A stretch of DNA of 64,000 bases from Sulfolobus acidocaldarius SUSAZ. GTDB lineage: Archaea > Thermoproteota > Thermoprotei_A > Sulfolobales > Sulfolobaceae. The stretch spans positions 1,396,621 to 1,460,620 of the forward strand of contig CP006977.1 in NCBI GenBank assembly GCA_000508305.1, given 5' to 3'. This document shows, in pieces, positions 1-64,000 of the stretch (positions within the stretch are counted from its first letter, which is position 1; the number at the start of each line of letters is the position of its first letter). The position numbers were made by a program, and so were the translations under genes. The notes beneath the pieces are model-generated. The model worked only from the letters and a program-made list of their open reading frames with translations. It did no database searches and had not been told where the DNA came from.

Positions 1-7
1 TTATCAT

Positions 8-289
8 ATGGACGAATTCAACAAAAAAGAAATTAATAATGAGCTTAGGGTCATGAAATTTCAGGTATTTGATGTGGAGTGTGGTAATTGTGTGTATAAA
101 ATTAAGAGAGCCTTGGCTACCCTACCTAATGTCGTGGATATAAATATTACTCCAGATTTTGACAATTCCAAGGCTGTTGTTATTTTAAGGTATAAAGGTA
201 ACCTTGACAAAAGAGAAATAGAGGAAATTCTGAAGGAAATTTCAGAGGAGTCGCCATATCATGAGTATAAGGCAGTGTGGGAGAGTTAG
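8..289 (+). CDS. HMA-type heavy-metal-binding small protein
   Basis: A 93-residue soluble protein with one ferredoxin-like heavy-metal-associated (HMA) domain. The metal loop is DVECGNCVYKIKRAL, with a CxxC pair at Cys25 and Cys28, in place of the usual GMTCxxC. After it come a helix, a strand (VVDINIT) and a final helix. HMA domains bind Cu(I), Zn(II) or related soft metals and pass them to P-type ATPases or sensors. The first ATG at position 8 gives a 15-residue charged extension. An internal ATG at 53 begins exactly at the first beta strand and may be the true start. The window edge hides the upstream promoter and any operon partner, so the metal and the delivery target cannot be inferred. 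Confidence 0.75.
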   Translation: MDEFNKKEINNELRVMKFQVFDVECGNCVYKIKRALATLPNVVDINITPDFDNSKAVVILRYKGNLDKREIEEILKEISEESPYHEYKAVWES

Positions 290-635
290 CCTGAGGGACA
301 TAGTCCAGTAGAAGTATTTACAAAGGATGTTAGAAGTTCAGCGAGAGTGTTTTCATCAAACTTCATTTTACTTTTTATGCCCTTCTAACGAAATAGAGAT
401 TTGTATATTACCCATAACTTAGTGAAAGATACGTACTTATGCTATTCAGTCGGCTTGTCATGGGTAAAGCCGATCCATAAGTTTTCTTTTGTGACTAAAA
501 ATGTCTAAGCATTTCACGTTGGTTTTCTATTTTTAATATCAATATAGATTAGTGTAATCACTCGATGATCAGTTAGACTATACTCCGTTAGTTGAAAGTA
601 GATTTAAAATTCTTCCTGAGTAAGATATTTTGAAA
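290..635. other. Intergenic region without a recognised gene
   Basis: About 340 bases of AT-rich sequence between the HMA protein and the exchanger-like gene. I see no convincing open frame or RNA gene. A small hairpin, CGGCTT paired with AAGCCG, lies at 451-472 with a 10-nt loop; it is too short to interpret alone. Confidence 0.5.
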
Positions 636-1562
636 ATGTTATTATTCTGGATCGAATTCATAGGTACTTTTATTGGTCTCTTTATCTCAGCAGAGCTGAT
701 CGCTAAAGTTGCTGATGAATTAGAGGAAGTATTGGGTCAAGGGATTACGGGTGGTATACTTTTAGGGTTTATAACCGCACTTCCTGAAACAATATTTGTT
801 ATAATAGCCTCTCTTGGGGGTAGTCTTGACGTAGCCTTTGGTTCAGCCATAGGGGGCAATATATTGTTGTTCACTGTGGGAGCAGGTCTGGTGGGAATTG
901 TTTATTTTTGGAAGTGGAAAAACAACTTGGTAATGGACCAGGAGTACCAGGTGGAAAATAAATTTTTGATAATTAGTACGATAGCTCTAGTTTTAATCAC
1001 TCTTTATTCTAAGCTAAACGTGATATCTGGGGTCTGTCTCATTCTGATCTATGTTTACTACGTAATATATAGGCTGAGGAAATTCAAGAGGGATAAACTA
1101 GTTGCAAAAAAGGAGGTTGACTACGTTAAAATCTCAATTTTCATGGTTGTTGGGGCTATATTACTCATCATACTATCGCATTATTTCGTGGAACAGTTAG
1201 ACCAGATTTCCCTCAGTTTTGGAATTCCCGCTGTCTGGATATCTCTAGTTTTGTCACCTATAGCAGGTGAATTGGAGGAGAAGATCTCTGCATTTAGGCT
1301 TATAACACTCTCAAAGAAAGGTGGTTCCTTGTCCCTTTTGAGCTTCGTGGGTAGTAAGATAGAAAATAACACGGTTCTTTTAGGTATCATAGGATTATTT
1401 GGAGACTACGGTTTACGCCCAGTCATTCCAGAGATGGTATCATTAATTCTAGTTAATGTTTCTGTCTTGCGTGTGCTCTTTGATAGGAAATTAACTGTTT
1501 TGGAGTCATCATTACTAATAATTGCATATGTTGTTATAATTATTGCACTTTATTACATATGA
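636..1562 (+). CDS. Sodium/calcium exchanger-like (CaCA family) membrane protein
   Basis: An integral membrane protein of about 308 residues with roughly ten hydrophobic segments. The first alpha-repeat is clear: GITGGILLGFITALPETIF followed by GSAIGGNILLF. This matches the G(T)SLPE...GS..GN pattern of the Ca2+/cation antiporter superfamily. The second repeat is degenerate (LSPIAGELEEKISAF), with acidic residues where exchangers carry an ion-binding Glu or Asp. A paralogue of almost the same length lies at 32271-33203. The TTG at 630 is a possible alternative start; I prefer the ATG at 636. Family membership is well supported. The transported ion is unknown, and the divergent second repeat leaves room for a non-Ca2+ role. 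Confidence 0.7.
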   Translation: MLLFWIEFIGTFIGLFISAELIAKVADELEEVLGQGITGGILLGFITALPETIFVIIASLGGSLDVAFGSAIGGNILLFTVGAGLVGIVYFWKWKNNLVMDQEYQVENKFLIISTIALVLITLYSKLNVISGVCLILIYVYYVIYRLRKFKRDKLVAKKEVDYVKISIFMVVGAILLIILSHYFVEQLDQISLSFGIPAVWISLVLSPIAGELEEKISAFRLITLSKKGGSLSLLSFVGSKIENNTVLLGIIGLFGDYGLRPVIPEMVSLILVNVSVLRVLFDRKLTVLESSLLIIAYVVIIIALYYI

Positions 1563-1658
1563 CAGAAAAATATTCTAAATAGTAGGATTCTCCTTAGTCT
1601 GGTTAAAGGTAATATGATATCTCTTACCTAAAACATTATATATAAAAGTATATAAGAT

Positions 1659-2900
1659 ATGGAAAGTAATAGTGTATTAAAAATGAGTATAATTGGCGCG
1701 CCAAGATCTTCCAGAAAGGTTCTTACACTCACTGTGAAGGGTCTCCCTCCTGATGTTTTGACTAAGGTTGTAGTAAACGGATTACCATACTACCTTTCAA
1801 ATGAGACTGTCACCTTTATAGAACCTATAATTTGGAAAGCCTCAAAGGTCATAAAGAAGAACAAGGTTTATGAACCTATCCAAAGCGAGGGTAGTGCTTC
1901 CCCTCCTGATAATGCCGAAATAGTTTATAGGGAGACTAGCACTATACCTGAGTACTGGTTAGAGAAGAAAATTGGTGGGAAATATAAAGTAAGCAAGATT
2001 TTGGGTAGTGGTGGGGCAGGCTATGTTTTGCTAGCTGAAGATAAGCAGGCTAATAAGTATGCAGTAAAGATTTACAGGCTCGAGAGCGAAAACCACGGCG
2101 AGACTGCTCTATTTAGAGATTCGATGATAGAGCTAGCAAACAATATAAACAAGATATCTAAGTTAGATCACCCCAAACTTATAAAATTCTATGATGTGAA
2201 TGTGAATCTAGAAGTTATCAAGAGTTATTTTAAAGGTATAACTTATTTGTATCTTAAGGATCCCCCCTATGTTGCAATGGAGTATATGGGTAATGGAACT
2301 GTTAAGGACTTACTTTTGAGGGATGAATACTTCTACTCAGTCAGGTGGAAGAAACTTGTGTATAGAATAATATTCCAGGTTGCGAGGGGACTATTATACC
2401 TCCATTCTGAGGGTTATGTCCATTTGGACGTAAAACCCTCAAATATATTCATTGAGTCTGTAAAGGGTGACGATATAAGAGTTAAACTTGGAGATTTAGA
2501 TTCCATGAAAAGGGTTGGTCAATCAATACTTGAAATTACACCAGAGTATGCGCCACCTGAGCAATTGCAGGCTCACTACACTAAGGAGGGTGCTAGACCC
2601 ACAATGGACATATTCTCTCTGGGAATAACATTTTATGAGTTACTAACAAGGAAGAAAAGGCAACCTAATTATCTTGTATCTGCTCTGGAAGCTCTATCTA
2701 AGGGTAATCATGACGAGGCTAAGAAATTAATTAATGACGATATAATTTACCTTTCAACTTGGAATATTGATTCGATTGATGATGATAAAATTAAGGACTT
2801 GATCCAAAGAATGGTAAGCCCAGATCCTAAGTCTAGACCAACTGCCAAGGAAGTAGTATATGAACTTGATGACTTATTACAAAGAGCAGAGAAGAAATGA
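1659..2900 (+). CDS. Hanks-type Ser/Thr protein kinase (possibly ArnD)
   Basis: A soluble 413-residue eukaryotic-like protein kinase. A non-kinase N-terminal region of about 105 residues, possibly a small beta domain, precedes the catalytic domain. The glycine loop is GSGGAG (116-121), the ATP-binding Lys is K137 in AVKIY, and helix C carries E159. The catalytic loop is HLDVKPSN (255-262), with Leu in place of Arg in HRD. The metal-binding motif is GDLDS (278-282), DLD in place of DFG. The APE-like motif is APPE. The catalytic residues Lys, Asp and Asn are present, so activity is likely. A TATA-like box (about 1637-1646) lies just before the ATG, suggesting leaderless transcription. Counting genes to thermopsin suggests this may be the S. 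acidocaldarius kinase called ArnD, which acts on the archaellum regulators ArnA/ArnB. That is recall from gene order, not proof. Confidence 0.85.
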   Translation: MESNSVLKMSIIGAPRSSRKVLTLTVKGLPPDVLTKVVVNGLPYYLSNETVTFIEPIIWKASKVIKKNKVYEPIQSEGSASPPDNAEIVYRETSTIPEYWLEKKIGGKYKVSKILGSGGAGYVLLAEDKQANKYAVKIYRLESENHGETALFRDSMIELANNINKISKLDHPKLIKFYDVNVNLEVIKSYFKGITYLYLKDPPYVAMEYMGNGTVKDLLLRDEYFYSVRWKKLVYRIIFQVARGLLYLHSEGYVHLDVKPSNIFIESVKGDDIRVKLGDLDSMKRVGQSILEITPEYAPPEQLQAHYTKEGARPTMDIFSLGITFYELLTRKKRQPNYLVSALEALSKGNHDEAKKLINDDIIYLSTWNIDSIDDDKIKDLIQRMVSPDPKSRPTAKEVVYELDDLLQRAEKK

Positions 2901-3201
2901 GGACATGAGTTTACCGTGTCTATTAAAAAGGAAAATTCGGGCTTGATTTAACTCTACCTAAGCTTTAAATTAAAAGAGAATTTCATGTTAATCTAGGTTA
3001 GAAATGGTGTCTTAAGTTAGCACAAAAAGTTCGATTTTACTGTAGAATATATTTTGGGCTGATTCAGTCTTATTTCATTTGATATTGCTTTATTCCTCCG
3101 AAGAGTATTGAATAATACGTAGAATATAAGCCTCGAGATAAGAGTGTTTGACCTAATTGATGCAAAAACTTAAAGTGATTAGATGACATACATTATCACA
3201 T
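2901..3201. other. Intergenic region, nothing recognised
   Basis: About 300 AT-rich bases between the kinase and the coiled-coil protein. No open frame, RNA gene or strong inverted repeat is visible. The downstream promoter is probably in its last 60 bases. Confidence 0.5.
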
Positions 3202-4134
3202 ATGAGTAGTGAGGAGGACATTATTAAGAAGATAATGGAGAGCCCAAAGCTTTTAGATATTCTAGCAGGCAAAATTTTTGAGAAGATAAAGGACGACGTC
3301 ATTATCAAGAGAATTGAGGAACTTGAAAAAGTAACTAAGGAACTTGTAGAGAGTATAAAGGACCTTAAGAAAGTATCGCAGAATAACACGGATCAGATTA
3401 CCTTAATCTGGGAGAGTCAGGAAAGGATATGGAAAGAGTTGGGGGAGATTAAGGAGGATAATAAGAGGATTTGGGAGAGTATTGAGAAGATCAACTTGAA
3501 TATTCAGCGTCTTCAGGAGGATAATAAGAGGATTTGGGAGAGTATTGAGAAGATCAACTTGAATATTCAGCGTCTTCAGGAGGATAATAAGAGGATTTGG
3601 GAGAGTATTGAGAAGATCAACTTGAATATTCAGCGTCTTCAGGAGGATAATAAGAGGATTTGGGAGAGTATTGAGAAGATCAACTTGAATATTCAAGGAT
3701 TACAAGAGGAAAACAGAAAGACATGGAAAGAAATTCAAAAATTAAACGTTGCCTTCTCCTCATATACTTCTAGAGGAGGTCATTATATAGAGAAAACAAT
3801 AATGGAGTTGTACAAGGAAGCTCTAGAGCTACATGGGATAGATCCTTCAAAGGTTAAACACGGATATATTGAGGATAAGCTTGGAGTTGTATCTAGAGGC
3901 AGGAAATACGAGGTTGACTTCTATGAAACAAATGATCACATATACCTCTTCGAGATCAAGAATTTAGCTGATGAAGGAGCCATAGAACAACTTGAGACCA
4001 GGGAGAAAATATTTGTGTCACTGTATAACAAGCCTGTAAAGAAATTTTTAGTAGCTAACTCTATAGAGAAGGAGATAAAGGAGCAGGCTGAAAATCTAGG
4101 TATTATTGTAATTGCTGGGATAGTTATAGAATGA
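3202..4134 (+). CDS. Coiled-coil protein with C-terminal PD-(D/E)XK-like domain
   Basis: A 310-residue soluble protein. Residues 1-85 are charged and helical. Residues 85-168 are four copies of a 21-residue coiled-coil unit containing NKRIWESIEKINLNIQRLQ. Residues 190-310 form an alpha/beta domain: a strand ending EVDFYE, then LFEIKN, then a long helix and FLVANS. The D-x(n)-E-x-K arrangement (VDF ... FEIKN) is that of PD-(D/E)XK nuclease-fold proteins. This architecture resembles the DUF3782-type family common in Sulfolobales, which has no assigned function. It could be a DNA-associated nuclease or a non-catalytic relative. It stands alone between the kinase and an MFS gene on the opposite strand. 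Nuclease activity is inference from a short motif. Confidence 0.65.
   Translation: MSSEEDIIKKIMESPKLLDILAGKIFEKIKDDVIIKRIEELEKVTKELVESIKDLKKVSQNNTDQITLIWESQERIWKELGEIKEDNKRIWESIEKINLNIQRLQEDNKRIWESIEKINLNIQRLQEDNKRIWESIEKINLNIQRLQEDNKRIWESIEKINLNIQGLQEENRKTWKEIQKLNVAFSSYTSRGGHYIEKTIMELYKEALELHGIDPSKVKHGYIEDKLGVVSRGRKYEVDFYETNDHIYLFEIKNLADEGAIEQLETREKIFVSLYNKPVKKFLVANSIEKEIKEQAENLGIIVIAGIVIE
3454..3705 (+). repeat. Four tandem 63-nt in-frame repeats
   Basis: Four consecutive 63-nt units start at 3454, 3517, 3580 and 3643. The first three are identical in the bases I compared, and the fourth diverges only over its last dozen bases. Each encodes 21 residues, three heptads, so copy-number change lengthens or shortens the coiled coil without breaking the frame. 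The near-perfect identity indicates recent duplication or ongoing homogenisation. Confidence 0.95.
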
Positions 4135-4321
4135 AATTTTTAATGGAGAGAATATCGCTAATCCTCTACAGGTTTAAATCAGTCTCATAATGCCCTTCAT
4201 TTCGGCTTATTTAAAGACACTCCATCAGTAATTCAAGGCTCTTAAGTTGCTGGTCAGACAGTCATGTAATTTATTTCACACATAATATATAAAAATTAAG
4301 GAAAAATCTTTCCACCATTTC

Positions 4322-5452
4322 TCACGTCTTCTCTTTGTACACCTTCCTTATGAAGGATTTACTAAGGACCACACTGAGTAGGGAGAATACACCCACTAAT
4401 CCTAGGATAATCACGTAAATGTCAGAAGCTACAAGACCTATCGTATAAACAAGGGCAAATACACTACTTCCTAAAATTCCCCCTATAGCCTTTCCTGTAT
4501 ATAATACTCCACTATTGACTGTCGAAAACTTAGTCCCAAAAATTTCCCCCGATATATTGAAGTAGAGCGTTATTATTGACCCACCGGCAAAACCAACAAG
4601 TATTGTTGATAAAGCTAATTGGTTAAATAGGAGCATAAATGCGCCAAAGGTCAATACGACATTCAGTAGTAACGCTGTTTTGACCAGACCTATCCTATCT
4701 CCAAGATATCCAAAGATAGGTCTCAATCCTCCACTTAGTAATGGTAATATGGACACCAGTGTAATTAACTCCTGTTTAGGTAGACCTCGTCCCAGAACTG
4801 ATAATTGGGAAGAGAGTACACTAAGTACCGCAGTTGCGCCAATGAAGGAGATGTAAATTAACCAAAACCTCAAGTCCATTATTGTCTCCCTAGGTGGTTG
4901 TCCCTTTAGAGTCTTTGGATACTCTGAAATCCACAATAGTATAGGTAAAAGGACAATCTCCACTAGTCCGATAGTTAAGGTAACAGTTTTGTAATTACCA
5001 ACTAAAGATATGAAGGGATTCGCCACAGCTGACCCTAGTCCAAATCCCATGGAAACTATACCTGTAGCAAATGCCATTTTGTCCATGAACCATTTCATTG
5101 CTAGGTTTGCAGCTATACCGTAGAGTATACCTTCTCCTATACTCCCTAATGTCCAAAATACGTAAAACATATATATGTTGGGTGAAAAATAAGTTCCCAA
5201 AAACCCTAGAGCTGATAAAATTGCCGAGACCACTCCTATCTTTCGTGGTCCTTGTTTATCTGCAAAGTGACCTCCCAAAGGTTGGAACATTGAAGAGAAG
5301 AAGGAGAAAAGAGTAAAACCTAAAGATAATTGAATGATACTTTGAGTTAGTCCTTTCTCTAGTAGAGGTTCTAGTGCATTCCATGAGTACTGGTATAGGG
5401 AGTTAAAACTCATTACGATAAAGCCAATTATCACGAACTTATTCCTATTCAT
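4322..5452 (-). CDS. MFS transporter, oxalate/formate-antiporter-like
   Basis: A 376-residue major facilitator with about 12 membrane segments. The loop between TM2 and TM3 carries the MFS signature GGHFADKQGPRKIG, and a related loop GYLGDRIGLVK appears in the second half. The N-terminus (QYSWNALEPLLEKGL) and overall pattern resemble the oxalate/formate antiporter group, often monocarboxylate carriers. It is slightly shorter than the usual 400-430 residues. It lies downstream of, and on the same strand as, the ABC-2 genes with a 23-nt gap, so cotranscription is possible. The substrate cannot be read from the sequence. Confidence 0.75.
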   Translation of the reverse strand: MNRNKFVIIGFIVMSFNSLYQYSWNALEPLLEKGLTQSIIQLSLGFTLFSFFSSMFQPLGGHFADKQGPRKIGVVSAILSALGFLGTYFSPNIYMFYVFWTLGSIGEGILYGIAANLAMKWFMDKMAFATGIVSMGFGLGSAVANPFISLVGNYKTVTLTIGLVEIVLLPILLWISEYPKTLKGQPPRETIMDLRFWLIYISFIGATAVLSVLSSQLSVLGRGLPKQELITLVSILPLLSGGLRPIFGYLGDRIGLVKTALLLNVVLTFGAFMLLFNQLALSTILVGFAGGSIITLYFNISGEIFGTKFSTVNSGVLYTGKAIGGILGSSVFALVYTIGLVASDIYVIILGLVGVFSLLSVVLSKSFIRKVYKEKT

Positions 5453-5475
5453 AAAAACAGGTTAAATGATAAAAT

Positions 5476-6192
5476 CTAAAAAGCTTTTTTCATCAGCAGT
5501 GAACTCAGGAACGAGAACAGAAATCCTATGACTACTGTTCCGCCAAACCAGGCTAAAGAGATTGGGTCACCAACTAGGGCAAAGTAAGTGGATTGGGATA
5601 CGTAAGTTGTAGGTTCTAGATAAGCTAAGTATCTAAATGGAAGCGGTATTTGTGTCAAAGGGAAATAAACTGGTGCAAAGAAAGATAGGATAAACCCTAT
5701 AATTGATGACCACTGATTTACTGCATGTAGGTTCCTTATTGCAGTCCCTATTAGTAACCCTACCATAGACGCCATATATATTGATCCTATTATAGATAAG
5801 ACGAAGAAGAGTGCTGAACTTATTTTCACGCCCAATAGAAAATATCCTAGGACTAGAAAGACAGGTATCAACATTAGAGTTTGAATACCATTAGATATGG
5901 TTATACTTATAGCGTAAAGTTGTATGGGTATACCACTGGCAATCATTAATGAAAACCTTCCACTGCTCCTCTCTAGGGCTAGATTCTGTGCAACAGATAT
6001 GATGCTGTTAATGGATATGAAGAATGTTATTGATCCAGATATCAAGTATGTGGATAAAGTCCTCTGTATAATTGTACCAAAGGAGAATATGAATCCCAAT
6101 GGAAATAGAATAGAGAAGAAAATAAATACAGGTAAGTAAGCCTTAATCATTTTAAATTGCATAAACAAGAGGTTAATGAACTCCCTGAACAC
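5476..6192 (-). CDS. ABC-2 type transporter permease
   Basis: A 238-residue membrane protein with six predicted helices, matching the ABC-2 permease fold. Its start overlaps the end of the upstream ATPase gene by 20 nt, which argues strongly for translational coupling and for the two forming one exporter. The region FAPVYFPLTQIPLPFRYLA before the last helices is typical of DrrB/NodJ-like permeases. Such transporters export drugs, lipids or polysaccharides; nothing here fixes the substrate. Confidence 0.85.
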   Translation of the reverse strand: MFREFINLLFMQFKMIKAYLPVFIFFSILFPLGFIFSFGTIIQRTLSTYLISGSITFFISINSIISVAQNLALERSSGRFSLMIASGIPIQLYAISITISNGIQTLMLIPVFLVLGYFLLGVKISSALFFVLSIIGSIYMASMVGLLIGTAIRNLHAVNQWSSIIGFILSFFAPVYFPLTQIPLPFRYLAYLEPTTYVSQSTYFALVGDPISLAWFGGTVVIGFLFSFLSSLLMKKAF

Positions 6193-7024
6193 TTTTGATC
6201 ACCTCTAAGTATACGTCCTCTAAACTTGGTGCCTTCACTTCAAATTTTCCATTTAGTTGTTGAATTATTCTCTTCACTTCATCCTCTCCCTTAACCCTGT
6301 ATACATTACCTGTGGAGTAATCGATGACATCATACCAATTTGCGAATTTGTCCTTAACCTCGCTTGGTGTACCTTCTACTAGTATTCTTCTATAAATGAA
6401 ATAAATTCTATTAGCTAGTCTCTCTGCCTCTTCCAGGTAATGTGTAGTCAGCAATATACTCTTTCCCTCTTTCCTAAGCTTAAGCAATATATCCCAAACT
6501 TCCCTCCTGGCTTGAGGGTCCAAACCAGTCGTGGGCTCATCTAATATTATCAATTTTGGGTCATTAACAAGAGCCATGGAGATTAATAATCTCCTCTTTA
6601 ACCCACCAGACAAATCTCTCCCTAGTGTTTTACCTTTATCAGACAATTCCAATTGTTCTAATAGTTCCTTAGTCCTCTCCTTTGCCCTTTCCCTATCTAC
6701 TCCTTTAATTCTAGCCATATAATAGATGTTATCCCAAACAGTGAGGTCACCATAAGGTTCACATTCTTGGGGAACCACTCCCATATGTTTCTTTATTCCT
6801 CTGTCTGTAGGCTTGGATCCTAAAACTCTAATTTCCCCCTTATTCGGGTTCAGCTCCCCATAAAGTTGCTTCACCAGTGTTGTTTTCCCAGCACCATTAG
6901 GACCTAGTAAAGCAACTATCTCTCCCTCTTCGATGTTCATGGAAATGTTCTCGTTAGCCACAAATTTTCCGTATAACTTCCATACGTTATTAACTTCTAC
7001 TAACACAAATGTATCTGTATTCAT
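6173..7024 (-). CDS. ABC transporter ATP-binding protein (DrrA-like)
   Basis: A 283-residue ABC ATPase. Walker A is GPNGAGKT (41-48), the Q-loop lies in VVPQECEPYGDL, the signature is LSGGLKRR (138-145), Walker B is LIILDEP (158-164), and the switch His is H195 in TTHYLEEA. A C-terminal extension of about 60 residues follows, common in DrrA/CcmA-type exporter ATPases. It overlaps the permease gene by 20 nt and should power that permease at the membrane. All catalytic motifs are intact. Confidence 0.9.
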   Translation of the reverse strand: MNTDTFVLVEVNNVWKLYGKFVANENISMNIEEGEIVALLGPNGAGKTTLVKQLYGELNPNKGEIRVLGSKPTDRGIKKHMGVVPQECEPYGDLTVWDNIYYMARIKGVDRERAKERTKELLEQLELSDKGKTLGRDLSGGLKRRLLISMALVNDPKLIILDEPTTGLDPQARREVWDILLKLRKEGKSILLTTHYLEEAERLANRIYFIYRRILVEGTPSEVKDKFANWYDVIDYSTGNVYRVKGEDEVKRIIQQLNGKFEVKAPSLEDVYLEVIKSVQGVH

Positions 7025-7171
7025 GACTAATTAAATCTTAGCTAGTTTCTTTTACCCAAAACGACCTAGGCATGTTTTTGAAGTCCTCACAAGGGGCTCA
7101 TTTTGGAGAAAAAAGTGAGAAGACATAACTTGAAGAAGGGCATGAGAGTCTCCTTCATCTTCTTAAGTGCC

Positions 7172-8617
7172 TTAATATTGTAAGTGGACTGCCTTTATCT
7201 TAGTATAGAAGTCTAAGGCTTCCTCACCTAACTCTTTATATACATCATTACCCGAACCTTTAAAACCTCCATAGGGCACCCATTGGTCTAACTCAACTGT
7301 AGGTCTATTGACCTTTACAACTCCCGCCTCTACACCCTCACTGAACTTCATAGCCTCATTTAAGCTGTTGGTCACTATCTCTGCTGTAAGACCGTAATCC
7401 GTTGAATTGACTATCTCTATTGCCTCGTCCAAGCTTTCATAAGTCATTATCGTCAAGATTGGACCGAAAATCTCTTCTTTAGCAATTCTCATGTCTTTGG
7501 TCACATTATCAAATATGGTAGGCTTTACGAAATAACCATAATCGTAGTTCTCCCCCTTAATAGGTTCACCACCGTAAACTAGTTTAGCCCCTTCATCCTT
7601 TCCTATTTCCACATAACCTAGCACTTTTTCGTACTGGTCTCTACTGGATAAAGGACCCATGTGAACAGGTTGTTTTAACGCATTACCTACAACTAAGGAC
7701 TTAAAGGACTCAGTCATTGCATTTACAGCCTTGTCATGCAACTCTTTTGGAACCAAGAACCTGGATGTGGCTAAACAAACTTGACCAGTATTTACCATGA
7801 CTGACCACGTAACGTGTTCAATAGCTAAGTTGAAATCGCCATTTTTGGTGAGAACTGTAGCATTTTTCCCTCCTAGCTCTAACTGTAATCTGGTGAATCT
7901 ATTTCCTATTTTACTATTTACTTCTTTCCCAACTTCAAGTGAACCCGTAAAAGAGAGAGCCTTTATCTCCTTGTTTGTCACTATCTCGTCTCCAACTTCT
8001 CTTCCTGACCCAGTAACTAAGTTCACTACACCCTCAGGTAGACCAGCTTCATATAGTGCATTAACAAGCTCGAATGCAACTGTAGGAGTGTTGGATGCAG
8101 GTTTAAATATAACTGTATTCCCTGTAGCCAAAGCAGGAGCTATCTTCCAACCAGGGATTAGGAATGGGAAATTCCATGGCGTTATGATCCCTACAACCCC
8201 AATTGGCTCCCTTATGGTTAGGTGCATACTATTCTTCATACTGGATTGTAAAGTTTTGCCATGGCTGTTTAGCGTTAACCCACCATAATATCTAAGCAAG
8301 GATGTGACTCTTTCCACTTCATATGCACTTTCTCCAAGAGTTTTTCCCTCTTCCATAGTTAAGGTCTTTGCAATCTCCTGCATTCTAGATTCCAATATAT
8401 CTGCAGTTTTGAAGAGGATCTTAGCCCTCTCATATGCTGTATATTCCCTCCACTTCTCGTAGGACTCTTTTGCTATTTTTATTGCGTCTGCAACATCTTT
8501 TCTGAGGAGACGGGGAAACTTTGACACAATTTCTCTATAATCTGCTGGATTTCTTACTTCATACCACTCCCTGTCCACTGGTTTAACTAATTTACCTATA
8601 TACACTCCTTTTTCCAA
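7172..8617 (-). CDS. NAD(P)+-dependent aldehyde dehydrogenase
   Basis: A 481-residue member of the ALDH superfamily, which oxidises aldehydes to acids. The cofactor region TPWNFPFLIP and FKPASNTP, the general-base Glu247 in LELGGK, and the catalytic Cys281 in NTGQVCLATSRF are all present, so the enzyme should be active. The C-terminal GGFKGSGNDVYKELGEEALDFYT is a family hallmark. Relatives in Sulfolobus include 2,5-dioxopentanoate, succinate-semialdehyde and methylmalonate-semialdehyde dehydrogenases; the substrate is not decidable here. A second ALDH lies at 48929-50335. An 8-bp inverted repeat about 70 nt upstream could be an operator. Confidence 0.88.
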   Translation of the reverse strand: MEKGVYIGKLVKPVDREWYEVRNPADYREIVSKFPRLLRKDVADAIKIAKESYEKWREYTAYERAKILFKTADILESRMQEIAKTLTMEEGKTLGESAYEVERVTSLLRYYGGLTLNSHGKTLQSSMKNSMHLTIREPIGVVGIITPWNFPFLIPGWKIAPALATGNTVIFKPASNTPTVAFELVNALYEAGLPEGVVNLVTGSGREVGDEIVTNKEIKALSFTGSLEVGKEVNSKIGNRFTRLQLELGGKNATVLTKNGDFNLAIEHVTWSVMVNTGQVCLATSRFLVPKELHDKAVNAMTESFKSLVVGNALKQPVHMGPLSSRDQYEKVLGYVEIGKDEGAKLVYGGEPIKGENYDYGYFVKPTIFDNVTKDMRIAKEEIFGPILTIMTYESLDEAIEIVNSTDYGLTAEIVTNSLNEAMKFSEGVEAGVVKVNRPTVELDQWVPYGGFKGSGNDVYKELGEEALDFYTKIKAVHLQY

Positions 8618-8972
8618 TATCTCACCTCAAAATATTTTCACTTAGATATATTTTTGTTTATACATATATATTTAAACATTATTTTAATTATCTAAACCTG
8701 TCTAGATAATGAGAGTAGTTACGTGACTTCTGATTAAGATGGAACCTACAAACTTCTCTCTTTAGTTTTATTTTCCTAGTTGGCTTACAATGTTATACGT
8801 TAGTTGTCTCATGACTAAACTATATTAGTAGTATTATCTAAAAGAGTAGAAACCCAACTGTTCCAACTGAAAAGAGATGATATGAAATGTTTACACATTT
8901 GATAAAGTGTTTGGGAACGAAGACACGTATAAAAAAATAATAACTTCTTTATATTAGATTCACTAAAATACT
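8618..8972. other. Intergenic region holding the ALDH promoter
   Basis: The first 60 bases hold AT-rich TATA-like sequence for the aldehyde dehydrogenase gene (TTTAAATATATA on the minus strand, about 8662-8673), then the inverted repeat at 8687-8710. From about 8711 to 8972 I see no gene. Confidence 0.5.
8687..8710. promoter_or_regulatory. 8-bp inverted repeat upstream of the aldehyde dehydrogenase gene
   Basis: ATTATCTA and TAGATAAT are perfect inverted copies separated by 8 nt. The site lies about 70 nt before the gene's start and just upstream of its TATA-like sequence, where an activator or repressor could bind. It is unassigned; the length and symmetry are suggestive only. Confidence 0.4.
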
Positions 8973-10424
8973 CTATAGCCCTGTAGCCAGTAACGCGAAA
9001 TATATTACAAATAGTATTGTAATTATTATGCTTCCTAACTTTAGGTCTCTAAATTTACCTGCGGCTAGCTTCAAAACAACATAACTTATGAAGCCTAATC
9101 CTATACCTGCTGTTATACTGTAAGTGAATGGGATTGAGATCATTGTAACAAATGCCGGTATAGTATCTGTCATATCATTATTTGTAACCAGCTTACCAGC
9201 CAACGATAGGAAGAGTAAGCCAACTAGCACAAGAACTCCACCGGTGGCAAAACCTGGGACTACTGAAAACAGTGGTGCTAATGGAATTGATGCGAAGAAG
9301 AGAAGCGAAATCACAAGTGCAGTTAATCCGCTCTTTCCCCCTTGCTCTATTCCTGTAGCACTTTCTACATAAATTACAGTTGTTGAAGTCCCAAAGAATG
9401 GAGCCAGTATGGAGGCAAGTGCATCAGAGATTAACGTCCTATTAATGTTCTTTATCTTCCCTTTTTCGTCTATAAGACCAGCCTTTGTTGCTAAACCTGA
9501 AATGGTTCCAACTCCGTCAAAAAAGTCCACAAGGAAGAGGGAAAACGCTATTGGGAAGCCCAGTCCAAACAGCACAAAGTATAGGTAGAATGAAGTACTT
9601 AGGTTTGGAACAATAGATGTGGCAAAGTCAGGAACTGTAAGGATAGCTGGGGGAAGGCTAACATATCCCATTACCCCTCCTACTACAGTTGTGGCAATTA
9701 TTGCGATTATAAATCCACCAATTACTCTTGCTATAAGTAATGCAGCTGCAATGAAGAAGCTTATCAATCCTAGGTAGAAAGCTCCCTGAGATAAGAGAGC
9801 GGTATTTAGCTGAATGGGTGTTCCCTGTCCAGGTTCTACTATACCAATATCCGCAAGTCCAATCAGTGAAATGAATAACCCGATACCAATACCAATACCA
9901 ATCCTCAATGTCTCAGGGACAGAGTTTATTATGAACTCTCTTATCCCTCCGACAGAGAATATCAAAAAGAGTATACCATTAAAAAATACTGAAATAAGGG
10001 AGAGGTACACCGCAAAGACTGCAGCTGATTCTCCCTGCATGTAGTGTGAGGTTATTAGTACATTTGTAAATGAAGGTATAACAGTGTAAGCTATAAACGC
10101 ATTTTCACCCATCCCTGGAGCTAGTCCAAAGGGCATTTTTCCAAACAATGCCATAATTAATGTCGCTACAGCTGCTGCAGTGGCAGTTGCTACAGTGAAA
10201 CCAATCCTTATAACATTGTCCAGAGATTGGTACTCTGCTGGTATAGGAGCAGTGGGAGAGAGTCCTAGTGATGTCCTTAGAGCTAGTTCAAATCCACCTG
10301 TCAGTATGGACGGATTTACAAACAATATATATGCCATTGCTAGAAATGTCGTAATTCCCGCAATTGTTTCTGTTTTAAGATTCGTGTTTCTTGCTTTCAA
10401 TTCAAAGAAGCCTGTAACACTCAT
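8973..10424 (-). CDS. NCS2/AzgA-type purine permease
   Basis: A 483-residue membrane protein with about 12-14 helices. The AzgA-type motif PFGLAPGMGENAFIAY follows TM3, and the second characteristic block DFFDGVGTISGLATKAGL lies in the second half. AzgA relatives are proton symporters for adenine, guanine and hypoxanthine, so it probably imports purine bases. The N-terminal FFELKARNTNLKTETIAGITTFLAMAY (residues 6-32) is the usual AzgA start. It is monocistronic. A short codon microrepeat near 9879-9903 encodes GIGIGIGIG inside a helix. Confidence 0.85.
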   Translation of the reverse strand: MSVTGFFELKARNTNLKTETIAGITTFLAMAYILFVNPSILTGGFELALRTSLGLSPTAPIPAEYQSLDNVIRIGFTVATATAAAVATLIMALFGKMPFGLAPGMGENAFIAYTVIPSFTNVLITSHYMQGESAAVFAVYLSLISVFFNGILFLIFSVGGIREFIINSVPETLRIGIGIGIGLFISLIGLADIGIVEPGQGTPIQLNTALLSQGAFYLGLISFFIAAALLIARVIGGFIIAIIATTVVGGVMGYVSLPPAILTVPDFATSIVPNLSTSFYLYFVLFGLGFPIAFSLFLVDFFDGVGTISGLATKAGLIDEKGKIKNINRTLISDALASILAPFFGTSTTVIYVESATGIEQGGKSGLTALVISLLFFASIPLAPLFSVVPGFATGGVLVLVGLLFLSLAGKLVTNNDMTDTIPAFVTMISIPFTYSITAGIGLGFISYVVLKLAAGKFRDLKLGSIIITILFVIYFALLATGL

Positions 10425-10709
10425 AAGCTAGTTTAAAAGAGCTTAAATTAAAAGTTTTTCTATCTTCATGTAAATAGTACAGGAGAGCTTATTACGATTT
10501 TTTTACTTGCTTATGTAAATACATGCTATGTTTCAGAACGTTAATTGGAAGACGCGAAGTAAGGAATTTATATGTATTACTAGATTACATTTTGTACTCG
10601 AATCGGTAAGGAGAAATTTAACACGAATTTGTTCTTAGGCTGTTTTAATATACCTATAGAGTAAGGAGAGAGACAAGAGTAAAAGTCGTTTATTTACTTT
10701 GGTCTTTAC
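10425..10709. other. Intergenic region, nothing recognised apart from the adjoining solo element
   Basis: About 285 AT-rich bases between the purine permease promoter and the solo IS element that begins at 10710. The minus-strand permease promoter should lie close to 10425-10470. No gene or RNA is visible. Confidence 0.45.
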
Positions 10710-10752
<43 letters not shown>

Positions 10753-10763
10753 TTGTTAAAAAT

Positions 10764-11729
10764 CTAGTTAATTAGTCTTATAGCCCTAAATATACCAAAC
10801 CTTTTAGCTAATTCAGCCATATCTCCTCTGACGAATCTTCCCATAAAATCTCCAAATGACTCACTTCCAATTTTCACAATAACTGCTAACTGTTTGTACC
10901 GGAATTTATCCTCATTACCGATGGCATTTAGCATGGCTCTCTCTCCTGCTTGGACAGCAACTTGAGCTGACATAGGTATAAAACTTTTTGTGGTTGCACA
11001 ATCACCAGCCCCATAGACATCCTCAAAGTCCTCAGACCTCAGATATTCATTAACTAGCATTCTGCTGTTAATGTTCGTAAGCCTCAGTCTGCTTATTATT
11101 TCAGGTCCCTTAAATCCAACACCTGATATTACTAAATCTACTTTTAAATTACCATTAGTAGTGACTAATGTACCATTGTCAATTCCCTCAACCTTCGTTT
11201 TCAGATATAAATTAACCCCCATTTCTTCTAACCTTCTTTTCGCGTACTCAGAGGAGTCCTTACTCATGAATCCTAATAACTTATCCCTTTCCTCCACTAG
11301 GTAAACTTCCTTTCCTAGCTCTCTAGCATGACCTGCAAGTTCAACCGAAAGAGCACCTCCTCCAAGTACCGCAACTTTTCTCTCCTTTCTTAACTTTTCT
11401 CTTATTCTTAACGCATCCTCTATGTTTTCTAACTTCTCTGAACCGGGTATGAGCCTTTGTGAATAGCCCAAAGTTATGATCAGCTTATCATATAGTATGG
11501 TCCCTTCAGTAGTAATCACTTTTTTCTCCTTAAAGTCAACACTCTTGACCGTAGCCCTTAACACTTTTCTGTAGGGTAACTTAGCTATTTCAGGGTTTCC
11601 AGTCCTCACTACATCAACTAATCTGTGGGTTAATACAAAGTAGTTCTTTTCGTCAATTAAAATTGCGTCTCTGTAAGTCTTCAACGCAGAAAGACCAGCA
11701 AAACCTCCCCCTAGAATGACAACTCTCAT
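10764..11729 (-). CDS. FAD-dependent NADH dehydrogenase-like (type II/SQR fold) oxidoreductase
   Basis: A flavoprotein of about 321 residues with two Rossmann motifs. The N-terminal VVILGGGFAGLSAL binds FAD and VAVLGGGALSVELAG near the middle binds NAD(P)H. The C-terminal FAD signature is YGAGDCATT. The pattern matches membrane-associated type II NADH:quinone oxidoreductases and the related sulfide:quinone reductases. There is no conserved Cys pair as in SQR, which favours NDH-2. At 321 residues it is shorter than most (about 400), mainly at the C-terminus, where the membrane-anchoring helix would be. An in-frame TTG at 11738 is possible, but the ATG at 11729 starts right at the FAD strand. 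A TATA-like stretch lies upstream. Confidence 0.75.
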   Translation of the reverse strand: MRVVILGGGFAGLSALKTYRDAILIDEKNYFVLTHRLVDVVRTGNPEIAKLPYRKVLRATVKSVDFKEKKVITTEGTILYDKLIITLGYSQRLIPGSEKLENIEDALRIREKLRKERKVAVLGGGALSVELAGHARELGKEVYLVEERDKLLGFMSKDSSEYAKRRLEEMGVNLYLKTKVEGIDNGTLVTTNGNLKVDLVISGVGFKGPEIISRLRLTNINSRMLVNEYLRSEDFEDVYGAGDCATTKSFIPMSAQVAVQAGERAMLNAIGNEDKFRYKQLAVIVKIGSESFGDFMGRFVRGDMAELAKRFGIFRAIRLIN

Positions 11730-12077
11730 AATATTCAATCTATCCTTGAGGGATTTAAAATCCTTCTACATAACATGTTTAAACTCAGCGTTTGTTAAAA
11801 AGTATAAGTATAAAGAAGGGAACACTCTAATAGCTTGTCAAAGATAATATATAGAATAACAGGGAATGGAGGAAAATTTTTAAAAGAACAAGAAGATAAA
11901 CTCTAAGTTTTTAGTCTTTGAATTAATTAATTTAAATATTTAATCATGGATTCTTCCATTGTATAAAATATATTAATTTTAGGATACAACCTTTTTCACA
12001 TAGGATCTTTAACACGAAACGAGAATTTCGAATTGGATAAGATTAAAATATTTACAAACTCAACAAACTCTTTAGTA
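11730..12077. promoter_or_regulatory. Divergent promoter region between flavoprotein and rml cluster
   Basis: About 350 AT-rich bases separate two divergent transcription units. A TATA-like box, TATAAAATATATT, lies at about 11962-11974 and could serve the rml genes. An open frame runs from a TTG at 12033 into rmlA, but the family N-terminus starts at the ATG at 12078. No gene is seen inside. Confidence 0.5.
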
Positions 12078-13127
12078 ATGAAAGCCATCATACTTCACGG
12101 CGGTCAGGGGACTAGACTAAGACCTTTAACTCATACGGGACCAAAGCAACTCATCAAAATCGCCGGAAAACCCATATCCTTATGGGGCGTTTTATCACTG
12201 AGGGATATAGGCATAAGCGATTTTGGTATTATACTTGGGAATAACCACCCAGAAAAGGTGATCGAGTATTATGGTGATGGATCAAAGTTCGGCATAAAGG
12301 TTACGTATATATATCAGGGAGAGGCAAGAGGATTAGCTGATGCTATTTACAAGGTAAAAGACTTTGTAAAAGACGATAATTTCATAGTATATTTAGGCGA
12401 TAACGTTGTTCTTGAGGGGTTAGACAAACTCGTTAGTTTCAACAGTTCAGCATCAATACTCCTTGCAAGGGTAGATAATCCGAACCGTTTTGGTGTAGCT
12501 GTTATAAACAACGACAATAAGGTCGTGAGACTAGTTGAAAAACCTAAGGAGAGGATATCTGATTTAGCTCTTGTAGGCGTTTATGCGTTTACCCCTGAAA
12601 TTTTTCACGCAATTGAAAAGATAAAGCCGAGTTGGAGGGGTGAACTTGAGATAACTGATGCAATTCAGGAACTTATTAATGAAGGTAAAGAGGTATCCTA
12701 TTCACTGATCAAGGGGTGGTGGAAGGATACTGGAACACCTGATGATCTGTTGGAGGCAAATATGATCTTACTTGACAGATACCTGGAAACTGTAGTGAAA
12801 GGTAAAGTCGACGACTCAAGAGTGGAGGGGAGAGTAATAATAGACGAGGGGAGTGTAGTTGAGAAGTCTGTTATAAGAGGACCAGTGTATATAGGGAAGA
12901 ACTGTAAAATAAGTGGTTCTCATATACTGCCTTTTACATCTATTGGCGATAATGTAGTGATCGAGAACTCAGAAGTGTCAAACTCATTAATAATGGACGA
13001 TGTCCAAATTAAGGGACTATCTATAACTCAATCATTAATTGGGAGTGGAGCAAGAGTCCTAAAGAAGGAGAATCTACCTACTGGCAGGATATTCATTATA
13101 GGTGAGAATTCTTTAGTGGAGGTATAG
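12078..13127 (+). CDS. rmlA: Glucose-1-phosphate thymidylyltransferase-like sugar nucleotidyltransferase
   Basis: A 349-residue cytosolic enzyme that should join glucose-1-phosphate to dTTP, giving dTDP-glucose. The N-terminal nucleotide-binding signature is GGQGTRLRPLTHTGPKQLI. YLGDNVV marks the catalytic metal site, and a product-sugar site (EKPKERISDLALVGVYAF) follows. From about residue 245 the chain becomes hexapeptide-like repeats of a left-handed beta helix, as in the long archaeal form (compare ST0452 of S. tokodaii), which can also carry acetyltransferase activity. It starts a tight four-gene cluster. I chose the ATG at 12078 over the TTG at 12033 because it places MKAIILHGGQGTR at the N-terminus. 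Confidence 0.88.
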   Translation: MKAIILHGGQGTRLRPLTHTGPKQLIKIAGKPISLWGVLSLRDIGISDFGIILGNNHPEKVIEYYGDGSKFGIKVTYIYQGEARGLADAIYKVKDFVKDDNFIVYLGDNVVLEGLDKLVSFNSSASILLARVDNPNRFGVAVINNDNKVVRLVEKPKERISDLALVGVYAFTPEIFHAIEKIKPSWRGELEITDAIQELINEGKEVSYSLIKGWWKDTGTPDDLLEANMILLDRYLETVVKGKVDDSRVEGRVIIDEGSVVEKSVIRGPVYIGKNCKISGSHILPFTSIGDNVVIENSEVSNSLIMDDVQIKGLSITQSLIGSGARVLKKENLPTGRIFIIGENSLVEV

Positions 13128-13137
13128 GTGAGCTGAA

Positions 13138-14073
13138 ATGATCATGGTTACTGGTGGGGCTGGTTTTATTGGTTCCTCTTTTTCACGTGAAGTGAAAAAA
13201 CCTGTGATCTTTGATCTATTAACCTATGCTGGGAGGTTGGAGAATCTAATAGGTGTAGACCATATATTTGTCAAAGGAGATATACGAAATTATAGTCAGT
13301 TAGAAGATATTGTAAAGAAATATGACATAAAAATTATTGTAAATTTTTCAGCAGAGACTCATGTTGATAGGTCAATAAATAACGCCCATATATTTTTAGA
13401 CACTAATGTTTCCGGAGTAGTGAACTTGTTAGAAATATGCAGAAGGTATGATACCCGCCTAGTTCAAATCTCCACCGACGAAGTTTACGGAGAACAGGAG
13501 AATGCTACAGAGGATTTTCCGCTGAGACCCTCCTCCCCTTATTCTGCATCTAAAGCTTCTGCCGATATGTTCATTTTAGCTTATGTTCGTACTTATGGAG
13601 TTGACGCAATAATTATTAGACCATCAAACAATTACGGACCTAGACAACACATTGAGAAGCTAATTCCCAAAACCATTGTGAGGACACTGTTGGGACTTGA
13701 AATACCAATTTACGGTAAAGGTGATCAGGAAAGGGACTGGATATACGTTGAAGACACTGCAAAGGTAATCGCTCAATTAGTTGAAACAGGAAAGAAAGGT
13801 GAAATATACAATGTACCAGGGGGTCAAAGGATAACTAACATAAAACTTGTTGAAATGATAGGTGAATTAATGGGAAAGAAATTGAAGATAAAATTTGTTA
13901 AGGATAGACCTGGTCACGACAAAAAGTACTCAATGATTTCAACAAAATTGAGTTACAAAGTTACTCCTTTGAAGGAGGGACTGAGCAAGACAATTAAATG
14001 GTATTTGGAAAACGAGTGGTGGTGGAGACCACTTTTAAATGACGAATACTTTTTGAGGGAAGCACAATGGTAA
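13138..14073 (+). CDS. rmlB: dTDP-glucose 4,6-dehydratase
   Basis: A 311-residue short-chain dehydrogenase-fold enzyme converting dTDP-glucose to dTDP-4-keto-6-deoxyglucose with bound NAD+. It has the cofactor loop TGGAGFIGS (5-13), the dehydratase pair Asp114-Glu115 in STDEVYGE, and the catalytic Tyr135 and Lys139 in YSASK. RPSNNYGPRQHIEKLIP is the substrate-binding signature of the family. It starts 10 nt after rmlA and overlaps rmlD by 7 nt, so the genes are cotranscribed and coupled. A GGTGAG sequence precedes the ATG. Confidence 0.93.
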   Translation: MIMVTGGAGFIGSSFSREVKKPVIFDLLTYAGRLENLIGVDHIFVKGDIRNYSQLEDIVKKYDIKIIVNFSAETHVDRSINNAHIFLDTNVSGVVNLLEICRRYDTRLVQISTDEVYGEQENATEDFPLRPSSPYSASKASADMFILAYVRTYGVDAIIIRPSNNYGPRQHIEKLIPKTIVRTLLGLEIPIYGKGDQERDWIYVEDTAKVIAQLVETGKKGEIYNVPGGQRITNIKLVEMIGELMGKKLKIKFVKDRPGHDKKYSMISTKLSYKVTPLKEGLSKTIKWYLENEWWWRPLLNDEYFLREAQW

Positions 14074-14915
14074 CATTAATAATCGGTGGATCTGGACAAC
14101 TTGGTCAGGAACTTGGAAAGTTAATAAAGGACAGTATTCTCACCTTTAGCTCAAGACCAATTAAAGGTGGTATCTACTTAGATACACGGAACTACATAAG
14201 GGTACAAGACTTGATCATGAAGACTAAGCCTGAAGTTATCATAAACACGTCTGCAATTACAGATGTGGACAAATGTGAAGTGGATAGAATTAATGCGTAT
14301 AGTGTAAATTCGTTAGCTGTAAAGCATATGGTAAGGGCGGCTTCAATAACCAAGTCATACTTCATTCAAATATCGACAGACTATGTATTTGACGGAAGTA
14401 GGGGGAATTATAATGAAGATGATTTACCAAACCCTTTAAATTATTATGGGCTCACCAAGTTACTCGGAGAGACGTATTCTTCATCCTATGACTACTCACT
14501 TGTAATAAGAACTTCAGGGATCTATGGAAGTAGCAAGGAGAATTTTCCTCTTTACGTTTTGAAGTCACTGATGAAGGGGAGTAAAGTGAGGGCAGTCAGG
14601 GACATGTATTATTCTCCCATTAACGTTAAACAATTAGCTGAGGCTATAGTACAACTGCTGCCTTTAAGGAAAACAGGTATTTTGAATATTGCTGGAGAGA
14701 GAGTATCAAGATATGACTTAGCCTTAAGAATTGCTAAAATGTCGTCATTAAACGAAAACTTAATAGAAGCTGTTAATTATGAGGACATGTCGTGGGAGGC
14801 TAGGAGACCTAAGGACTCTTCCTTGGACTCGTCAACTGTTAAGAAATATGTGAGTGTCAATTTATCCTTAGAGGAGGGGTTAAGGAGGTTGATAAGTGAT
14901 GTTCAGGGTGAATAA
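14067..14915 (+). CDS. rmlD: dTDP-4-dehydrorhamnose reductase
   Basis: A 282-residue SDR enzyme for the last step of dTDP-L-rhamnose synthesis, reducing the 4-keto group with NAD(P)H. The N-terminal GGSGQLGQELG binds cofactor. STDYVFDGSRGNY and the catalytic YGLTK (YxxxK) are intact, followed by RTSGIYG. It overlaps rmlB at its start and rmlC at its end (17-20 nt), an arrangement that implies tight translational coupling. Confidence 0.92.
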   Translation: MVTLIIGGSGQLGQELGKLIKDSILTFSSRPIKGGIYLDTRNYIRVQDLIMKTKPEVIINTSAITDVDKCEVDRINAYSVNSLAVKHMVRAASITKSYFIQISTDYVFDGSRGNYNEDDLPNPLNYYGLTKLLGETYSSSYDYSLVIRTSGIYGSSKENFPLYVLKSLMKGSKVRAVRDMYYSPINVKQLAEAIVQLLPLRKTGILNIAGERVSRYDLALRIAKMSSLNENLIEAVNYEDMSWEARRPKDSSLDSSTVKKYVSVNLSLEEGLRRLISDVQGE

Positions 14916-15453
14916 GAAGGATATTCCTGATGTTCTTGTTATAGAGACTGATAAATATGAGGACGAAAGGGGATTTTTGATGGAGCTCTTCAAGAGGTCT
15001 AACCTCATTTTCATCGATAATATAGTCCAAGTTAACTACTCCTATTCCAGGAAAGGGGTAATAAGGGGGTTACATTACCAACTAAAGCCCAAAGAACAGG
15101 GTAAACTAGTTACAGTGATCGATGGTAAGATATACGATGTGGCTGTGGACATTAGAAGAGGATCGCCGTGGTATGGAAAGTTTGTTACTGAGATCTTGGT
15201 TCCAGGGAAGATGTTGTGGATACCGCCAGGTTTTGCTCATGGTTTTCAGGCTCTGGAGAACTCCCATGTTGTCTACTTCATTTCTGGAAACGATTTTTCT
15301 CCTCCTAGTGAGGCAGGGATAAGATATGACGACCCAGATATAGGAGTGAACTGGCCAATACAGAACCCTGTCGTGTCACAAAAGGACTTAAGGTGGCCCA
15401 GTCTCAAAGAGTGTAAAAACAACTTTGAATATGTAGCTCATGACAGGAGGTAA
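14899..15453 (+). CDS. rmlC: dTDP-4-dehydrorhamnose 3,5-epimerase
   Basis: A 184-residue cupin-fold epimerase acting between RmlB and RmlD. It has RGLHYQ with the catalytic His, the strand motif GKIYDVAVDIRRGSPWYGK, and WIPPGFAHGFQAL, all RmlC hallmarks. A good Shine-Dalgarno sequence GGAGG (about 14884-14888) inside rmlD favours the ATG at 14899 over the GTG at 14896. With rmlABD it completes dTDP-L-rhamnose synthesis. In Sulfolobus this sugar may decorate S-layer N-glycans or surface polymers; the glycosyltransferase that uses it is not in the cluster. Confidence 0.93.
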   Translation: MFRVNKKDIPDVLVIETDKYEDERGFLMELFKRSNLIFIDNIVQVNYSYSRKGVIRGLHYQLKPKEQGKLVTVIDGKIYDVAVDIRRGSPWYGKFVTEILVPGKMLWIPPGFAHGFQALENSHVVYFISGNDFSPPSEAGIRYDDPDIGVNWPIQNPVVSQKDLRWPSLKECKNNFEYVAHDRR

Positions 15454-15616
15454 TACGTGAAGAGTATGTGATTTTCTCTACTTACTCTCACATGTTACGG
15501 CTAAGGTCTAAAAGACCGTGTTCTGTTATAGCGCTCTAAAAACGTCATATATGTTGTTCAAGATAAATATGATTGACAAGAAAAATTTTTAAAAGTAAAT
15601 ATTTCTTATACTACAT

Positions 15617-16747
15617 ATGTCCTATAAAAAAGCTTTAACTAGAATTCAAGCCATACTAATAGTAGTAATAATAGTTATTGCAGTTGTAGGAGTCGCAGTG
15701 TACTTTCTAAGCCAGAAACCTTCTTCATCTCCTGCCTCCAGTTCATCTACTTCCTCTTCTTCAAATTCAGCGTCATCTACCAGCCAAAGTGGGAATTTAG
15801 TTATATATGGCGCAGGAGCTTACGCAGCAATACTCAACTACCTAGCGAGTCAGTTTCAAAATCAGACAGGGATACAGACTCACGTTAATCCAGGTGGGTC
15901 ATTTGCTTTGGCAAGTCAAATTTCACAGGGTTCACCTGTAGACGTCTTTGTGCCAGTTGCGTTTATACAGGCTATTCCACTTGAGGGATCTCAGAACCCA
16001 GGTTGGACAATTGCTTTCCTATCTGACCAGATGACTATAGTCTACTCAAATTACACTGAAAGTACTCCTTACTGGAACCAGTTATATTCCAACTACACCA
16101 TGGCTATGAAAACCAATCAAACCCAGTACTGGTATAATTTCTTCTATCTACTTTCCACTAAGTTCAGTTTGGGAATAGCTAATCCAAATACTGATCCTGA
16201 GGGGCTATACGCCTACTTAATTTTAAACATGGCTGGTTACCTTTACGCCAACCACAACACTAGTTACTTCACTGATCTAGTGAAAGCTAATCCAAACGTG
16301 AAAAGTGCCACAACAACTGCTGCTTTCGTATCTCCACTGAAAGCAGGAGAGCTGGACTTCACGTTCTCCTATGTATCTTATGCTGTTTCTCAGAAGCTGG
16401 ACTATCTAAAACTACCTCCTTGGTTGAGTTTCGGTTATTATCCCAATGAGACCCAGTGGTATAGTCAATTTTCCTATAACATTACAGTATCAGGAAAAAC
16501 CCTCACTATTCACGGAAATCCTGTGTATTTGTACATTACTGTACCACTCACCTCAACCAATCCCAATGCAGCATATCAGTTCATCGAGTTTATTCTGTCC
16601 CACCACAGCGAATTGTCGCAGTTTGGTGTGACCCCAGTGTACCCAGCAGTGCTATTTTACAACAACTTAAACTCATTACCTCAACCTATAAGCCAATTAT
16701 TGCAAAATGGAGAGTTAAAGTATGGCGGAACTATTCCAAGTATTTAA
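15617..16747 (+). CDS. Membrane-anchored WtpA/ModA-like solute-binding protein
   Basis: A 376-residue extracytoplasmic protein. KKALTRIQ followed by a hydrophobic stretch to about residue 31 resembles the class III (prepilin-like) signal of Sulfolobus binding proteins cut by PibD. A Ser-rich linker (about 35-55) follows, then a type II periplasmic-binding fold: LVIYGAGAYAAILNYLA, then NPGGSFALASQISQGSPVDV, like tungstate/molybdate-binding WtpA and ModA. No ABC permease or ATPase lies beside it, so it is an orphan. The ligand could be molybdate or tungstate, which would fit the molybdenum hydroxylase subunit at 52592, but that link is inference. A TATA-like AT-rich block precedes the ATG. Confidence 0.7.
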   Translation: MSYKKALTRIQAILIVVIIVIAVVGVAVYFLSQKPSSSPASSSSTSSSSNSASSTSQSGNLVIYGAGAYAAILNYLASQFQNQTGIQTHVNPGGSFALASQISQGSPVDVFVPVAFIQAIPLEGSQNPGWTIAFLSDQMTIVYSNYTESTPYWNQLYSNYTMAMKTNQTQYWYNFFYLLSTKFSLGIANPNTDPEGLYAYLILNMAGYLYANHNTSYFTDLVKANPNVKSATTTAAFVSPLKAGELDFTFSYVSYAVSQKLDYLKLPPWLSFGYYPNETQWYSQFSYNITVSGKTLTIHGNPVYLYITVPLTSTNPNAAYQFIEFILSHHSELSQFGVTPVYPAVLFYNNLNSLPQPISQLLQNGELKYGGTIPSI

Positions 16748-16755
16748 TTTTTTAC

Positions 16756-16799
16756 ACAACTAGGAAAGCCTCGCCCTTTTAAGGCGGGGAAGAGGTCAG
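16756..16799 (+). mobile_element. Solo IS200/IS605-type end element (44 nt), copy 2
   Basis: It follows TTAC (16752-16755), begins 8 nt after the binding-protein stop codon, and ends in GTCAG. The hairpin is CCTCGCC/GGCGGGG with a larger AT loop (CTTTTAA). The left flank (ACAACTAGGAAAG) is the most diverged of the five copies, so it is probably the oldest or derives from a sister element. Confidence 0.8.
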
Positions 16800-16883
16800 T
16801 TACTTAGCAAGAGGTCTTATTTCTCTTTCAATATTAAACTAAATTTTTGTAAGGAGATTATACATTTCTGTTCAACTATAAGC

Positions 16884-18257
16884 CTAGTCCACACAACAAC
16901 TCATTCTCTTTACATCTCTCTCAAAAGCAATGGCAGCGATCTTTAGACTCTCTGACATTGTAGGGAACACATGGATAGTGTCTATTATATCGTATATAGT
17001 GGCCTTAAACTTAATCGCAAGAGCTGCTTCATTAATTATCTCAGCCGAGTTCTTACCAAATATTTCCACACCTAGAATTCTCATGTCTTCCCTGTTAACT
17101 ACCATCTTGATTAAGCCAAGACTCTCCCTTAATATCCTTGCTTTGGGAACACTGTCCATGCTGACTACCCTGTAATCCACAGCATATCCTAAGGACTCAG
17201 CCTCAACTTGAGTTAAACCAACTCTAGATACATTAGGATCAATGAAGACCACCTGGGGAACACTTAGTTTATCAATTTTTTTATGGGAGTTCAGTATCGC
17301 GTTATCTACAGCTATAAAACCTTCCTTCCCGGCAACGGATTCTAACATTTGCTCCCCTATAACATCACCAGCAGCAAAGATGTTTGGATTCGTAGTTCTC
17401 AGTTCATCATCAACCTTAACCCCACCCTTCTCGTTCAGACTAACTCCTGCGACATCAAGATTTAAATCTACGTTGGGTCTCCTTCCAGTTGCAACAAGTA
17501 TCTCGTCAACCTCTACTTCACCCATGTCTGTTATAACGACCTTCTGGTCATTCTTTGTCTCCACTTCTTCCACTCTAACCTGAGTAAAAACAGGTATCTC
17601 CTCTACATTCTCCAAGTAATTCTTGACTGACAGGGAGATCTCCGGTTCCCAATTGGGTAAAATTCTATTACTCCTCTGGAGTATGACAGTGTCTACACCT
17701 AATCTCTTATACATTTGTGAGAATTCAAGTGCCAATGCCCTTCCTCCTATTATTGCTAAGGAGGAAATCTTTCTTGTAGGAGATAGGGCTTCAACGTTAG
17801 TCCAATAACCTGCTTCATTTAAGCCTTTTATATCAGGAATAGACGGCGATGAACCAGTTGCTATGAGGAATTTTTTTGCCTCTATAATTTCCCCATTAAC
17901 TTTAATGGCATTAGGCGAGATAAAGTGAGCCTTGCCTTTGATCACTTTTGCATCGTAACTGTTCAACACGTCCTCATATTTCTCTTTTCTTAGAGTCGAG
18001 ACTATTTCTGATTTGTCTTCAAATGACTTCTCAAAGTTTGGCGTAATCTTTCTATTTAAGGCTATTGAGGCGTATTTATAAGTTTCACCAATACTTAACA
18101 ATCTCTTTGAAGGTACGCAGCCAACATTTACACAAGTACCGCCAATTTCCCCGTAGCCTATTAATACCGGCTTTATTCCCAGTTCGTTTGCCCTTATTAG
18201 TGCTGAGAAGCCTGCAGCACCATAACCTATTATTGCAAGGTCATGCACTTTTCTCAC
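16884..18257 (-). CDS. merA: Mercury(II) reductase
   Basis: A 457-residue pyridine nucleotide-disulfide oxidoreductase. It has the FAD loop GYGAAGFSAL, the redox disulfide GGTCVNVGCVPSK (Cys42, Cys47), the NADPH fold AIIGGRALALEFSQ, and GRRPNVDLNL and AAGDV motifs. The decisive feature is the vicinal Cys454-Cys455 in the C-terminal MSCCVD, which hands Hg2+ to the active site in MerA but is absent from dihydrolipoamide dehydrogenase. It reduces Hg2+ to volatile Hg0 in the cytoplasm. It has no N-terminal HMA domain, as in other archaeal MerA. It is downstream of merH on the same strand and presumably transcribed from the operator region near 18520. Confidence 0.92.
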   Translation of the reverse strand: MRKVHDLAIIGYGAAGFSALIRANELGIKPVLIGYGEIGGTCVNVGCVPSKRLLSIGETYKYASIALNRKITPNFEKSFEDKSEIVSTLRKEKYEDVLNSYDAKVIKGKAHFISPNAIKVNGEIIEAKKFLIATGSSPSIPDIKGLNEAGYWTNVEALSPTRKISSLAIIGGRALALEFSQMYKRLGVDTVILQRSNRILPNWEPEISLSVKNYLENVEEIPVFTQVRVEEVETKNDQKVVITDMGEVEVDEILVATGRRPNVDLNLDVAGVSLNEKGGVKVDDELRTTNPNIFAAGDVIGEQMLESVAGKEGFIAVDNAILNSHKKIDKLSVPQVVFIDPNVSRVGLTQVEAESLGYAVDYRVVSMDSVPKARILRESLGLIKMVVNREDMRILGVEIFGKNSAEIINEAALAIKFKATIYDIIDTIHVFPTMSESLKIAAIAFERDVKRMSCCVD

Positions 18258-18311
18258 CTGTCCTCCTTACAGTTTTCCCGCGATTAAACATAAAAAAACT
18301 AAATTAGAAAG

Positions 18312-18470
18312 TTAAAAGTTAAATTTTCTTTGAAATTCATTTGCACAATCTTCACAGCAGAAATAATGCTCTTTTCCTTTAATCATCTTAGTGTAAATAT
18401 GTTCCTCAGTTAATTCCATGCCACAGTTTTCACACTTTAACTCATTTTTATTCATTCTCATTTTAACCAT
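18312..18470 (-). CDS. merH: TRASH-domain metallochaperone of the mer operon
   Basis: A 52-residue small protein. Cys13 and Cys16 (KCENCGME) and Cys38 and Cys42 (YFCCEDC) form the C-x2-C ... C-x3-C pattern of TRASH domains, treble-clef-like metal-binding modules. MerH of Saccharolobus solfataricus has this architecture and position and is proposed to traffic Hg2+ to MerA or MerR. It lies 54 nt upstream of merA on the same strand. The first ATG (18470) is used here; in-frame ATGs at codons 4 and 6 are alternatives. Confidence 0.85.
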   Translation of the reverse strand: MVKMRMNKNELKCENCGMELTEEHIYTKMIKGKEHYFCCEDCANEFQRKFNF

Positions 18471-18518
18471 TTCACATCAAATATACTATATTCTCTTACA
18501 CATATAAATATTTATTCA

Positions 18519-18536
18519 TATGAACACTTGTTCATA
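18519..18536. promoter_or_regulatory. Palindromic operator between merH and merR
   Basis: TATGAACA-CT-TGTTCATA is a perfect 8-bp inverted repeat with a 2-nt spacer, in the 101-nt gap between the divergent merH and merR genes. Such palindromes are typical ArsR-family operators. It sits beside the TATA-like sequence CATATAAATATTT, so a bound repressor would block transcription. I infer that MerR binds here and that Hg2+ releases it. Confidence 0.75.
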
Positions 18537-18571
18537 AAAAGACTAATTAACAGGGCTTTTGATCTAATATT

Positions 18572-18970
18572 ATGGAACCAATTTTAAGCGAATTAGAGTC
18601 ATTTTTCTCGGCATTGTCAGACAAGACTAGGCTAAGCATTGTGTTGTTTCTTCTAGAGAAAGGAGAGGTAACTGTTGATGAGATAAGCAGAACTTTGAAC
18701 AAGTCTCAATCCCTTATATCGCATCATCTGGCTTGCCTGAGGAATTGTGGTATAGTTAAGGTAAGAAAGGAAGGAAAGTTTTCTTATTATTCTTTGGCTG
18801 ACGAGGACATTAAGAACTTAGTTAGAAACGCCATTGAACACGTTAGAAAATATAGTAAGTCAATATTGGCATGTGAGGTTGTTGGTAATAGTAAACCAGA
18901 TACTCTTAGCGACAGAAAGATCGTTTTGGAAACCGATGAAATTGAAACTGGTACTCCAGGTAATTCATAA
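18572..18970 (+). CDS. merR: ArsR-type transcriptional regulator of the mer operon
   Basis: A 132-residue winged-helix protein of the ArsR/SmtB family. It starts with ALSDKTRLSIVLFLLEKG, then the helix-turn-helix VTVDEISRTLNKSQSLISHHLACLRNCGIV (residues 34-63), then the wing VRKEGKFSYYSL. Cysteines in LACLRNC and in ILACEV are candidate Hg2+ ligands; the classic ELCVCDL site of ArsR is absent. It is divergent from merHA with the palindrome at 18519-18536 between them, which is why I call it MerR. It is unrelated to bacterial Tn21-type MerR. A basic to acidic C-terminal tail of about 20 residues follows the dimerisation helix. Confidence 0.85.
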   Translation: MEPILSELESFFSALSDKTRLSIVLFLLEKGEVTVDEISRTLNKSQSLISHHLACLRNCGIVKVRKEGKFSYYSLADEDIKNLVRNAIEHVRKYSKSILACEVVGNSKPDTLSDRKIVLETDEIETGTPGNS

Positions 18971-18978
18971 GAAGTCTT

Positions 18979-20759
18979 CTAGGTATTTATCTTGCCAATT
19001 TTCCATGTCTTCTTCATCTCTTCTTTGTAAGCGTTTAATAGGTCGTCAATGGTAATTATTCCTAAGAATACATTTATTAACTTAAGGAACCCACCTGTTT
19101 TTCAGCCTGCTCAATATTTCCCAAGCCTCTTCAAGAGATGAGTTAAGTGTCACATATGGTGTCCCTTTGACTACGTATTTAGTGATAGAGTCAGAGGGTT
19201 TTCTTCCCTCAATATCCTTCATGTATGCTATACCTATGAACTTAGAATTATCGTCAACTACAGGTAAACTCAAAAGGTCTCTATCTCGCATCATTTTAAG
19301 AGCCTCCTCTACGCTAGTATATATCTTTACTTTCACATCTTCAACATGACAAGAGCTTACTTTGATGAGGGTGAGAAGAGGAGTTTCATATTCTTGTAAG
19401 TATGCTAGGGAGTCTCTCCTTGTTGGTACTTGTGCTTGATAAATTGTGTAATTACCTGAGATCAGATAGGATATTGCAACTGCTATCATAGCTCCAGACA
19501 ATAACTGTAAACTTCCTGTCATTTCTGTAACCATTATTATTACTGATAAGGGTGCTTTTCCTGCAGCTGAGAAGAGGCTCATCATTCCTATGATCACAAA
19601 TGGAGATATATTAGGGACAATTGTTGGAAATAAAAGATGGAATACTAAACCCACATCAGCTCCCATAAATGCGCCTATGAATAGACCGGGCGCGAAAACT
19701 CCTCCGCTAGCTCCTGAACCGATTGAGAAGGGGTTGCCAATATTTTTAGAAACGGAATCAATGCTAAAATAATGAAAAATGGAAGTATGAGGGATAGAAA
19801 CTAGAAAATTTTTCATATTCTACTAAATTTATCCAACCATATCTCACTCCCATAACCTCAGGCACAAGTAGTGCAATAGCCCCTGAGACTAGCCCACCTA
19901 TCAGTGGTTTGACATGATTTTTAATTTTTATCATTTTAAAGAATGAATTTACACCGTAAAAAGTTTTTACGTAGAGTATTGCAAGTAACCCAGAGACTAC
20001 TCCAAAAATGGCGTATATCGGTAATCTTAAAGGATTGAAAGAACCGGTGTAGTAGCCAAATACTGGTTCAAAACCGAAGATCGAACCGAAAATTGTGTAC
20101 CCTATTGCTGAGGCAATCAATGTGGGGTAAATTACCCCAGGCTCTATATTCCTCTCATAGAATATTTCCGCAGCTGAAATTGCCCCACCAATAGGTGTCT
20201 TGAAAATCGTTCCAATACCAGCACCTATTCCTACTGCTACAGCTTTCCTTCTATCTTCGGGCGATAATTTCAACAAGTCTGCTACAATCGTTCCAACTCC
20301 TGCAGAGAACTGTGCGGTAGGTCCTTCTCTTCCTGCACTTCCACTAGACCCTATGGTTATGGCTGAGGCAATAATCTTTACCGGTACAACTATTCACTTA
20401 ATTTTACCTTGATAATAATGATACGCTTTTATAGCAGCATCAGTCCCGTGACCTTCAGCCTCAGGAGCAAAAGTATAGACAATTAAACCAGACAATAATC
20501 CGCCTAAAGCAACTGAAAAGGGAATAAGATAGTATCTTCCGGTCATAAATACAAAGTTTAATGAACCGCCTTCGCCTAATGGCTTAGGAAGGGAAATTGA
20601 TACTAAGGAATATAAGAATAAGCTCTCAAATACATGAAGTAGTAGATAAAATATAGTTGCTGCTGAACCTGCTATTATGCCCAATATTACTCCAAGGATG
20701 AACCACTTCTCAGAGTAAGGCAAAGAAGATAACTTCATAGGATTAATAGATTTATACAA
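18979..20759 (-). pseudogene. ClC chloride channel/transporter with CBS domains, multiply disrupted
   Basis: Joined across lesions, the sequence is a ClC-family anion channel or H+/Cl- exchanger with C-terminal CBS pair. The selectivity motifs are readable: [15 protein letters not shown] and [14 protein letters not shown]. So are two CBS halves ([34 protein letters not shown]). Lesions: an in-frame TGA at 20394-20396, after which the same frame continues with [13 protein letters not shown]; a frame change near 19790-19815; a second near the G4 run at 19730-19733; and a third near 19078-19090 that cuts off the last CBS strand. The membrane piece [17 protein letters not shown] is only readable in the frame between the two middle shifts. 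With four lesions it cannot make a channel. Neighbouring genes are intact, so poor sequence quality is an unlikely explanation. Confidence 0.88.
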
Positions 20760-20926
20760 TTATTTCAAACTTAAATTAGTACCTATATAACTTAATCCAT
20801 CAATTTTAAGCATATATTCAGCTAGTGTTAAGAAAAAAATTCCGTGAAAAAATCTAGTCTTTCGCCTCAAGAATATTACTATATCTTGTCCTCTCTTTAT
20901 TGTTCTATACATAAATGTTCTCTTTT

Positions 20927-21526
20927 TCACACAAACTTCACACTTATCGTCTTCTTGCCCTCTACCCTGACTCTATCTCCTTTCCCTATAGTATGAGGCC
21001 CAATGAACACACCTAAGGACACATAGCCCTCCATATCTTGTCTAACAACACTTGAAGGATTGTAGGCAGGACCTCCCTCTCCTACCAGCTTATCATTTAT
21101 AAAGAGCTTAAAGTTTCCGAAAGGTGGTTCTATTTGTTCACCCACGAAGAGCCTTCCTGCGAAGGCATCATCAGCAATTATGTATTGCTCAGGGAGATTC
21201 CACGTGTTAAACCTAGTTGCAGGTATCTCAAGTCCCAAGTAAGTCTTTTCCACCTTACCTTTCCTCACGACTGCTATAATTTCTACCTCCAGCTTATGGG
21301 TCTTAAACCATAGCTCTATCTCCTCATCAAATGTTATCATAGGTTTTGTTATCACTCCTAAAGCCTTTCCTTGAAGTGCTATTTTATATCCCGCTAAGCC
21401 CTCATGATCAACTAACATTTTTGAAAAGTCCCTGTAAACTTGATAGCCTTCTTCCTTCTCTAGTGGGAAAGGTTCTATTTCCTTCCTTTTCTTATACGCA
21501 TCGAAAAGTAATTCTGCTTTGTTCAT
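20927..21526 (-). CDS. 2-oxopent-4-enoate hydratase/4-oxalocrotonate decarboxylase-like protein
   Basis: A protein of about 199 residues resembling the MhpD/fumarylacetoacetase-fold family that hydrates 2-hydroxypenta-2,4-dienoate or decarboxylates 4-oxalocrotonate in catechol meta-cleavage. Supporting features are [13 protein letters not shown] near residues 50-60, the central E-x-E-type element (LEVEIIAVV), and the C-terminal [11 protein letters not shown] and [21 protein letters not shown]. It is shorter than the usual 260 residues and lacks part of the N-terminal half. The GTG at 21541 is an alternative start; I prefer the ATG at 21526. No other meta-cleavage gene is nearby, so the pathway is uncertain. 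Confidence 0.6.
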
Positions 21527-21683
21527 ATATTCTATTACCACAAACGGTTAACAAAAACTTTTGTATTTACATTTAAAAGGAACCATATTAGGTACCACTG
21601 CACCAATGTATGCAAAGACAGTTTCAGTGATCTACTTTACAATTTTCTGGGACTTCTCCTATAACAAGATATACTTTAGTTAC

Positions 21684-21726
21684 AAAAGAATGAAAGCCTC
21701 GCCCTTTAGGGCAGGGAGGAAGTCAG
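21684..21726 (+). mobile_element. Solo IS200/IS605-type end element (43 nt), copy 3
   Basis: It follows TTAC (21680-21683). The left flank is AAAAGAATGAAAG, then hairpin CCTCGCCC/GGGCAGGG with one mismatch, ending GGAAGTCAG. It lies 51 nt upstream of the acyl-CoA dehydrogenase start, in the region where that gene's promoter should be. Confidence 0.85.
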
Positions 21727-21777
21727 ATGGAAGATGATGAGATGTATCTTTATTTTTTGTGTATATAATTTATACTC

Positions 21778-22950
21778 ATGTTAGCTAGAGTACAGGACGA
21801 GGAAGAAAAGCTGATTCTCTCTGCAGTTAATGAACTTATGAAGAAATATGACGAAAGGTATTGGTTGGACAAGGACTTGAGGAGGGAGTTTCCATTAGAT
21901 TTCCTTCAGGAGTTCAGTGAATTAGGCTTAGGATCAGTCCTAATTCCTAAAGAATATGGAGGAGCAGGAAAAGGTCTAAGATTAGCCTGCGAAATACTTT
22001 ATCACATTAATGTTAATGGAGGAAACTCATATTTCATTCATGGGCATTATTATAATACCACTCTTATAGTTAGACATTCTGGTAAGTTAATAAGGGAAAA
22101 ATACTTTGAGGACATCGTTAAGGGTGCAAAAGTTCTATCATTGGCACTAACAGAGCCTGATGTGGGTTCGGACAGTACGAGAATAAAAACCCTTGCCAAG
22201 AGGAAGGATGACAGGACATATGTGATAAGTGGTCATAAGATATTCATTTCAAGGTTAAAGTATAGTGATTTCATGATTGTTGTTGCTAGGACAGTACCAT
22301 ATGAAATGGTAGATAGAAAAACCGATGGGATAACTCTCTTTCTTGTGGATCTCAGGGAAAGCAGTAACAATATTGATATGAAGGAAATTAAGACTATGTC
22401 AAATACATCAGCTTTTGAAGTATTTTTCAATAACCTTGAGGTTCCTGCGGAAAACGTTATAGGAGAAGTAAATCGTGGTTTCTATTATCTCCTTGATTTA
22501 CTTAATGCCGAGAGGTTTATGATAGCTTCGGAAATGATAGGTAATGCCGAGTGGTTCATAAATAAGGCAGTTGAATACGCGAGAAACAGAGTCGTATTTG
22601 GAAAACCAATTGGAAGTTATCAGGGTGTGCAGTTTCCCATAGCCAAGGTCTATGCAGAGTTAGAGGCAGTAAAGTCATACTTCAATGATGGAATTGAGCA
22701 CTTTGATAAGGATAAAGACTCCAAATTGATTGGTAATTATGCTAACATTTCTAAGTACTTGGCTACTGAGATAGCTTGGGAGGCAGGTAACATTGCCATG
22801 GATACCTACGGAGGGTATGGATATGCTGTTGATACTGGAATAGAGAGGAAATTGAGGGAAACAAGGCTTTACAAGGTAGCGCCGGTTTCTCAGAATTTAG
22901 TCCTATCATATATTGCAAATCATATATTGAATCTTCCTAAATCATATTGA
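21778..22950 (+). CDS. Acyl-CoA dehydrogenase
   Basis: A 390-residue FAD enzyme that introduces an alpha,beta double bond into an acyl-CoA. LTEPDVGSDSTRIKTLAKR is the first ACAD signature and binds flavin and substrate. VEYARNRVVFGKPIGSYQGVQFPIA is the flavin-binding helix region, and DTYGGYGYAVDTGIERKLRETRLYK the second signature. Where MCAD has its catalytic Glu (YEGT), this protein reads VAPVSQN. The base must come from elsewhere, as in isovaleryl-CoA dehydrogenase, or the enzyme is atypical. Sulfolobus has many ACADs for fatty-acid and branched-chain degradation. It is monocistronic, with AT-rich sequence and a solo IS element just upstream. Confidence 0.85.
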   Translation: MLARVQDEEEKLILSAVNELMKKYDERYWLDKDLRREFPLDFLQEFSELGLGSVLIPKEYGGAGKGLRLACEILYHINVNGGNSYFIHGHYYNTTLIVRHSGKLIREKYFEDIVKGAKVLSLALTEPDVGSDSTRIKTLAKRKDDRTYVISGHKIFISRLKYSDFMIVVARTVPYEMVDRKTDGITLFLVDLRESSNNIDMKEIKTMSNTSAFEVFFNNLEVPAENVIGEVNRGFYYLLDLLNAERFMIASEMIGNAEWFINKAVEYARNRVVFGKPIGSYQGVQFPIAKVYAELEAVKSYFNDGIEHFDKDKDSKLIGNYANISKYLATEIAWEAGNIAMDTYGGYGYAVDTGIERKLRETRLYKVAPVSQNLVLSYIANHILNLPKSY

Positions 22951-23072
22951 TTTATAAAGAGAGTAATGGGTAAGCTAGAACGAAATGAAGAACTAATTGG
23001 AAAAAGTAAAAAATAAGTATGTATGTATATATTTTTCTTTTTCCTCTTCCTTATTTTTGGCTTGGAGAACAG

Positions 23073-24095
23073 TTAGATCAGTATAACACTGAAGTTATTT
23101 GTCAATATGACAAGGTCCTCAATGCCCTTATATGCTGTAGGCACTCCGTTGTTCAAGGTTGTGTGGACATTGTATGCAGCCTCAGCTGTGTTGGAGCCGA
23201 AAGTGTATAGTGAAGGAATAGGAGTTATCTTACCATTACTGATGTAGTACAGCCCTAATGTACAATTTAATGAATTAAATGATGTTGGTGCACCGTTTCC
23301 TCCACCACCCCAAACTAGTTCAGCATCGTAATATAGACCGTCTGGAGTGTAAGTGTTTCCGTTTATCATGAGTGATGCAGAGATAATGTTCGCCTGCTTT
23401 ATTGTTATCTTATCGTAGTAGTTTACGGTGGCATATTTAGTATGTCCTATTTGTGTAATCTCATAACCTATCCAAATATAGACTGCGTTACTGGTGTAGC
23501 TCATGTTTATTATGTAAATGTATGAGAGTGGGAAGGAATAAGTGTAAGAGGGTCCCACATCATAATAGAAGGTTTGTCCACCACCTGCGGATGCAACTTG
23601 CCCATTACCTGTTATTGCACTTGAACTTAAAGTTGATAAACTTCCTGTCAAATTCCACACATTGTCAATAAACGTTAAGGAATTCTTATTTGTCTGAAAC
23701 TGTCCGACATCCTGTAGCCAGTAGGCATATACTCCATTGCTAGTGTTTACAGAGAGTACGATATTGAACTGTAGAGTTGCACTGTAGGGATTTACTCCAT
23801 ACCTCAATGCTTTCTTATAGTACGCTAATAATGATGTTATATTCGCATATCCTAACATTTCATTTGTGGTTATTACATAGGGCGTTACCTTACCTGAGTA
23901 GTTGTATAGTCCAAATGACGCAATACCTGCAGGAGCCGGAGGGGATGTGTAGTAGAGATAGGGATTTACATAGAGACTTGAGCCTATAGTGGCTCCTGTC
24001 GTGTTACGGTGAGGGAAAAAATAGATATTTTGTGGAATATATGGTATTATTAAGGCACTTAACAAAATTATTAAATAAATGGATTTAAAATTCAT
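23073..24095 (-). CDS. thpS: Thermopsin precursor (acid protease, family A5)
   Basis: A secreted 340-residue protease active at low pH and high temperature. The N-terminus MNFKSIYLIILLSALIIPYI is a signal peptide. The mature region has YYTSPPAPAGIASFGLYNYSG, repeated Asn-glycosylation sites (NxS/T), and GLYYDAELVWGGGGNG, all thermopsin features. Length and sequence agree with my memory of S. acidocaldarius thermopsin, including the ending TNNFSVILI. A5 proteases lack the pepsin D-T-G motif, and their catalytic residues are not settled. A GTG at 24098 overlaps the chosen ATG at 24095. It is transcribed alone, and the protein acts outside the cell. Confidence 0.93.
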   Translation of the reverse strand: MNFKSIYLIILLSALIIPYIPQNIYFFPHRNTTGATIGSSLYVNPYLYYTSPPAPAGIASFGLYNYSGKVTPYVITTNEMLGYANITSLLAYYKKALRYGVNPYSATLQFNIVLSVNTSNGVYAYWLQDVGQFQTNKNSLTFIDNVWNLTGSLSTLSSSAITGNGQVASAGGGQTFYYDVGPSYTYSFPLSYIYIINMSYTSNAVYIWIGYEITQIGHTKYATVNYYDKITIKQANIISASLMINGNTYTPDGLYYDAELVWGGGGNGAPTSFNSLNCTLGLYYISNGKITPIPSLYTFGSNTAEAAYNVHTTLNNGVPTAYKGIEDLVILTNNFSVILI

Positions 24096-24196
24096 CACTT
24101 TTTAAATAATTTTCATGTATATAAGCTTTCCTTTAAAAATAAAGGAATAAATTGCTTGGTACTGAACAATCTTAATGTGGACAGAGTATAAAGTGT

Positions 24197-25882
24197 TCAC
24201 TTAATCGCAGGTCTTGTCACAGCACCCATGGAAGATTGAGCTACTAACGACGCATATTTAGCCAGTAAGCCAGACTTATACCTGGATTCTGGAGGAGACC
24301 AGTTGTTGAGCCTTCTTTTAATCTCAGCTTCAGATAGCTTTAGATCAAGTCTCTCGTTTTCGACATCTATTACTATAACATCACCATCTTCAACAATGGC
24401 TATTGGTCCTCCTACTATAGCCTCAGGAGCCACATGACCCACCATAGGTCCTCTGGTTGCCCCTGAAAATCTACCATCTGTAACCATGGCAACATTACTT
24501 AATCCAGCACCGACTATTGCAGCAGTAACTCTTAACATTTCAGGCATACCAGGTCCTCCCTTTGGTCCTTCATATCTTATGACAACGACCTCTCCGTCTT
24601 TTACTTCATTACTCTGAATACCCTTAAAGGCTTGTTCCTCTGAGTTGTAAACCTTAGCTTTGCCCTCAAACCTTGTAACATTAGTTGCTGCGACTTTTAT
24701 AACTGCACCTTCAGGTGCTAGACTTCCCTTGAGTATAACTATCCCACCCCTTGGTTTTATGGGATTTTTGACATCTTTTACGATATGATTGTGAGGAATA
24801 TTAGGAATTCTGTACTCTTGTAGATTTTGTTTCATTGTTTTGCCGGTAACAGTCAACACGTCTCCATTGAGCAATCCTGCATCTAATAATTTCTTCATTA
24901 CAAGGGGCACACCACCCACTTCATCTAAATCTGCCATGACATAATCTCCACCAGGTTTCAAACTACCTATATACGGTGTCCTCTTTGAGATCCTATTGAA
25001 ATCATCTAATGTTAGCTTCACTCCAGCCTCATAAGCTATTGCAAGCAAGTGAAGGACTGCATTTGTCGACCCGCCCATTGCCATTAGAACCGCTATTGCG
25101 TTTTCAAATGCCTCAAAAGTTAATATGTCCCTTGATTTAACTCCGTTCTCAAGTAATTTACTCACTGCCTTTCCAGTCTCTCTGACATACATTACTCTTC
25201 TGGAAGAAGTGGCTGTGGGAGAAGCACTGCCTGGTAAAGCCATACCTAATGCTTCAGACATAGAGCCCATTGTGTTTGCTGTGAACATACCTGAGCATGT
25301 ACCTACAGTTGGATGGGCTCTCTTCTCTATTTCATACAATTCATGTTCATCTATTTTCCCTGCAATAAATGCACCTATAGTTTCATGGACATCCTCTATG
25401 GTCAATCTCTTACCGAGGTAAAAGCCAGGCTCAGCTGATCCGCCATAAATGTAAATTGAGGGGACATTCAATCTAGCCATAGCCATTAGGATTCCTGGAG
25501 TTGTCTTATCACAACCTCCAATACCGATTAATGCATCGAAGGCGTGTGCGTTAAATTGAGCCTCTACCATGTCAGCTATTAGATCCCTGCTGACCAAGCT
25601 GTATCTCATTCCCTCAGTTCCCATACCTATATTGTCGTTAACTACTATTGTTGGAAAGGCTAATGGTGTTAGTCCTCCTTCTTTTGCCCCTTCCTTAGCT
25701 ACATGTGCTAAAGACAATGTGTGAAAGTTACATGGACCAGCTTCACTCCAGGCTGTGGCTACTGCAACAAGTGGTTTGTTTATTTCACCATCTGTGAGAC
25801 CTACTGATCTCAAAAAAGCCCTATGTGGTGCATTATATATACCGTGGTATCTTAAAGGACTATTTAATTTACTTTCTGGCAT
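24197..25882 (-). CDS. ilvD: Dihydroxy-acid dehydratase (IlvD/Edd family)
   Basis: A 561-residue Fe-S dehydratase that converts dihydroxy-isovalerate and -methylvalerate to 2-keto acids for Val, Leu and Ile synthesis. Cluster cysteines are seen as Cys51 in GPCNFH, Cys124 in GGCDKTTPG and Cys196 in [11 protein letters not shown], the IlvD/Edd set. The C-terminal [20 protein letters not shown] (468-487) is the second signature. The S. solfataricus homologue is known to be promiscuous and to act on sugar acids such as gluconate, so a role in sugar-acid breakdown is also possible. It is monocistronic here. Confidence 0.93.
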
Positions 25883-26062
25883 AAACTATTGTTAAATTGC
25901 AGGAATATAAGCAGACATGTTTATATGTTAAGTGAGCGAAGGGAGGAGTAGTTTAAACATTATAAATTATGGGAGGGTAGTTTGCCTTCATAGGTTTAAT
26001 GAAGTGACACGTGACTTAAAACATAAGTCAAGTTTAATTAGAGGAAGACTTAAAATTGGATT

Positions 26063-26263
26063 GTGGATTCCAGAGTAATAATAAAGATCTTAGAGGACAG
26101 AGAGAGGTATAGGAAGAGTAAAATGAATGAGACTGATCTAAAAAGATTGGCTGAACTAGCTAAAGAAAATATGGAATTGATGAAGAGACTGGAATGTTGG
26201 AAAGTAGTCGGTGATGTTATATATTACAGGAGTGGTTGCTTGGGGAACTTCTTTCAAGAGTAA
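26063..26263 (+). CDS. Small helical protein upstream of nucleotidyltransferase-like gene
   Basis: A charged, helical 66-residue protein (GTG start) of no family I can name. It overlaps the following gene by 28 nt in a different frame. Residues 1-45 look like a two-helix region rich in Arg, Lys and Glu, ending in KVVGDVIYYRSGCLG. A small protein overlapping a nucleotidyltransferase-fold partner is the arrangement of MNT/HEPN-like or AbiEi/AbiEii-like toxin-antitoxin pairs, but there is no RxxxxH HEPN motif. The start is uncertain, and the reading frame could be fortuitous. Confidence 0.4.
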   Translation: MDSRVIIKILEDRERYRKSKMNETDLKRLAELAKENMELMKRLECWKVVGDVIYYRSGCLGNFFQE

Positions 26264-26682
26264 ATGAACTAAGGAGAAATGAAACCGATAGATTTCTAAA
26301 ATTTTTAGCAATATTAAATACTCTGATTGAACAGAAGGAGTTAGGAAGAATAATTATTGTAGGTGGTTTTGAGTCTGAAATATATCCAGGAAGGAGTTGT
26401 AGAACGGGAGACGTACATATATTGGTAGAAGGAAGAGCAGAAAGTATTGTTAGAGACCTTTTACATTTCATCTCCGACCTCGGCTTGAGAATATATCTCC
26501 CTAAAATTAGGGAGATATCGGAGAAAGGTATAGACGTTGTGGGTAATACTTACGATAGGAAGAAAACTCCTATGAAAATTTTTGTGGACACTTATCATGT
26601 ATATATTCTTCCACCTGAAGAAGTCATTCTCACGTATTTAGAAGCGTGGAAATACCGGTTCAAGTACAGAGGACAGAAATAA
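26236..26682 (+). CDS. Nucleotidyltransferase-like protein, probably frameshifted at its 3' end
   Basis: A 148-residue open frame (TTG start). IIIVGGFESEIYPGRSCRTGDVHILVEG resembles the strand-GG...R-T-x-D-h-D-h core of nucleotidyltransferase-fold proteins. The second catalytic acid is replaced: G-D-V-H instead of D-h-D. PPEEVILTYLEAWKYR matches the usual helical end. After the stop at 26680-26682, the +1 frame continues coherently to a stop at 26795-26797 with NKAVLVYCSQ, then LDEGYLSSEAK and VEDYLDKVRDF. That reads like the natural C-terminus, so a one-base indel near 26665-26682 probably truncated the protein by about 38 residues. Whether it is still functional is unknown. Confidence 0.6.
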   Translation: MLGELLSRVNELRRNETDRFLKFLAILNTLIEQKELGRIIIVGGFESEIYPGRSCRTGDVHILVEGRAESIVRDLLHFISDLGLRIYLPKIREISEKGIDVVGNTYDRKKTPMKIFVDTYHVYILPPEEVILTYLEAWKYRFKYRGQK

Positions 26683-26867
26683 GGCTGTACTTGTTTATTG
26701 TTCTCAGAGGTCTATTCTGGATGAAGGTTATTTGAGCAGTGAAGCAAAAAACAGAAGAGTGGAAGATTATTTGGATAAAGTGAGAGATTTTTGTTAGTCA
26801 TTAGTTATACGTGATGTTGAATCAAAAAGGAAATTTAACGTAAAAACTAAAATTAAGTAACTAATTT

Positions 26868-27056
26868 TTAAGGTGCGTAAGACGGAGGGAACTGTTGATA
26901 ATATGACGCCATTTCAGGTGCAAACATAGCCAATATTGCTAATGCCACTCCCATAACAGCTATTGCTCCCAGAATTACTGCTAGATCTACTTTCCAATCA
27001 CTGGATTTCACTTTAGACTCCTGTCCACCAACAGCCTTTATTATCCTACCAATCAT
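26868..27056 (-). CDS. Small single-span membrane protein
   Basis: A 62-residue protein I do not recognise. Residues 1-24 are basic and polar (MIGRIIKAVGGQES...DWKVD), residues 25-46 form one membrane helix (LAVILGAIAVMGVALAILAMF), and a short Tyr/Pro-rich tail ends SYAP. A TATA-like ATTTAAAT precedes the ATG on the minus strand (about 27085-27100), giving a leaderless or short-leader transcript. The promoter and clean start make it a real gene. Its function is unknown; small proteins like this are often subunits of larger membrane complexes. Confidence 0.65.
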   Translation of the reverse strand: MIGRIIKAVGGQESKVKSSDWKVDLAVILGAIAVMGVALAILAMFAPEMASYYQQFPPSYAP

Positions 27057-27382
27057 TTTACCTCACTCAAGTATATACTTTGTCTCCTAATATTTAAATT
27101 TTTGTATTTAGACTTATACTTCTATTCTAATATTTAAGTAAAATTACATAGATATAAGTAATGCTTGAAAATTTATGAAAATCAGAATTGGTCTTCTCTC
27201 AAAGAATCACTAGTCTAGTGGATAAGTTTTGTACATCGTCTACTGACTGTAAGTATTGCTTTCAATTACAAAATAACGAAAGCCTCGCCATTTAGGGCGG
27301 GGATATATATTTAGAAGAACGAAAAACTAGTCATTTATGGTGTAGTAAAAGTTTTTAAAACTACTTATGCATTCATGCTCTT

Positions 27383-28501
27383 ATGAGTAGTCCGGTTAAG
27401 GGGAGTAACTCTAAGCGCCCTCATGAGGGAATCGAGATCCAATCAACAGTCACGTTTAGGATCTCCCCCTCAGCCGGACTGCTCTCCCTAGTTTCGCGAT
27501 ACGGCAAAGCACTCGATTTCGTAATGGATTGGTTAAAGAAGAATAAGCCGGCGAAGAATATTATAAAGCAAGTACATCACGCCGTTTATCAACAGTTAAG
27601 AGAGAAGTTTAATTTACCCTCCAAAGTTGCTCAAGATTGTTATAGGAACGCTGTCACAATCTATAATGGTTGGAGGAAAAACCCTGTCAGGGGAAAGTTT
27701 CCAAAAATCAAACGCTTCTCAGTGTGGCTAACGCCCAAACTATCGTATAGACTTGACCTAGACAACATGAAAGTTAACATAACTTCTGTTGATGATCTTC
27801 AGATCATTGGTTATCCTAGAAACTACACACTGTATAAGGATTGGGAAATCAGGGAGGCTAGACTTTTGATTAGGGACGACAAGGTATTCCTTAAAGTCAC
27901 TTTTAGGAAGGTAACTCAATCACCCGTAGCGTCTGGTGGTGTTGCTGTTGACGTTAACATGGAGAATCTAACGGTAGGTAATGATAAAGGACATGTTATT
28001 ATATCAACACGTCTTGATGATGCTAAACACTTCAAGTCGTTGGCTGAAGGACTTCAGAAAAAGTATGGTAATAAGGTAAACACAGTCAAGAGGATACATA
28101 ATAGATATGTCACTTTTTATAGAAGAGCTACTCGGATACTAGAGGATTTTGCTAAGAAAACAGGAAAATGGGTAGTTGATATAGCTAAAATGTATAATGC
28201 GTCAGCAATCTTTATTGAGGATTTAAACAACATGATCAAGAACGTTGATAAGTTAGCTAAACCGTTTCGTGATAAATTGTATTTAATGCAGTATCGTCGT
28301 GTTCAATACTGGATTGAATGGGAAGCGATAAAGCATGGCCTTAAAGTAGTTAAAGTTCCTGCGTTTTACACTTCTTGTCGTTGTCCGAAATGTAAAGGTG
28401 AAATGAAGGAATATGCGTATAGGCAATTTAGGTGTGTTTTATGTGGTTATGAGGATGATCGTGATGTTATTGCTGTAATGAATCTTTATGGGATTCTCTG
28501 A
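27383..28501 (+). CDS. tnpB: TnpB RNA-guided nuclease of the IS605-type element
   Basis: A 372-residue TnpB, ancestor-type of Cas12. The RuvC catalytic triad is intact: D190 (AVDVNMENLTVG), E279 (FIEDLNN) and D361 (DDRDVIAVMNL). Spacing is essentially that of ISDra2 TnpB. A zinc finger of CxxC pairs lies between them (C334/C337 in CRCPKC, C351/C354 in CVLCGY). The N-terminal half has the wedge/REC-like region. TnpB uses an RNA from the element's right end (omega RNA) to cut DNA next to a short TAM matching the insertion site, here predicted to be TTAC. The gene appears fully functional, unlike the surrounding remnants. Confidence 0.92.
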   Translation: MSSPVKGSNSKRPHEGIEIQSTVTFRISPSAGLLSLVSRYGKALDFVMDWLKKNKPAKNIIKQVHHAVYQQLREKFNLPSKVAQDCYRNAVTIYNGWRKNPVRGKFPKIKRFSVWLTPKLSYRLDLDNMKVNITSVDDLQIIGYPRNYTLYKDWEIREARLLIRDDKVFLKVTFRKVTQSPVASGGVAVDVNMENLTVGNDKGHVIISTRLDDAKHFKSLAEGLQKKYGNKVNTVKRIHNRYVTFYRRATRILEDFAKKTGKWVVDIAKMYNASAIFIEDLNNMIKNVDKLAKPFRDKLYLMQYRRVQYWIEWEAIKHGLKVVKVPAFYTSCRCPKCKGEMKEYAYRQFRCVLCGYEDDRDVIAVMNLYGIL

Positions 28502-28585
<84 letters not shown>

Positions 28586-28705
28586 GAATTCTGCCGTTGG
28601 AAATTTTTGAATGAAAGAATTCCACCAAAGTTCTAATTGTGTTATTTGGCGTCTCAATTCCGGTGGCAGTTGTGGTTTAGTTGGTTCTATTCCACTCATA
28701 GTCAT
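28586..28705 (-). pseudogene. 5' fragment of an unknown small gene interrupted by the TnpB element
   Basis: From an ATG at 28705 the minus strand stays open for 40 codons (MTMSGIEPTKPQLPPELRRQ..., ending FPTAEF) up to the right end of the TnpB element. It has a TATA-like AATATAAATAT about 10-20 nt upstream. If the element is removed and the TTAC junction rejoined, the frame runs nine codons further (VIESNTYSQ) to a TAG. It starts 22 nt after the glycosyltransferase fragment ends on the same strand. I do not recognise the product. It may simply be a short gene that lost its last codons. Confidence 0.45.
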
Positions 28706-28741
28706 ATTTGGATATTTATATTCTTAACTAGGGGGGATTAT

Positions 28742-28760
28742 TACCCCCAACCAGGGGGTA
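28742..28760. other. G/C-rich perfect hairpin in AT-rich surroundings
   Basis: TACCCCC and GGGGGTA form a perfect 7-bp stem around AACCA. It is flanked by GGGGGG (28731-28736) and another CCCCC (28761-28765), an unusual cluster in a 35-40% G+C background. It overlaps the last codons of the glycosyltransferase remnant, where it could act as a terminator or be an old mobile-element end. Confidence 0.5.
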
Positions 28761-29105
28761 CCCCCGCCCTTTTGCCGTAATTTTTAAAAGTTTAACTAGC
28801 ATTTGTCTAGGATCGAATGTTGAAATCGCATATTCTTTGACTTCCCTTTGCATTTCCGTATACTCTTTCGTATTGCGTAAAGATAATGCGTATTTCATTT
28901 GTTCAATGGTATCATCAACGTTAGGTTTACATATGTCCATATATAAACCGTCAACAATTTTTGTTTCTACCTTTTCATAACCGATTGGTATACCGCGAAC
29001 CCATTCTGCAAACGCATGTGCATTTAAGTAAACGGGAATAGTACCGACTGCCATTGCTTCAACCGGTGGTAATCCAAAGCCTTCGCTACCTGATAAAAGA
29101 ATTAC

Positions 29106-29151
<46 letters not shown>

Positions 29152-29243
29152 TGCAGAGCATATTGTTGGAAAACATTTAACCCTAAATAAGGCAATAAGT
29201 TCCATAGGTTAATTTTTAAATCCATTAATATTAATAATACTTT

Positions 29244-30026
29244 ATGACTGAAAGTAAGGAAATATTTTTTGAATCGTATGATGGAGCAAAACTAAGAACG
29301 TTTTTAGCAAGACCAGAAAGCCCAAAACTGGCTGTAATTCTAATCCATGAGATATGGGGATTAAATGAGAATATAAAGGATATAGCAGTGAGACTAGCAA
29401 ATGAGGGCTACCTAGCCTTTGCACCGCAGTTATACACTAGACAAGAGGATATCCTCTCCCCGTCAAACATAGAAAAGGTAATGTCAAAAGTTTGGAGTAT
29501 TCCCCCTGAAAAAAGGTCAGACCCCAACGTCTACCAACAAGTTCTGTCATCCCTTGACGACAAGGGCAAAAAAGTAGTTGAAACTCTAGTTTTAAACAGG
29601 TCAAAGTTTGAGGAACAAATGATAAAGGACCTAGTAAAGACTTATGACTATCTCCACTCCCAAGGATTTAACAAGATAGTGAGTATGGGCTTTTGCATGG
29701 GCGGTGGACTAGCATTTCAGTTAGCAACTGAAGTTCCCTTAGACGGAGCAATAGTATTTTACGGTAGAAATCCGCAACCCTTGGAAGCTATTCAGAAACT
29801 GAAGGGAGCTGTTTTAGGACTTTATGCAGGAGAAGATCCACCGATAGATGCTGGGCTACCTGACTTGATCTCTGCAATGATTAAGTACAAGAAAGATTTA
29901 GAACTCAAGATATACCCTGGAGCATACCATGCGTTCTTTAACGACAGAGGTAGGGTGTATAATAAGGAAGCCTCAGAGGACGCATGGGAGAGGGTCAAAA
30001 ACTTCCTTAGAAGGGTATCAAAATGA
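29244..30026 (+). CDS. Dienelactone hydrolase family protein
   Basis: A 260-residue alpha/beta hydrolase of the carboxymethylenebutenolidase family. The nucleophile is Cys151 in GFCMGGG, with Asp198 (AGEDPPI) and His229 (GAYHAFFND) completing the triad. HEIWGLNENIKDIA is the oxyanion-side signature. An insert of about 45 residues (70-115) is longer than in bacterial ClcD. It hydrolyses dienelactones or related esters in the cytoplasm. The stop overlaps the start of a 39-residue open frame (ATGA), suggesting coupling. It lies beside the glycosyltransferase remnant but looks intact. Confidence 0.85.
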   Translation: MTESKEIFFESYDGAKLRTFLARPESPKLAVILIHEIWGLNENIKDIAVRLANEGYLAFAPQLYTRQEDILSPSNIEKVMSKVWSIPPEKRSDPNVYQQVLSSLDDKGKKVVETLVLNRSKFEEQMIKDLVKTYDYLHSQGFNKIVSMGFCMGGGLAFQLATEVPLDGAIVFYGRNPQPLEAIQKLKGAVLGLYAGEDPPIDAGLPDLISAMIKYKKDLELKIYPGAYHAFFNDRGRVYNKEASEDAWERVKNFLRRVSK

Positions 30027-30142
30027 GTGAAAAACAGAATAAGGTAGACCCATGTTTTCTAGCATGGGTTTACTTATTGGAGAAGTTAGATAAGGAGGAA
30101 GACACTGTCAAGCACAAGGACGCTAAGGCTAGTTCCACATAA
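30023..30142 (+). CDS. Small open frame coupled to the dienelactone hydrolase
   Basis: A 39-residue frame starting at an ATG that overlaps the hydrolase stop (ATGA). It begins MSEKQNKVDPCFLAWVYLLE and continues with a charged helix (KLDKEEDTVKHKDAK). The overlap and the amphipathic helix suggest real translation, but such a short frame could be chance. I know no family for it. Confidence 0.4.
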   Translation: MSEKQNKVDPCFLAWVYLLEKLDKEEDTVKHKDAKASST

Positions 30143-30157
30143 AGTATGATAGGAGGA

Positions 30158-30823
30158 TCAGTTATATTCTTTTTTCAATATCTCCATCATTTTCCGTCCG
30201 TTCTCCAACATCCAAAGGTCGTTGTTGAAAAAGACGTAAATCTTTTTGGGATTTAAAGCTAAAACATCTTTTGTTATATCTCTTAACTCTTCATCAGTAT
30301 AATCATACCGGTACCAATTATCTGTTCCATGCATTCTTAAATACACAATACCCTGAGGGGACATCTTAATGTATCTACCTATAGGGGAGTCTATTGACAC
30401 AACTACACAGTTTAGGTTCAAATCTCTTTTGTACCACTCAGGGTCCCTAAACTCTACAGCCATTTTCTCTCCCACTATTTCCTCAAACTTCTTTATTCTC
30501 TCAAGATTTTCAGGGTTATATTTGAAACTTTGTGGTAATTGAAAGAGATAAAAGTCCACATTTAACCCTGAAAATATTTCCTCAAATTTTTTCCACAATT
30601 CCAAGTCTTTCATACGGTTCACATGAGTGATCATCCTATTCACCTTTACACTCCACCTCAGGTTATACTTTTTCCATGAGTTCACTAGTTTAAGGCTAGG
30701 AAATCTGTAAAAGCTCATATTCAACTCGACTGCATTAAAACCCGTATTTCTGAAGTACCAGTCCAAGTTTCCTCCCTCATTCCAGCTATAGCTCCATCCT
30801 GAAGTACCAATGTAAATATCCAT
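30158..30823 (-). CDS. DUF72 family protein
   Basis: A 221-residue cytosolic protein with a TIM-barrel-like DUF72 (YecE) fold. It opens with IYIGTSGWSYSWNEGG, the family signature, followed by FNAVELNMSFYRFPSLK. Later it has AVEFRDPEWY and MHGTDNWYRYDYTDEEL, which are conserved in the family. The biochemical role is unknown. It is convergent with the hydrolase operon and monocistronic. Confidence 0.85.
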   Translation of the reverse strand: MDIYIGTSGWSYSWNEGGNLDWYFRNTGFNAVELNMSFYRFPSLKLVNSWKKYNLRWSVKVNRMITHVNRMKDLELWKKFEEIFSGLNVDFYLFQLPQSFKYNPENLERIKKFEEIVGEKMAVEFRDPEWYKRDLNLNCVVVSIDSPIGRYIKMSPQGIVYLRMHGTDNWYRYDYTDEELRDITKDVLALNPKKIYVFFNNDLWMLENGRKMMEILKKEYN

Positions 30824-30986
30824 ATGAATTAATTACGCAATTCAAAATAATAATAAAATCTTTACACAGTATTATTTGAATGAGAGGGCAACCGGAACTG
30901 TCTTAGACGTCATAAGTCATATTCCATATCCCACTTTGCTTAGGGGGAGATAAGTTTTATAAAATACGTGTAAGTTTTCTAAGCCT

Positions 30987-31433
30987 ATGAACATTGGATA
31001 CTTTGATGGGTTATGTGAACCGAAAAATCCTGGAGGAATTGCCACATATGGCTTTGTGATTATTCTGGAAGACGGAAATACGGTCAAAGGATATGGTTTA
31101 GCCTCCAAGCCATTCTCCAAGGATTCCACAAACAATGTAGCTGAATATACTGGAATAATTTGCCTGATGCGTAAAATGATTGAACTGAAGTTGAGTAACC
31201 CAAAAATAAGGGGAGATTCTCAATTAGTAATAAGACAATTGAGGGGAGAGTATAAGGTGAAATCGTTAAGAATAAAGCCTCTTTATGAGAAGGCTTTGGA
31301 ACTGGTAAGACAACTTAACGCTGAGTTGGAGTGGGTTCCAAGAGAACAGAATGAGGAGGCTGATCAGTTGAGTAGAGTAGCTTATGATCTCGTGAGACAG
31401 GGTAAACTAACCCAGATCGGTTGTATGCATTAG
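30987..31433 (+). CDS. rnhA: Ribonuclease HI (archaeal Sto-type)
   Basis: A 148-residue type 1 RNase H that cuts RNA in RNA/DNA hybrids. The catalytic carboxylates are visible: D7 (YFDGLC), E53 (NNVAEYTG), D77 (RGDSQLV) and D126 (NEEADQLSR). The length and the C-terminal IGC tail match the S. tokodaii enzyme, which is known for a stabilising C-terminal tail and some double-strand RNA cleavage. A TATA-like sequence lies about 25 nt before the ATG. It should remove R-loops and primers. Confidence 0.92.
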
Positions 31434-31519
31434 ACACCATCTTGTAGTATCTTATGAGTCCTTTGAATTCACTCGGTGTAAAGTCAGCTTTAAATCCGTA
31501 ACTGACGCTCTATTATTTA

Positions 31520-32080
31520 ATGACTTTTATACATTACGGAGGAAAATTCTATAGATTGGTACACCCTAGACCTACTGTTATTATAGGATCTCTATGTGAA
31601 GACGGAAGAGTAAATCTTATGCCAGCTAGTTGGAATATGCCCGTAAGTGAAGAGCCAGAAACAATAGGTGTATCAGTATACAAGGAGACCTTCACATACA
31701 GGTGTTTAAAGTTTCATGCTTACGCTACCATAAATGTTCCTGGACCAGAACTACTAGATCTCACTTACTCTCTAGGTTCGGTGAGTGGAAAGGATGTAGA
31801 TAAGGTGAAGAAGTTTAATGTGGAGCTAGTGGAGAGCGAGAAGATAAATGTTCCTGGGATGGCTAAGGCTATAGCAATATATGAGACAAGGATATATAAT
31901 CAGATAGACGTCGGTGAATGCACTCTATTCGTATTCGAGGTGTTAAAAAGTAAAGTTAGGGACGGAATTACTAACCAATCTGGACTCGATTTACGTAAGA
32001 CTAACCTATTACTTCACGGCTCAGGTAAAATATTCCACTATGTGGATAAATCTATGTTATCTGCCAGGGAATTGGACTAA
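31520..32080 (+). CDS. Flavin reductase/flavoredoxin-like FMN-binding protein
   Basis: A 186-residue protein with the split-barrel flavin reductase-like (DIM6/NTAB) domain: LVHPRPTVIIGSLCEDGRVNLMPASW near the N-terminus (residues 14-39), SVYKETFTYRCLK, then FEVLKSKV. Such proteins bind FMN and act in electron transfer or as reductase components. No monooxygenase partner is adjacent. It may form a run with rnhA (86-nt gap) but probably has its own promoter. Confidence 0.82.
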   Translation: MTFIHYGGKFYRLVHPRPTVIIGSLCEDGRVNLMPASWNMPVSEEPETIGVSVYKETFTYRCLKFHAYATINVPGPELLDLTYSLGSVSGKDVDKVKKFNVELVESEKINVPGMAKAIAIYETRIYNQIDVGECTLFVFEVLKSKVRDGITNQSGLDLRKTNLLLHGSGKIFHYVDKSMLSARELD

Positions 32081-32270
32081 CCTCCCTGGTGGTGTTTTAA
32101 CTAGTTGGATTTCCCTTCTACTTAAACCAGGGCTGACTTAAAGTAATATTTGTAGATATTTGACTTGAGTATTGTAATAATCGGTTAATAATTTGATTTT
32201 AATTAATTCAAAAATAATTTTTATATTAGAACAATAGCTTATAAGATAGTAAGGAGAATATTATAATAAG

Positions 32271-33203
32271 TTGGACGTATGGCTTATACCTATATTACAA
32301 GTTCTGGTTTGGATAGTTTCAATTGGTTTAACTTCCACACTGTTAGCAAAGGCTACCATGGAAATTGAGAAGAAATTAGATAGTGGATTGACCGGTGGGC
32401 TAATACTTGGGCTAATAAACAGTCTGCCTGAAACAATCATAATAACGGAAGCTGTCCTGTCAGGTGCAAATGAAGTAGCTGTAGGTTCCATAACGGGAAG
32501 CCTCTTATTCATATTTACATTTGGTATAGGGTTGATCTCGGTCGTCTACTACTTTAGATACAAGTCTAAAACTATTCAAATAGACGGGGATATCTCCAGT
32601 GAGTATACATCATTACTTATAGCATTGGTAACGTTTACCCTAGTTCTTTTGGTATTCAGAAGTGTGAATTATTATGCATCAATCCTGCTTCTAATACCTT
32701 ATGTATATTACGTTTATAGGAGGTATAGGGGGAGAAGAGTAGATGTGAGACGTGAGTTTAACGTAAGAAAGACAATTCTCCTCTTAAGTATAGGGGCTGT
32801 GATGCTTTTTTTGATATCAAACTTCTTTGTGAGTTCATTAGTTTCTCTGTCTACAGTTTTTAATATACCCACTGTTGTTCTGGCGTCAGTTTTGGTTCCT
32901 ATTGCCTCAGAACTTGGAGACGGATTTTTAGCATTAAGTCTATTGTATAACTCAGCTTCGAATGTCGATACTGTAATCACTAACTTTATGGGAGGAAAAC
33001 TGGAGAACTTAACATTACTGTTGAGTATTCCTGGGTTCTACACTACAGTTAACCTGGTCTCAAACCACCTGGACGTCATACTAATCCCCCTTTCGGTTTT
33101 ATCATTACTCATGATTATTAGGGACAAGAATATCAAGATAAGTGAAGGTTTAGCTCTAATAACAATATATCCAATATTGATCCTGTTTTTACTGTTGAGG
33201 TAA
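32271..33203 (+). CDS. Sodium/calcium exchanger-like membrane protein, paralogue of 636-1562
   Basis: A 310-residue membrane protein, TTG start with AAGGAGAA about 15 nt upstream. The first alpha-repeat is GLTGGLILGLINSLPET followed by GSITGSLLFIF; the second is degenerate (VPIASELGDGFLALSLL). It matches the protein at 636-1562 in length and in the position of both repeats, so the two are paralogues of one Sulfolobales family. The Asn of the usual GN pair is Ser here (TGS). The ion specificity is unknown. Confidence 0.7.
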   Translation: MDVWLIPILQVLVWIVSIGLTSTLLAKATMEIEKKLDSGLTGGLILGLINSLPETIIITEAVLSGANEVAVGSITGSLLFIFTFGIGLISVVYYFRYKSKTIQIDGDISSEYTSLLIALVTFTLVLLVFRSVNYYASILLLIPYVYYVYRRYRGRRVDVRREFNVRKTILLLSIGAVMLFLISNFFVSSLVSLSTVFNIPTVVLASVLVPIASELGDGFLALSLLYNSASNVDTVITNFMGGKLENLTLLLSIPGFYTTVNLVSNHLDVILIPLSVLSLLMIIRDKNIKISEGLALITIYPILILFLLLR

Positions 33204-33319
33204 GAGAGGAATCTAAGGCGTGAAAAAGCGTCTGATCTAGTGGTGCCTATGGAATTACCATATGTTAGTGTTACGCTTCAAAAAATAGTTTTGATATTCT
33301 CTTTATGCAGTCCAGTTAC

Positions 33320-33362
33320 AAAATGACGAAAGCCTCGACCTTTAGGGCTGGGAGGAGGTCAG
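33320..33362 (+). mobile_element. Solo IS200/IS605-type end element (43 nt), copy 5
   Basis: It follows TTAC (33316-33319). The left flank AAAATGACGAAAG is close to the full element. The hairpin CCTCGACC/GGGCTGGG has two mismatches, so it is decaying. It ends AGGAGGTCAG and lies between the exchanger paralogue and the M61 peptidase, 77 nt before the latter. Confidence 0.85.
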
Positions 33363-33439
33363 ATGAAGTTCAAAGATAATAAGTAAAGTGGAGGGTTTAG
33401 TGAAAAAGTTTAAAGGAGTTCCTTAGCCTTATATATTTT

Positions 33440-34921
33440 ATGAAGTTTATTGTAAAACCAAGGAATAGATATATAGAAGTTATAGCCCAAGGAAAAGAGG
33501 GTGTGGCAATTTTCCCTACTTATGTGCCCGGTTCATATGTTATAAGGGAGCTGGAAAGAAACGTGGTTGAAATTGAAGGTTTTAGGATAACTAAGAACAG
33601 GTTTTACGTAAAGGAAAATTTTAAGTACCTAGTGTATGCATCAAGCAGGGATCAGAGAGAGGCGATATCCACAAATGATTATCTCTTCATAAATCCGCCA
33701 GCGGTCTTTCCATTCCAGAACATTTACGAAAAATACTGTGTGAAGATTGAAACTAACTGGAAAGTTGCAACGACTCTCCAGGAAGAAAACGGGTATTATT
33801 GTGCGGACAACTACCATGAGTTTGCCGATTCACCAATTGAGGCATCGCCAGAACTCAAGGTTCTTCAGGTAGATGAAGGACATTATGTTTCCACTATAGA
33901 CGATGTTGATTTAACCATGTTGGGCAGAATAGTCAGTGAAGCTGATAAGGTGATTGAACCTAAGGATAAGTATATTTTCCACTTTAGGAGGAGTGATAGA
34001 AATTTTGGTGGTATTGAACACAAGAAGTCCACAGGAATAGTGGTACCGTGGGACAAGAAGGACCTTTCAATTCTTTTCGCCCATGAGTATTTCCATAGGC
34101 TCAACGTCAAGAAATTGGTCCCTAAAGACCTAAACCACAATTACGAAAAGGAAGTTTACACAGATTTGTTATGGTTTGCGGAGGGATTTACAGACTATAT
34201 GGCACACCTCATATGTCTCAGGGCTGGTCTAAACACTCCTGAGGAGATATTCAGGAGAGTACTACAATCTCTGCATAATCTCACATTTCCGGGTGCAAAA
34301 AGGGTGAGTTTATCTGAAGCGTCCAAAACAGCCTGGATAAAGTATTATAAACAGGATGAGAATTTCTTGAATGCATCTATTTCGTATTATGACGGTGGAC
34401 TGGCTCTAGGATTCTACGTCGACCTACGTTTGGCTGAAAGGGGAAATAGAATAGATGAGCTATTTAAGACGTTGCCTGAAAGATATACATTTAGAGATGT
34501 GGAAAAAACACTGGAGGGACTAGGGTTCCATGAGCTGGAATTGGCAAATAAACCAGCTTACCACATACTAGAGGCTATAGGAAGAGTGATAGACCTGCAA
34601 TTTGTTGATAAGGGTAAAAAGTACTACGGTCTCCTTTTAGATAATCAGAGAGTAAAGTTTGTTGAGGAGAATTCACCTGCAGATTTAGCGGGTCTTATGC
34701 CTGAGGATCAAATTGTCGGCGTAGACGGTATATACAAGCCCTTAGAAGTTAAGGATTACGTAAAACTACACGTAATAAGGGAAGGAAGATTAAAGCAAAT
34801 TGAACTTATAGCTGGTGAAAATCCGGGTCATTCATTAAGGGGTAAAATTGAGGAAGAATATGCCCGCAAAATCTTCTCCAGGGACATGGTAGAGGCTGTA
34901 TACAATTCAGTAATTATTTGA
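33440..34921 (+). CDS. M61 family metallopeptidase (glycyl aminopeptidase-like) with PDZ domain
   Basis: A 493-residue protein. The zinc motif is HEYFH (215-219), and the third ligand is Glu248 in FAEGFTDYMAHL. The N-terminal 150 residues are beta-rich, as in M61 enzymes (FPTYVPGSYVIREL). A C-terminal PDZ domain (about 395-475) includes GLLLDNQRVKFVEENSPADLAGLMPEDQIVGVDG, residues 405-438. There is no signal peptide, so it is probably cytosolic. M61 enzymes remove N-terminal Gly or Ala from peptides. It is a little shorter than bacterial homologues (about 600). Confidence 0.88.
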   Translation: MKFIVKPRNRYIEVIAQGKEGVAIFPTYVPGSYVIRELERNVVEIEGFRITKNRFYVKENFKYLVYASSRDQREAISTNDYLFINPPAVFPFQNIYEKYCVKIETNWKVATTLQEENGYYCADNYHEFADSPIEASPELKVLQVDEGHYVSTIDDVDLTMLGRIVSEADKVIEPKDKYIFHFRRSDRNFGGIEHKKSTGIVVPWDKKDLSILFAHEYFHRLNVKKLVPKDLNHNYEKEVYTDLLWFAEGFTDYMAHLICLRAGLNTPEEIFRRVLQSLHNLTFPGAKRVSLSEASKTAWIKYYKQDENFLNASISYYDGGLALGFYVDLRLAERGNRIDELFKTLPERYTFRDVEKTLEGLGFHELELANKPAYHILEAIGRVIDLQFVDKGKKYYGLLLDNQRVKFVEENSPADLAGLMPEDQIVGVDGIYKPLEVKDYVKLHVIREGRLKQIELIAGENPGHSLRGKIEEEYARKIFSRDMVEAVYNSVII

Positions 34922-35108
34922 AAGAATATTAGCTTAAGACGTAGTGGGTAGGTCTTATGCTTTTATTTAGACCTTTATAAACTCAGATTTTTTATTTTAA
35001 CTATTATATTTTAAACTGTACTATTTTAATAAGAGAGTCAAAATATAAGTGAATATAACTTGATTATTAAAAATAATTCTTATAAATAATTAAGGCTAAA
35101 GCCCAATT

Positions 35109-36548
35109 ATGACTAATAAAAACGTTTTAGACGAATATCTCGCAAGAATTGACAGATTACCTACATGGGGACTATCTTATGTAATACTGTATGCCATAGG
35201 TTTCAGCTACTTTATAACCCTTTATGACGCTGTAGGCAACATAGGTGCAGCCTTACCATATATACCATTTCTCAACGCTTCGACAGCTTCATTAATTGCT
35301 TCAATAGGATTATTTGGATATATCCCAGGATCCTTGGGTCTAGGTTATTTAGCTGATAGAATTGGTAGGAAACCTGTACTTATATTAACGGTTACCCTTA
35401 CTGCTATAGGAAGCTTAGGAATGGCTCTCTCTGTAAACTTCCCTATGCTAGCGATCTTCAGATTTATTGAAGGAGCTGGTATTGGTGGTGATTTAAACTT
35501 AGCAATGGTTTACGTAACAGAGTTTGCCCCGAGCGCTAAAAGAGGTAAATATGCCAATTACATTTATCTGTCAGGTTGGATTGCAGTAGGTGTAGGAGCC
35601 ACTGCAGCATCAGTGTTAGTGACCTCATTGCCTGGAATAGGTTGGAGATTAGCTTTTGGTATAGCTGCTGTGATGGCGTTTGCTGCATTGGTACTTAGAG
35701 TAACAGCACCAGAAACTGTTAGATTCCTTGTGAAAAAAGGTAAGATAGATGAGGCTGAAAAACTGGTCAGGAGTATGGAAGAGACAGCTATAGCTAGAGC
35801 CAAAGTTAGTTCTCTACCTGAACCAAAGATAATTCAATATACTACGCCAACTAAAACATGGTCAGTTTTAGGTAATAGAACATTTCTCAAGAGGCTAGTT
35901 GGTCTAGTGATTTTCTGGTTCTTTATCTACTTTGTCCAATACACTTTTTCAACTTTGTGGGACTACTATGGATTGGCGTTAGGCATAACGGGATCCACAT
36001 TTAACCAATATGTACTTTACACTGGGTTCGCTGCCTTGGGAGATACAGCTATGGCATTCCTCCTATTAGCCTTTATAGAGAAGACAGACAGGAGACTATT
36101 AACTCAAATTGGGTCTTTTGGTTGGCTGATAGGTACCATAGTTGCCGCTTATTTCGTTACACGTTTCGACCTGTTGGGAATGGCATTAACACTAGGATTC
36201 ATACTGAATGCAATAGGAGGAGGGATGTCATATCTAGCCGGTTATCTAATGTCCAGTGAGTCATTCCCTACATCAGCTAGGTCGACAGGGTTTGCTATTT
36301 CTGATGGGTTGGGTCATATAGGTGGTGCAATAGGTCCATTACTTCTGTTCCCACTAGTTGCATCATTTGGTCCTATCACTGCTTGGGGGTTGGAGGCATT
36401 CCCTGTTATAATAGCTGCAGCTATACTCTGGTTTACTATACCTAAGACTGTAGGTGTAAGATTGGAGGAAGTTAACGAGAATCTCATATCTCCACCACAA
36501 ATGGCAAAGAGTAAAAGCACGGAAAGTAAGGAGGGAGGGGCTTCCTGA
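35109..36548 (+). CDS. MFS transporter, sugar/metabolite porter type
   Basis: A 479-residue major facilitator with 12 helices. GYLADRIGRKPVLI is the TM2-3 loop signature, and RFIEGAGIGGDLNLAMVYVTEFAP, then KRGK, fit the sugar-porter/metabolite:H+ symporter pattern. A central loop of about 60 residues and a polar C-terminal tail face the cytoplasm. The long AT-rich leader (34922-35108) carries its promoter. The substrate is unknown. Confidence 0.83.
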   Translation: MTNKNVLDEYLARIDRLPTWGLSYVILYAIGFSYFITLYDAVGNIGAALPYIPFLNASTASLIASIGLFGYIPGSLGLGYLADRIGRKPVLILTVTLTAIGSLGMALSVNFPMLAIFRFIEGAGIGGDLNLAMVYVTEFAPSAKRGKYANYIYLSGWIAVGVGATAASVLVTSLPGIGWRLAFGIAAVMAFAALVLRVTAPETVRFLVKKGKIDEAEKLVRSMEETAIARAKVSSLPEPKIIQYTTPTKTWSVLGNRTFLKRLVGLVIFWFFIYFVQYTFSTLWDYYGLALGITGSTFNQYVLYTGFAALGDTAMAFLLLAFIEKTDRRLLTQIGSFGWLIGTIVAAYFVTRFDLLGMALTLGFILNAIGGGMSYLAGYLMSSESFPTSARSTGFAISDGLGHIGGAIGPLLLFPLVASFGPITAWGLEAFPVIIAAAILWFTIPKTVGVRLEEVNENLISPPQMAKSKSTESKEGGAS

Positions 36549-36695
36549 TCCCTGAATAATGTTTTTTGAAAAAAGATTTTCCTTTTTTTGTCTTCTTTCT
36601 TTTTATCCTTCAATAAAAAATCAAGATCAATATGATTTAAGACATAAAAGTTAGAGGAGTAGAATATCGAATCCTCATTTCTATATATAGAAACA

Positions 36696-37050
36696 CCAAT
36701 TCAATTGACCCACTCCCCGCCCTAAAGGGTTCCTTTAGAGCGGTTCACAGGTTTATGATTTACCGCCTTCACCCTCATCGTCTCATAACTAGTGAGTATC
36801 ACCCACCCCACTCCACACATCCAGCGGTAAACCAAAGGCTAGGTCTTCAGCCACTTTACCCCTATCCCTCTGGTTAAACCCTCATTCCACCCTCCTTGAG
36901 ACTCAGGAATATTGTTTTTCAGCATGAGGACACTTAATTGAACTAATATACCCATTTCCATGGGTTTCCTCACGCATCATTTTAACCAAATTTAACATCT
37001 TAACGATACTATAAAAACCTCACCCCGCCTTAAAAGGCGAGGTTTGTCGA
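36696..37050 (-). mobile_element. Decayed IS605-type element with a tnpB 3' remnant
   Basis: On the minus strand this stretch begins with a hairpin (CGCCTT/AAGGCG inside AACCTC/GAGGTT, about 37017-37046). It ends with CCCTTTAGGGCGGGGAGTGGGTCA at about 36697-36720, both like IS605-type ends. Between them is MRVKAVNHKPVNRSKGTL and a stop (36778-36722), preceded by frame-broken sequence. This resembles the 3' end of another Sulfolobales tnpB lineage and its omega RNA region. Only about 350 bp remain, so most of tnpB is gone. The ends differ from those of the solo elements, so it is a different element lineage, and it is the only IS605-like piece here on the minus strand. Confidence 0.7.
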
Positions 37051-38042
37051 TTCTTTGTCAGAAAGTCTTTTTCTTGAATCGAGACAACACCGTCATGGAC
37101 TAACTCTTTTATTTTAGCCTCTGGTATTCCTAAAATTTTCAGAATCTCAAGAGTATTTTCTCCCCTAACTGGTCCCCTCTCGTACTTAAATTCTCTCTTA
37201 ACCTCTTCTAATCTTCTTACAGGATATATAGGCACGTCATGCTTCTCAGCTATCTCCATAAGCTCCCCTGTAGTATAACTCTTCACTATCTCAGATACAT
37301 CTTTAATTGCATCAGGATCAAACTGTCTGTTTATTAACTCTTCCCTTCCTACTGCATGTAAGAAGTTAACCCAGAATTTAGGTTCTAACGCACCTAGTGA
37401 TATCTTCCCATCCTTAGACTCATACAAGTTATAACAGGGATAATCACCATTAAGTACACTTTTACCCTCAGTCAGAATGTTCATCACATTAAATAGTTTA
37501 GATGCTCTAGCCATTGATACGTCTACGAATCCGCCCTCATTTCTCCACATCTTATTGAGTATTCCTATGACAGCTAATAATGAACTACCTATATCAGCTA
37601 CCTGGACTGGAAGTACTTTATCAATTCCAGCGTAAGCGTTACAATTAATATCATGGTTTGGCAATAACGGACCTTCATATCCATAGCCTGTTATTGAGCA
37701 GTATATTAATTTCTCATTTAACACTCTAAGTGTATCATAATCTATCTTTAACCTCTTGACCACATCAGACCTGAAACTCTCTATCAGTACCCTGCTCTTT
37801 CTAACTAGCTCGTAAAAGATCTCTCTCCCTCTGTCATCTTTCAAGTTTATGGATATACTTTTCTTTCCGTAGTTTAAGTAGTTGAAGACTTCAGGACTAG
37901 TCTCCCTCATGTAATCCCCTCTCTCTGTGTCCTCTACTTTTATGACATTGAATCCTAAGTCGGCCAGTAGCCTAGTGGCAACTCCACCCGGTAATAACCT
38001 AGTTAAATCAAGTACAGTTACGTTCCATGGTAGTTGTTCCAT
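37020..38042 (-). CDS. Class III CoA-transferase / alpha-methylacyl-CoA racemase-like (CaiB/BaiF)
   Basis: A protein of about 340 residues of CoA-transferase family III, which moves CoA between carboxylic acids or racemises 2-methylacyl-CoA. VLDLTRLLPGGVATRLLADLGF is the N-terminal CoA-binding motif. QVADIGSSLLAVIGIL carries the catalytic Asp. I chose the ATG at 38042 (MEQLPWNVTVLDL); the longer frame from 38102 adds an unlikely leader. The last residues, RQTSPFKAG and the stop, are encoded by the end hairpin of the decayed IS605 element. The native C-terminus has been replaced or trimmed. Confidence 0.82.
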   Translation of the reverse strand: MEQLPWNVTVLDLTRLLPGGVATRLLADLGFNVIKVEDTERGDYMRETSPEVFNYLNYGKKSISINLKDDRGREIFYELVRKSRVLIESFRSDVVKRLKIDYDTLRVLNEKLIYCSITGYGYEGPLLPNHDINCNAYAGIDKVLPVQVADIGSSLLAVIGILNKMWRNEGGFVDVSMARASKLFNVMNILTEGKSVLNGDYPCYNLYESKDGKISLGALEPKFWVNFLHAVGREELINRQFDPDAIKDVSEIVKSYTTGELMEIAEKHDVPIYPVRRLEEVKREFKYERGPVRGENTLEILKILGIPEAKIKELVHDGVVSIQEKDFLTKNRQTSPFKAG

Positions 38043-38233
38043 AGATATACTATTTAAATTATTAATTATAAAAATAATGTACATGCACTCATCAAATATC
38101 ATGTGTTAGATCACATATGTTAACTTCACCAGAAAACAGATCATACTAGGGAGGTTTGGTCTGTGTACTCAAGGAAAAAAGAGATCAATATGTATCTTTA
38201 TGAAACCTAATAAGGGATCTAGTTGCTTGCTTA

Positions 38234-39052
38234 TTATGTCCTTACTCCTGCCTGCTCAAATAGCACCTTAAGAACAGTCTTTCCTATTTTATCCCCGGAG
38301 AACTTAGCCTCAAAATTATTTATCTCGACCCAACTCTTCAGGTCTTGATAACCTAACTTACTCAACGCACTATTAATTTTGTCTAAGTAATCGTATACAC
38401 TCACCATCTCTTCCTCAAGGAAAGTCGCAACCCATAAATTCAACACTCTTTCCAACTCTACTAACGGTTCCTTACTGTCGTCAACCCTTATATCAACATA
38501 TTTTCCAACATCCGATGGTTCAAACTCGGTATTACTCTTAGTTGGTTTTCTTACAATTATAATTGCTGCACTTTGCTTTCCTCTCCTGTCTCCTCCTTTG
38601 CTCTCTGCCATCTTCAATGCATTCAGTATTTTTTCATATATCCTTCCTCTGCCCTCTGCCTCTTTAGCCATAACCTCTAGCACTTCCTCTCCCGCTAATA
38701 TATTTCCTTGTACTGTGAAGTTATTACCTATTATATGACCTGCATATGGGTAACATTCTCTTCCAGTAAACGCATACGCATTCCCTTTACTGTCAACTAC
38801 ACCTAATTGTCTTTTTTCTCTAAGCTGGTCTGCAGAAGTTAAACTATTCACCGTACTCCTTGCGTCATAACCCTTCTCCAGGAGTTCCAATCCTTTTCTA
38901 CCATACTCTAGATTAGCTAGGGCTTGAGTTGCTATTGCCCCAACCTCTGGTTTCAACCAAGGCACAAAAGCGCCCACTGCTAAGAACTTGCTGGCAACAC
39001 CTATCCCCCATGCTTTCTCGTTTGGGTCGTAAATTACTATTGAGTAAGTCAT
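38234..39052 (-). CDS. DUF1028 family protein (Ntn-hydrolase-like fold)
   Basis: A 272-residue protein. The N-terminal MTYSIVIYDPNEKAWGIGVASKFLAVGA and QALANLEYGRKGLELLEKGYDA are diagnostic of DUF1028, whose structures show an N-terminal nucleophile hydrolase-like fold. VVDSKGNAYAFTG is also conserved. The catalytic activity of the family is not settled. It is downstream of a TATA-like box and divergent from the thiolase-like gene; nearby acyl-CoA genes make a small-molecule hydrolase role plausible. Confidence 0.85.
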   Translation of the reverse strand: MTYSIVIYDPNEKAWGIGVASKFLAVGAFVPWLKPEVGAIATQALANLEYGRKGLELLEKGYDARSTVNSLTSADQLREKRQLGVVDSKGNAYAFTGRECYPYAGHIIGNNFTVQGNILAGEEVLEVMAKEAEGRGRIYEKILNALKMAESKGGDRRGKQSAAIIIVRKPTKSNTEFEPSDVGKYVDIRVDDSKEPLVELERVLNLWVATFLEEEMVSVYDYLDKINSALSKLGYQDLKSWVEINNFEAKFSGDKIGKTVLKVLFEQAGVRT

Positions 39053-39140
39053 ACGTGTAATATATACTACTGAAGGTATTTTATAATTATATAATTCTCT
39101 TGCTGAGAACTATAATTTTAAATTCGCTTAGGACGTAAGG

Positions 39141-40277
39141 ATGATAATGGTTGCAATTGTCGATGGTTCAATTACGAAATTCGGAAAAAGGAAGGAAAGT
39201 TTACTTCAACTGATATCTGAAGTCGGAATACCTATGGTAAAGAAATACGAGATCGACTTTGTCATAGTCTCAAACACTTACTCAGGAGAACTTAATTCAA
39301 TATCAGGTCTGAATAATTTAGCTACAACATATTTAGGCATAGACAAGATACCCTCAATAAGAGTGGACAACACAAGTGGGAGTGGGGGCTCAGCCTTACT
39401 GGTAGCTAAGTCATTATTGGACTCGAAAATGGCTAACACTGTCTTAGTTATAGGGGTAGAAAAGATGTCAGAGAAGAACACAAAGCAGGTTACTTCTGTA
39501 ATCGCATCCCTCCTTCCAAGAGAGGAAAGAATGGCTGGGCTAACATTACCTTCCTTAGCTGGTTTGTTATCAAAGGAGTATATGAAGAGATATGATGCAC
39601 CAAGAGATGCATTTGCTAGGGTGGCAGTTAAAAATCATCACAACGGTTCGTTAAATCCCTACGCCCATGTCCAAAAGGAGGTTAGCTTGGAGGAAGTGCT
39701 CAAATCTCCAGTCATTGCTGATCCCTTGACTCTCTATGAATTTACCCCTATAAGTGATGGTGCATGTGCTCTATTAATGGTGAGGAGTGAAGACTCTTAC
39801 AGCTTCACCAAAAAGCCTGTATTCATAAAGGGTGTAGGGACTGCATCAGATACATCTAGTATATCTGAGAGGGAAAACATCCTGTCCCTGAACTCAGTGA
39901 GGAATGCAGGAGTGATTGCCAAGAAAACGGCAAAGGTAGAGAAAGTGGACTTTGCAGAACTTCATGATATGTCCACGGTCTTAGAAATAGTCCAGGCTGA
40001 GGAGCTAGGTCTGTTAAAGAAGGGAGAGGGTTGGAAAGCGTATTTCGATACTGTCACTGAAATAAACGGTGAAATGCCAATAAACACAAGTGGTGGGCTA
40101 AATTCCAAAGGACATCCTATAGGAGCTAGTGGGGTAGCCCAAGCTTATGAGGCATTTCTTCAGCTGAGAAGGGAAGCAGGTCAAAGACAAGTTAAGGATG
40201 CAAGAACTGGACTTTCACTAAGTATGGCTGGGTTTGGTAATTCAGCTACAGTCCTAATCTACGGTGAAGAACCATGA
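39141..40277 (+). CDS. Thiolase-fold protein (SCP-x/acetyl-CoA acetyltransferase-like) lacking the nucleophilic Cys
   Basis: A 378-residue thiolase-superfamily protein of the archaeal type that pairs with a DUF35 protein. GGLNSKGHPIGASGVAQ contains the catalytic His, and ELHDMSTVLEIVQAEELGL is the NEAF-like region. The usual nucleophile segment (VENACASGS) reads VDNTSGSGG, so Ser79 replaces Cys. The second Cys region reads SMAGFGNSA. With both cysteines missing, classical thiolysis is unlikely. It could bind acyl-CoA or a polyketide-like substrate, or serve as scaffold. The stop overlaps the DUF35 start (ATGA). The ATG at 39141 is followed by a second at 39147. Confidence 0.8.
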   Translation: MIMVAIVDGSITKFGKRKESLLQLISEVGIPMVKKYEIDFVIVSNTYSGELNSISGLNNLATTYLGIDKIPSIRVDNTSGSGGSALLVAKSLLDSKMANTVLVIGVEKMSEKNTKQVTSVIASLLPREERMAGLTLPSLAGLLSKEYMKRYDAPRDAFARVAVKNHHNGSLNPYAHVQKEVSLEEVLKSPVIADPLTLYEFTPISDGACALLMVRSEDSYSFTKKPVFIKGVGTASDTSSISERENILSLNSVRNAGVIAKKTAKVEKVDFAELHDMSTVLEIVQAEELGLLKKGEGWKAYFDTVTEINGEMPINTSGGLNSKGHPIGASGVAQAYEAFLQLRREAGQRQVKDARTGLSLSMAGFGNSATVLIYGEEP

Positions 40278-40543
40278 TATATACCTGTAAGAGATGCGGT
40301 TATTCATTTTCAGTAGAGAGAGCAAGATGCCCTAAGTGTGGCAACTCTGATTTTTCATCTGTTGAAAAGAGAGAGGGTAGGATAGTACAGTATTGGAAGT
40401 TAACCGCTACACCTGAGGGGTTCGAGGACACTTACTACCTGTGCCTTGTAGACTTAGGAGGAGCAAAGATTTTCTGCAGGAGTGCCATAGAACCTAAAGA
40501 GAGTGTAATCCTAGACGAAAAGGGTACATGTAGACAAGTCTAG
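40274..40543 (+). CDS. DUF35 Zn-ribbon/OB-fold acyl-CoA-binding partner protein
   Basis: An 89-residue protein with an N-terminal rubredoxin-like zinc ribbon (Cys5, Cys8, Cys19, Cys22) and a short OB-fold (GRIVQYWKLTATPEGFEDTYYLCLVDLGG, residues 35-63). DUF35 proteins form complexes with thiolases, as in the archaeal thiolase/HMG-CoA synthase/DUF35 assembly, where they shuttle acyl-CoA. The 4-nt overlap with the thiolase-like gene predicts a 1:1 complex. It is shorter than the usual 130 residues. Confidence 0.88.
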   Translation: MIYTCKRCGYSFSVERARCPKCGNSDFSSVEKREGRIVQYWKLTATPEGFEDTYYLCLVDLGGAKIFCRSAIEPKESVILDEKGTCRQV

Positions 40544-40551
40544 GACTGCTA

Positions 40552-41352
40552 TTACACAATTGTTATTTTTATATAGATGTCTCCGTAGTAGCTTGCTCTA
40601 GGTAAGATTATAGTTAGAATAAGAGAAAGGAAACCGTTAGGTTTTATTGTCAAGTTCTCTCCTACAGGTGGAGAGTAAGTGTAATTAAAAATATTTGGCT
40701 GAACGGTAATGTTCATCAGCTTAATGGTCTCGTTATAGTTTAGGTTGTGAACTGTAACATTCAGTATTATTTTATTACCACTGAACCCCATGAGGTTTGA
40801 GGAAACATTTGTGAAATAAACAATTAAACTGTTGTTCGAAGAAATGTGAACTACACTTATCCATGTGAAATAGGTTAGGTTAGTCCCTCTCAGGGAGATG
40901 TTAAGGAGAATTTTGTTACTCTCTTTATAGTAAATATTGTAGAGAGAAATATTGGAAGGAGTGAGGAATGAGACTATACCATTCACACTAGTCTCGTTTT
41001 TTAGTGTTGTGGCCTGAAACGGGTTAGGATCTCCAAATACCGGTTCACCTGGATTGCCTTCATAAACGCCTACGTTGGTGGCTAAGTAGAAGTCCTGTGG
41101 GACTATATTTACACTCCCACTACCATTGTAAGAAACTGTAATGTTTACTTCAACGAACATTTTGTCAGGTGCATTTGAAGCCTTTTCAATGGCTTGATTT
41201 ATGATTACATTGTTTACCTTTCCAGATAAGTTTCCACCACTCTGAATAGTCGAGCTATGGGAAGATGTACGGTTCATAAACAACAGTAGGGACAACGCTA
41301 TTATCACTACTGTTATGACAACGAGAGTGAAAATAGCTGACCGTCTTCTCAT
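40552..41352 (-). CDS. Membrane-anchored or secreted protein of unknown function
   Basis: A 266-residue protein with RRRSAIFTLVVITVVIIALSLLLF as an N-terminal signal anchor (residues 2-25). The exterior domain is beta-rich with many NxS/T sites (NVSS, NKILL followed by NVTV, NYTYSP), as expected for a glycosylated Sulfolobus surface protein. FLTPSNISLYNIYY and DFYLATNVGVYEG look like strands of an immunoglobulin-like fold. I do not recognise the family. It converges with the DUF35 gene and shares its strand with the MHS transporter. Confidence 0.6.
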   Translation of the reverse strand: MRRRSAIFTLVVITVVIIALSLLLFMNRTSSHSSTIQSGGNLSGKVNNVIINQAIEKASNAPDKMFVEVNITVSYNGSGSVNIVPQDFYLATNVGVYEGNPGEPVFGDPNPFQATTLKNETSVNGIVSFLTPSNISLYNIYYKESNKILLNISLRGTNLTYFTWISVVHISSNNSLIVYFTNVSSNLMGFSGNKIILNVTVHNLNYNETIKLMNITVQPNIFNYTYSPPVGENLTIKPNGFLSLILTIILPRASYYGDIYIKITIV

Positions 41353-41426
41353 TTAAGTAAGATTATGAGAAACACGTCGTATAAAAATTTTTGAGATAGA
41401 AGGGTGACACTTTAACTCTTTATAAT

Positions 41427-42758
41427 CTATTTTGGCATTTCTATTTTTCCATGGACTCGAGAATAGGCTATAGTAGCTAGAGCTGATATTATACATATTA
41501 TCGTGTAAGTAAATGCATAGTATAACCACAACTGAGATACAGGAAGTTTAGTGTAAAGTAAAATTATCGGTGGGACGAAAGTAGATACTATACCACTGAG
41601 TAATCCTCCTATCTGATAAGCTAAACCAGTCCCAGTATACCTATATTTTGTAGGGAAGCTTTCAGCGAACCAAGACGCTAATCCTCCAAAGGGATAAAAC
41701 ACTGCTCCATAAAATATCGCTGAAGACAGGATAACAAAGTATGCCTCTTTGAGTGATATCATGTAGAAGTACAAGTAGACCAATACTGAACACAGTACAG
41801 CAACGACCACATTTAACCTAGTCATTCTGATGCTTTTGGTCATTACACCAAGTACTATTGATGCGAGACCACCCACTACGTAACCTATACCTATTACTAG
41901 GTTCATAAAAGACTGCGAGCTCAAACCGAGTATAGTATTAACACCTATAGCTGAGGCAAATTGTATAGAATATGGAGTGGCAATTAGAACAGTTGTCACT
42001 GTCATATACCACCACGCTATTGCTAGAAGAATAATACTAACCCAATATTTTTTCAAGGTTTCTAGGGCGGGGGACTTGGATAACTCTCCTTTAACTTTTA
42101 ATTCTAGGAACAACGGACTTTCAGAGGTGTAATAGCGCATTAAAGCCCCTAACACGACTATGATAGCCCCCACTATGAATAATAACCTCCATCCCCATGA
42201 GAGGAAAGAAGCTCTATCTAGTAATGCTGAAACTATCGCAAATCCAAATGTTGATGCAGATATACCGAAGAGCACTGCACCTTGGAGAAAAGACGTCCAG
42301 TACGTAGGACTAATATTTGCTTTTTTAGCAAACTCAACAATCCACGATACTGCCCCTCCCCATTCCCCACCAAAGCCTATCCCCTGAATAATTCTGAGTA
42401 TTATTATCATGAAAGCTGATAATACACCAATTTGTGCGTAAGTTGGTAGGACACCTAGTCCAAATGTTCCTATGAACATAAGTAAAAGGGTAATGATCAG
42501 TGTAGACTTTCTACCTAACTTATCTCCTATTTGCCCAAATATGAGACCGCCTAGTGGTCTTACTATGAATGCTATTCCCACTGTGGATAGAGATAATGCT
42601 AGTCCTATAGTTGGGTTCTTGGTTGCAGGACTGAAGTACAGTGAAGGCCAAACTATTCCAGCAGCTGTTGCACTCAAGAGAAGATCATAGTACTCTAAAA
42701 ATGTGCCTATTGATGCAGCTAGAGTAACTTTCCTTAACTCACTTTTACTTATACTCAT
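41427..42758 (-). CDS. MFS transporter, metabolite:H+ symporter (MHS) type
   Basis: A 443-residue transporter with 12 helices. It has TFLEYYDLLLSATAAGIVWP in TM1, GQIGDKLGRKSTLI after TM2, and RIIQGIGFGGEWGGAVSWIVE in TM4, the diagnostic MHS pattern seen in KgtP, ProP and ShiA. It probably imports a carboxylate with protons. The substrate is unclear; downstream context is a secreted protein. Confidence 0.85.
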   Translation of the reverse strand: MSISKSELRKVTLAASIGTFLEYYDLLLSATAAGIVWPSLYFSPATKNPTIGLALSLSTVGIAFIVRPLGGLIFGQIGDKLGRKSTLIITLLLMFIGTFGLGVLPTYAQIGVLSAFMIIILRIIQGIGFGGEWGGAVSWIVEFAKKANISPTYWTSFLQGAVLFGISASTFGFAIVSALLDRASFLSWGWRLLFIVGAIIVVLGALMRYYTSESPLFLELKVKGELSKSPALETLKKYWVSIILLAIAWWYMTVTTVLIATPYSIQFASAIGVNTILGLSSQSFMNLVIGIGYVVGGLASIVLGVMTKSIRMTRLNVVVAVLCSVLVYLYFYMISLKEAYFVILSSAIFYGAVFYPFGGLASWFAESFPTKYRYTGTGLAYQIGGLLSGIVSTFVPPIILLYTKLPVSQLWLYYAFTYTIICIISALATIAYSRVHGKIEMPK

Positions 42759-42835
42759 TACTATACATTTTCAATTTGTTAATTAAAAATTTGACGAACA
42801 TAAGTTCGGAGACTCCTACTCAGGCTAGCTCCTTA

Positions 42836-44224
42836 TTATTTTCTTTTCTCCATGTCTTCCAGTATTTTCTTACCGACAATCATTGCAGATATTGTAACCA
42901 TGGGCACACCTATACCAGGTTGTGTATACTGCCCAACATGATAGACATTTATCCATCTTCTATTTCTCATGGGAGGTCTAAATGGACCGGTTTGGTCTAA
43001 TGTATGTGAAATCCCAAAGGCTGTTCCCCTATACGCATTGTAATCCACTAGGAAATCAAAAGGAGTGTATACTCTCATGAACTTCACGTCAAATTTACTA
43101 CCTGTTTTCTCTTTGAAATCGTTTATAGTCTTCTTCACATAAGCCTCGGGGTTTATTCCAAATAGTCCAGCTGAAATGGGTATAAGGAACACTAAACTGT
43201 CCCCCTTAATCCTCTTATCTGTTGCCCTGGTGTAACTGACGTAATATGATATGTTGTTTAAGTCTGGCTCAGCTACCCTCATAATTGAGTTAAAGTGATA
43301 CCTCCAGTCACCATTAATTATTATTACATGGTGAGGCGATTTCACCTCTCCTTCAACACCTGCATAAACTAATATTGCTGATGGTGCCAACTTCCTCCTC
43401 ATCCAATAAACTTCATCATTACTTGACAGTAACTTATCTGCGTAATGGTAATCCATGTTAAATACGAAGTAATCACCATCCACAGCCCTTCCCTTATTCT
43501 CAACATGCTTTAACACTCCATTTGATCCTTGAACCCTATCCACTTCAAAATCAAACTTGAACTCCACTCCTGCTCTTTTACAGGCTTCAAACAACTTTAG
43601 AACTAATCCCTTGAAGCCTTCTTCAGGATAAAACACGCCTTTTCCGTATATGGCGTAATTGACCATGGCGTATATTGCAGGTGTGTTAAAAGGAGATCCC
43701 CCTAAGAATACTGCCGAGAATCCTAATGCTTTTTGAAGGAACTCGTCATTAGGGAAATACCTTCTGTTAAAGTGATCAAGGGTGTTGAATATGGGAAACC
43801 TATTCATGTTGTTTATTATTGTAGAGTCAAGCATGTCTGAGATCTTTAGTTCTTTGTAGAGAAATTTTTCCATTGCTAAATTGTACATGAATTCAGTATC
43901 TGCTATGTAACTAGCTAACCTCTCATCATATTTATAAAATGACTCTGATTTCCTATCCCTCTCTGATATCAAAGAGAACAGAGGACTTACCTCCCTAATC
44001 GTGGGCGGCTCTTCACCAACTTCTCTGTAGAACTTTTCAAAAACTTCAGGCATAAGATACCATGATGGTCCCATATCGAACTCGTAGTCCCCTTCACTAA
44101 ACCACCTAGCTCTTCCTCCAGGTAGTGAATTCTTTTCTAGGACTATAACATTGATACCTTTTTTAGCTAGATATAAAGCAGTTGACAATCCTCCTATTCC
44201 CGCACCAACTATAACTGCTTTTAT
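42836..44224 (-). CDS. crtI: Phytoene desaturase-like carotenoid oxidoreductase with non-canonical start
   Basis: An FAD enzyme of the CrtI family that would desaturate phytoene to lycopene. The full family N-terminus is readable as [20 protein letters not shown]. It begins at ATA (44224-44222), which overlaps the crtZ stop. The first canonical start in frame is a TTG at 44188, which removes the GxGxxG FAD loop. Further on are [28 protein letters not shown] and the C-terminal [20 protein letters not shown]. If ATA is used the protein has 462 residues, of near normal length (CrtI about 490). Expression and activity are therefore doubtful. It overlaps crtZ by 4 nt and forms a minus-strand operon with it. 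Confidence 0.8.
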
Positions 44225-44685
44225 ACTTGATCCACTCCTTCAGGTATTTCGTCTAATCCTCTTATTACTAACAAGAACCCCCAGTTACCTTTACCTTTGT
44301 TATGGTGAACGTCATGGACCATAACTAACTTCCTAAAATATGTGTGTTTCATTGCCCAAGATCTAAGGTGTAGGTGTCTGTCGTGTATGATCATATCGTG
44401 TACTAAAAAGTATGATATTCCATACCAGGTCATTCCTATGCCTAAGCCTAGGGAAATGGGGTTGAGGTTAAATATGCCATTGAATATAAGATAAGCAGCT
44501 ACTGTAGCAAACAGTGCCCCAAATAAGTCATTTCGTTCAAAGGTGCCGTGTTGATCCCTGTGGTGGTCCTTATGAATGAACCACATAAACCCGTGCATTA
44601 CATATTTATGTACAAATCTCGCTATGAATTCCATAGAAAAGAACATAACTATCGCCGTGGGAAGAATTATGAATAAATCATTCAT
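44221..44685 (-). CDS. crtZ: Beta-carotene hydroxylase
   Basis: A 154-residue membrane di-iron hydroxylase that adds 3-hydroxyl groups to beta-carotene rings to make zeaxanthin. The histidine boxes are HKYVMH (26-31), HKDHH (38-42), [11 protein letters not shown] and HDVHHNKG, with four hydrophobic segments. This is the CrtZ pattern. A TATA-like TTTTATAA lies about 27 nt before the ATG on the minus strand (44709-44716), indicating a leaderless message. It is first in the crtZ-crtI operon. Confidence 0.92.
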
Positions 44686-44806
44686 AGTCTGATGATCTTG
44701 CTGTCTAGTTATAAAACCATGTAAGCAAAATTAGTATATCTCCAAATAAATCCTAATAAGGAATAATATAACATATTTTTATTTAAATACCTGAGTAAGC
44801 CATACT
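44686..44806. promoter_or_regulatory. Divergent promoter region of the carotenoid cluster
   Basis: The 121-nt gap between crtZ (minus) and crtB (plus) holds two TATA-like boxes: TTATAAAA at 44709-44716 for crtZ and TTTAAATA at about 44782-44789 for crtB. Each sits roughly 20-27 nt before its start codon. A shared regulator could therefore control both arms. No strong palindrome is apparent. Confidence 0.6.
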
Positions 44807-45634
44807 GTGGTCAACCTAACACTGATATTCAAAAGAGCGAGCGTCACATATTACAATAGCTCAGTGTTCTTTCCCCCTCAGGTTAAGAGGGATGTCACTA
44901 AGCTTTACGCTTTTGTGAGAGTTTTTGATGACCTAGTGGATTCAATTCCTCAAAAGGCTAAAGAGTTTTATGAGCTGAGAAGTAAGTACTACGAACAGCT
45001 AGACGGTAAGGAATCAAACGACCTTGTATTGAAGAACTTTGTTGAACTGATGAGAAGAAAGAACTTTGAAAAGGAATGGGTTAATGCCTTCCTTGACGCC
45101 ATGGAGAGCGATTTGAAGAAGAGTGTCTACCACACTATTGATGAGCTACTTGAGTACATATATGGTTCAGCAGAAGTAGTCGGTTTGATGATGGCTAAGA
45201 TATTGGACTTACCTGAAGAGTCCTACTACTACGCTAGAATGTTAGGCAGGGCAATGCAGTTTATAAATTTCATTAGAGATGTTGAAGAGGATATGTCATT
45301 AGGTAGACAATACTTACCGTTCCAGGAGATGATGGAGTTTAAGACGTCCTTGCTTGATAGTTCTCCAAGATTTAATGAGTTCATAAGGTTCCAAATAAGC
45401 AGATATTTTGAGTACCAGAAGACAGCTGAGAAAGGGTACAGTTACATACCATTCAGGTACCTCATTGCCATAAAGACTGCTGCAGACATGTACAAGTGGA
45501 CAGCAAAGAAGATATGGAATAATCCGCAGATAATCAAGCAGAGGAAGATAAAGCCAAAGAAGAGAAGAGTAATTGCCCAGGGTATATACAACGCTTTAGG
45601 GGTGTATTTCTTACGCAACTTCCTATCTTTCTGA
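44807..45634 (+). CDS. crtB: Phytoene synthase
   Basis: A 275-residue prenyl-condensing enzyme that joins two geranylgeranyl-PP molecules to phytoene. The two Mg2+-binding acidic motifs are DDLVD (41-45) and RDVEED (157-162), with GRQYLP after the second. [16 protein letters not shown] is the usual N-terminal block. The GTG start fits the promoter spacing. crtY starts 15 nt downstream, so the genes are cotranscribed. Confidence 0.92.
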
Positions 45635-45648
45635 AGGGATATGCTTAT

Positions 45649-46311
45649 GTGGAGATAGACTTAATGATGTTCATTCCCACTCTTATACTTTCACTGATTT
45701 TGAAGGGAAGAAATTACCTAGCCTTACTAAGTTCTGTAGCAATTGTAAGCCCTCTGTTCTTGTATTGGGACTTCTTTGCTACAGCTTTTGGTTCATGGTC
45801 ATTCAACAGGACTTGGGTTTTGGGGGTTTATGTAATTAATCTACCCATAGAGGAGGTAATGTTCTTCATCGTAACACCTTTTGCCACTCTTCTGATTTAC
45901 GATATACTTAAGAGGAGTAAGGGTTCCGAAATAAGGTTCATAAACAGACGTCTAGTGTTTATCATCTCCGCATTACTGGTGATTGTCGATTTGGCTCTAT
46001 TTCTCCACTATTCCTACACGTTCATCGTTATACTCTATTTGTCGATGTCGCTGGTGATATCAGCAATTTTAGATGAAGATATGTTAAGGTCAACAGTATT
46101 TTGGAAGTTCATGGGTCTTACATATGTTCCCTTCTTAGTTTTCGATTACTTTTTAACGTCAATTCCTATAGTGCTGTATGGAGTTTCTAACTCAATACTT
46201 GGAGTTAGGGTACTTACAATACCGATTGAGGACTTCATATATTCCTTTTCCATGATCATGCTTTATACTCTGTTCTATAGGTTAAGTGATAAAAATTGGA
46301 TAAAGAGCTAG
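45649..46311 (+). CDS. crtY: Lycopene beta-cyclase, archaeal CrtYcd type
   Basis: A 220-residue membrane protein with six to seven helices in two homologous halves. LPIEEVMFFIVTPFATLLIY in the first half and IPIEDFIYSFSMIMLY in the second are the conserved P-(I/L)-E-E/D motifs of the heterodimer-type cyclases (CrtYc plus CrtYd fused). It closes beta-ionone rings on lycopene. It starts at GTG, and its end overlaps the next gene by 16 nt. Confidence 0.88.
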   Translation: MEIDLMMFIPTLILSLILKGRNYLALLSSVAIVSPLFLYWDFFATAFGSWSFNRTWVLGVYVINLPIEEVMFFIVTPFATLLIYDILKRSKGSEIRFINRRLVFIISALLVIVDLALFLHYSYTFIVILYLSMSLVISAILDEDMLRSTVFWKFMGLTYVPFLVFDYFLTSIPIVLYGVSNSILGVRVLTIPIEDFIYSFSMIMLYTLFYRLSDKNWIKS

Positions 46312-47174
46312 AATACTATTTTCAAAATAAACCTGAGAGAGTGTACGAAATAGGTGATAGAGAGAGGATACTGAAGTGGATGGTGAGCAGACCTAGGGCT
46401 AAAACGGAGATTAAGGTGATTGGAGGTAAAGAGAGTGAGGTGATTGTTGTTATACCAACTGCTAACTTTGAAAGAGTTAGCAGGGAACTACGTAAAATTT
46501 ACAATAACCTCACTTTGGTTTTTGTACTGAGTTCAGGACCTTATTTTAATTACGCGACAAGTGTAAACCACGGAATTCAGTTTGCGTCAAAGGAGTTTAA
46601 CCCTAAATGGATTGTGGTATCAAATGATGACGTTCTTGAGGCTGAAAATCCCTCTAAACTTGTTGAGGAGTTAAGCACTACTGATAGGGGTCTGGTATTT
46701 GCAAAGCCCTCTAGTTATCACACGTATAAGGTATCAATAATCAAGTTTAATCGATCTTATTTGAAGGTCATGAAGTACATTGGTAAAATCTTCCGTATAC
46801 CTCCTGCAGAGGTTTATGGTAGCTTAACGCTAAAATATGGAGAGAAGTTAAGGATTAGTAAGCTAACTGTAATAGACTCCATGCTTAAATCCAAGAAATT
46901 TGCGGGCGAGGTGGTTAAAGAAGTGATTAATGGTGGGAGCTTTATGATTCTGAACAGGAGAATTGTGAGTGACAAGGTTTTCGACGAGACTTTCATAAAT
47001 GGTTATGAGGACGTATTCCTTTCAGTGAAATACGAGAAAGACACCGAGATAATTGATTATCAACTTAAGGAGAAGAGGGGTATGAGCTTAGGTTTTGATA
47101 AAAATAGGTTTGTAAAACTTTACGTTAATGAGGTATATTTTAATGATTTGATAGAAAAAAGTGAGAAAAAGTGA
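46296..47174 (+). CDS. Glycosyltransferase-like (GT2 fold) protein of the carotenoid cluster
   Basis: A 292-residue protein starting at TTG inside crtY (16-nt overlap). EVIVVIPTANFERV, NYATSVNHGIQFASKE and WIVVSNDDVLEA match GT-A family 2 glycosyltransferases, with S-N-D-D as the metal-binding motif. NGGSFMILNRRIV and FDETFINGYEDVFLSVKY fit the acceptor end. Sulfolobus species make zeaxanthin glucosides, and its coupling to crtB-crtY suggests it glycosylates zeaxanthin. That role is inference; known bacterial carotenoid glucosyltransferases (CrtX) are GT1, a different family. Confidence 0.65.
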   Translation: MDKELEYYFQNKPERVYEIGDRERILKWMVSRPRAKTEIKVIGGKESEVIVVIPTANFERVSRELRKIYNNLTLVFVLSSGPYFNYATSVNHGIQFASKEFNPKWIVVSNDDVLEAENPSKLVEELSTTDRGLVFAKPSSYHTYKVSIIKFNRSYLKVMKYIGKIFRIPPAEVYGSLTLKYGEKLRISKLTVIDSMLKSKKFAGEVVKEVINGGSFMILNRRIVSDKVFDETFINGYEDVFLSVKYEKDTEIIDYQLKEKRGMSLGFDKNRFVKLYVNEVYFNDLIEKSEKK

Positions 47175-47180
47175 AAACTT

Positions 47181-48710
47181 TTATTTTCTCCTTCTAGCCA
47201 GCAGGACTACTGCAATTATTATAATTATAGCAACTATTATACCAATTATTATGTACATCGTACTACCTGAGGTTAGTGGAGATGGAGAGTAACCATACAC
47301 TACGTAATAAGTGTTAGCAGGGTCCACTAAAACTACCACTTTTCCATTATTGACGAAGTAATCATTTGAATTCACTTGTGTTAGTGAGTTCCCGTTCTTA
47401 GCAAACACAGTCACTGTCTCATTTTTAAGTAATGACACATTGAATACCACATACCCTGTTGCGTTTATTGAAACTACTTGGCTCTCATAGGACTTTCCGT
47501 TTATTGTTACATTCTGGACATTCACTGATTGAGGTACAACCAACCTTACGTAGGCTGATGAACTATTGGGGAATACAAGTACATATTGTCCATTTCCATT
47601 AACGTCCAGGTCAACTAACACTCTTCCGTTTTCAACATTCCTTGATACGTCTACATTAGCAGTGCTCATCACACCGTTATTTGTGATGGCTATTATGACA
47701 GGGTTTCCACTTACCATAACTTTGGTTACAACTTTTGGACTACCGTACTGTGCCTGTGGGTTAATGATAACTTTCACAGAACCACTTGCACCGTCTATAC
47801 CACCTGATAATATCCTAAGACTAGAGCTTGCCATAGTTGAAACATATGATGTCGAAACGTAACCTGCCAATGTACCGTTAACACCCAAGAACTCTATTCC
47901 AGTAAAGTATCCCTGGGCTTGGAAGCTTATTGAGGGTGTTGAGAATTGCCCTTGAGTTGATGTAATCCACACCATGGCTGGAACATATGAACCCTGGAAG
48001 TAAGCTAAGGTTGTGTTATAGTTAGCCTGTCCATTCAATCCGTTATAGTGGAACTCAACCTGTGAGTATCTCTTAGGATGAGAGCTATCAACAGTAGTTG
48101 TAAAGGAAAATGAACCTGAAAGGTTTAAGGTGACTTTCTGTAGCTGTAGGGAAACTGTCTGTGAGTAGGAGTTTTGCTGTCTATTTATGTTGAACGTAAC
48201 GTTAGAGAAGCCTGTTCCATTTAAGAACTCTAATATCAGTTTTGCTGAAGAGTTAAAGTAAGCCAGACCAGTTATGCTAGCAGTTCCATTTGTGAAACCA
48301 GCCCACACTAGTTCCTCATCTAGGTTTGGTTCCTCTAATATTACTCTAGCAAGTTGAGGGATCTCTGAGTTCACTGTTATATTGAAGTTGGACACTGATA
48401 CAGTAATGGTTCCAGAGAAAGTCTGTAAACTTCCAACATTTACGTCATATGTATAACTATCGTAACTAATGGTCTTGGTTGTGGAATTATCTGCAGTCAT
48501 ACTATATGTAACCTTAGAATATGTGTATTTTGTGTTAGCAGATGACGTTCTTAGCATAGATGAGTAATCTTGGTACATTACTTTGAAAGTGTTATTTTGG
48601 CTAGTTGATGCACTTAGAAGATGCTGTAATGTCAGTAGAGGCATAGATAGAATGGGTACTAATAAAAATACAGTCATTAATACTCTGAGTATAGATGTGT
48701 TATATGGCAT
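47181..48710 (-). CDS. Cell-surface protein with C-terminal membrane anchor
   Basis: A 509-residue exported protein. The N-terminal ILRVLMTVFLLVPILSMPLL is a signal peptide. The C-terminal YIIIGIIVAIIIIIAVVLL followed by ARRRK is a stop-transfer anchor. The exterior is beta-strand-rich with very many NxS/T glycosylation sites and a Ser/Thr/Gly-rich composition. I do not recognise the family. It is probably glycosylated and pseudoperiplasmic. It converges with the glycosyltransferase gene (6-nt gap). Confidence 0.65.
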   Translation of the reverse strand: MPYNTSILRVLMTVFLLVPILSMPLLTLQHLLSASTSQNNTFKVMYQDYSSMLRTSSANTKYTYSKVTYSMTADNSTTKTISYDSYTYDVNVGSLQTFSGTITVSVSNFNITVNSEIPQLARVILEEPNLDEELVWAGFTNGTASITGLAYFNSSAKLILEFLNGTGFSNVTFNINRQQNSYSQTVSLQLQKVTLNLSGSFSFTTTVDSSHPKRYSQVEFHYNGLNGQANYNTTLAYFQGSYVPAMVWITSTQGQFSTPSISFQAQGYFTGIEFLGVNGTLAGYVSTSYVSTMASSSLRILSGGIDGASGSVKVIINPQAQYGSPKVVTKVMVSGNPVIIAITNNGVMSTANVDVSRNVENGRVLVDLDVNGNGQYVLVFPNSSSAYVRLVVPQSVNVQNVTINGKSYESQVVSINATGYVVFNVSLLKNETVTVFAKNGNSLTQVNSNDYFVNNGKVVVLVDPANTYYVVYGYSPSPLTSGSTMYIIIGIIVAIIIIIAVVLLARRRK

Positions 48711-48928
48711 AATTAACGCTAAGTGAAAGAAAGTTAAAAAATCATTCGTACTATTCCTTAAATGTAGAAGATAAGACTTAGTTTATAATAAGTTAATAAT
48801 GTAAGAAACACTAATTTTCATCTTTTTTCATTCTAGTAATAGATATATCTAATACCACACAAAGGTTTACGTTGAAGGAAATCCTTTTAGGTAACTGAAG
48901 AGAGAGATGCAGGGTAAAACGAACTTGC

Positions 48929-50335
48929 TTACAGTAGGGTTATGGACACCAACTTGTTCTCAGTCATTTCCAGCATTGTATCTCTAACACCCTCTCTTCC
49001 TATCCCGGTCTTCTTAAACCCACCGAATGGTAATGAATCCCATCTTAGTCTTGTACTATCGTTAATGATTACAGCTCCGAACTTAAGAGCCTTGCTTATT
49101 CTTAGAGCCCTGTTTACATCCTTAGTGAACACGGCTGATTGCAATCCATAATCCGTGGAGTTAGCCACTTGAATAGCCTCCTCATCACTTTTCACTGGTA
49201 TTATAGGCGCAATAGGTCCGAATACCTCTGTTTTAGTAACCAACATGTCTAAGCTGGGCTTTAGAACTGCAGTAAGGGGAAAGAAATGTCCATTATCAGG
49301 TCCTTTATTTAGTATCTCAACTTTTCCTCCCTTAGATTTGGCGTCATCTATTACAGAGTTGAGGTTTTGCACACTCTCCCTATTTATTACAGGTCCCACA
49401 TCAGTGTTCTCGTCCAGTGGGTCACCTACCCTCAATTCCCTAACCTTTTTCTCAAAAGAGAACACAAATCTCTCATATATTTCTTCTCTCACTATTATCC
49501 TCTTTCCAGCATTACAATTCTGTCCAGCATATTCATATCTGGATCTTACTGCTATGGAGGATGATCTTTCGATATCTGCGTCCTCTAATACAATTATTGG
49601 GTCAGATCCTCCCAACTCCATAATTATTCTCTTACCTAATGAAACAGCCTTTGACGCAATCATTAAACCGGTTTGTGTGGAACCAGTTAATGTAACTAAA
49701 CTTATTGAAGGGTGAGTGTAGAGCTCATCGCCTATCTCCTTACTATACCCTGTAACTACTCTGATAGCTTTCTCTGTTAAACCTGCTTCAACAAGGATCT
49801 TAGCCATCTCCAAAGCAGATAATGGAGTGTTAATACTAGGTTTTACCACCACAGAGTTACCTACAGCTATTGCAGGAGCCACCTTATGGGCAAACGAATT
49901 AACGGGAAAGTTAAAGGGTAGTATTGCGCTAACCACTCCTAAAGGTTCCCTTTGGCTCACCACAATTCTATTTTCATTTCCAGCAGGATATTCATATCCG
50001 TCTACCCTGTAATTTTTACCCTCTAATACAAAAACTGCCTCCTCCCCTGCCTGTCGGAATAGTCTTGAGGCTCTGGTGACCTCAACTCTGGCATCCTTTA
50101 TTGGTTTTCCAGCCTCAAGGGCTAGTAAATTAGCTAATCTCTCTTTTTCCCTCTCAATAATATCTGAAGCCCTCTTTAGAATTGCCGTCCTCTTATAAAG
50201 GGGAAGTGAAGATATCTCCTCGAAACCCTTATCTGCCTCTTCAATTTGTGCCCTTACATCATCTCTACTCATCCTTTCTACTTTACCTATGACTTTTAAA
50301 TTGGAGGGAGATACGACCTCTATAGTTTCCGACAT
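48929..50335 (-). CDS. NAD(P)+-dependent aldehyde dehydrogenase (lactaldehyde/GAPN-like)
   Basis: A 468-residue ALDH. The cofactor block is ILPFNFPVNSFAHKVAPAIAVGN, the general base is Glu240 in IIMELGGSDP, and the catalytic Cys274 sits in YAGQNCNAGKR. The form QNCNAGKR and the overall length resemble lactaldehyde and non-phosphorylating glyceraldehyde-3-phosphate dehydrogenases more than the ALDH at 7172. The substrate is not decidable. It is transcribed in the same direction as the amidohydrolase gene. Confidence 0.86.
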   Translation of the reverse strand: MSETIEVVSPSNLKVIGKVERMSRDDVRAQIEEADKGFEEISSLPLYKRTAILKRASDIIEREKERLANLLALEAGKPIKDARVEVTRASRLFRQAGEEAVFVLEGKNYRVDGYEYPAGNENRIVVSQREPLGVVSAILPFNFPVNSFAHKVAPAIAVGNSVVVKPSINTPLSALEMAKILVEAGLTEKAIRVVTGYSKEIGDELYTHPSISLVTLTGSTQTGLMIASKAVSLGKRIIMELGGSDPIIVLEDADIERSSSIAVRSRYEYAGQNCNAGKRIIVREEIYERFVFSFEKKVRELRVGDPLDENTDVGPVINRESVQNLNSVIDDAKSKGGKVEILNKGPDNGHFFPLTAVLKPSLDMLVTKTEVFGPIAPIIPVKSDEEAIQVANSTDYGLQSAVFTKDVNRALRISKALKFGAVIINDSTRLRWDSLPFGGFKKTGIGREGVRDTMLEMTENKLVSITLL

Positions 50336-50452
50336 ACTACAAATTTAATCCTTGATGCTAATAAAGAATTTCATGATAAAATAAAGAGAGTAAAACAAAG
50401 AAAATAGGTGATGTTGTCCAAACTAAAATATCTCAAAACGATAGTGTACAGA

Positions 50453-51271
50453 TCAGCCTCTTCCGGTAGACTTAATGAGCCTTTCTGCGTTTTCACTTAA
50501 TATCTTATTTTTGAGATTAGGATCAAGATTTACTTGTGATAATTCATTGATCCATCTGTCTGGTTTTATTAAGGGGTAATCGGATCCAAAAAGCAACTTA
50601 TCCCTTAATCTCTTAGCGTTCTTCCACAGGGCATCGGGTACATATCTTGGTGCCCAACCTGATAGATCTAAATACACATTCGGCTTATGCAAAGCTACTG
50701 CAATTGCCTCCTCAGTCCAGGGCCAGCCAAAATGGGCTAAAACTATTTTTATATTTGGAAATCTCACCGCAATTTCATCAAAATATATTGGTCTACCGTA
50801 ATCTAACCTTATATTAGACCTTACACCTGCCCCGATTCCTGAGGTGCCAGTATGAAAAACTATAATTAATCCGTGATTGTTGACTACTTCATATAACTTC
50901 ATTGCCTTTTCGTCTAGAGGATGGAATCCTTGTAGTTGAGGATGTAGTTTCACTCCTACAGGTTCAAACTTCTTTATTGCCTCCTTCAGTTCTTCAACTG
51001 CATTCGCTTTCATGGGATCTACAGATACGAACCTTATAACCCTATCGTCATTGGGAACTGCTTCATTGTGAATTCTTCTCCCCAGAAAGGTAGTGGAGTC
51101 TATAGGTAGGACTACGAACCTCTTAATCCCTAGTCCCTCATAATAGTCCAGTATTTCCTTGAACTCCTTAAGCTCTATTTTCGCGTTAAAGTATCTAAAT
51201 GCAGGTTCAGCATATTCTCCTAAAAATTCTACGAACTCCCTAACTGGTGCGTGGAAATGAAAATCTATCAT
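50453..51271 (-). CDS. Amidohydrolase (amidohydrolase_2/ACMSD-like family)
   Basis: A 272-residue TIM-barrel metal-dependent hydrolase or decarboxylase. The metal motif HFHAP (HxH) is at the N-terminus. GVKLHPQLQGFHP, LIIVFHTGTSGIGAG, IVLAHFGWPWTEEA and LLFGSDYPLIKP supply further ligands and the catalytic Asp. Many members decarboxylate aromatic acids (ACMSD, gamma-resorcylate); others hydrolyse lactones. The substrate is unknown. It lies upstream of the ALDH gene (117 nt) on the same strand. Confidence 0.82.
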   Translation of the reverse strand: MIDFHFHAPVREFVEFLGEYAEPAFRYFNAKIELKEFKEILDYYEGLGIKRFVVLPIDSTTFLGRRIHNEAVPNDDRVIRFVSVDPMKANAVEELKEAIKKFEPVGVKLHPQLQGFHPLDEKAMKLYEVVNNHGLIIVFHTGTSGIGAGVRSNIRLDYGRPIYFDEIAVRFPNIKIVLAHFGWPWTEEAIAVALHKPNVYLDLSGWAPRYVPDALWKNAKRLRDKLLFGSDYPLIKPDRWINELSQVNLDPNLKNKILSENAERLIKSTGRG

Positions 51272-51473
51272 GAGAAAATAATATCCTTGATTACATTATA
51301 ATCATTTTGGTAGCTAAAAATCATTAGTTAATATAAAATTTTCCAGTAGTCCTAGGTAATTCACAGGGACAGTGTAGCATCTGCTCAGTTTTTACCAAAG
51401 TAGGATGTAGATAATTTGTAGGACAGACATAAAATTAACCACAATAATGTCGTCATATGTCGTCATATTACTT

Positions 51474-51890
51474 TTATCTACTCTTCCAGTTCCCTTTCTT
51501 CTTACTGTAGTACTCCCTGTATAATTTTTCCACTTCTCTCTTATTCACATGTTTTCCATGGGCTCGTAGACCACCGCTGAAACCTTTAGGTATGTGGAGA
51601 ATTTCATGTATAAGCACCTTTATCTTCTCCTCTTCACTGAGTCTAGAATACCTTTCAGTAATCAGTTCGATCACATATAGGGGTTCAAGCTGAAAAGAAG
51701 TCAGTATCACTTTTGGAACACTCCAGATTCTTGCTATGGCTCTAGATCTAGAATTGACAGAGTATACCACTCTTACCCTTTCGGCATTTATGTATTCAAG
51801 ACCTAGTACTTGTATTATTTCTCTAAGTAATTTTTCCTCTTCTAGCCCCCTGGTGTACTTAATCACAGGGAAAATAATGTAAGTGATCAT
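51474..51890 (-). CDS. Putative zinc metallopeptidase
   Basis: A 138-residue protein with the zinc motif HEILH (95-99) and a likely third ligand His111 in LRAHGKHV. The preceding half (VRVVYSVNSRSRAIARIWSVPK) has strands typical of small archaeal and phage metallopeptidases. The C-terminus is Lys-rich. It is probably cytosolic with an unknown target. It lies upstream of a tandem 10-nt duplication (51449-51468). Family assignment is from motif order. Confidence 0.72.
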   Translation of the reverse strand: MITYIIFPVIKYTRGLEEEKLLREIIQVLGLEYINAERVRVVYSVNSRSRAIARIWSVPKVILTSFQLEPLYVIELITERYSRLSEEEKIKVLIHEILHIPKGFSGGLRAHGKHVNKREVEKLYREYYSKKKGNWKSR

Positions 51891-52051
51891 TTAAATAGAT
51901 AATACAAAGAATATGTCTCCTATTAGTTAACTTTCTAGATAATGGAAAAGAGTTAGGGACTCATAGTCAATTAAAAGATCATCCAGTGTGCAATCAACAA
52001 CTCAGGGTAGGAGGGAAAATTCTTACATCCCGTCAACAAGAAAAATAAGAA

Positions 52052-52471
52052 TCACAATTTACTCAATTCTCTTCCAGCCTGAGATACACTGTTCTCTAGG
52101 AACTGAGATATGTAATTCTCTAGAAATATTGAGTTATCTATAGTTACTTCTGCTTCCTTTATTTCCCTTATTTCCATCACTTTCCACTTGTGGATTTCTT
52201 TGAATTTCACTGCAATTAGGGCTCTCCCTTCCATAGTAAACATGGAGAGAAACTCAAACAATTTTATCACTTGTCTGTCCTTCACTTTCACCCTATGCTC
52301 CCAAGTGCTTTTGCATTCTATAGCTAATAGGATATTTCCCTTTGTAGCGAAAATGTCGGGAAGTGGATTAGGAGAGGAATTAGACGTAGGTATTCTAACG
52401 GCATTAAAGCCCTCAGATCTTAAAATCGACACCAGTTCCCTTTCAGCACTTTTTCCAACGTCTCTATTCAT
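52052..52471 (-). CDS. hje: Holliday junction endonuclease Hje
   Basis: A 139-residue archaeal Holliday junction resolvase. MNRDVGKSAERELVSILRSEGFNAVRIPTS (1-30), then PLPDIFATKGNILLAIECKST, gives the PD-(D/E)XK active site with Glu in helix 1, Asp in PDI and E-x-K in ECK. It matches Hje of S. solfataricus (MNRDIGKNAERELVSILRG) closely, whereas Hjc starts differently. It cuts four-way junctions in recombination and repair. The ATG at 52471 is chosen; GTG and TTG codons just upstream are alternatives. Confidence 0.92.
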   Translation of the reverse strand: MNRDVGKSAERELVSILRSEGFNAVRIPTSNSSPNPLPDIFATKGNILLAIECKSTWEHRVKVKDRQVIKLFEFLSMFTMEGRALIAVKFKEIHKWKVMEIREIKEAEVTIDNSIFLENYISQFLENSVSQAGRELSKL

Positions 52472-52591
52472 TTGCACCAAAATTGTCTAATAAGCCTTAA
52501 AAAGGAGTGTACCCATGTAAAAGAGACGTAGTTTGCATTTAGGTTGGTTCGTAGATAGATTTATTTGCTTCCTATACGGCAATATCATTTC

Positions 52592-54685
52592 ATGAAAAGA
52601 GTAGATGTTTATAATTCATTAATAGGAAGAGGAGGGTATGTTGACGACCTTGAATTTAAGGGTAAATTCGCCTTCTTCCTCAGAAGTCCGTATCCTCATG
52701 CTCGAATACTTAAGATAGACCCCACAGATGCGGTGAATAGAGGTGCACTAGTTCTTACAGGCAAAGACATTGTTACAAAACGTGTGGGGTCAGGAGAAAG
52801 GGAAGGGGCAGGTCTAAATACTTCTCTCTTAGCGATTAATAAGGCATTATATGTTGGTCAGCCTGTTGCGTTAGTCCTGGCAGATGATCCTTATAGGGCT
52901 TCAGACCTAGTAGAGTTAGTTCAAGTAGAGTACGAACCATTACAGGCAATATCAAATATTGATAAGGCTTTAGAGAACAAAGTCATAATATTTGAGGATT
53001 TAAAGAGTAACGTAGTCAGGGAACAAACTTTTGAGTTTGGAAAAGTGGAGAATAAAGGCAAGAGCATAGAAATTAACCTTTATTGGTCAAGGAGTTCAGG
53101 CAATCCAATAGAGCCTTATGGTGCGCAAGTAATTCCAAAAGACGATAGTTTAATAGTTATTTCCAATCAGCAGGCAGGAAATGTAGTTTCCAACGAGCTT
53201 CAAAAAGCTTTGGGCGTTAAAGTAGTTCACAAAAATGCAAGACAGGGAGGAAGTTTTGGCGCAAAGTTCTCATTTGTCAGGTACTTGTCTGTATTGGGAT
53301 ACGCATCTTTGAAATTTAAGGTGCCAATTAAGTGGATTGAAACCAGAAGTGAGCACTTATTAGCATCTAATAGTAGTGGTCCTGAGAGAAAGTTCAAGAT
53401 CAACGCCTATTACAACTCTGATGGTAGAGTTAATGCTCTCGACATCCATTTGTGGGAAGATGTGGGTGCATCAATAGATTCAGGTCAAGCATTCAAACCT
53501 TTAGGTTTCCTTACCGGACCATATAAAATACCTAACATCAGGTACACAGGGACTTTAGTTGCAACAAACAAGAACCCACCAGGTGCTTTCAGGGGAGCAG
53601 GCACTCCTCCACATACATGGGCTTTAGAGAGAGTCATGGACGCTATAGCTGACGACTTAGGTATTAGTAGAGCTGAAATAAGGAAAATCAATGCCATTGA
53701 CACATTCCCCTATGACACAGGTTTTGCATATATAGATTCCGGAAATCCAAAAGGTCTTTTAGAATTAGCTTTGTCCAGGAAGGACATATTTTCAATGAGA
53801 GATGAGAGGACTGGAGTTGGGATAGCGCTATCTACAGACCCTAGCACACCATCGGGAAGTGAGAGAGTAAAGATAAAAGTAAAGAACGGCAAAATCGTAA
53901 TTGGTTTAGGTTTTGGAGCAGAGGGACAAGGGAATGAACATACAGCAGTCTATCTGGCTTCAAAGCTTTTAGGTTTACCAACTGATGACATAACATATGA
54001 GGCTCTAGATAACACTGAGTTACCCACGTCTTTTGGACCTGGAGGAAGTAGGATGGCTGCATTCACTTATGGCTCAGTTTCAGGAGCTGTAGAGGAATTA
54101 AAGGCTAAAACTAGGAGGAAAGCTGAGGCTATTTTGGGGGATAAGGTATCATATGAGAACGGACACTTTGTTGGTGAAAAAGGGGGAAAGGTCAAAATCA
54201 CCCAGTTTGAGGGAGAGGAAGTAGAGTTTACCTATACTCTTCAGGGCAAATACAGGTTTAATGCGTATCCTTTTGCCTGTGATTTGGCAGTTGTAAGAAT
54301 TGAAGACGGTAAGATTAAACCCATAAAGCATGTAGTATACATTGACCCAGGTAATCCAATTGACGAAGATCTAGTCAAAGAACAGGTAATAGGTGGTACA
54401 GCTACTGGTATTGCATTGGCTTTATATGAAAGATATCTTTATGACGAAAATGGTAATTTGCTTACTACAAACCTTGCTGATTACGGTATGCCAACTGCAG
54501 CGGATTTACCAGATATTGAGGTGAATGTAGTTCCTACTCCATCACAGGTTACTCCATATGGTGTTAAAGGAATAGGAGAGATTCCTGTGGGTGTGGCAAC
54601 TGCTGCGGTTACCAGTGCAATTGAGGATGTTATAAGGAGAAGAATAATGAAGGTGCCTGTGGACTTAGAGGATTTGTTGTCTTGA
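52592..54685 (+). CDS. Molybdenum hydroxylase large subunit (xanthine/aldehyde oxidase family)
   Basis: A molybdopterin-binding subunit of about 697 residues. LIGRGGYVDDLEFKGKFAFFLRSPYPHA starts the family fold (residues 8-35), GAFRGAGTPPHTWALERVMD and GEGQ-like GAEGQGNEHTAVYLASKLLG bind the cofactor, and GIGEIPVGVATAAVTSAIEDVI carries the catalytic Glu. It oxidises aldehydes or N-heterocycles with water as the oxygen source. Sulfolobus uses such an enzyme for glyceraldehyde with FAD and Fe-S partner subunits, but neither is adjacent here, so partners must be elsewhere. The ATG at 52592 is chosen over the TTG at 52565. It could draw on molybdate bound by the protein at 15617. Confidence 0.85.
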   Translation: MKRVDVYNSLIGRGGYVDDLEFKGKFAFFLRSPYPHARILKIDPTDAVNRGALVLTGKDIVTKRVGSGEREGAGLNTSLLAINKALYVGQPVALVLADDPYRASDLVELVQVEYEPLQAISNIDKALENKVIIFEDLKSNVVREQTFEFGKVENKGKSIEINLYWSRSSGNPIEPYGAQVIPKDDSLIVISNQQAGNVVSNELQKALGVKVVHKNARQGGSFGAKFSFVRYLSVLGYASLKFKVPIKWIETRSEHLLASNSSGPERKFKINAYYNSDGRVNALDIHLWEDVGASIDSGQAFKPLGFLTGPYKIPNIRYTGTLVATNKNPPGAFRGAGTPPHTWALERVMDAIADDLGISRAEIRKINAIDTFPYDTGFAYIDSGNPKGLLELALSRKDIFSMRDERTGVGIALSTDPSTPSGSERVKIKVKNGKIVIGLGFGAEGQGNEHTAVYLASKLLGLPTDDITYEALDNTELPTSFGPGGSRMAAFTYGSVSGAVEELKAKTRRKAEAILGDKVSYENGHFVGEKGGKVKITQFEGEEVEFTYTLQGKYRFNAYPFACDLAVVRIEDGKIKPIKHVVYIDPGNPIDEDLVKEQVIGGTATGIALALYERYLYDENGNLLTTNLADYGMPTAADLPDIEVNVVPTPSQVTPYGVKGIGEIPVGVATAAVTSAIEDVIRRRIMKVPVDLEDLLS

Positions 54686-54965
54686 AATAGAAACACAACT
54701 CTAGCTGGAGAATATATTTTTATAATCTTAACTTTACTATATCAGCAAAGGGTAATCGTATGAAAATATTTTTGGTAAAGATTTTAGGAAGGTGAAGAAA
54801 CCAATTTATGGCTAATTAATTAAGTTAATACTCTTTAATTTCTCATAATTTCTAGTATAATAAAAATATATAAATGTTAAAGTTACTAACTAGAAATAAC
54901 TTTATTGAAACAGTAGGTTTATAGTAGACCTTATTATGCAGACTGAAAAAACACGTAGCACTCAC

Positions 54966-56438
54966 CTATTCTTCTACCCTAATTTCAGCTAGCTTCCTTT
55001 CCTCTCCTTCCATTAACCATTTTACGGCTAACTGGTAGTCCTCAAACTCCTTCGCCGTAAAATCATAAGCCTCTGCCATCCTCCAAGGGTGTGTTTCAGG
55101 AGAGAAGAAGTCGCGTTCGTATCCTGCCCTGGATCTTAAAGCCTCATACCCACTGTTGTTTATAACCAGTATCTTGACTTTCAAATCATATCTTGACGCT
55201 GTCCATATTGCCTGAGGCGCATAGTTGAAACTCCCATCACCCATTATAATCAGTGACTTTCCACCAGCAGACGCATAACCGACACCAGCAGGAAGTGCCC
55301 ATCCTAGTAGACCAGACCTGTTAGAGTAAAATCTTGTCGAAGAGAATAGCTCTCTTATTTCTTCACCTTGTGAAGAGGCTTCACCAAACACAGTGTAACC
55401 ATCAGTGTAACTCAAGAGTAATTTAAGCATATTACTTATCTTTTCGTTTCTCCTTTTCTGCCTCTGTATAACCCTACTTGGACTACTTCTAGGGGTAATC
55501 AGCTCATTAAGTTTGCTCGTAAAGTACTTCAAATTACACACTGTAGTGTTCCACGGTCTTTTCCTAGCTTCGTTTACATCTGATGTGACCTGGATCACGT
55601 TCTTCCAGTGAATGTCTTCATCCATATAGAGTACTCTGTGAAGTTCAGCCCCAAGGACTAGGACTAGATCATAATTCCTTATTATCTTGTTTAACTCACT
55701 GGCTCTCGTGGGTAGGGTTTCATTTACTCTTATACCTGAAGATCTGGACAAATAAGGTTCAGCATATACTGGGCAGTTCAGTTTATTGGAAAGATGCATA
55801 ACCTCTTGGGAGGCGTCAAATATTTCAATTTCATATCCTACTACTATAGCAATCTGGTTACTACTCTTGATTTTTTCGACCGTGTCAATTATTACAGACT
55901 CGGAGCATATATTCCCTTCTACAACTTTGCCGTAGGTTACGTCCTCATTTGATATATCCTCTATTATGTCATAGGGTAACGAAACTACTACGGGACCATA
56001 AGGATAGGTTAAACAAGTCCTTATGGCTCTGTTCATGAACTTGATCGTCTCCTTACTGTTTTTAATCTCCACATATTCCTTTACAGAGGGTAATGAGGAG
56101 AAATTGTAGTACAACATAGGCTCCTCTGGAGAACTATATGACGGTTGCTGTCCAGCAATAATGAGTAATGGTGATTTATTACGATAAGCTGAGTAAATAT
56201 ATCCAAAGGCATTTGACAGTCCAGGACCTGCATGAAGGTTTACAACTCCCAGGTTACGTGATTTCAGATAATATCCCTCACTTAAACCCACTGCAACACC
56301 GTCGTGAAGAGCTAAATAGTACACCATGTTGTTTGGAAGGTATTTTAAAAAGTGAAGTTCCGTTGTGCCGGGATTACCATAGATTGAGTTAGTGTATTTG
56401 CTCAGAAGGTCGTAAATCTGCTGAGCTATAGTAGGCAT
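54966..56438 (-). CDS. TPP-dependent 2-oxoacid decarboxylase-like enzyme (benzoylformate decarboxylase-like)
   Basis: A 490-residue thiamine-diphosphate enzyme. The N-terminal IYGNPGTTELHFLKYL matches the GNPGSNE motif of benzoylformate decarboxylase. The TPP signature is GDGSFNYAPQAIWTASRYD followed by VINN. The residue that activates TPP (E in LALQEA) is Asp here (LALHDGVAVGLSEG), an unusual change. VLGAELHRVLY fits the central domain. The reaction would be 2-oxoacid to aldehyde plus CO2. Nearby aldehyde-oxidising genes are plausible partners. It could also be an acetolactate synthase-like lyase. Confidence 0.78.
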   Translation of the reverse strand: MPTIAQQIYDLLSKYTNSIYGNPGTTELHFLKYLPNNMVYYLALHDGVAVGLSEGYYLKSRNLGVVNLHAGPGLSNAFGYIYSAYRNKSPLLIIAGQQPSYSSPEEPMLYYNFSSLPSVKEYVEIKNSKETIKFMNRAIRTCLTYPYGPVVVSLPYDIIEDISNEDVTYGKVVEGNICSESVIIDTVEKIKSSNQIAIVVGYEIEIFDASQEVMHLSNKLNCPVYAEPYLSRSSGIRVNETLPTRASELNKIIRNYDLVLVLGAELHRVLYMDEDIHWKNVIQVTSDVNEARKRPWNTTVCNLKYFTSKLNELITPRSSPSRVIQRQKRRNEKISNMLKLLLSYTDGYTVFGEASSQGEEIRELFSSTRFYSNRSGLLGWALPAGVGYASAGGKSLIIMGDGSFNYAPQAIWTASRYDLKVKILVINNSGYEALRSRAGYERDFFSPETHPWRMAEAYDFTAKEFEDYQLAVKWLMEGEERKLAEIRVEE

Positions 56439-56617
56439 GAAGAGTTATCTCATTGTGGCTTAATATAAAGTTTTTCTCTTTAATTTCTTTTAAAATTTTA
56501 GTCATTTAAGGCTTCTGATAGAATAGTCGAGTTAAACTCTAAAATAATATTTATGTATATATAAATAATAAATCAAATAGTTAAGCTTAATATTTAATTT
56601 AATATAAGATAAGTGAA

Positions 56618-56809
56618 ATGGCAGGAAAATTTTACCCGACAGTAGGAGTACTAGCCCTAGTGTTCGTTATACTGTACTCACTGTTGCCAATTTACTCAAC
56701 TACAAGCCCTACGTTTTTGGGACTGCCGATGTTCTACTGGTACCAAATGATCCTTATGCCAATAGGTGCCATAGTGTTCTTCATTGTAATTTTAGTTATA
56801 AAGGACTGA
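56618..56809 (+). CDS. DUF3311 small membrane subunit
   Basis: A 63-residue protein with two membrane helices (VGVLALVFVILYSLLPIY and YWYQMILMPIGAIVFFIVILV) and the conserved FLGLPMFYWYQ between them. This is DUF3311, usually encoded directly upstream of an SSS-family sodium symporter and probably an accessory subunit. It ends 4 nt before the symporter start and has an AT-rich promoter. Confidence 0.85.
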   Translation: MAGKFYPTVGVLALVFVILYSLLPIYSTTSPTFLGLPMFYWYQMILMPIGAIVFFIVILVIKD

Positions 56810-56813
56810 GACT

Positions 56814-58394
56814 ATGGACGGCTTACATGTTTCAATTCTCTCGTTGGCAATATTCATAATTCTTTTTGCCGTATTCGTTTACCTCGGATTCTATGCCAGT
56901 AGGTGGAGAAAAGGAGATCTGTCTAAACTCCCTGAATGGGCACTGGCAGGAAGAAAATTAGGTCCATACCTAATGTGGTTCTTACTAACAGCTGATTTAT
57001 TCACTGCATATACCTTTATCGCAGTTCCATCATTAGTACTGGCAAGCGGTCCTATTGGTTTTTATGCAGCATTCTACTCTGGTGTAACTGCGTTTATAGC
57101 ATTACTCTTTATGCCAAGATTATGGGCAGTCTCACGAAATAAAGGTTATGTTACAGCTGCGGATTTTGTAAAGGACAGGTTTAATAGTAAGACCCTAGCA
57201 GGGTTAGTTGCTGTAACTGGTGTAGTTGCAGAGTTACCTTATATAGCCTTACAAATAGTTGGAATGCAGGCTGCTCTTTCAATATTGCTTTTAGGTCTAG
57301 GTGTAAGCAACATATCGTTAGTGAATGACCTTAGTCTGTTAGTATCGTTTATAATTTTAGCTGCGTTCGTATTTACAAGTGGCTTAAGAGGAGCTGCACT
57401 TACTGCAGTTTACAAGGACATAATAATATTAGCTACAGTGATTACAGTCGCAATTTACGTTCCTTTAGCATTTGGTGGGTTCTCAGCTGCCTTTAGCAAT
57501 GCTGCAACTTATAGTAGTCAAGTGAACGCTGCTTTAAATGGGGTTAACAAACCCATATTTTACCAGTATCTACAGAGCACGATGTCAAATAATCTTGCCT
57601 ATATCTCGTTAGCTATAGGTAGTGCTTTTGCTCTATACCTTTACCCACATGCTGTTAATGGAAGTGTCAGTGCAGACTCTAAAAAGTCGTTAAAGATATC
57701 CTTAGCCTTACAACCATTTTACTCTCTAATATTGGCTATTATAGCTCTATTTGGAATCTTGGTTTACGCAAATATCAATGTCTTGAATTTTATCATTCAT
57801 GCAAAGAGCGGAGCTGTCGCAGTTCCAGCCCTAATTGGTTACACCATGCCAGACTGGTTTGTGGGCGTAGCATTACTAGGAATATTCATTGGTGGGCTTG
57901 TTCCTGCTGCAATAATGGCTATAGGTGCAGCCAATCTACTGACCAGAAATATAATAAAGGAGTTAAAGCCTAATATGTCCCCTAACACTGAGTCGTCATT
58001 AGCCAAATGGATATCCACTGCGTTTAAGTTCATTGCACTAGCCCTTGTATTTACTGTACCTGCAACTTATGCAATACAATTACAGCTACTGGGCGGTGTG
58101 ATAATACTTCAAACCCTTCCACCACTATTCCTTGGATTATATACTCACAAGCTTAATAGCCACTCGCTGATTGCGGGATGGGTGGCAGGTATATTTAGTG
58201 GAATATATTTAACACTGTTAGCAAATCACTTTGGACCGATAAAGACCACATCCTTTATAACACCTATAGGAGTTATGTATATAGGTGCAATCTCCGTTAT
58301 AATTAACGTTGCAATAGGACTAATCGGTACGGCTATTGCATATGGAGTGGGCTGGAGACCTAGAACAGGGGTTAAGACAGAGGAGCTAGTGTAA
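56814..58394 (+). CDS. Sodium:solute symporter (SSS family)
   Basis: A 526-residue transporter with 13 predicted helices of the LeuT fold. PEWALAGRKLGPYLMWFLLTADLFTAYTF is the N-terminal signature (residues 40-68), GYVTAADFVKDRFNS follows TM3, and GVVAELPYIALQIVGMQA is the core helix region. FTSGLRGAALTAVYKDIIIL is a family landmark. Homologues carry monocarboxylates, proline or pantothenate with Na+ or H+. Next to a 2-oxoacid decarboxylase-like gene, a carboxylate is a reasonable guess. Confidence 0.88.
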   Translation: MDGLHVSILSLAIFIILFAVFVYLGFYASRWRKGDLSKLPEWALAGRKLGPYLMWFLLTADLFTAYTFIAVPSLVLASGPIGFYAAFYSGVTAFIALLFMPRLWAVSRNKGYVTAADFVKDRFNSKTLAGLVAVTGVVAELPYIALQIVGMQAALSILLLGLGVSNISLVNDLSLLVSFIILAAFVFTSGLRGAALTAVYKDIIILATVITVAIYVPLAFGGFSAAFSNAATYSSQVNAALNGVNKPIFYQYLQSTMSNNLAYISLAIGSAFALYLYPHAVNGSVSADSKKSLKISLALQPFYSLILAIIALFGILVYANINVLNFIIHAKSGAVAVPALIGYTMPDWFVGVALLGIFIGGLVPAAIMAIGAANLLTRNIIKELKPNMSPNTESSLAKWISTAFKFIALALVFTVPATYAIQLQLLGGVIILQTLPPLFLGLYTHKLNSHSLIAGWVAGIFSGIYLTLLANHFGPIKTTSFITPIGVMYIGAISVIINVAIGLIGTAIAYGVGWRPRTGVKTEELV

Positions 58395-58495
58395 AAGACT
58401 TGTTGATTAAAATATAAACATGTTTTTTCTCCCCTTTTTCCTTCTTTAAGGATATTTCAAGCTCTATTTGTTTAAGTTTATTTTGTATCATGATG

Positions 58496-59545
58496 TTATA
58501 ACCGAGAACTATATCTTTTACCAAGGACTAAACTAAGGGTAACTATTAGGGCTAAGGTACCCAAAGTCATAATCTGAATTGATAGTATACCTGATGAAGT
58601 TACCACACTATAAATGCCATAGGAAAAAGGTAACAGGGAGAGGAGTCCTAAGAATCGATACGAAAGGGATTTATAAAACTTGAATAGAGAGGGAAAAGAG
58701 AGGAGGAGACTCAAGTATAATAACATTACTGAGGGGTATATTAAGTATATATAGAAAAATTCATAATCTAAAGTCCCTAGCGTAGAGAGGACAATTGCCG
58801 TAACAGAGAGAATATATATTTTGTTCTTCTTCACTCTAAGTTCATGTTTTAAAAGATTATTTAGCATGAGGAATTCAGCTAGGATTAGACCGAAGTTACC
58901 TAAGCTTGTACCGTACACGGAGATAGCATTAGGCATCATAAAGGATCCATAAAGTAAAAATATTGACGAAATACCATAGCCTAAAAGAATATAATGGGAA
59001 AAACGCTTATCGCCCTTTATAAATGTGGAAAGGGTTATACATACTACAACTAAGGACGATGAGAGTATGTTGAGGAATAAGTAGGATATTGAAGTAGGGA
59101 AGACACTAACGTTAAACTTCCACCCCACAGGTAAGACCAATACAATTTGTGTCAACATTATAACCGGAAAAGCGTAGTAAGCATATTCAGTAACCGCTAA
59201 AATTGAGGATAGGCTTACTAGGATAAACGTTAAGAGGATAGCGTCTAACCCTGACAGGTTTAAAACATAATACGTAATATACAATGGTGTGTATATGACA
59301 TAAAGATAATAACTTACTAGCCAACTGCCCAGAAAAACTTTAGACACCAAAGGGCTTAGTCTTTTAGTATAACCATAAAGCCCGGAGTAGTTCCAGTCTA
59401 CGTTCACTAGTAAATAGGTTATATAGGCGATATCGAAACCTAGAGCTATAGAGAACAAGGAAATAAAAGGAGAAAAGTGTACTGTAGCCAGAATTCCAGG
59501 GGCTAATGTGCTCATTATAAGTGAAAATAATAGTATTCTTTTCAT
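58496..59545 (-). CDS. Polytopic membrane protein, APC-permease-like
   Basis: A 349-residue membrane protein with about 11 helices. The order of helices and the motif GLYGYTKRLSPLVSKVFLG recall amino-acid/polyamine permeases, but the first-helix glycine motif is weak. I do not recognise it with certainty. Its start lies 187 nt from that of the divergent sulfocyanin gene, so the two could share control. It has no soluble domain. Confidence 0.55.
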   Translation of the reverse strand: MKRILLFSLIMSTLAPGILATVHFSPFISLFSIALGFDIAYITYLLVNVDWNYSGLYGYTKRLSPLVSKVFLGSWLVSYYLYVIYTPLYITYYVLNLSGLDAILLTFILVSLSSILAVTEYAYYAFPVIMLTQIVLVLPVGWKFNVSVFPTSISYLFLNILSSSLVVVCITLSTFIKGDKRFSHYILLGYGISSIFLLYGSFMMPNAISVYGTSLGNFGLILAEFLMLNNLLKHELRVKKNKIYILSVTAIVLSTLGTLDYEFFYIYLIYPSVMLLYLSLLLSFPSLFKFYKSLSYRFLGLLSLLPFSYGIYSVVTSSGILSIQIMTLGTLALIVTLSLVLGKRYSSRL

Positions 59546-59731
59546 TATGAAGATTGAATATATACTGTTTATTATTTTTTATTCCAAATTTTAAATGAAT
59601 TTTTCGTCCTTTAAATTAGTTTCATTACGTGAATATAATGGTAGCAGTTTATGAAGTAAAGTTCCCTATTTTAGGACATGAGAATTAATTTTGGCAAAAA
59701 TTTAAAGCTATCTACATAATTATCATCATTT

Positions 59732-60403
59732 ATGAAAACTTCAACCTTAATAGCAATAATAGTGGTAATAATAGTTGTACTTGGCGTTGCAGTATACCTG
59801 GCAACAAGAATAGGTGGTACATCAAATGGTACTTCACAATTAAGCTCCTCATCCATATCTTCATCATTGCCCTCAGGAGCTTATGCCTTACCTTATAACC
59901 CCAGCAATAAGACAGTCTTTATATATCTAGTTGTCTCATCATCTTCCTCAAATCTGTTCAACTTCAACGGTACTTCTGATGGCTCTCTTAAAATATATGT
60001 CCCAGCAGGATGGAACGTAATGGTAATTTTAAAGAACACAGAATCTCTTCCTCATAATGCTAACATTGTGCAAAATAACACGCCAATACCTAATAGCATT
60101 AACATATCAAGTGACGGAAAGATAATACTATATGTAGGAGACGGTCCTTCCAACTACTACAATTCTGGTGTTTCAAGCGGTAATGAGGCATCTGGAATGC
60201 TGGAGAATATTCCGGCTGGATACTATTGGATAGCATGCGGAATTCAAGGTCATGCAAAAAACGGCATGTGGGTTGACCTAATAGTTTCAAGTACTATTTC
60301 CACTCCATATGCTGTAATCACCAATTCTATTACACTACCATCTTCATCAACTACCACGTCCACATCGTCTTCCTCGTCACCCCCAGGTTATATGTGGGGT
60401 TAG
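59732..60403 (+). CDS. Sulfocyanin-like blue copper protein
   Basis: A 223-residue type 1 copper protein anchored by an N-terminal helix (LIAIIVVIIVVLGVAVYLA). A Ser-rich linker follows, then a cupredoxin domain. Copper ligands are His108 (LPHNANIV), Cys169, His174 and Met179 (IACGIQGHAKNGMW). It matches sulfocyanin, which transfers electrons to terminal oxidase complexes such as SoxM. A Ser/Thr tail of about 25 residues (STTTSTSSSSSPPGYMWG) is unusual. No oxidase genes lie nearby, so this is a standalone copy. It acts on the outer membrane face. Confidence 0.9.
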   Translation: MKTSTLIAIIVVIIVVLGVAVYLATRIGGTSNGTSQLSSSSISSSLPSGAYALPYNPSNKTVFIYLVVSSSSSNLFNFNGTSDGSLKIYVPAGWNVMVILKNTESLPHNANIVQNNTPIPNSINISSDGKIILYVGDGPSNYYNSGVSSGNEASGMLENIPAGYYWIACGIQGHAKNGMWVDLIVSSTISTPYAVITNSITLPSSSTTTSTSSSSSPPGYMWG

Positions 60404-60506
60404 CCAGGTAGTATCAAGATATTTTTCAATTTATTATTTTTTATTCGTATTTAGTAATAAAAATAGTTTAAATGAGTTCTTGTCTCGTTATCCATTAATA
60501 TTTTTA

Positions 60507-60923
60507 TCATAAGACTGAAGTCAAAGTCCCCGAAAAAGCACCATTTAAGATGTTAAACGCTATGACTAATCCAATATAAGTTTGTAGGTATGGTACAACA
60601 AATAAGTAAGGAAGTAATGAGAAACCTAAATAACCTATTACAGTATATATTCCTAACTTTCTTACCTGTTTTAAGCTCTCTTCGGCAACACTTGTCCTAA
60701 TAGGACTGACGAAGGCTCCAAATAATCCAAGTAAAATTAGTTGTATGATACCTAGAGCAGGTGAACTGTAAAGTGAAATTATAGGAGAAAATTGTATACC
60801 TGTGGGAGGATAAAATGCCTTTATCAGTAACGATATCAGTATCATGAGAATTGTCAAAATAAAAGAATAGCCTATTCCAGCTATTATATTCCATCCTAAT
60901 AGTCTACTTGTTGCTGGTCTCAC
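60507..60923 (-). CDS. Four-helix membrane protein of the SPFH operon
   Basis: A 138-residue protein with about four membrane helices and short loops. I do not recognise a family. Its start overlaps the end of the SPFH gene by 20 nt, so the two are translationally coupled and likely act together. An amphipathic segment PIRTSVAEESLKQVRKLG separates helices 2 and 3. It may help anchor the SPFH protein in the membrane. Confidence 0.6.
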   Translation of the reverse strand: MRPATSRLLGWNIIAGIGYSFILTILMILISLLIKAFYPPTGIQFSPIISLYSSPALGIIQLILLGLFGAFVSPIRTSVAEESLKQVRKLGIYTVIGYLGFSLLPYLFVVPYLQTYIGLVIAFNILNGAFSGTLTSVL

Positions 60924-61824
60924 TACTTTGACTACCTCCTCCTAAAACTTGTTTTAAGACTGTCTGTAATTGTGGAAGCTGTTGTTGTTGAGGGGTAGTG
61001 GAGGGTAAGCTATATGGGAAGTAGCTACCTAATACTAGACTTGAGAGCTGTGGGAAATATGGTACTCCCAGAGCCATATTTACGCTAGATGGATCTCTAC
61101 TCTCAGCTAAGATCCTAGCTAACCCTAGTCTGACTGCATCATATACTTCTATGCCCAGATCTCTCAATTGCAGAATCCTTCTCAATTCTGGATCTTGTGG
61201 GATTAGCTTTGTTATTCTTACTGATATTAAATCAACACCTATTTCAGCTAGAAAAGTCTTTAACCCTGCTGTTACTGCAGTGGAAATGTCTGCGAACCTT
61301 TTGAACACGTCCACCAATTTAACGTGGTTTAGTACTTGACTAACTTCCTGGTCAATTACCGGAGAAATGTAATTTGCAAGTTCACCATCTCTAAAATATT
61401 GAGAGGAAAACTGTATGTTTGTCACTAGGAGTCCTGGGTTTGACACTCTATAATACACAGCGACCTCATATTCTAAAGGGACTAGGTCATCAGTTTGACT
61501 AACACCTGAAACTTTGACCTCATGTCTGGTAAGGGAGACAAAGTAGACAATAGTGTCATAGGGTAATGTATTATATCTAAATTTTGATAAAATGCTCGAA
61601 AGAGGGTTTTGTGGAGATTGTATATTATGAGTTCCAGCAGGTAAGACAGCGGCGATTTGCCCCTGTATAAGCACAACGGCTTGCTCTGTTGGTTGAACAA
61701 TTATTAGTGATTTTGAAGTGATGTTCTCTTTGGGATATCTGAAAACAATCACATCTGGAGACATGAATGAAGTTCCGTTTTCCATTTCGGTCGATATAAC
61801 TTGACCCCTTATTGATATGGACAT
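60904..61824 (-). CDS. SPFH/Band 7 family protein
   Basis: A 306-residue protein with an SPFH (stomatin/prohibitin) domain at about 30-215: IIVQPTEQAVVLIQGQIAAVLPAGTHNI (residues 41-68), then EYEVAVYYRVSNPGLL, VIDQEVSQVLN and ISVRITKLIP. Helix EVYDAVRLGLARILAE and a Gln/Ser-rich tail follow. There is no strong membrane helix, so it may associate through its partner. It is the middle gene of a three-gene operon. SPFH proteins organise membrane microdomains and proteolytic complexes; the function here is unknown. Confidence 0.82.
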   Translation of the reverse strand: MSISIRGQVISTEMENGTSFMSPDVIVFRYPKENITSKSLIIVQPTEQAVVLIQGQIAAVLPAGTHNIQSPQNPLSSILSKFRYNTLPYDTIVYFVSLTRHEVKVSGVSQTDDLVPLEYEVAVYYRVSNPGLLVTNIQFSSQYFRDGELANYISPVIDQEVSQVLNHVKLVDVFKRFADISTAVTAGLKTFLAEIGVDLISVRITKLIPQDPELRRILQLRDLGIEVYDAVRLGLARILAESRDPSSVNMALGVPYFPQLSSLVLGSYFPYSLPSTTPQQQQLPQLQTVLKQVLGGGSQSSETSNK

Positions 61825-61867
61825 AAACTCATCTTAATATTCTCTTTTGTGCGACAATTAAAGTTTT

Positions 61868-62344
61868 CTATCTATATTCTACAGGAAAGAACAACTTATG
61901 TCTTAAAATTATAACTTGACGAATTTGTCCCAATAAAGGGATAATTCCCTCAAGGTTGTCCAATGAGAGGGATAGATTATAAACTTGGTCAGCTATAGAT
62001 ACCATCTGTAAGTCGTTTTTAACTATTTCATCTAGTTGCTCCGTCTGGATCTTATATCGGGCATAAATATCTGCTCCTCCTCCTTGCGAAGACTGGATCA
62101 TGCCTATTAGCGTCCTAATTTCAGAAATTATGGACTCTATGCGTTTCAAGATAGAGGAAAAGGGGTTAGAAGAGGCGATTTGTGATTCTATGGTTGATAA
62201 ATTGTTTATTGCATTTTGTAGTTTTGCTATTGTTGACTGCCTTATTAGAAAGTCATCTTGCCTTATCAAATCCTTGATTTTATACCCTCTATATCCTGGA
62301 ATAAGCAACTGTAATTGTTCTAATGGAGTTAGTTCTTTAGGCAC
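61868..62344 (-). CDS. Helical protein, first gene of the SPFH operon
   Basis: A 158-residue soluble, mostly helical protein. Residues 25-85 and 100-150 look like coiled-coil or long helices (IAKLQNAINNLSTIESQIAS; LDEIVKNDLQMVSIADQVYN). I do not recognise the family. It is 43 nt upstream of the SPFH gene on the same strand. Helical partners of SPFH proteins often regulate oligomerisation, but that is inference. Confidence 0.6.
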   Translation of the reverse strand: MPKELTPLEQLQLLIPGYRGYKIKDLIRQDDFLIRQSTIAKLQNAINNLSTIESQIASSNPFSSILKRIESIISEIRTLIGMIQSSQGGGADIYARYKIQTEQLDEIVKNDLQMVSIADQVYNLSLSLDNLEGIIPLLGQIRQVIILRHKLFFPVEYR

Positions 62345-62525
62345 AGTGTAAATTAGAGAGGCTAAATTAATAAAATTTATATGCAGGTTAAGGATATGAC
62401 AACATTAAGTTCGAAGTCCTCTAGGGTCATAATTCTTCTAACACGTTAATCTCTTCATGAAAGCTTTTACCCTTATTAAAGGCAAAATGATCATGCATTA
62501 AAGTGGAATACACAACCCCATATTA

Positions 62526-62810
62526 TCATGCTTCATCCCTCAATTTCCTTTTTTCATCTTCTATTTGCTCTAAAACCATCTTAATCTCAGATTCAATCAT
62601 ATCAAGTATTCTTAATTTCAGTTCTGTAGGAAGATTTTGCATTAACTTTTCTATTGTCTCATCAGAGATTTTTGCTCTGCTACTCCAAAAATAGGTTTTA
62701 GCATGTTCACCCACTATCTCTTTGACTCTTACTGGAGGAAGGTACTTTAACACTTCTGAATATATAGCTCTTCTTGTTTCATTACTCAGGATAGGGATAT
62801 AGCTTTTCAT
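62526..62810 (-). CDS. Small helical protein of unknown function
   Basis: A 94-residue, highly charged helical protein. It starts MKSYIPILSNETRRAIYSEV, has a central KYLPPVRVKEIVGE segment and ends with a long acidic/basic helix (LRILDMIESEIKMVLEQIED). I do not recognise the family. It has its own AT-rich upstream region. The hemerythrin-like gene is 91 nt upstream in the direction of transcription. Confidence 0.55.
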   Translation of the reverse strand: MKSYIPILSNETRRAIYSEVLKYLPPVRVKEIVGEHAKTYFWSSRAKISDETIEKLMQNLPTELKLRILDMIESEIKMVLEQIEDEKRKLRDEA

Positions 62811-62901
62811 AAGTGAACTTCAGTATTTATAATTATAAAACACTGACCCTTAAACTTACGGGTATTTGAGCTGTTATTTTAGAGTTAGTTAACTTGTGGT
62901 A

Positions 62902-63339
62902 CTATTCCAAATCAATTTTCAGCCCAGTAATCTCCTCATAGGAGGGATAACTCCTCATTTCCTTCAGTATTGCATTCATAACATCTTGGGCTTGAACTTT
63001 GTCTATGAAGATATTACGCTCTTCATTTAGGTTATGATCCAGCACTATCTTCACATATCTTTTTATCCACTCTATATTTCTCTGTTGAATAGCTGAGTTT
63101 CCATATCTTTCAATAAGCAAGTGATCATTGGAATAAGGTTTTGCTTTTTCACCGAACAGAGGGAAAATATATTTATCCTCAATTTTAGCATGCCAGTTCA
63201 CAACAAATTCATGGGTCTTCTTTATTACGTTGATGGCATTTTTCTCGTCGTCGTTTAATAGGGACAAACCTATGGAGTATCTCACCCTCAAGATGCAATG
63301 TTCAAAATAGATGAGGTCAACTGGGTTTTTTATCCACAT
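62902..63339 (-). CDS. Hemerythrin-like HHE metal-binding protein
   Basis: A 145-residue four-helix protein. Candidate di-iron ligands are His14 (FEHCIL), His43 (THEFV), His50 and Glu54 (WHAKIED), His73 and Glu77 (NDHLLIE), and His102 with Glu106 (DHNLNEE). These spacings match HHE cation-binding proteins, which bind oxygen, NO or iron, or sense redox. It is monocistronic, with the downstream gene on the same strand. It may protect against oxidative or nitrosative stress, an inference from relatives. Confidence 0.8.
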   Translation of the reverse strand: MWIKNPVDLIYFEHCILRVRYSIGLSLLNDDEKNAINVIKKTHEFVVNWHAKIEDKYIFPLFGEKAKPYSNDHLLIERYGNSAIQQRNIEWIKRYVKIVLDHNLNEERNIFIDKVQAQDVMNAILKEMRSYPSYEEITGLKIDLE

Positions 63340-63625
63340 ATATAGAAGTATATCTGAGAGAATATAAATGCCATAGGTTTTAACAAGATTTTGAGATAGC
63401 TTCCCATTTACCTCTTAGTCTTTACAACTGCCCAACGTAATTACCCTAAAAGAGTTGGCTATCAATAACGCTACACTAGTCTATTCATATTCTTCTTTAA
63501 TCTATTATATTTTTCATTTTCTTTATTAAATGATATTTTTGAAAAATATAAATGTAGATATCTGAACATAAATGCATGTAAGTTTATATATCGTATTTTT
63601 AAGGAAAATGAACTAAAATAATTTC

Positions 63626-63910
63626 ATGAAGCAATTTCTGATGTATCCTTTAAGTACGCTGATGACATTAGACGTTTTGACCACTGTTATTGGTTTATCT
63701 AAAGGGCTGGTAGAGGGTAATCCTCTAATAAGTGGGCTTTACTCAACACTTCCGTTTTCATTATTTGTCGTTATCTTCTTGCTTATTAAAGTAGGAGTAT
63801 TGGGTGCAGTTTATCTTCTCTATAAATACACTAAAATGGATACGGTTTTATTAGTCGGAACAGGAATTTCATTAATAATACTGGTAAATAACTTGTCCCT
63901 CCTCTTGTAA
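63626..63910 (+). CDS. DUF5658-like membrane protein
   Basis: A 94-residue protein with three membrane helices. TLDVLTTVIGLSKGLVEGNPLIS is the typical LD-x-T-T...E-x-N-P motif of DUF5658 small membrane proteins, which occur in Sulfolobales and other archaea without known role. A TATA-like sequence (TTTATATA, about 63584-63591) lies before the ATG. The window ends 90 bases downstream, and nothing else is readable there. Confidence 0.78.
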   Translation: MKQFLMYPLSTLMTLDVLTTVIGLSKGLVEGNPLISGLYSTLPFSLFVVIFLLIKVGVLGAVYLLYKYTKMDTVLLVGTGISLIILVNNLSLLL

Positions 63911-64000
63911 AATTTGAGAATTTTATTCTAAAGAAACGAGTATTTCTAAGCCTATTATGCAGAGACATGGAGAGAGTGTGATTGTACTTTTTTTGTCGTA

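Follow-up and report, generated by a model that had tools for sequence, protein, structure and literature searches.

A candidate zeaxanthin glycosyltransferase, probably attaching rhamnose, in the carotenoid gene cluster of Sulfolobaceae

The stretch of Sulfolobus acidocaldarius SUSAZ DNA analyzed here (64,000 nucleotides of contig CP006977.1, hereafter the window) contains a carotenoid gene cluster in which crtB and crtY are followed by a third open reading frame, called GT below, that begins inside crtY (Table 1). The initial annotation had described this layout, including the overlap of 16 nt, and the coordinates were confirmed. The crtY product is matched by profiles for both the lycopene cyclase (E 1e-19) and the CarR domain (E 8e-29) in Pfam/NCBIfam. 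Upstream of crtB-crtY-GT and in divergent orientation lie a crtZ-like gene, whose product has no significant match to any hydroxylase model in Pfam or NCBIfam, and crtI, for which the listed TTG start cuts the N-terminus short. The window also includes a set of rmlABDC genes (12033-15453) located 30 kb from GT. Convergent with GT, on the minus strand (47181-48710), is a gene whose 509-aa product has a membrane helix at its C-terminus; it was found beside the crt cluster in the same genus only.

Table 1. Features of the window discussed in the text (window positions)
Feature	Position	Strand	Evidence
rmlA, glucose-1-phosphate thymidylyltransferase	12033-13127	+	TIGR01208, E 1.4e-131
rmlB, dTDP-glucose 4,6-dehydratase	13138-14073	+	TIGR01181, E 3.6e-108, just below cut-off
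rmlD, dTDP-4-dehydrorhamnose reductase	14067-14915	+	TIGR01214, E 4.9e-63, just below cut-off
rmlC, dTDP-4-dehydrorhamnose 3,5-epimerase	14896-15453	+	TIGR01221, E 5.7e-59; PF00908
crtI, phytoene desaturase	42836-44188	-	TIGR02734 crtI_fam, E 1.5e-77
crtZ-like beta-carotene hydroxylase	44221-44685	-	Histidine motifs and synteny
crtB, phytoene synthase	44807-45634	+	Pfam PF00494 (SQS_PSY), E 1e-52
crtY, lycopene beta-cyclase, fused CarR-domain type	45649-46311	+	PF18916 / TIGR03462
GT-like ORF, candidate zeaxanthin glycosyltransferase, 292 aa, TTG start	46296-47174	+	ORF, fold, conserved positions
Overlap of crtY end with GT start, 16 nt	46296-46311	+	

In 15 clusters compared at this junction, GT begins before the crtY stop in 13, with 4 to 40 nt of overlap, and no more than 5 nt after it in the other two, these lengths being dependent on the start codons that we chose. 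Since overlap or adjacency is seen in all 15 and the GT frame is conserved (34-93% identity among 14 crt-linked members), the coupling of crtY and GT is not due to chance. The possibility that 46296-47174 is itself a chance open reading frame was ruled out, the gene being conserved in 21 genomes.

Among 31 Sulfolobaceae genomes, crtB was found in 21 and a relative of the GT ORF in 24. Every one of the 21 crtB genomes carries the GT ORF inside its crt cluster (the copy in genome G131 is broken by a mobile element), and in 20 of these clusters GT follows crtY on the same strand, whereas no intact crt-type GT was found in the ten Sulfolobaceae genomes without crtB. Seven of these ten have no GT match at all, the two relatives in G141 both fall outside the crt clade, and those of G108 are fragments only. 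In G011 (L059:5274-6560), which also has no crtB, decayed remnants of crtY and GT lie side by side, and this is a carotenoid cluster caught in loss. Absences of the cluster fall within genera (codes g2, g4 and g7) whose other members possess it, which implies several joint losses of crt genes and GT, as judged without a species tree. The 20 intact crt-linked GT proteins form one clade with support of 100/100. The GT gene is a real and conserved member of the carotenoid cluster in Sulfolobaceae, and the linkage to crt genes that had been proposed from the window was borne out by comparing synteny in Sulfolobaceae with and without crt genes (21/21 versus 0/10); the opposite pattern, a majority of homologues lying away from crt genes, was sought within Sulfolobaceae and not found. 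The GT1 UDPGT domain (PF00201) characteristic of CrtX-type enzymes is absent from all 31 genomes and from the GT protein of the window, in keeping with the earlier view that the gene is not a CrtX-type GT1.

Of the 21 clusters, just one is rearranged, that of G153 (L150:5987-10490), where GT adjoins crtI at the far side of the cluster. In Metallosphaera javensis (G078; L056:7093-8128, also L068) crtY is split by an insertion of about 1 kb, containing two open frames that read like an IS630-type transposase, while the downstream GT is intact; this strain may be without cyclic carotenoids. A contig of 3,234 bases titled 'Euryarchaeota archaeon CPBay_Spr30G08_79' (L069 / L137) contains a Sulfolobaceae-type crtB-crtY-GT set, and the transfer of crt-GT to another phylum that this would suggest was rejected, as a contig equal to it in length and content occurs in the Sulfolobaceae genome G154; the title appears to be misleading. 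In G131 a multicopy repeat of 184 bp, the length also of the SM2 repeat of S. solfataricus, interrupts the GT gene about 187 codons from its start (L061:5445-5624); about two dozen near-full copies with 96-100% identity are present in this genome. The insertion shows an apparent target duplication of 6 bp and the crt cluster is otherwise intact, so that G131 is a natural knockout of GT.

Searched alone, the GT protein had no match to any family or sequence in Pfam, NCBIfam or PDB, and a single-sequence scan of the genome contigs returned no relatives, these being recovered with an alignment as the query. When alignments of 17 and 61 members served as queries against the same three collections, the crt-linked members again had no significant match. 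Among the 61 members the best values were E 0.031 for PF00535 and E 0.052 for Glyco_trans_2_3, neither of which is significant, and a single member matched the rhamnosyltransferase model TIGR01556 (E 0.062), short of its curated cut-off, while the GT protein of the window had no matches to GT2 models in Pfam. Comparison by hhalign with the GT2 proteins of the same genome gave a probability of 7.8% and P 0.004 with the motifs in register, against a GT2 alignment that is small and includes fragments, several of the open frames in it being mis-read. A separate locus, L088:7858-9189, has an open frame of 444 residues made up of a family GT and extra sequence; it is possibly a fusion of two glycosyltransferases, and it may be the source of the sole GT1-type match among the 61 members (PF00534, E 2e-9), a match that was left out of the evidence because the frame is longer than a single family protein.

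As no family was matched by sequence, the assignment of the ORF to glycosyltransferases is based on its fold. AlphaFold, supplied with an alignment of 17 relatives, gave a model with a mean pLDDT of 93 and pTM of 0.90, whose best fold match in PDB is A197 of STIV (2c0n; E 1.6e-3, TM 0.58 by target length), a Sulfolobus virus protein that we take to have a GT-A fold and to which a profile search found no sequence similarity. None of the PDB matches passes E 1e-3, and those after 2c0n are mainly glycosyltransferase domains and nucleotidyltransferases. In a library of viral models E is below 1e-3 for 13 matches (best E 1e-5), mostly glycosyltransferases where named, and the model of an rml-linked homologue (pLDDT 93.3, AlphaFold) matches human beta-1,3-N-acetylglucosaminyltransferases with E 2e-4. 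GT-A glycosyltransferases, along with related nucleotide-sugar enzymes, dominate the fold matches of both the window protein and this homologue, as expected from the glycosyltransferase fold first suggested for the gene, and on the strength of these models we take the product as a GT-A glycosyltransferase. The more specific label GT2 given in the initial annotation stood only in part: the GT-A fold and GT2-like motifs agree with it, but no GT2 model is significant for any of the 61 members and the profile comparison is weak, so that the protein appears assignable to GT-A but cannot be filed as GT2.

Conserved motifs of the GT protein include IPT (residues 53-55), FNYxxSxN (84-91), SNDD (109-112) and NxxED (235-239). 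D111 and D112 of SNDD are invariant across 61 members, and E238 and D239 are both present in 20/20 proteins of the crt clade and in 39/41 and 37/41 of the other members, respectively. Assigned by position only, SNDD would be a DxD-like metal/donor motif and Asp239 (or Glu238) is the likely catalytic base. In GT-A enzymes the nucleotide sugar is bound by the first half of the protein. Of the positions that the crt clade conserves, 25 of 28 within residues 1-126 are shared by the wider family, with its rml-linked members, whereas 12 of 17 within residues 127-216 differ from it. This pattern, in which the donor half is kept and the middle is specific to the clade, would fit the retention of one donor together with a new acceptor, with the caution that the acceptor half of GT-A enzymes commonly varies anyway.

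Comparison by eye shows a similar motif layout in WbbL-type GT2 rhamnosyltransferases (FNYARSVNxG, NDD, YEDV), whose donor, dTDP-L-rhamnose, is also suspected for the Sulfolobaceae GT, although the best E of 0.06 to their model is not significant. CrtX, the zeaxanthin glucosyltransferase of Pantoea/Erwinia, is encoded with crt genes and has the acceptor proposed here, zeaxanthin, but it is a GT1 enzyme with the GT-B fold, in contrast with the GT-A fold of the Sulfolobaceae GT. The accompanying statement in the initial annotation, that known CrtX enzymes are GT1, is incomplete, since bacterial GT2-type carotenoid glycosyltransferases also exist: CruC of Chlorobium, CrtQ of staphyloxanthin synthesis and CruG of cyanobacterial myxol glycosides. 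These are GT-A-type enzymes that act on carotenoids; the family of the Sulfolobaceae GT goes unrecognized by GT2 models. CruG is required for the conversion of myxol into myxol 2'-methylpentoside, a deoxyhexoside such as a fucoside or rhamnoside (PMC7029182).

Outside Sulfolobaceae, members of the family were found in Thermoplasmata, in DPANN archaea and in genomes labelled Thaumarchaeota and Bathyarchaeota, and in the loci examined they are never beside crt genes. They often adjoin rml genes, and in examples the neighbours were confirmed as RmlA/B/C/D, the enzymes that make dTDP-L-rhamnose. Genes for rhamnose synthesis often lie in polysaccharide loci holding many glycosyltransferases, a point addressed by using the GT2 genes of the same genomes as a control. 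In 20 non-Sulfolobales genomes that have rmlC, the distance to this gene is no more than 5 kb for 19 of 34 family genes compared with 5 of the 128 PF00535 GT2 genes listed (Fisher p 2e-11), and no more than 2 kb for 11/34 compared with 0/128, where the control covers the best 150 GT2 matches only, related genomes are pooled and the contigs used are short. At two loci in Sulfolobaceae (G141, G131) where relatives lie apart from the crt cluster, rml genes are likewise close by. In Sulfolobaceae itself rmlC was found in 27/31 genomes and in 19/21 crtB genomes, the two in which it was not found being G050 (Aramenus, a draft that has GT) and G155 (incomplete). Given that the wider family occurs in sugar-biosynthesis loci without crt genes, its ancestral acceptors were probably glycans or lipids.

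An inverting GT-A enzyme produces an alpha-L-rhamnoside from dTDP-beta-L-rhamnose and a beta-D-glucoside from UDP-alpha-D-glucose. A review (PMC9410494) reports zeaxanthin glycosides as the main carotenoids of Sulfolobus shibatae; citing Kull and Pfander 1997, it lists several isomers of zeaxanthin mono- and di-alpha-L-rhamnosides together with a single zeaxanthin di-beta-D-glucoside. Both linkages fit inversion, therefore linkage alone does not choose the donor. The enzyme table of the review ends at CrtYcd and CrtZ and names no glycosyltransferase (PMC9410494), and the open-access literature searched yielded neither a named gene (Saci_1735/1736, SSO2902-2907) nor a carotenoid rhamnosyltransferase.

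We consider it very likely, from gene neighbourhood and predicted fold, that the product of the GT ORF is a carotenoid glycosyltransferase, and rather more probable than otherwise that it is mainly a rhamnosyltransferase; rhamnose is favoured as the sugar because the family elsewhere adjoins rhamnose-making genes. The glucosyl activity initially suggested for the gene is probably the wrong sugar, considering the tie of the family to dTDP-L-rhamnose genes and the S. shibatae glycosides, which as far as listed are mostly rhamnosides. The reading that we prefer, with a moderate degree of confidence, is that GT is the Sulfolobaceae zeaxanthin glycosyltransferase and probably attaches rhamnose, either in place of glucose or in addition to it. 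GT would be translated from the crtB-crtY-GT gene set as a GT-A enzyme, soluble or associated with the membrane, from an archaeal family that has no name as yet, and would take L-rhamnose from dTDP-beta-L-rhamnose, supplied by the rmlABDC genes, and transfer it, inverting the linkage, to the hydroxyls that CrtZ adds at positions 3 and 3' of the beta-rings, the products being zeaxanthin mono- and di-alpha-L-rhamnoside. The fold, operon position, co-occurrence, clade and rml link were computed; the activity, zeaxanthin as the acceptor and rhamnose as the donor are what we infer. Evenly balanced, in our estimate, is the broader proposal of a new family of dTDP-L-rhamnose-using glycosyltransferases, spread over acidophilic and other archaea and lying outside the sequence models, one branch of which was recruited once to carotenoids in Sulfolobaceae as a carotenoid rhamnosyltransferase non-homologous to CrtX.

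With regard to the donor, the diglucoside listed for S. shibatae means that GT may use glucose, or both sugars. If GT were a zeaxanthin glucosyltransferase using UDP-glucose, the rml link of its distant relatives would not be valid for the crt clade; UDP-glucose is universal, donor specificity can change within a glycosyltransferase family, and the Aramenus genome G050 has the GT gene with no rmlC detected. We nevertheless regard this as unlikely in view of the predominance of rhamnosides among the glycosides listed, the donor-half residues conserved with rml-linked relatives and the wide presence of rmlC in Sulfolobaceae.

A different substrate altogether, such as a membrane lipid, a polyprenol or a cell-surface glycan, would leave GT sharing only the operon and UV/stress control with the carotenoid genes. 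Genes of unrelated function can share an operon, UV induces crtB and crtZ (PMC2246294), and the loci of the wider family point towards such acceptors, yet GT and crt genes are present or lost together in 31 genomes, including the within-genus absences and the joint decay in G011, the conserved middle region is specific to the crt clade, and known glycosylated zeaxanthin needs an enzyme where the 31 genomes contain no CrtX-type gene, all of which makes this alternative decidedly improbable. Least credible of all, and hardly to be expected, is a catalytically dead or regulatory GT-A protein, e.g., one serving the membrane enzymes CrtY and CrtZ as a scaffold: it would accord with the lack of sequence matches to any characterized glycosyltransferase, but SNDD and ED, the residues of the putative active site, show little or no variation among the 61 members, which come from several phyla.

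In conclusion, the preferred reading, that of a zeaxanthin glycosyltransferase probably attaching rhamnose, provides a single deletable candidate for sugar attachment to zeaxanthin in a genetically tractable host, with the sugar predicted and a natural knockout supplied: if it is true, G131 should make zeaxanthin without GT-dependent glycosylation. For the production of carotenoid rhamnosides the GT would also be a thermostable candidate. The unrecognized archaeal glycosyltransferase family to which it belongs is likely to help in detecting rhamnosylation among Thermoplasmata and DPANN archaea, and it would become possible to test what polar carotenoids do in the tetraether monolayer membrane.
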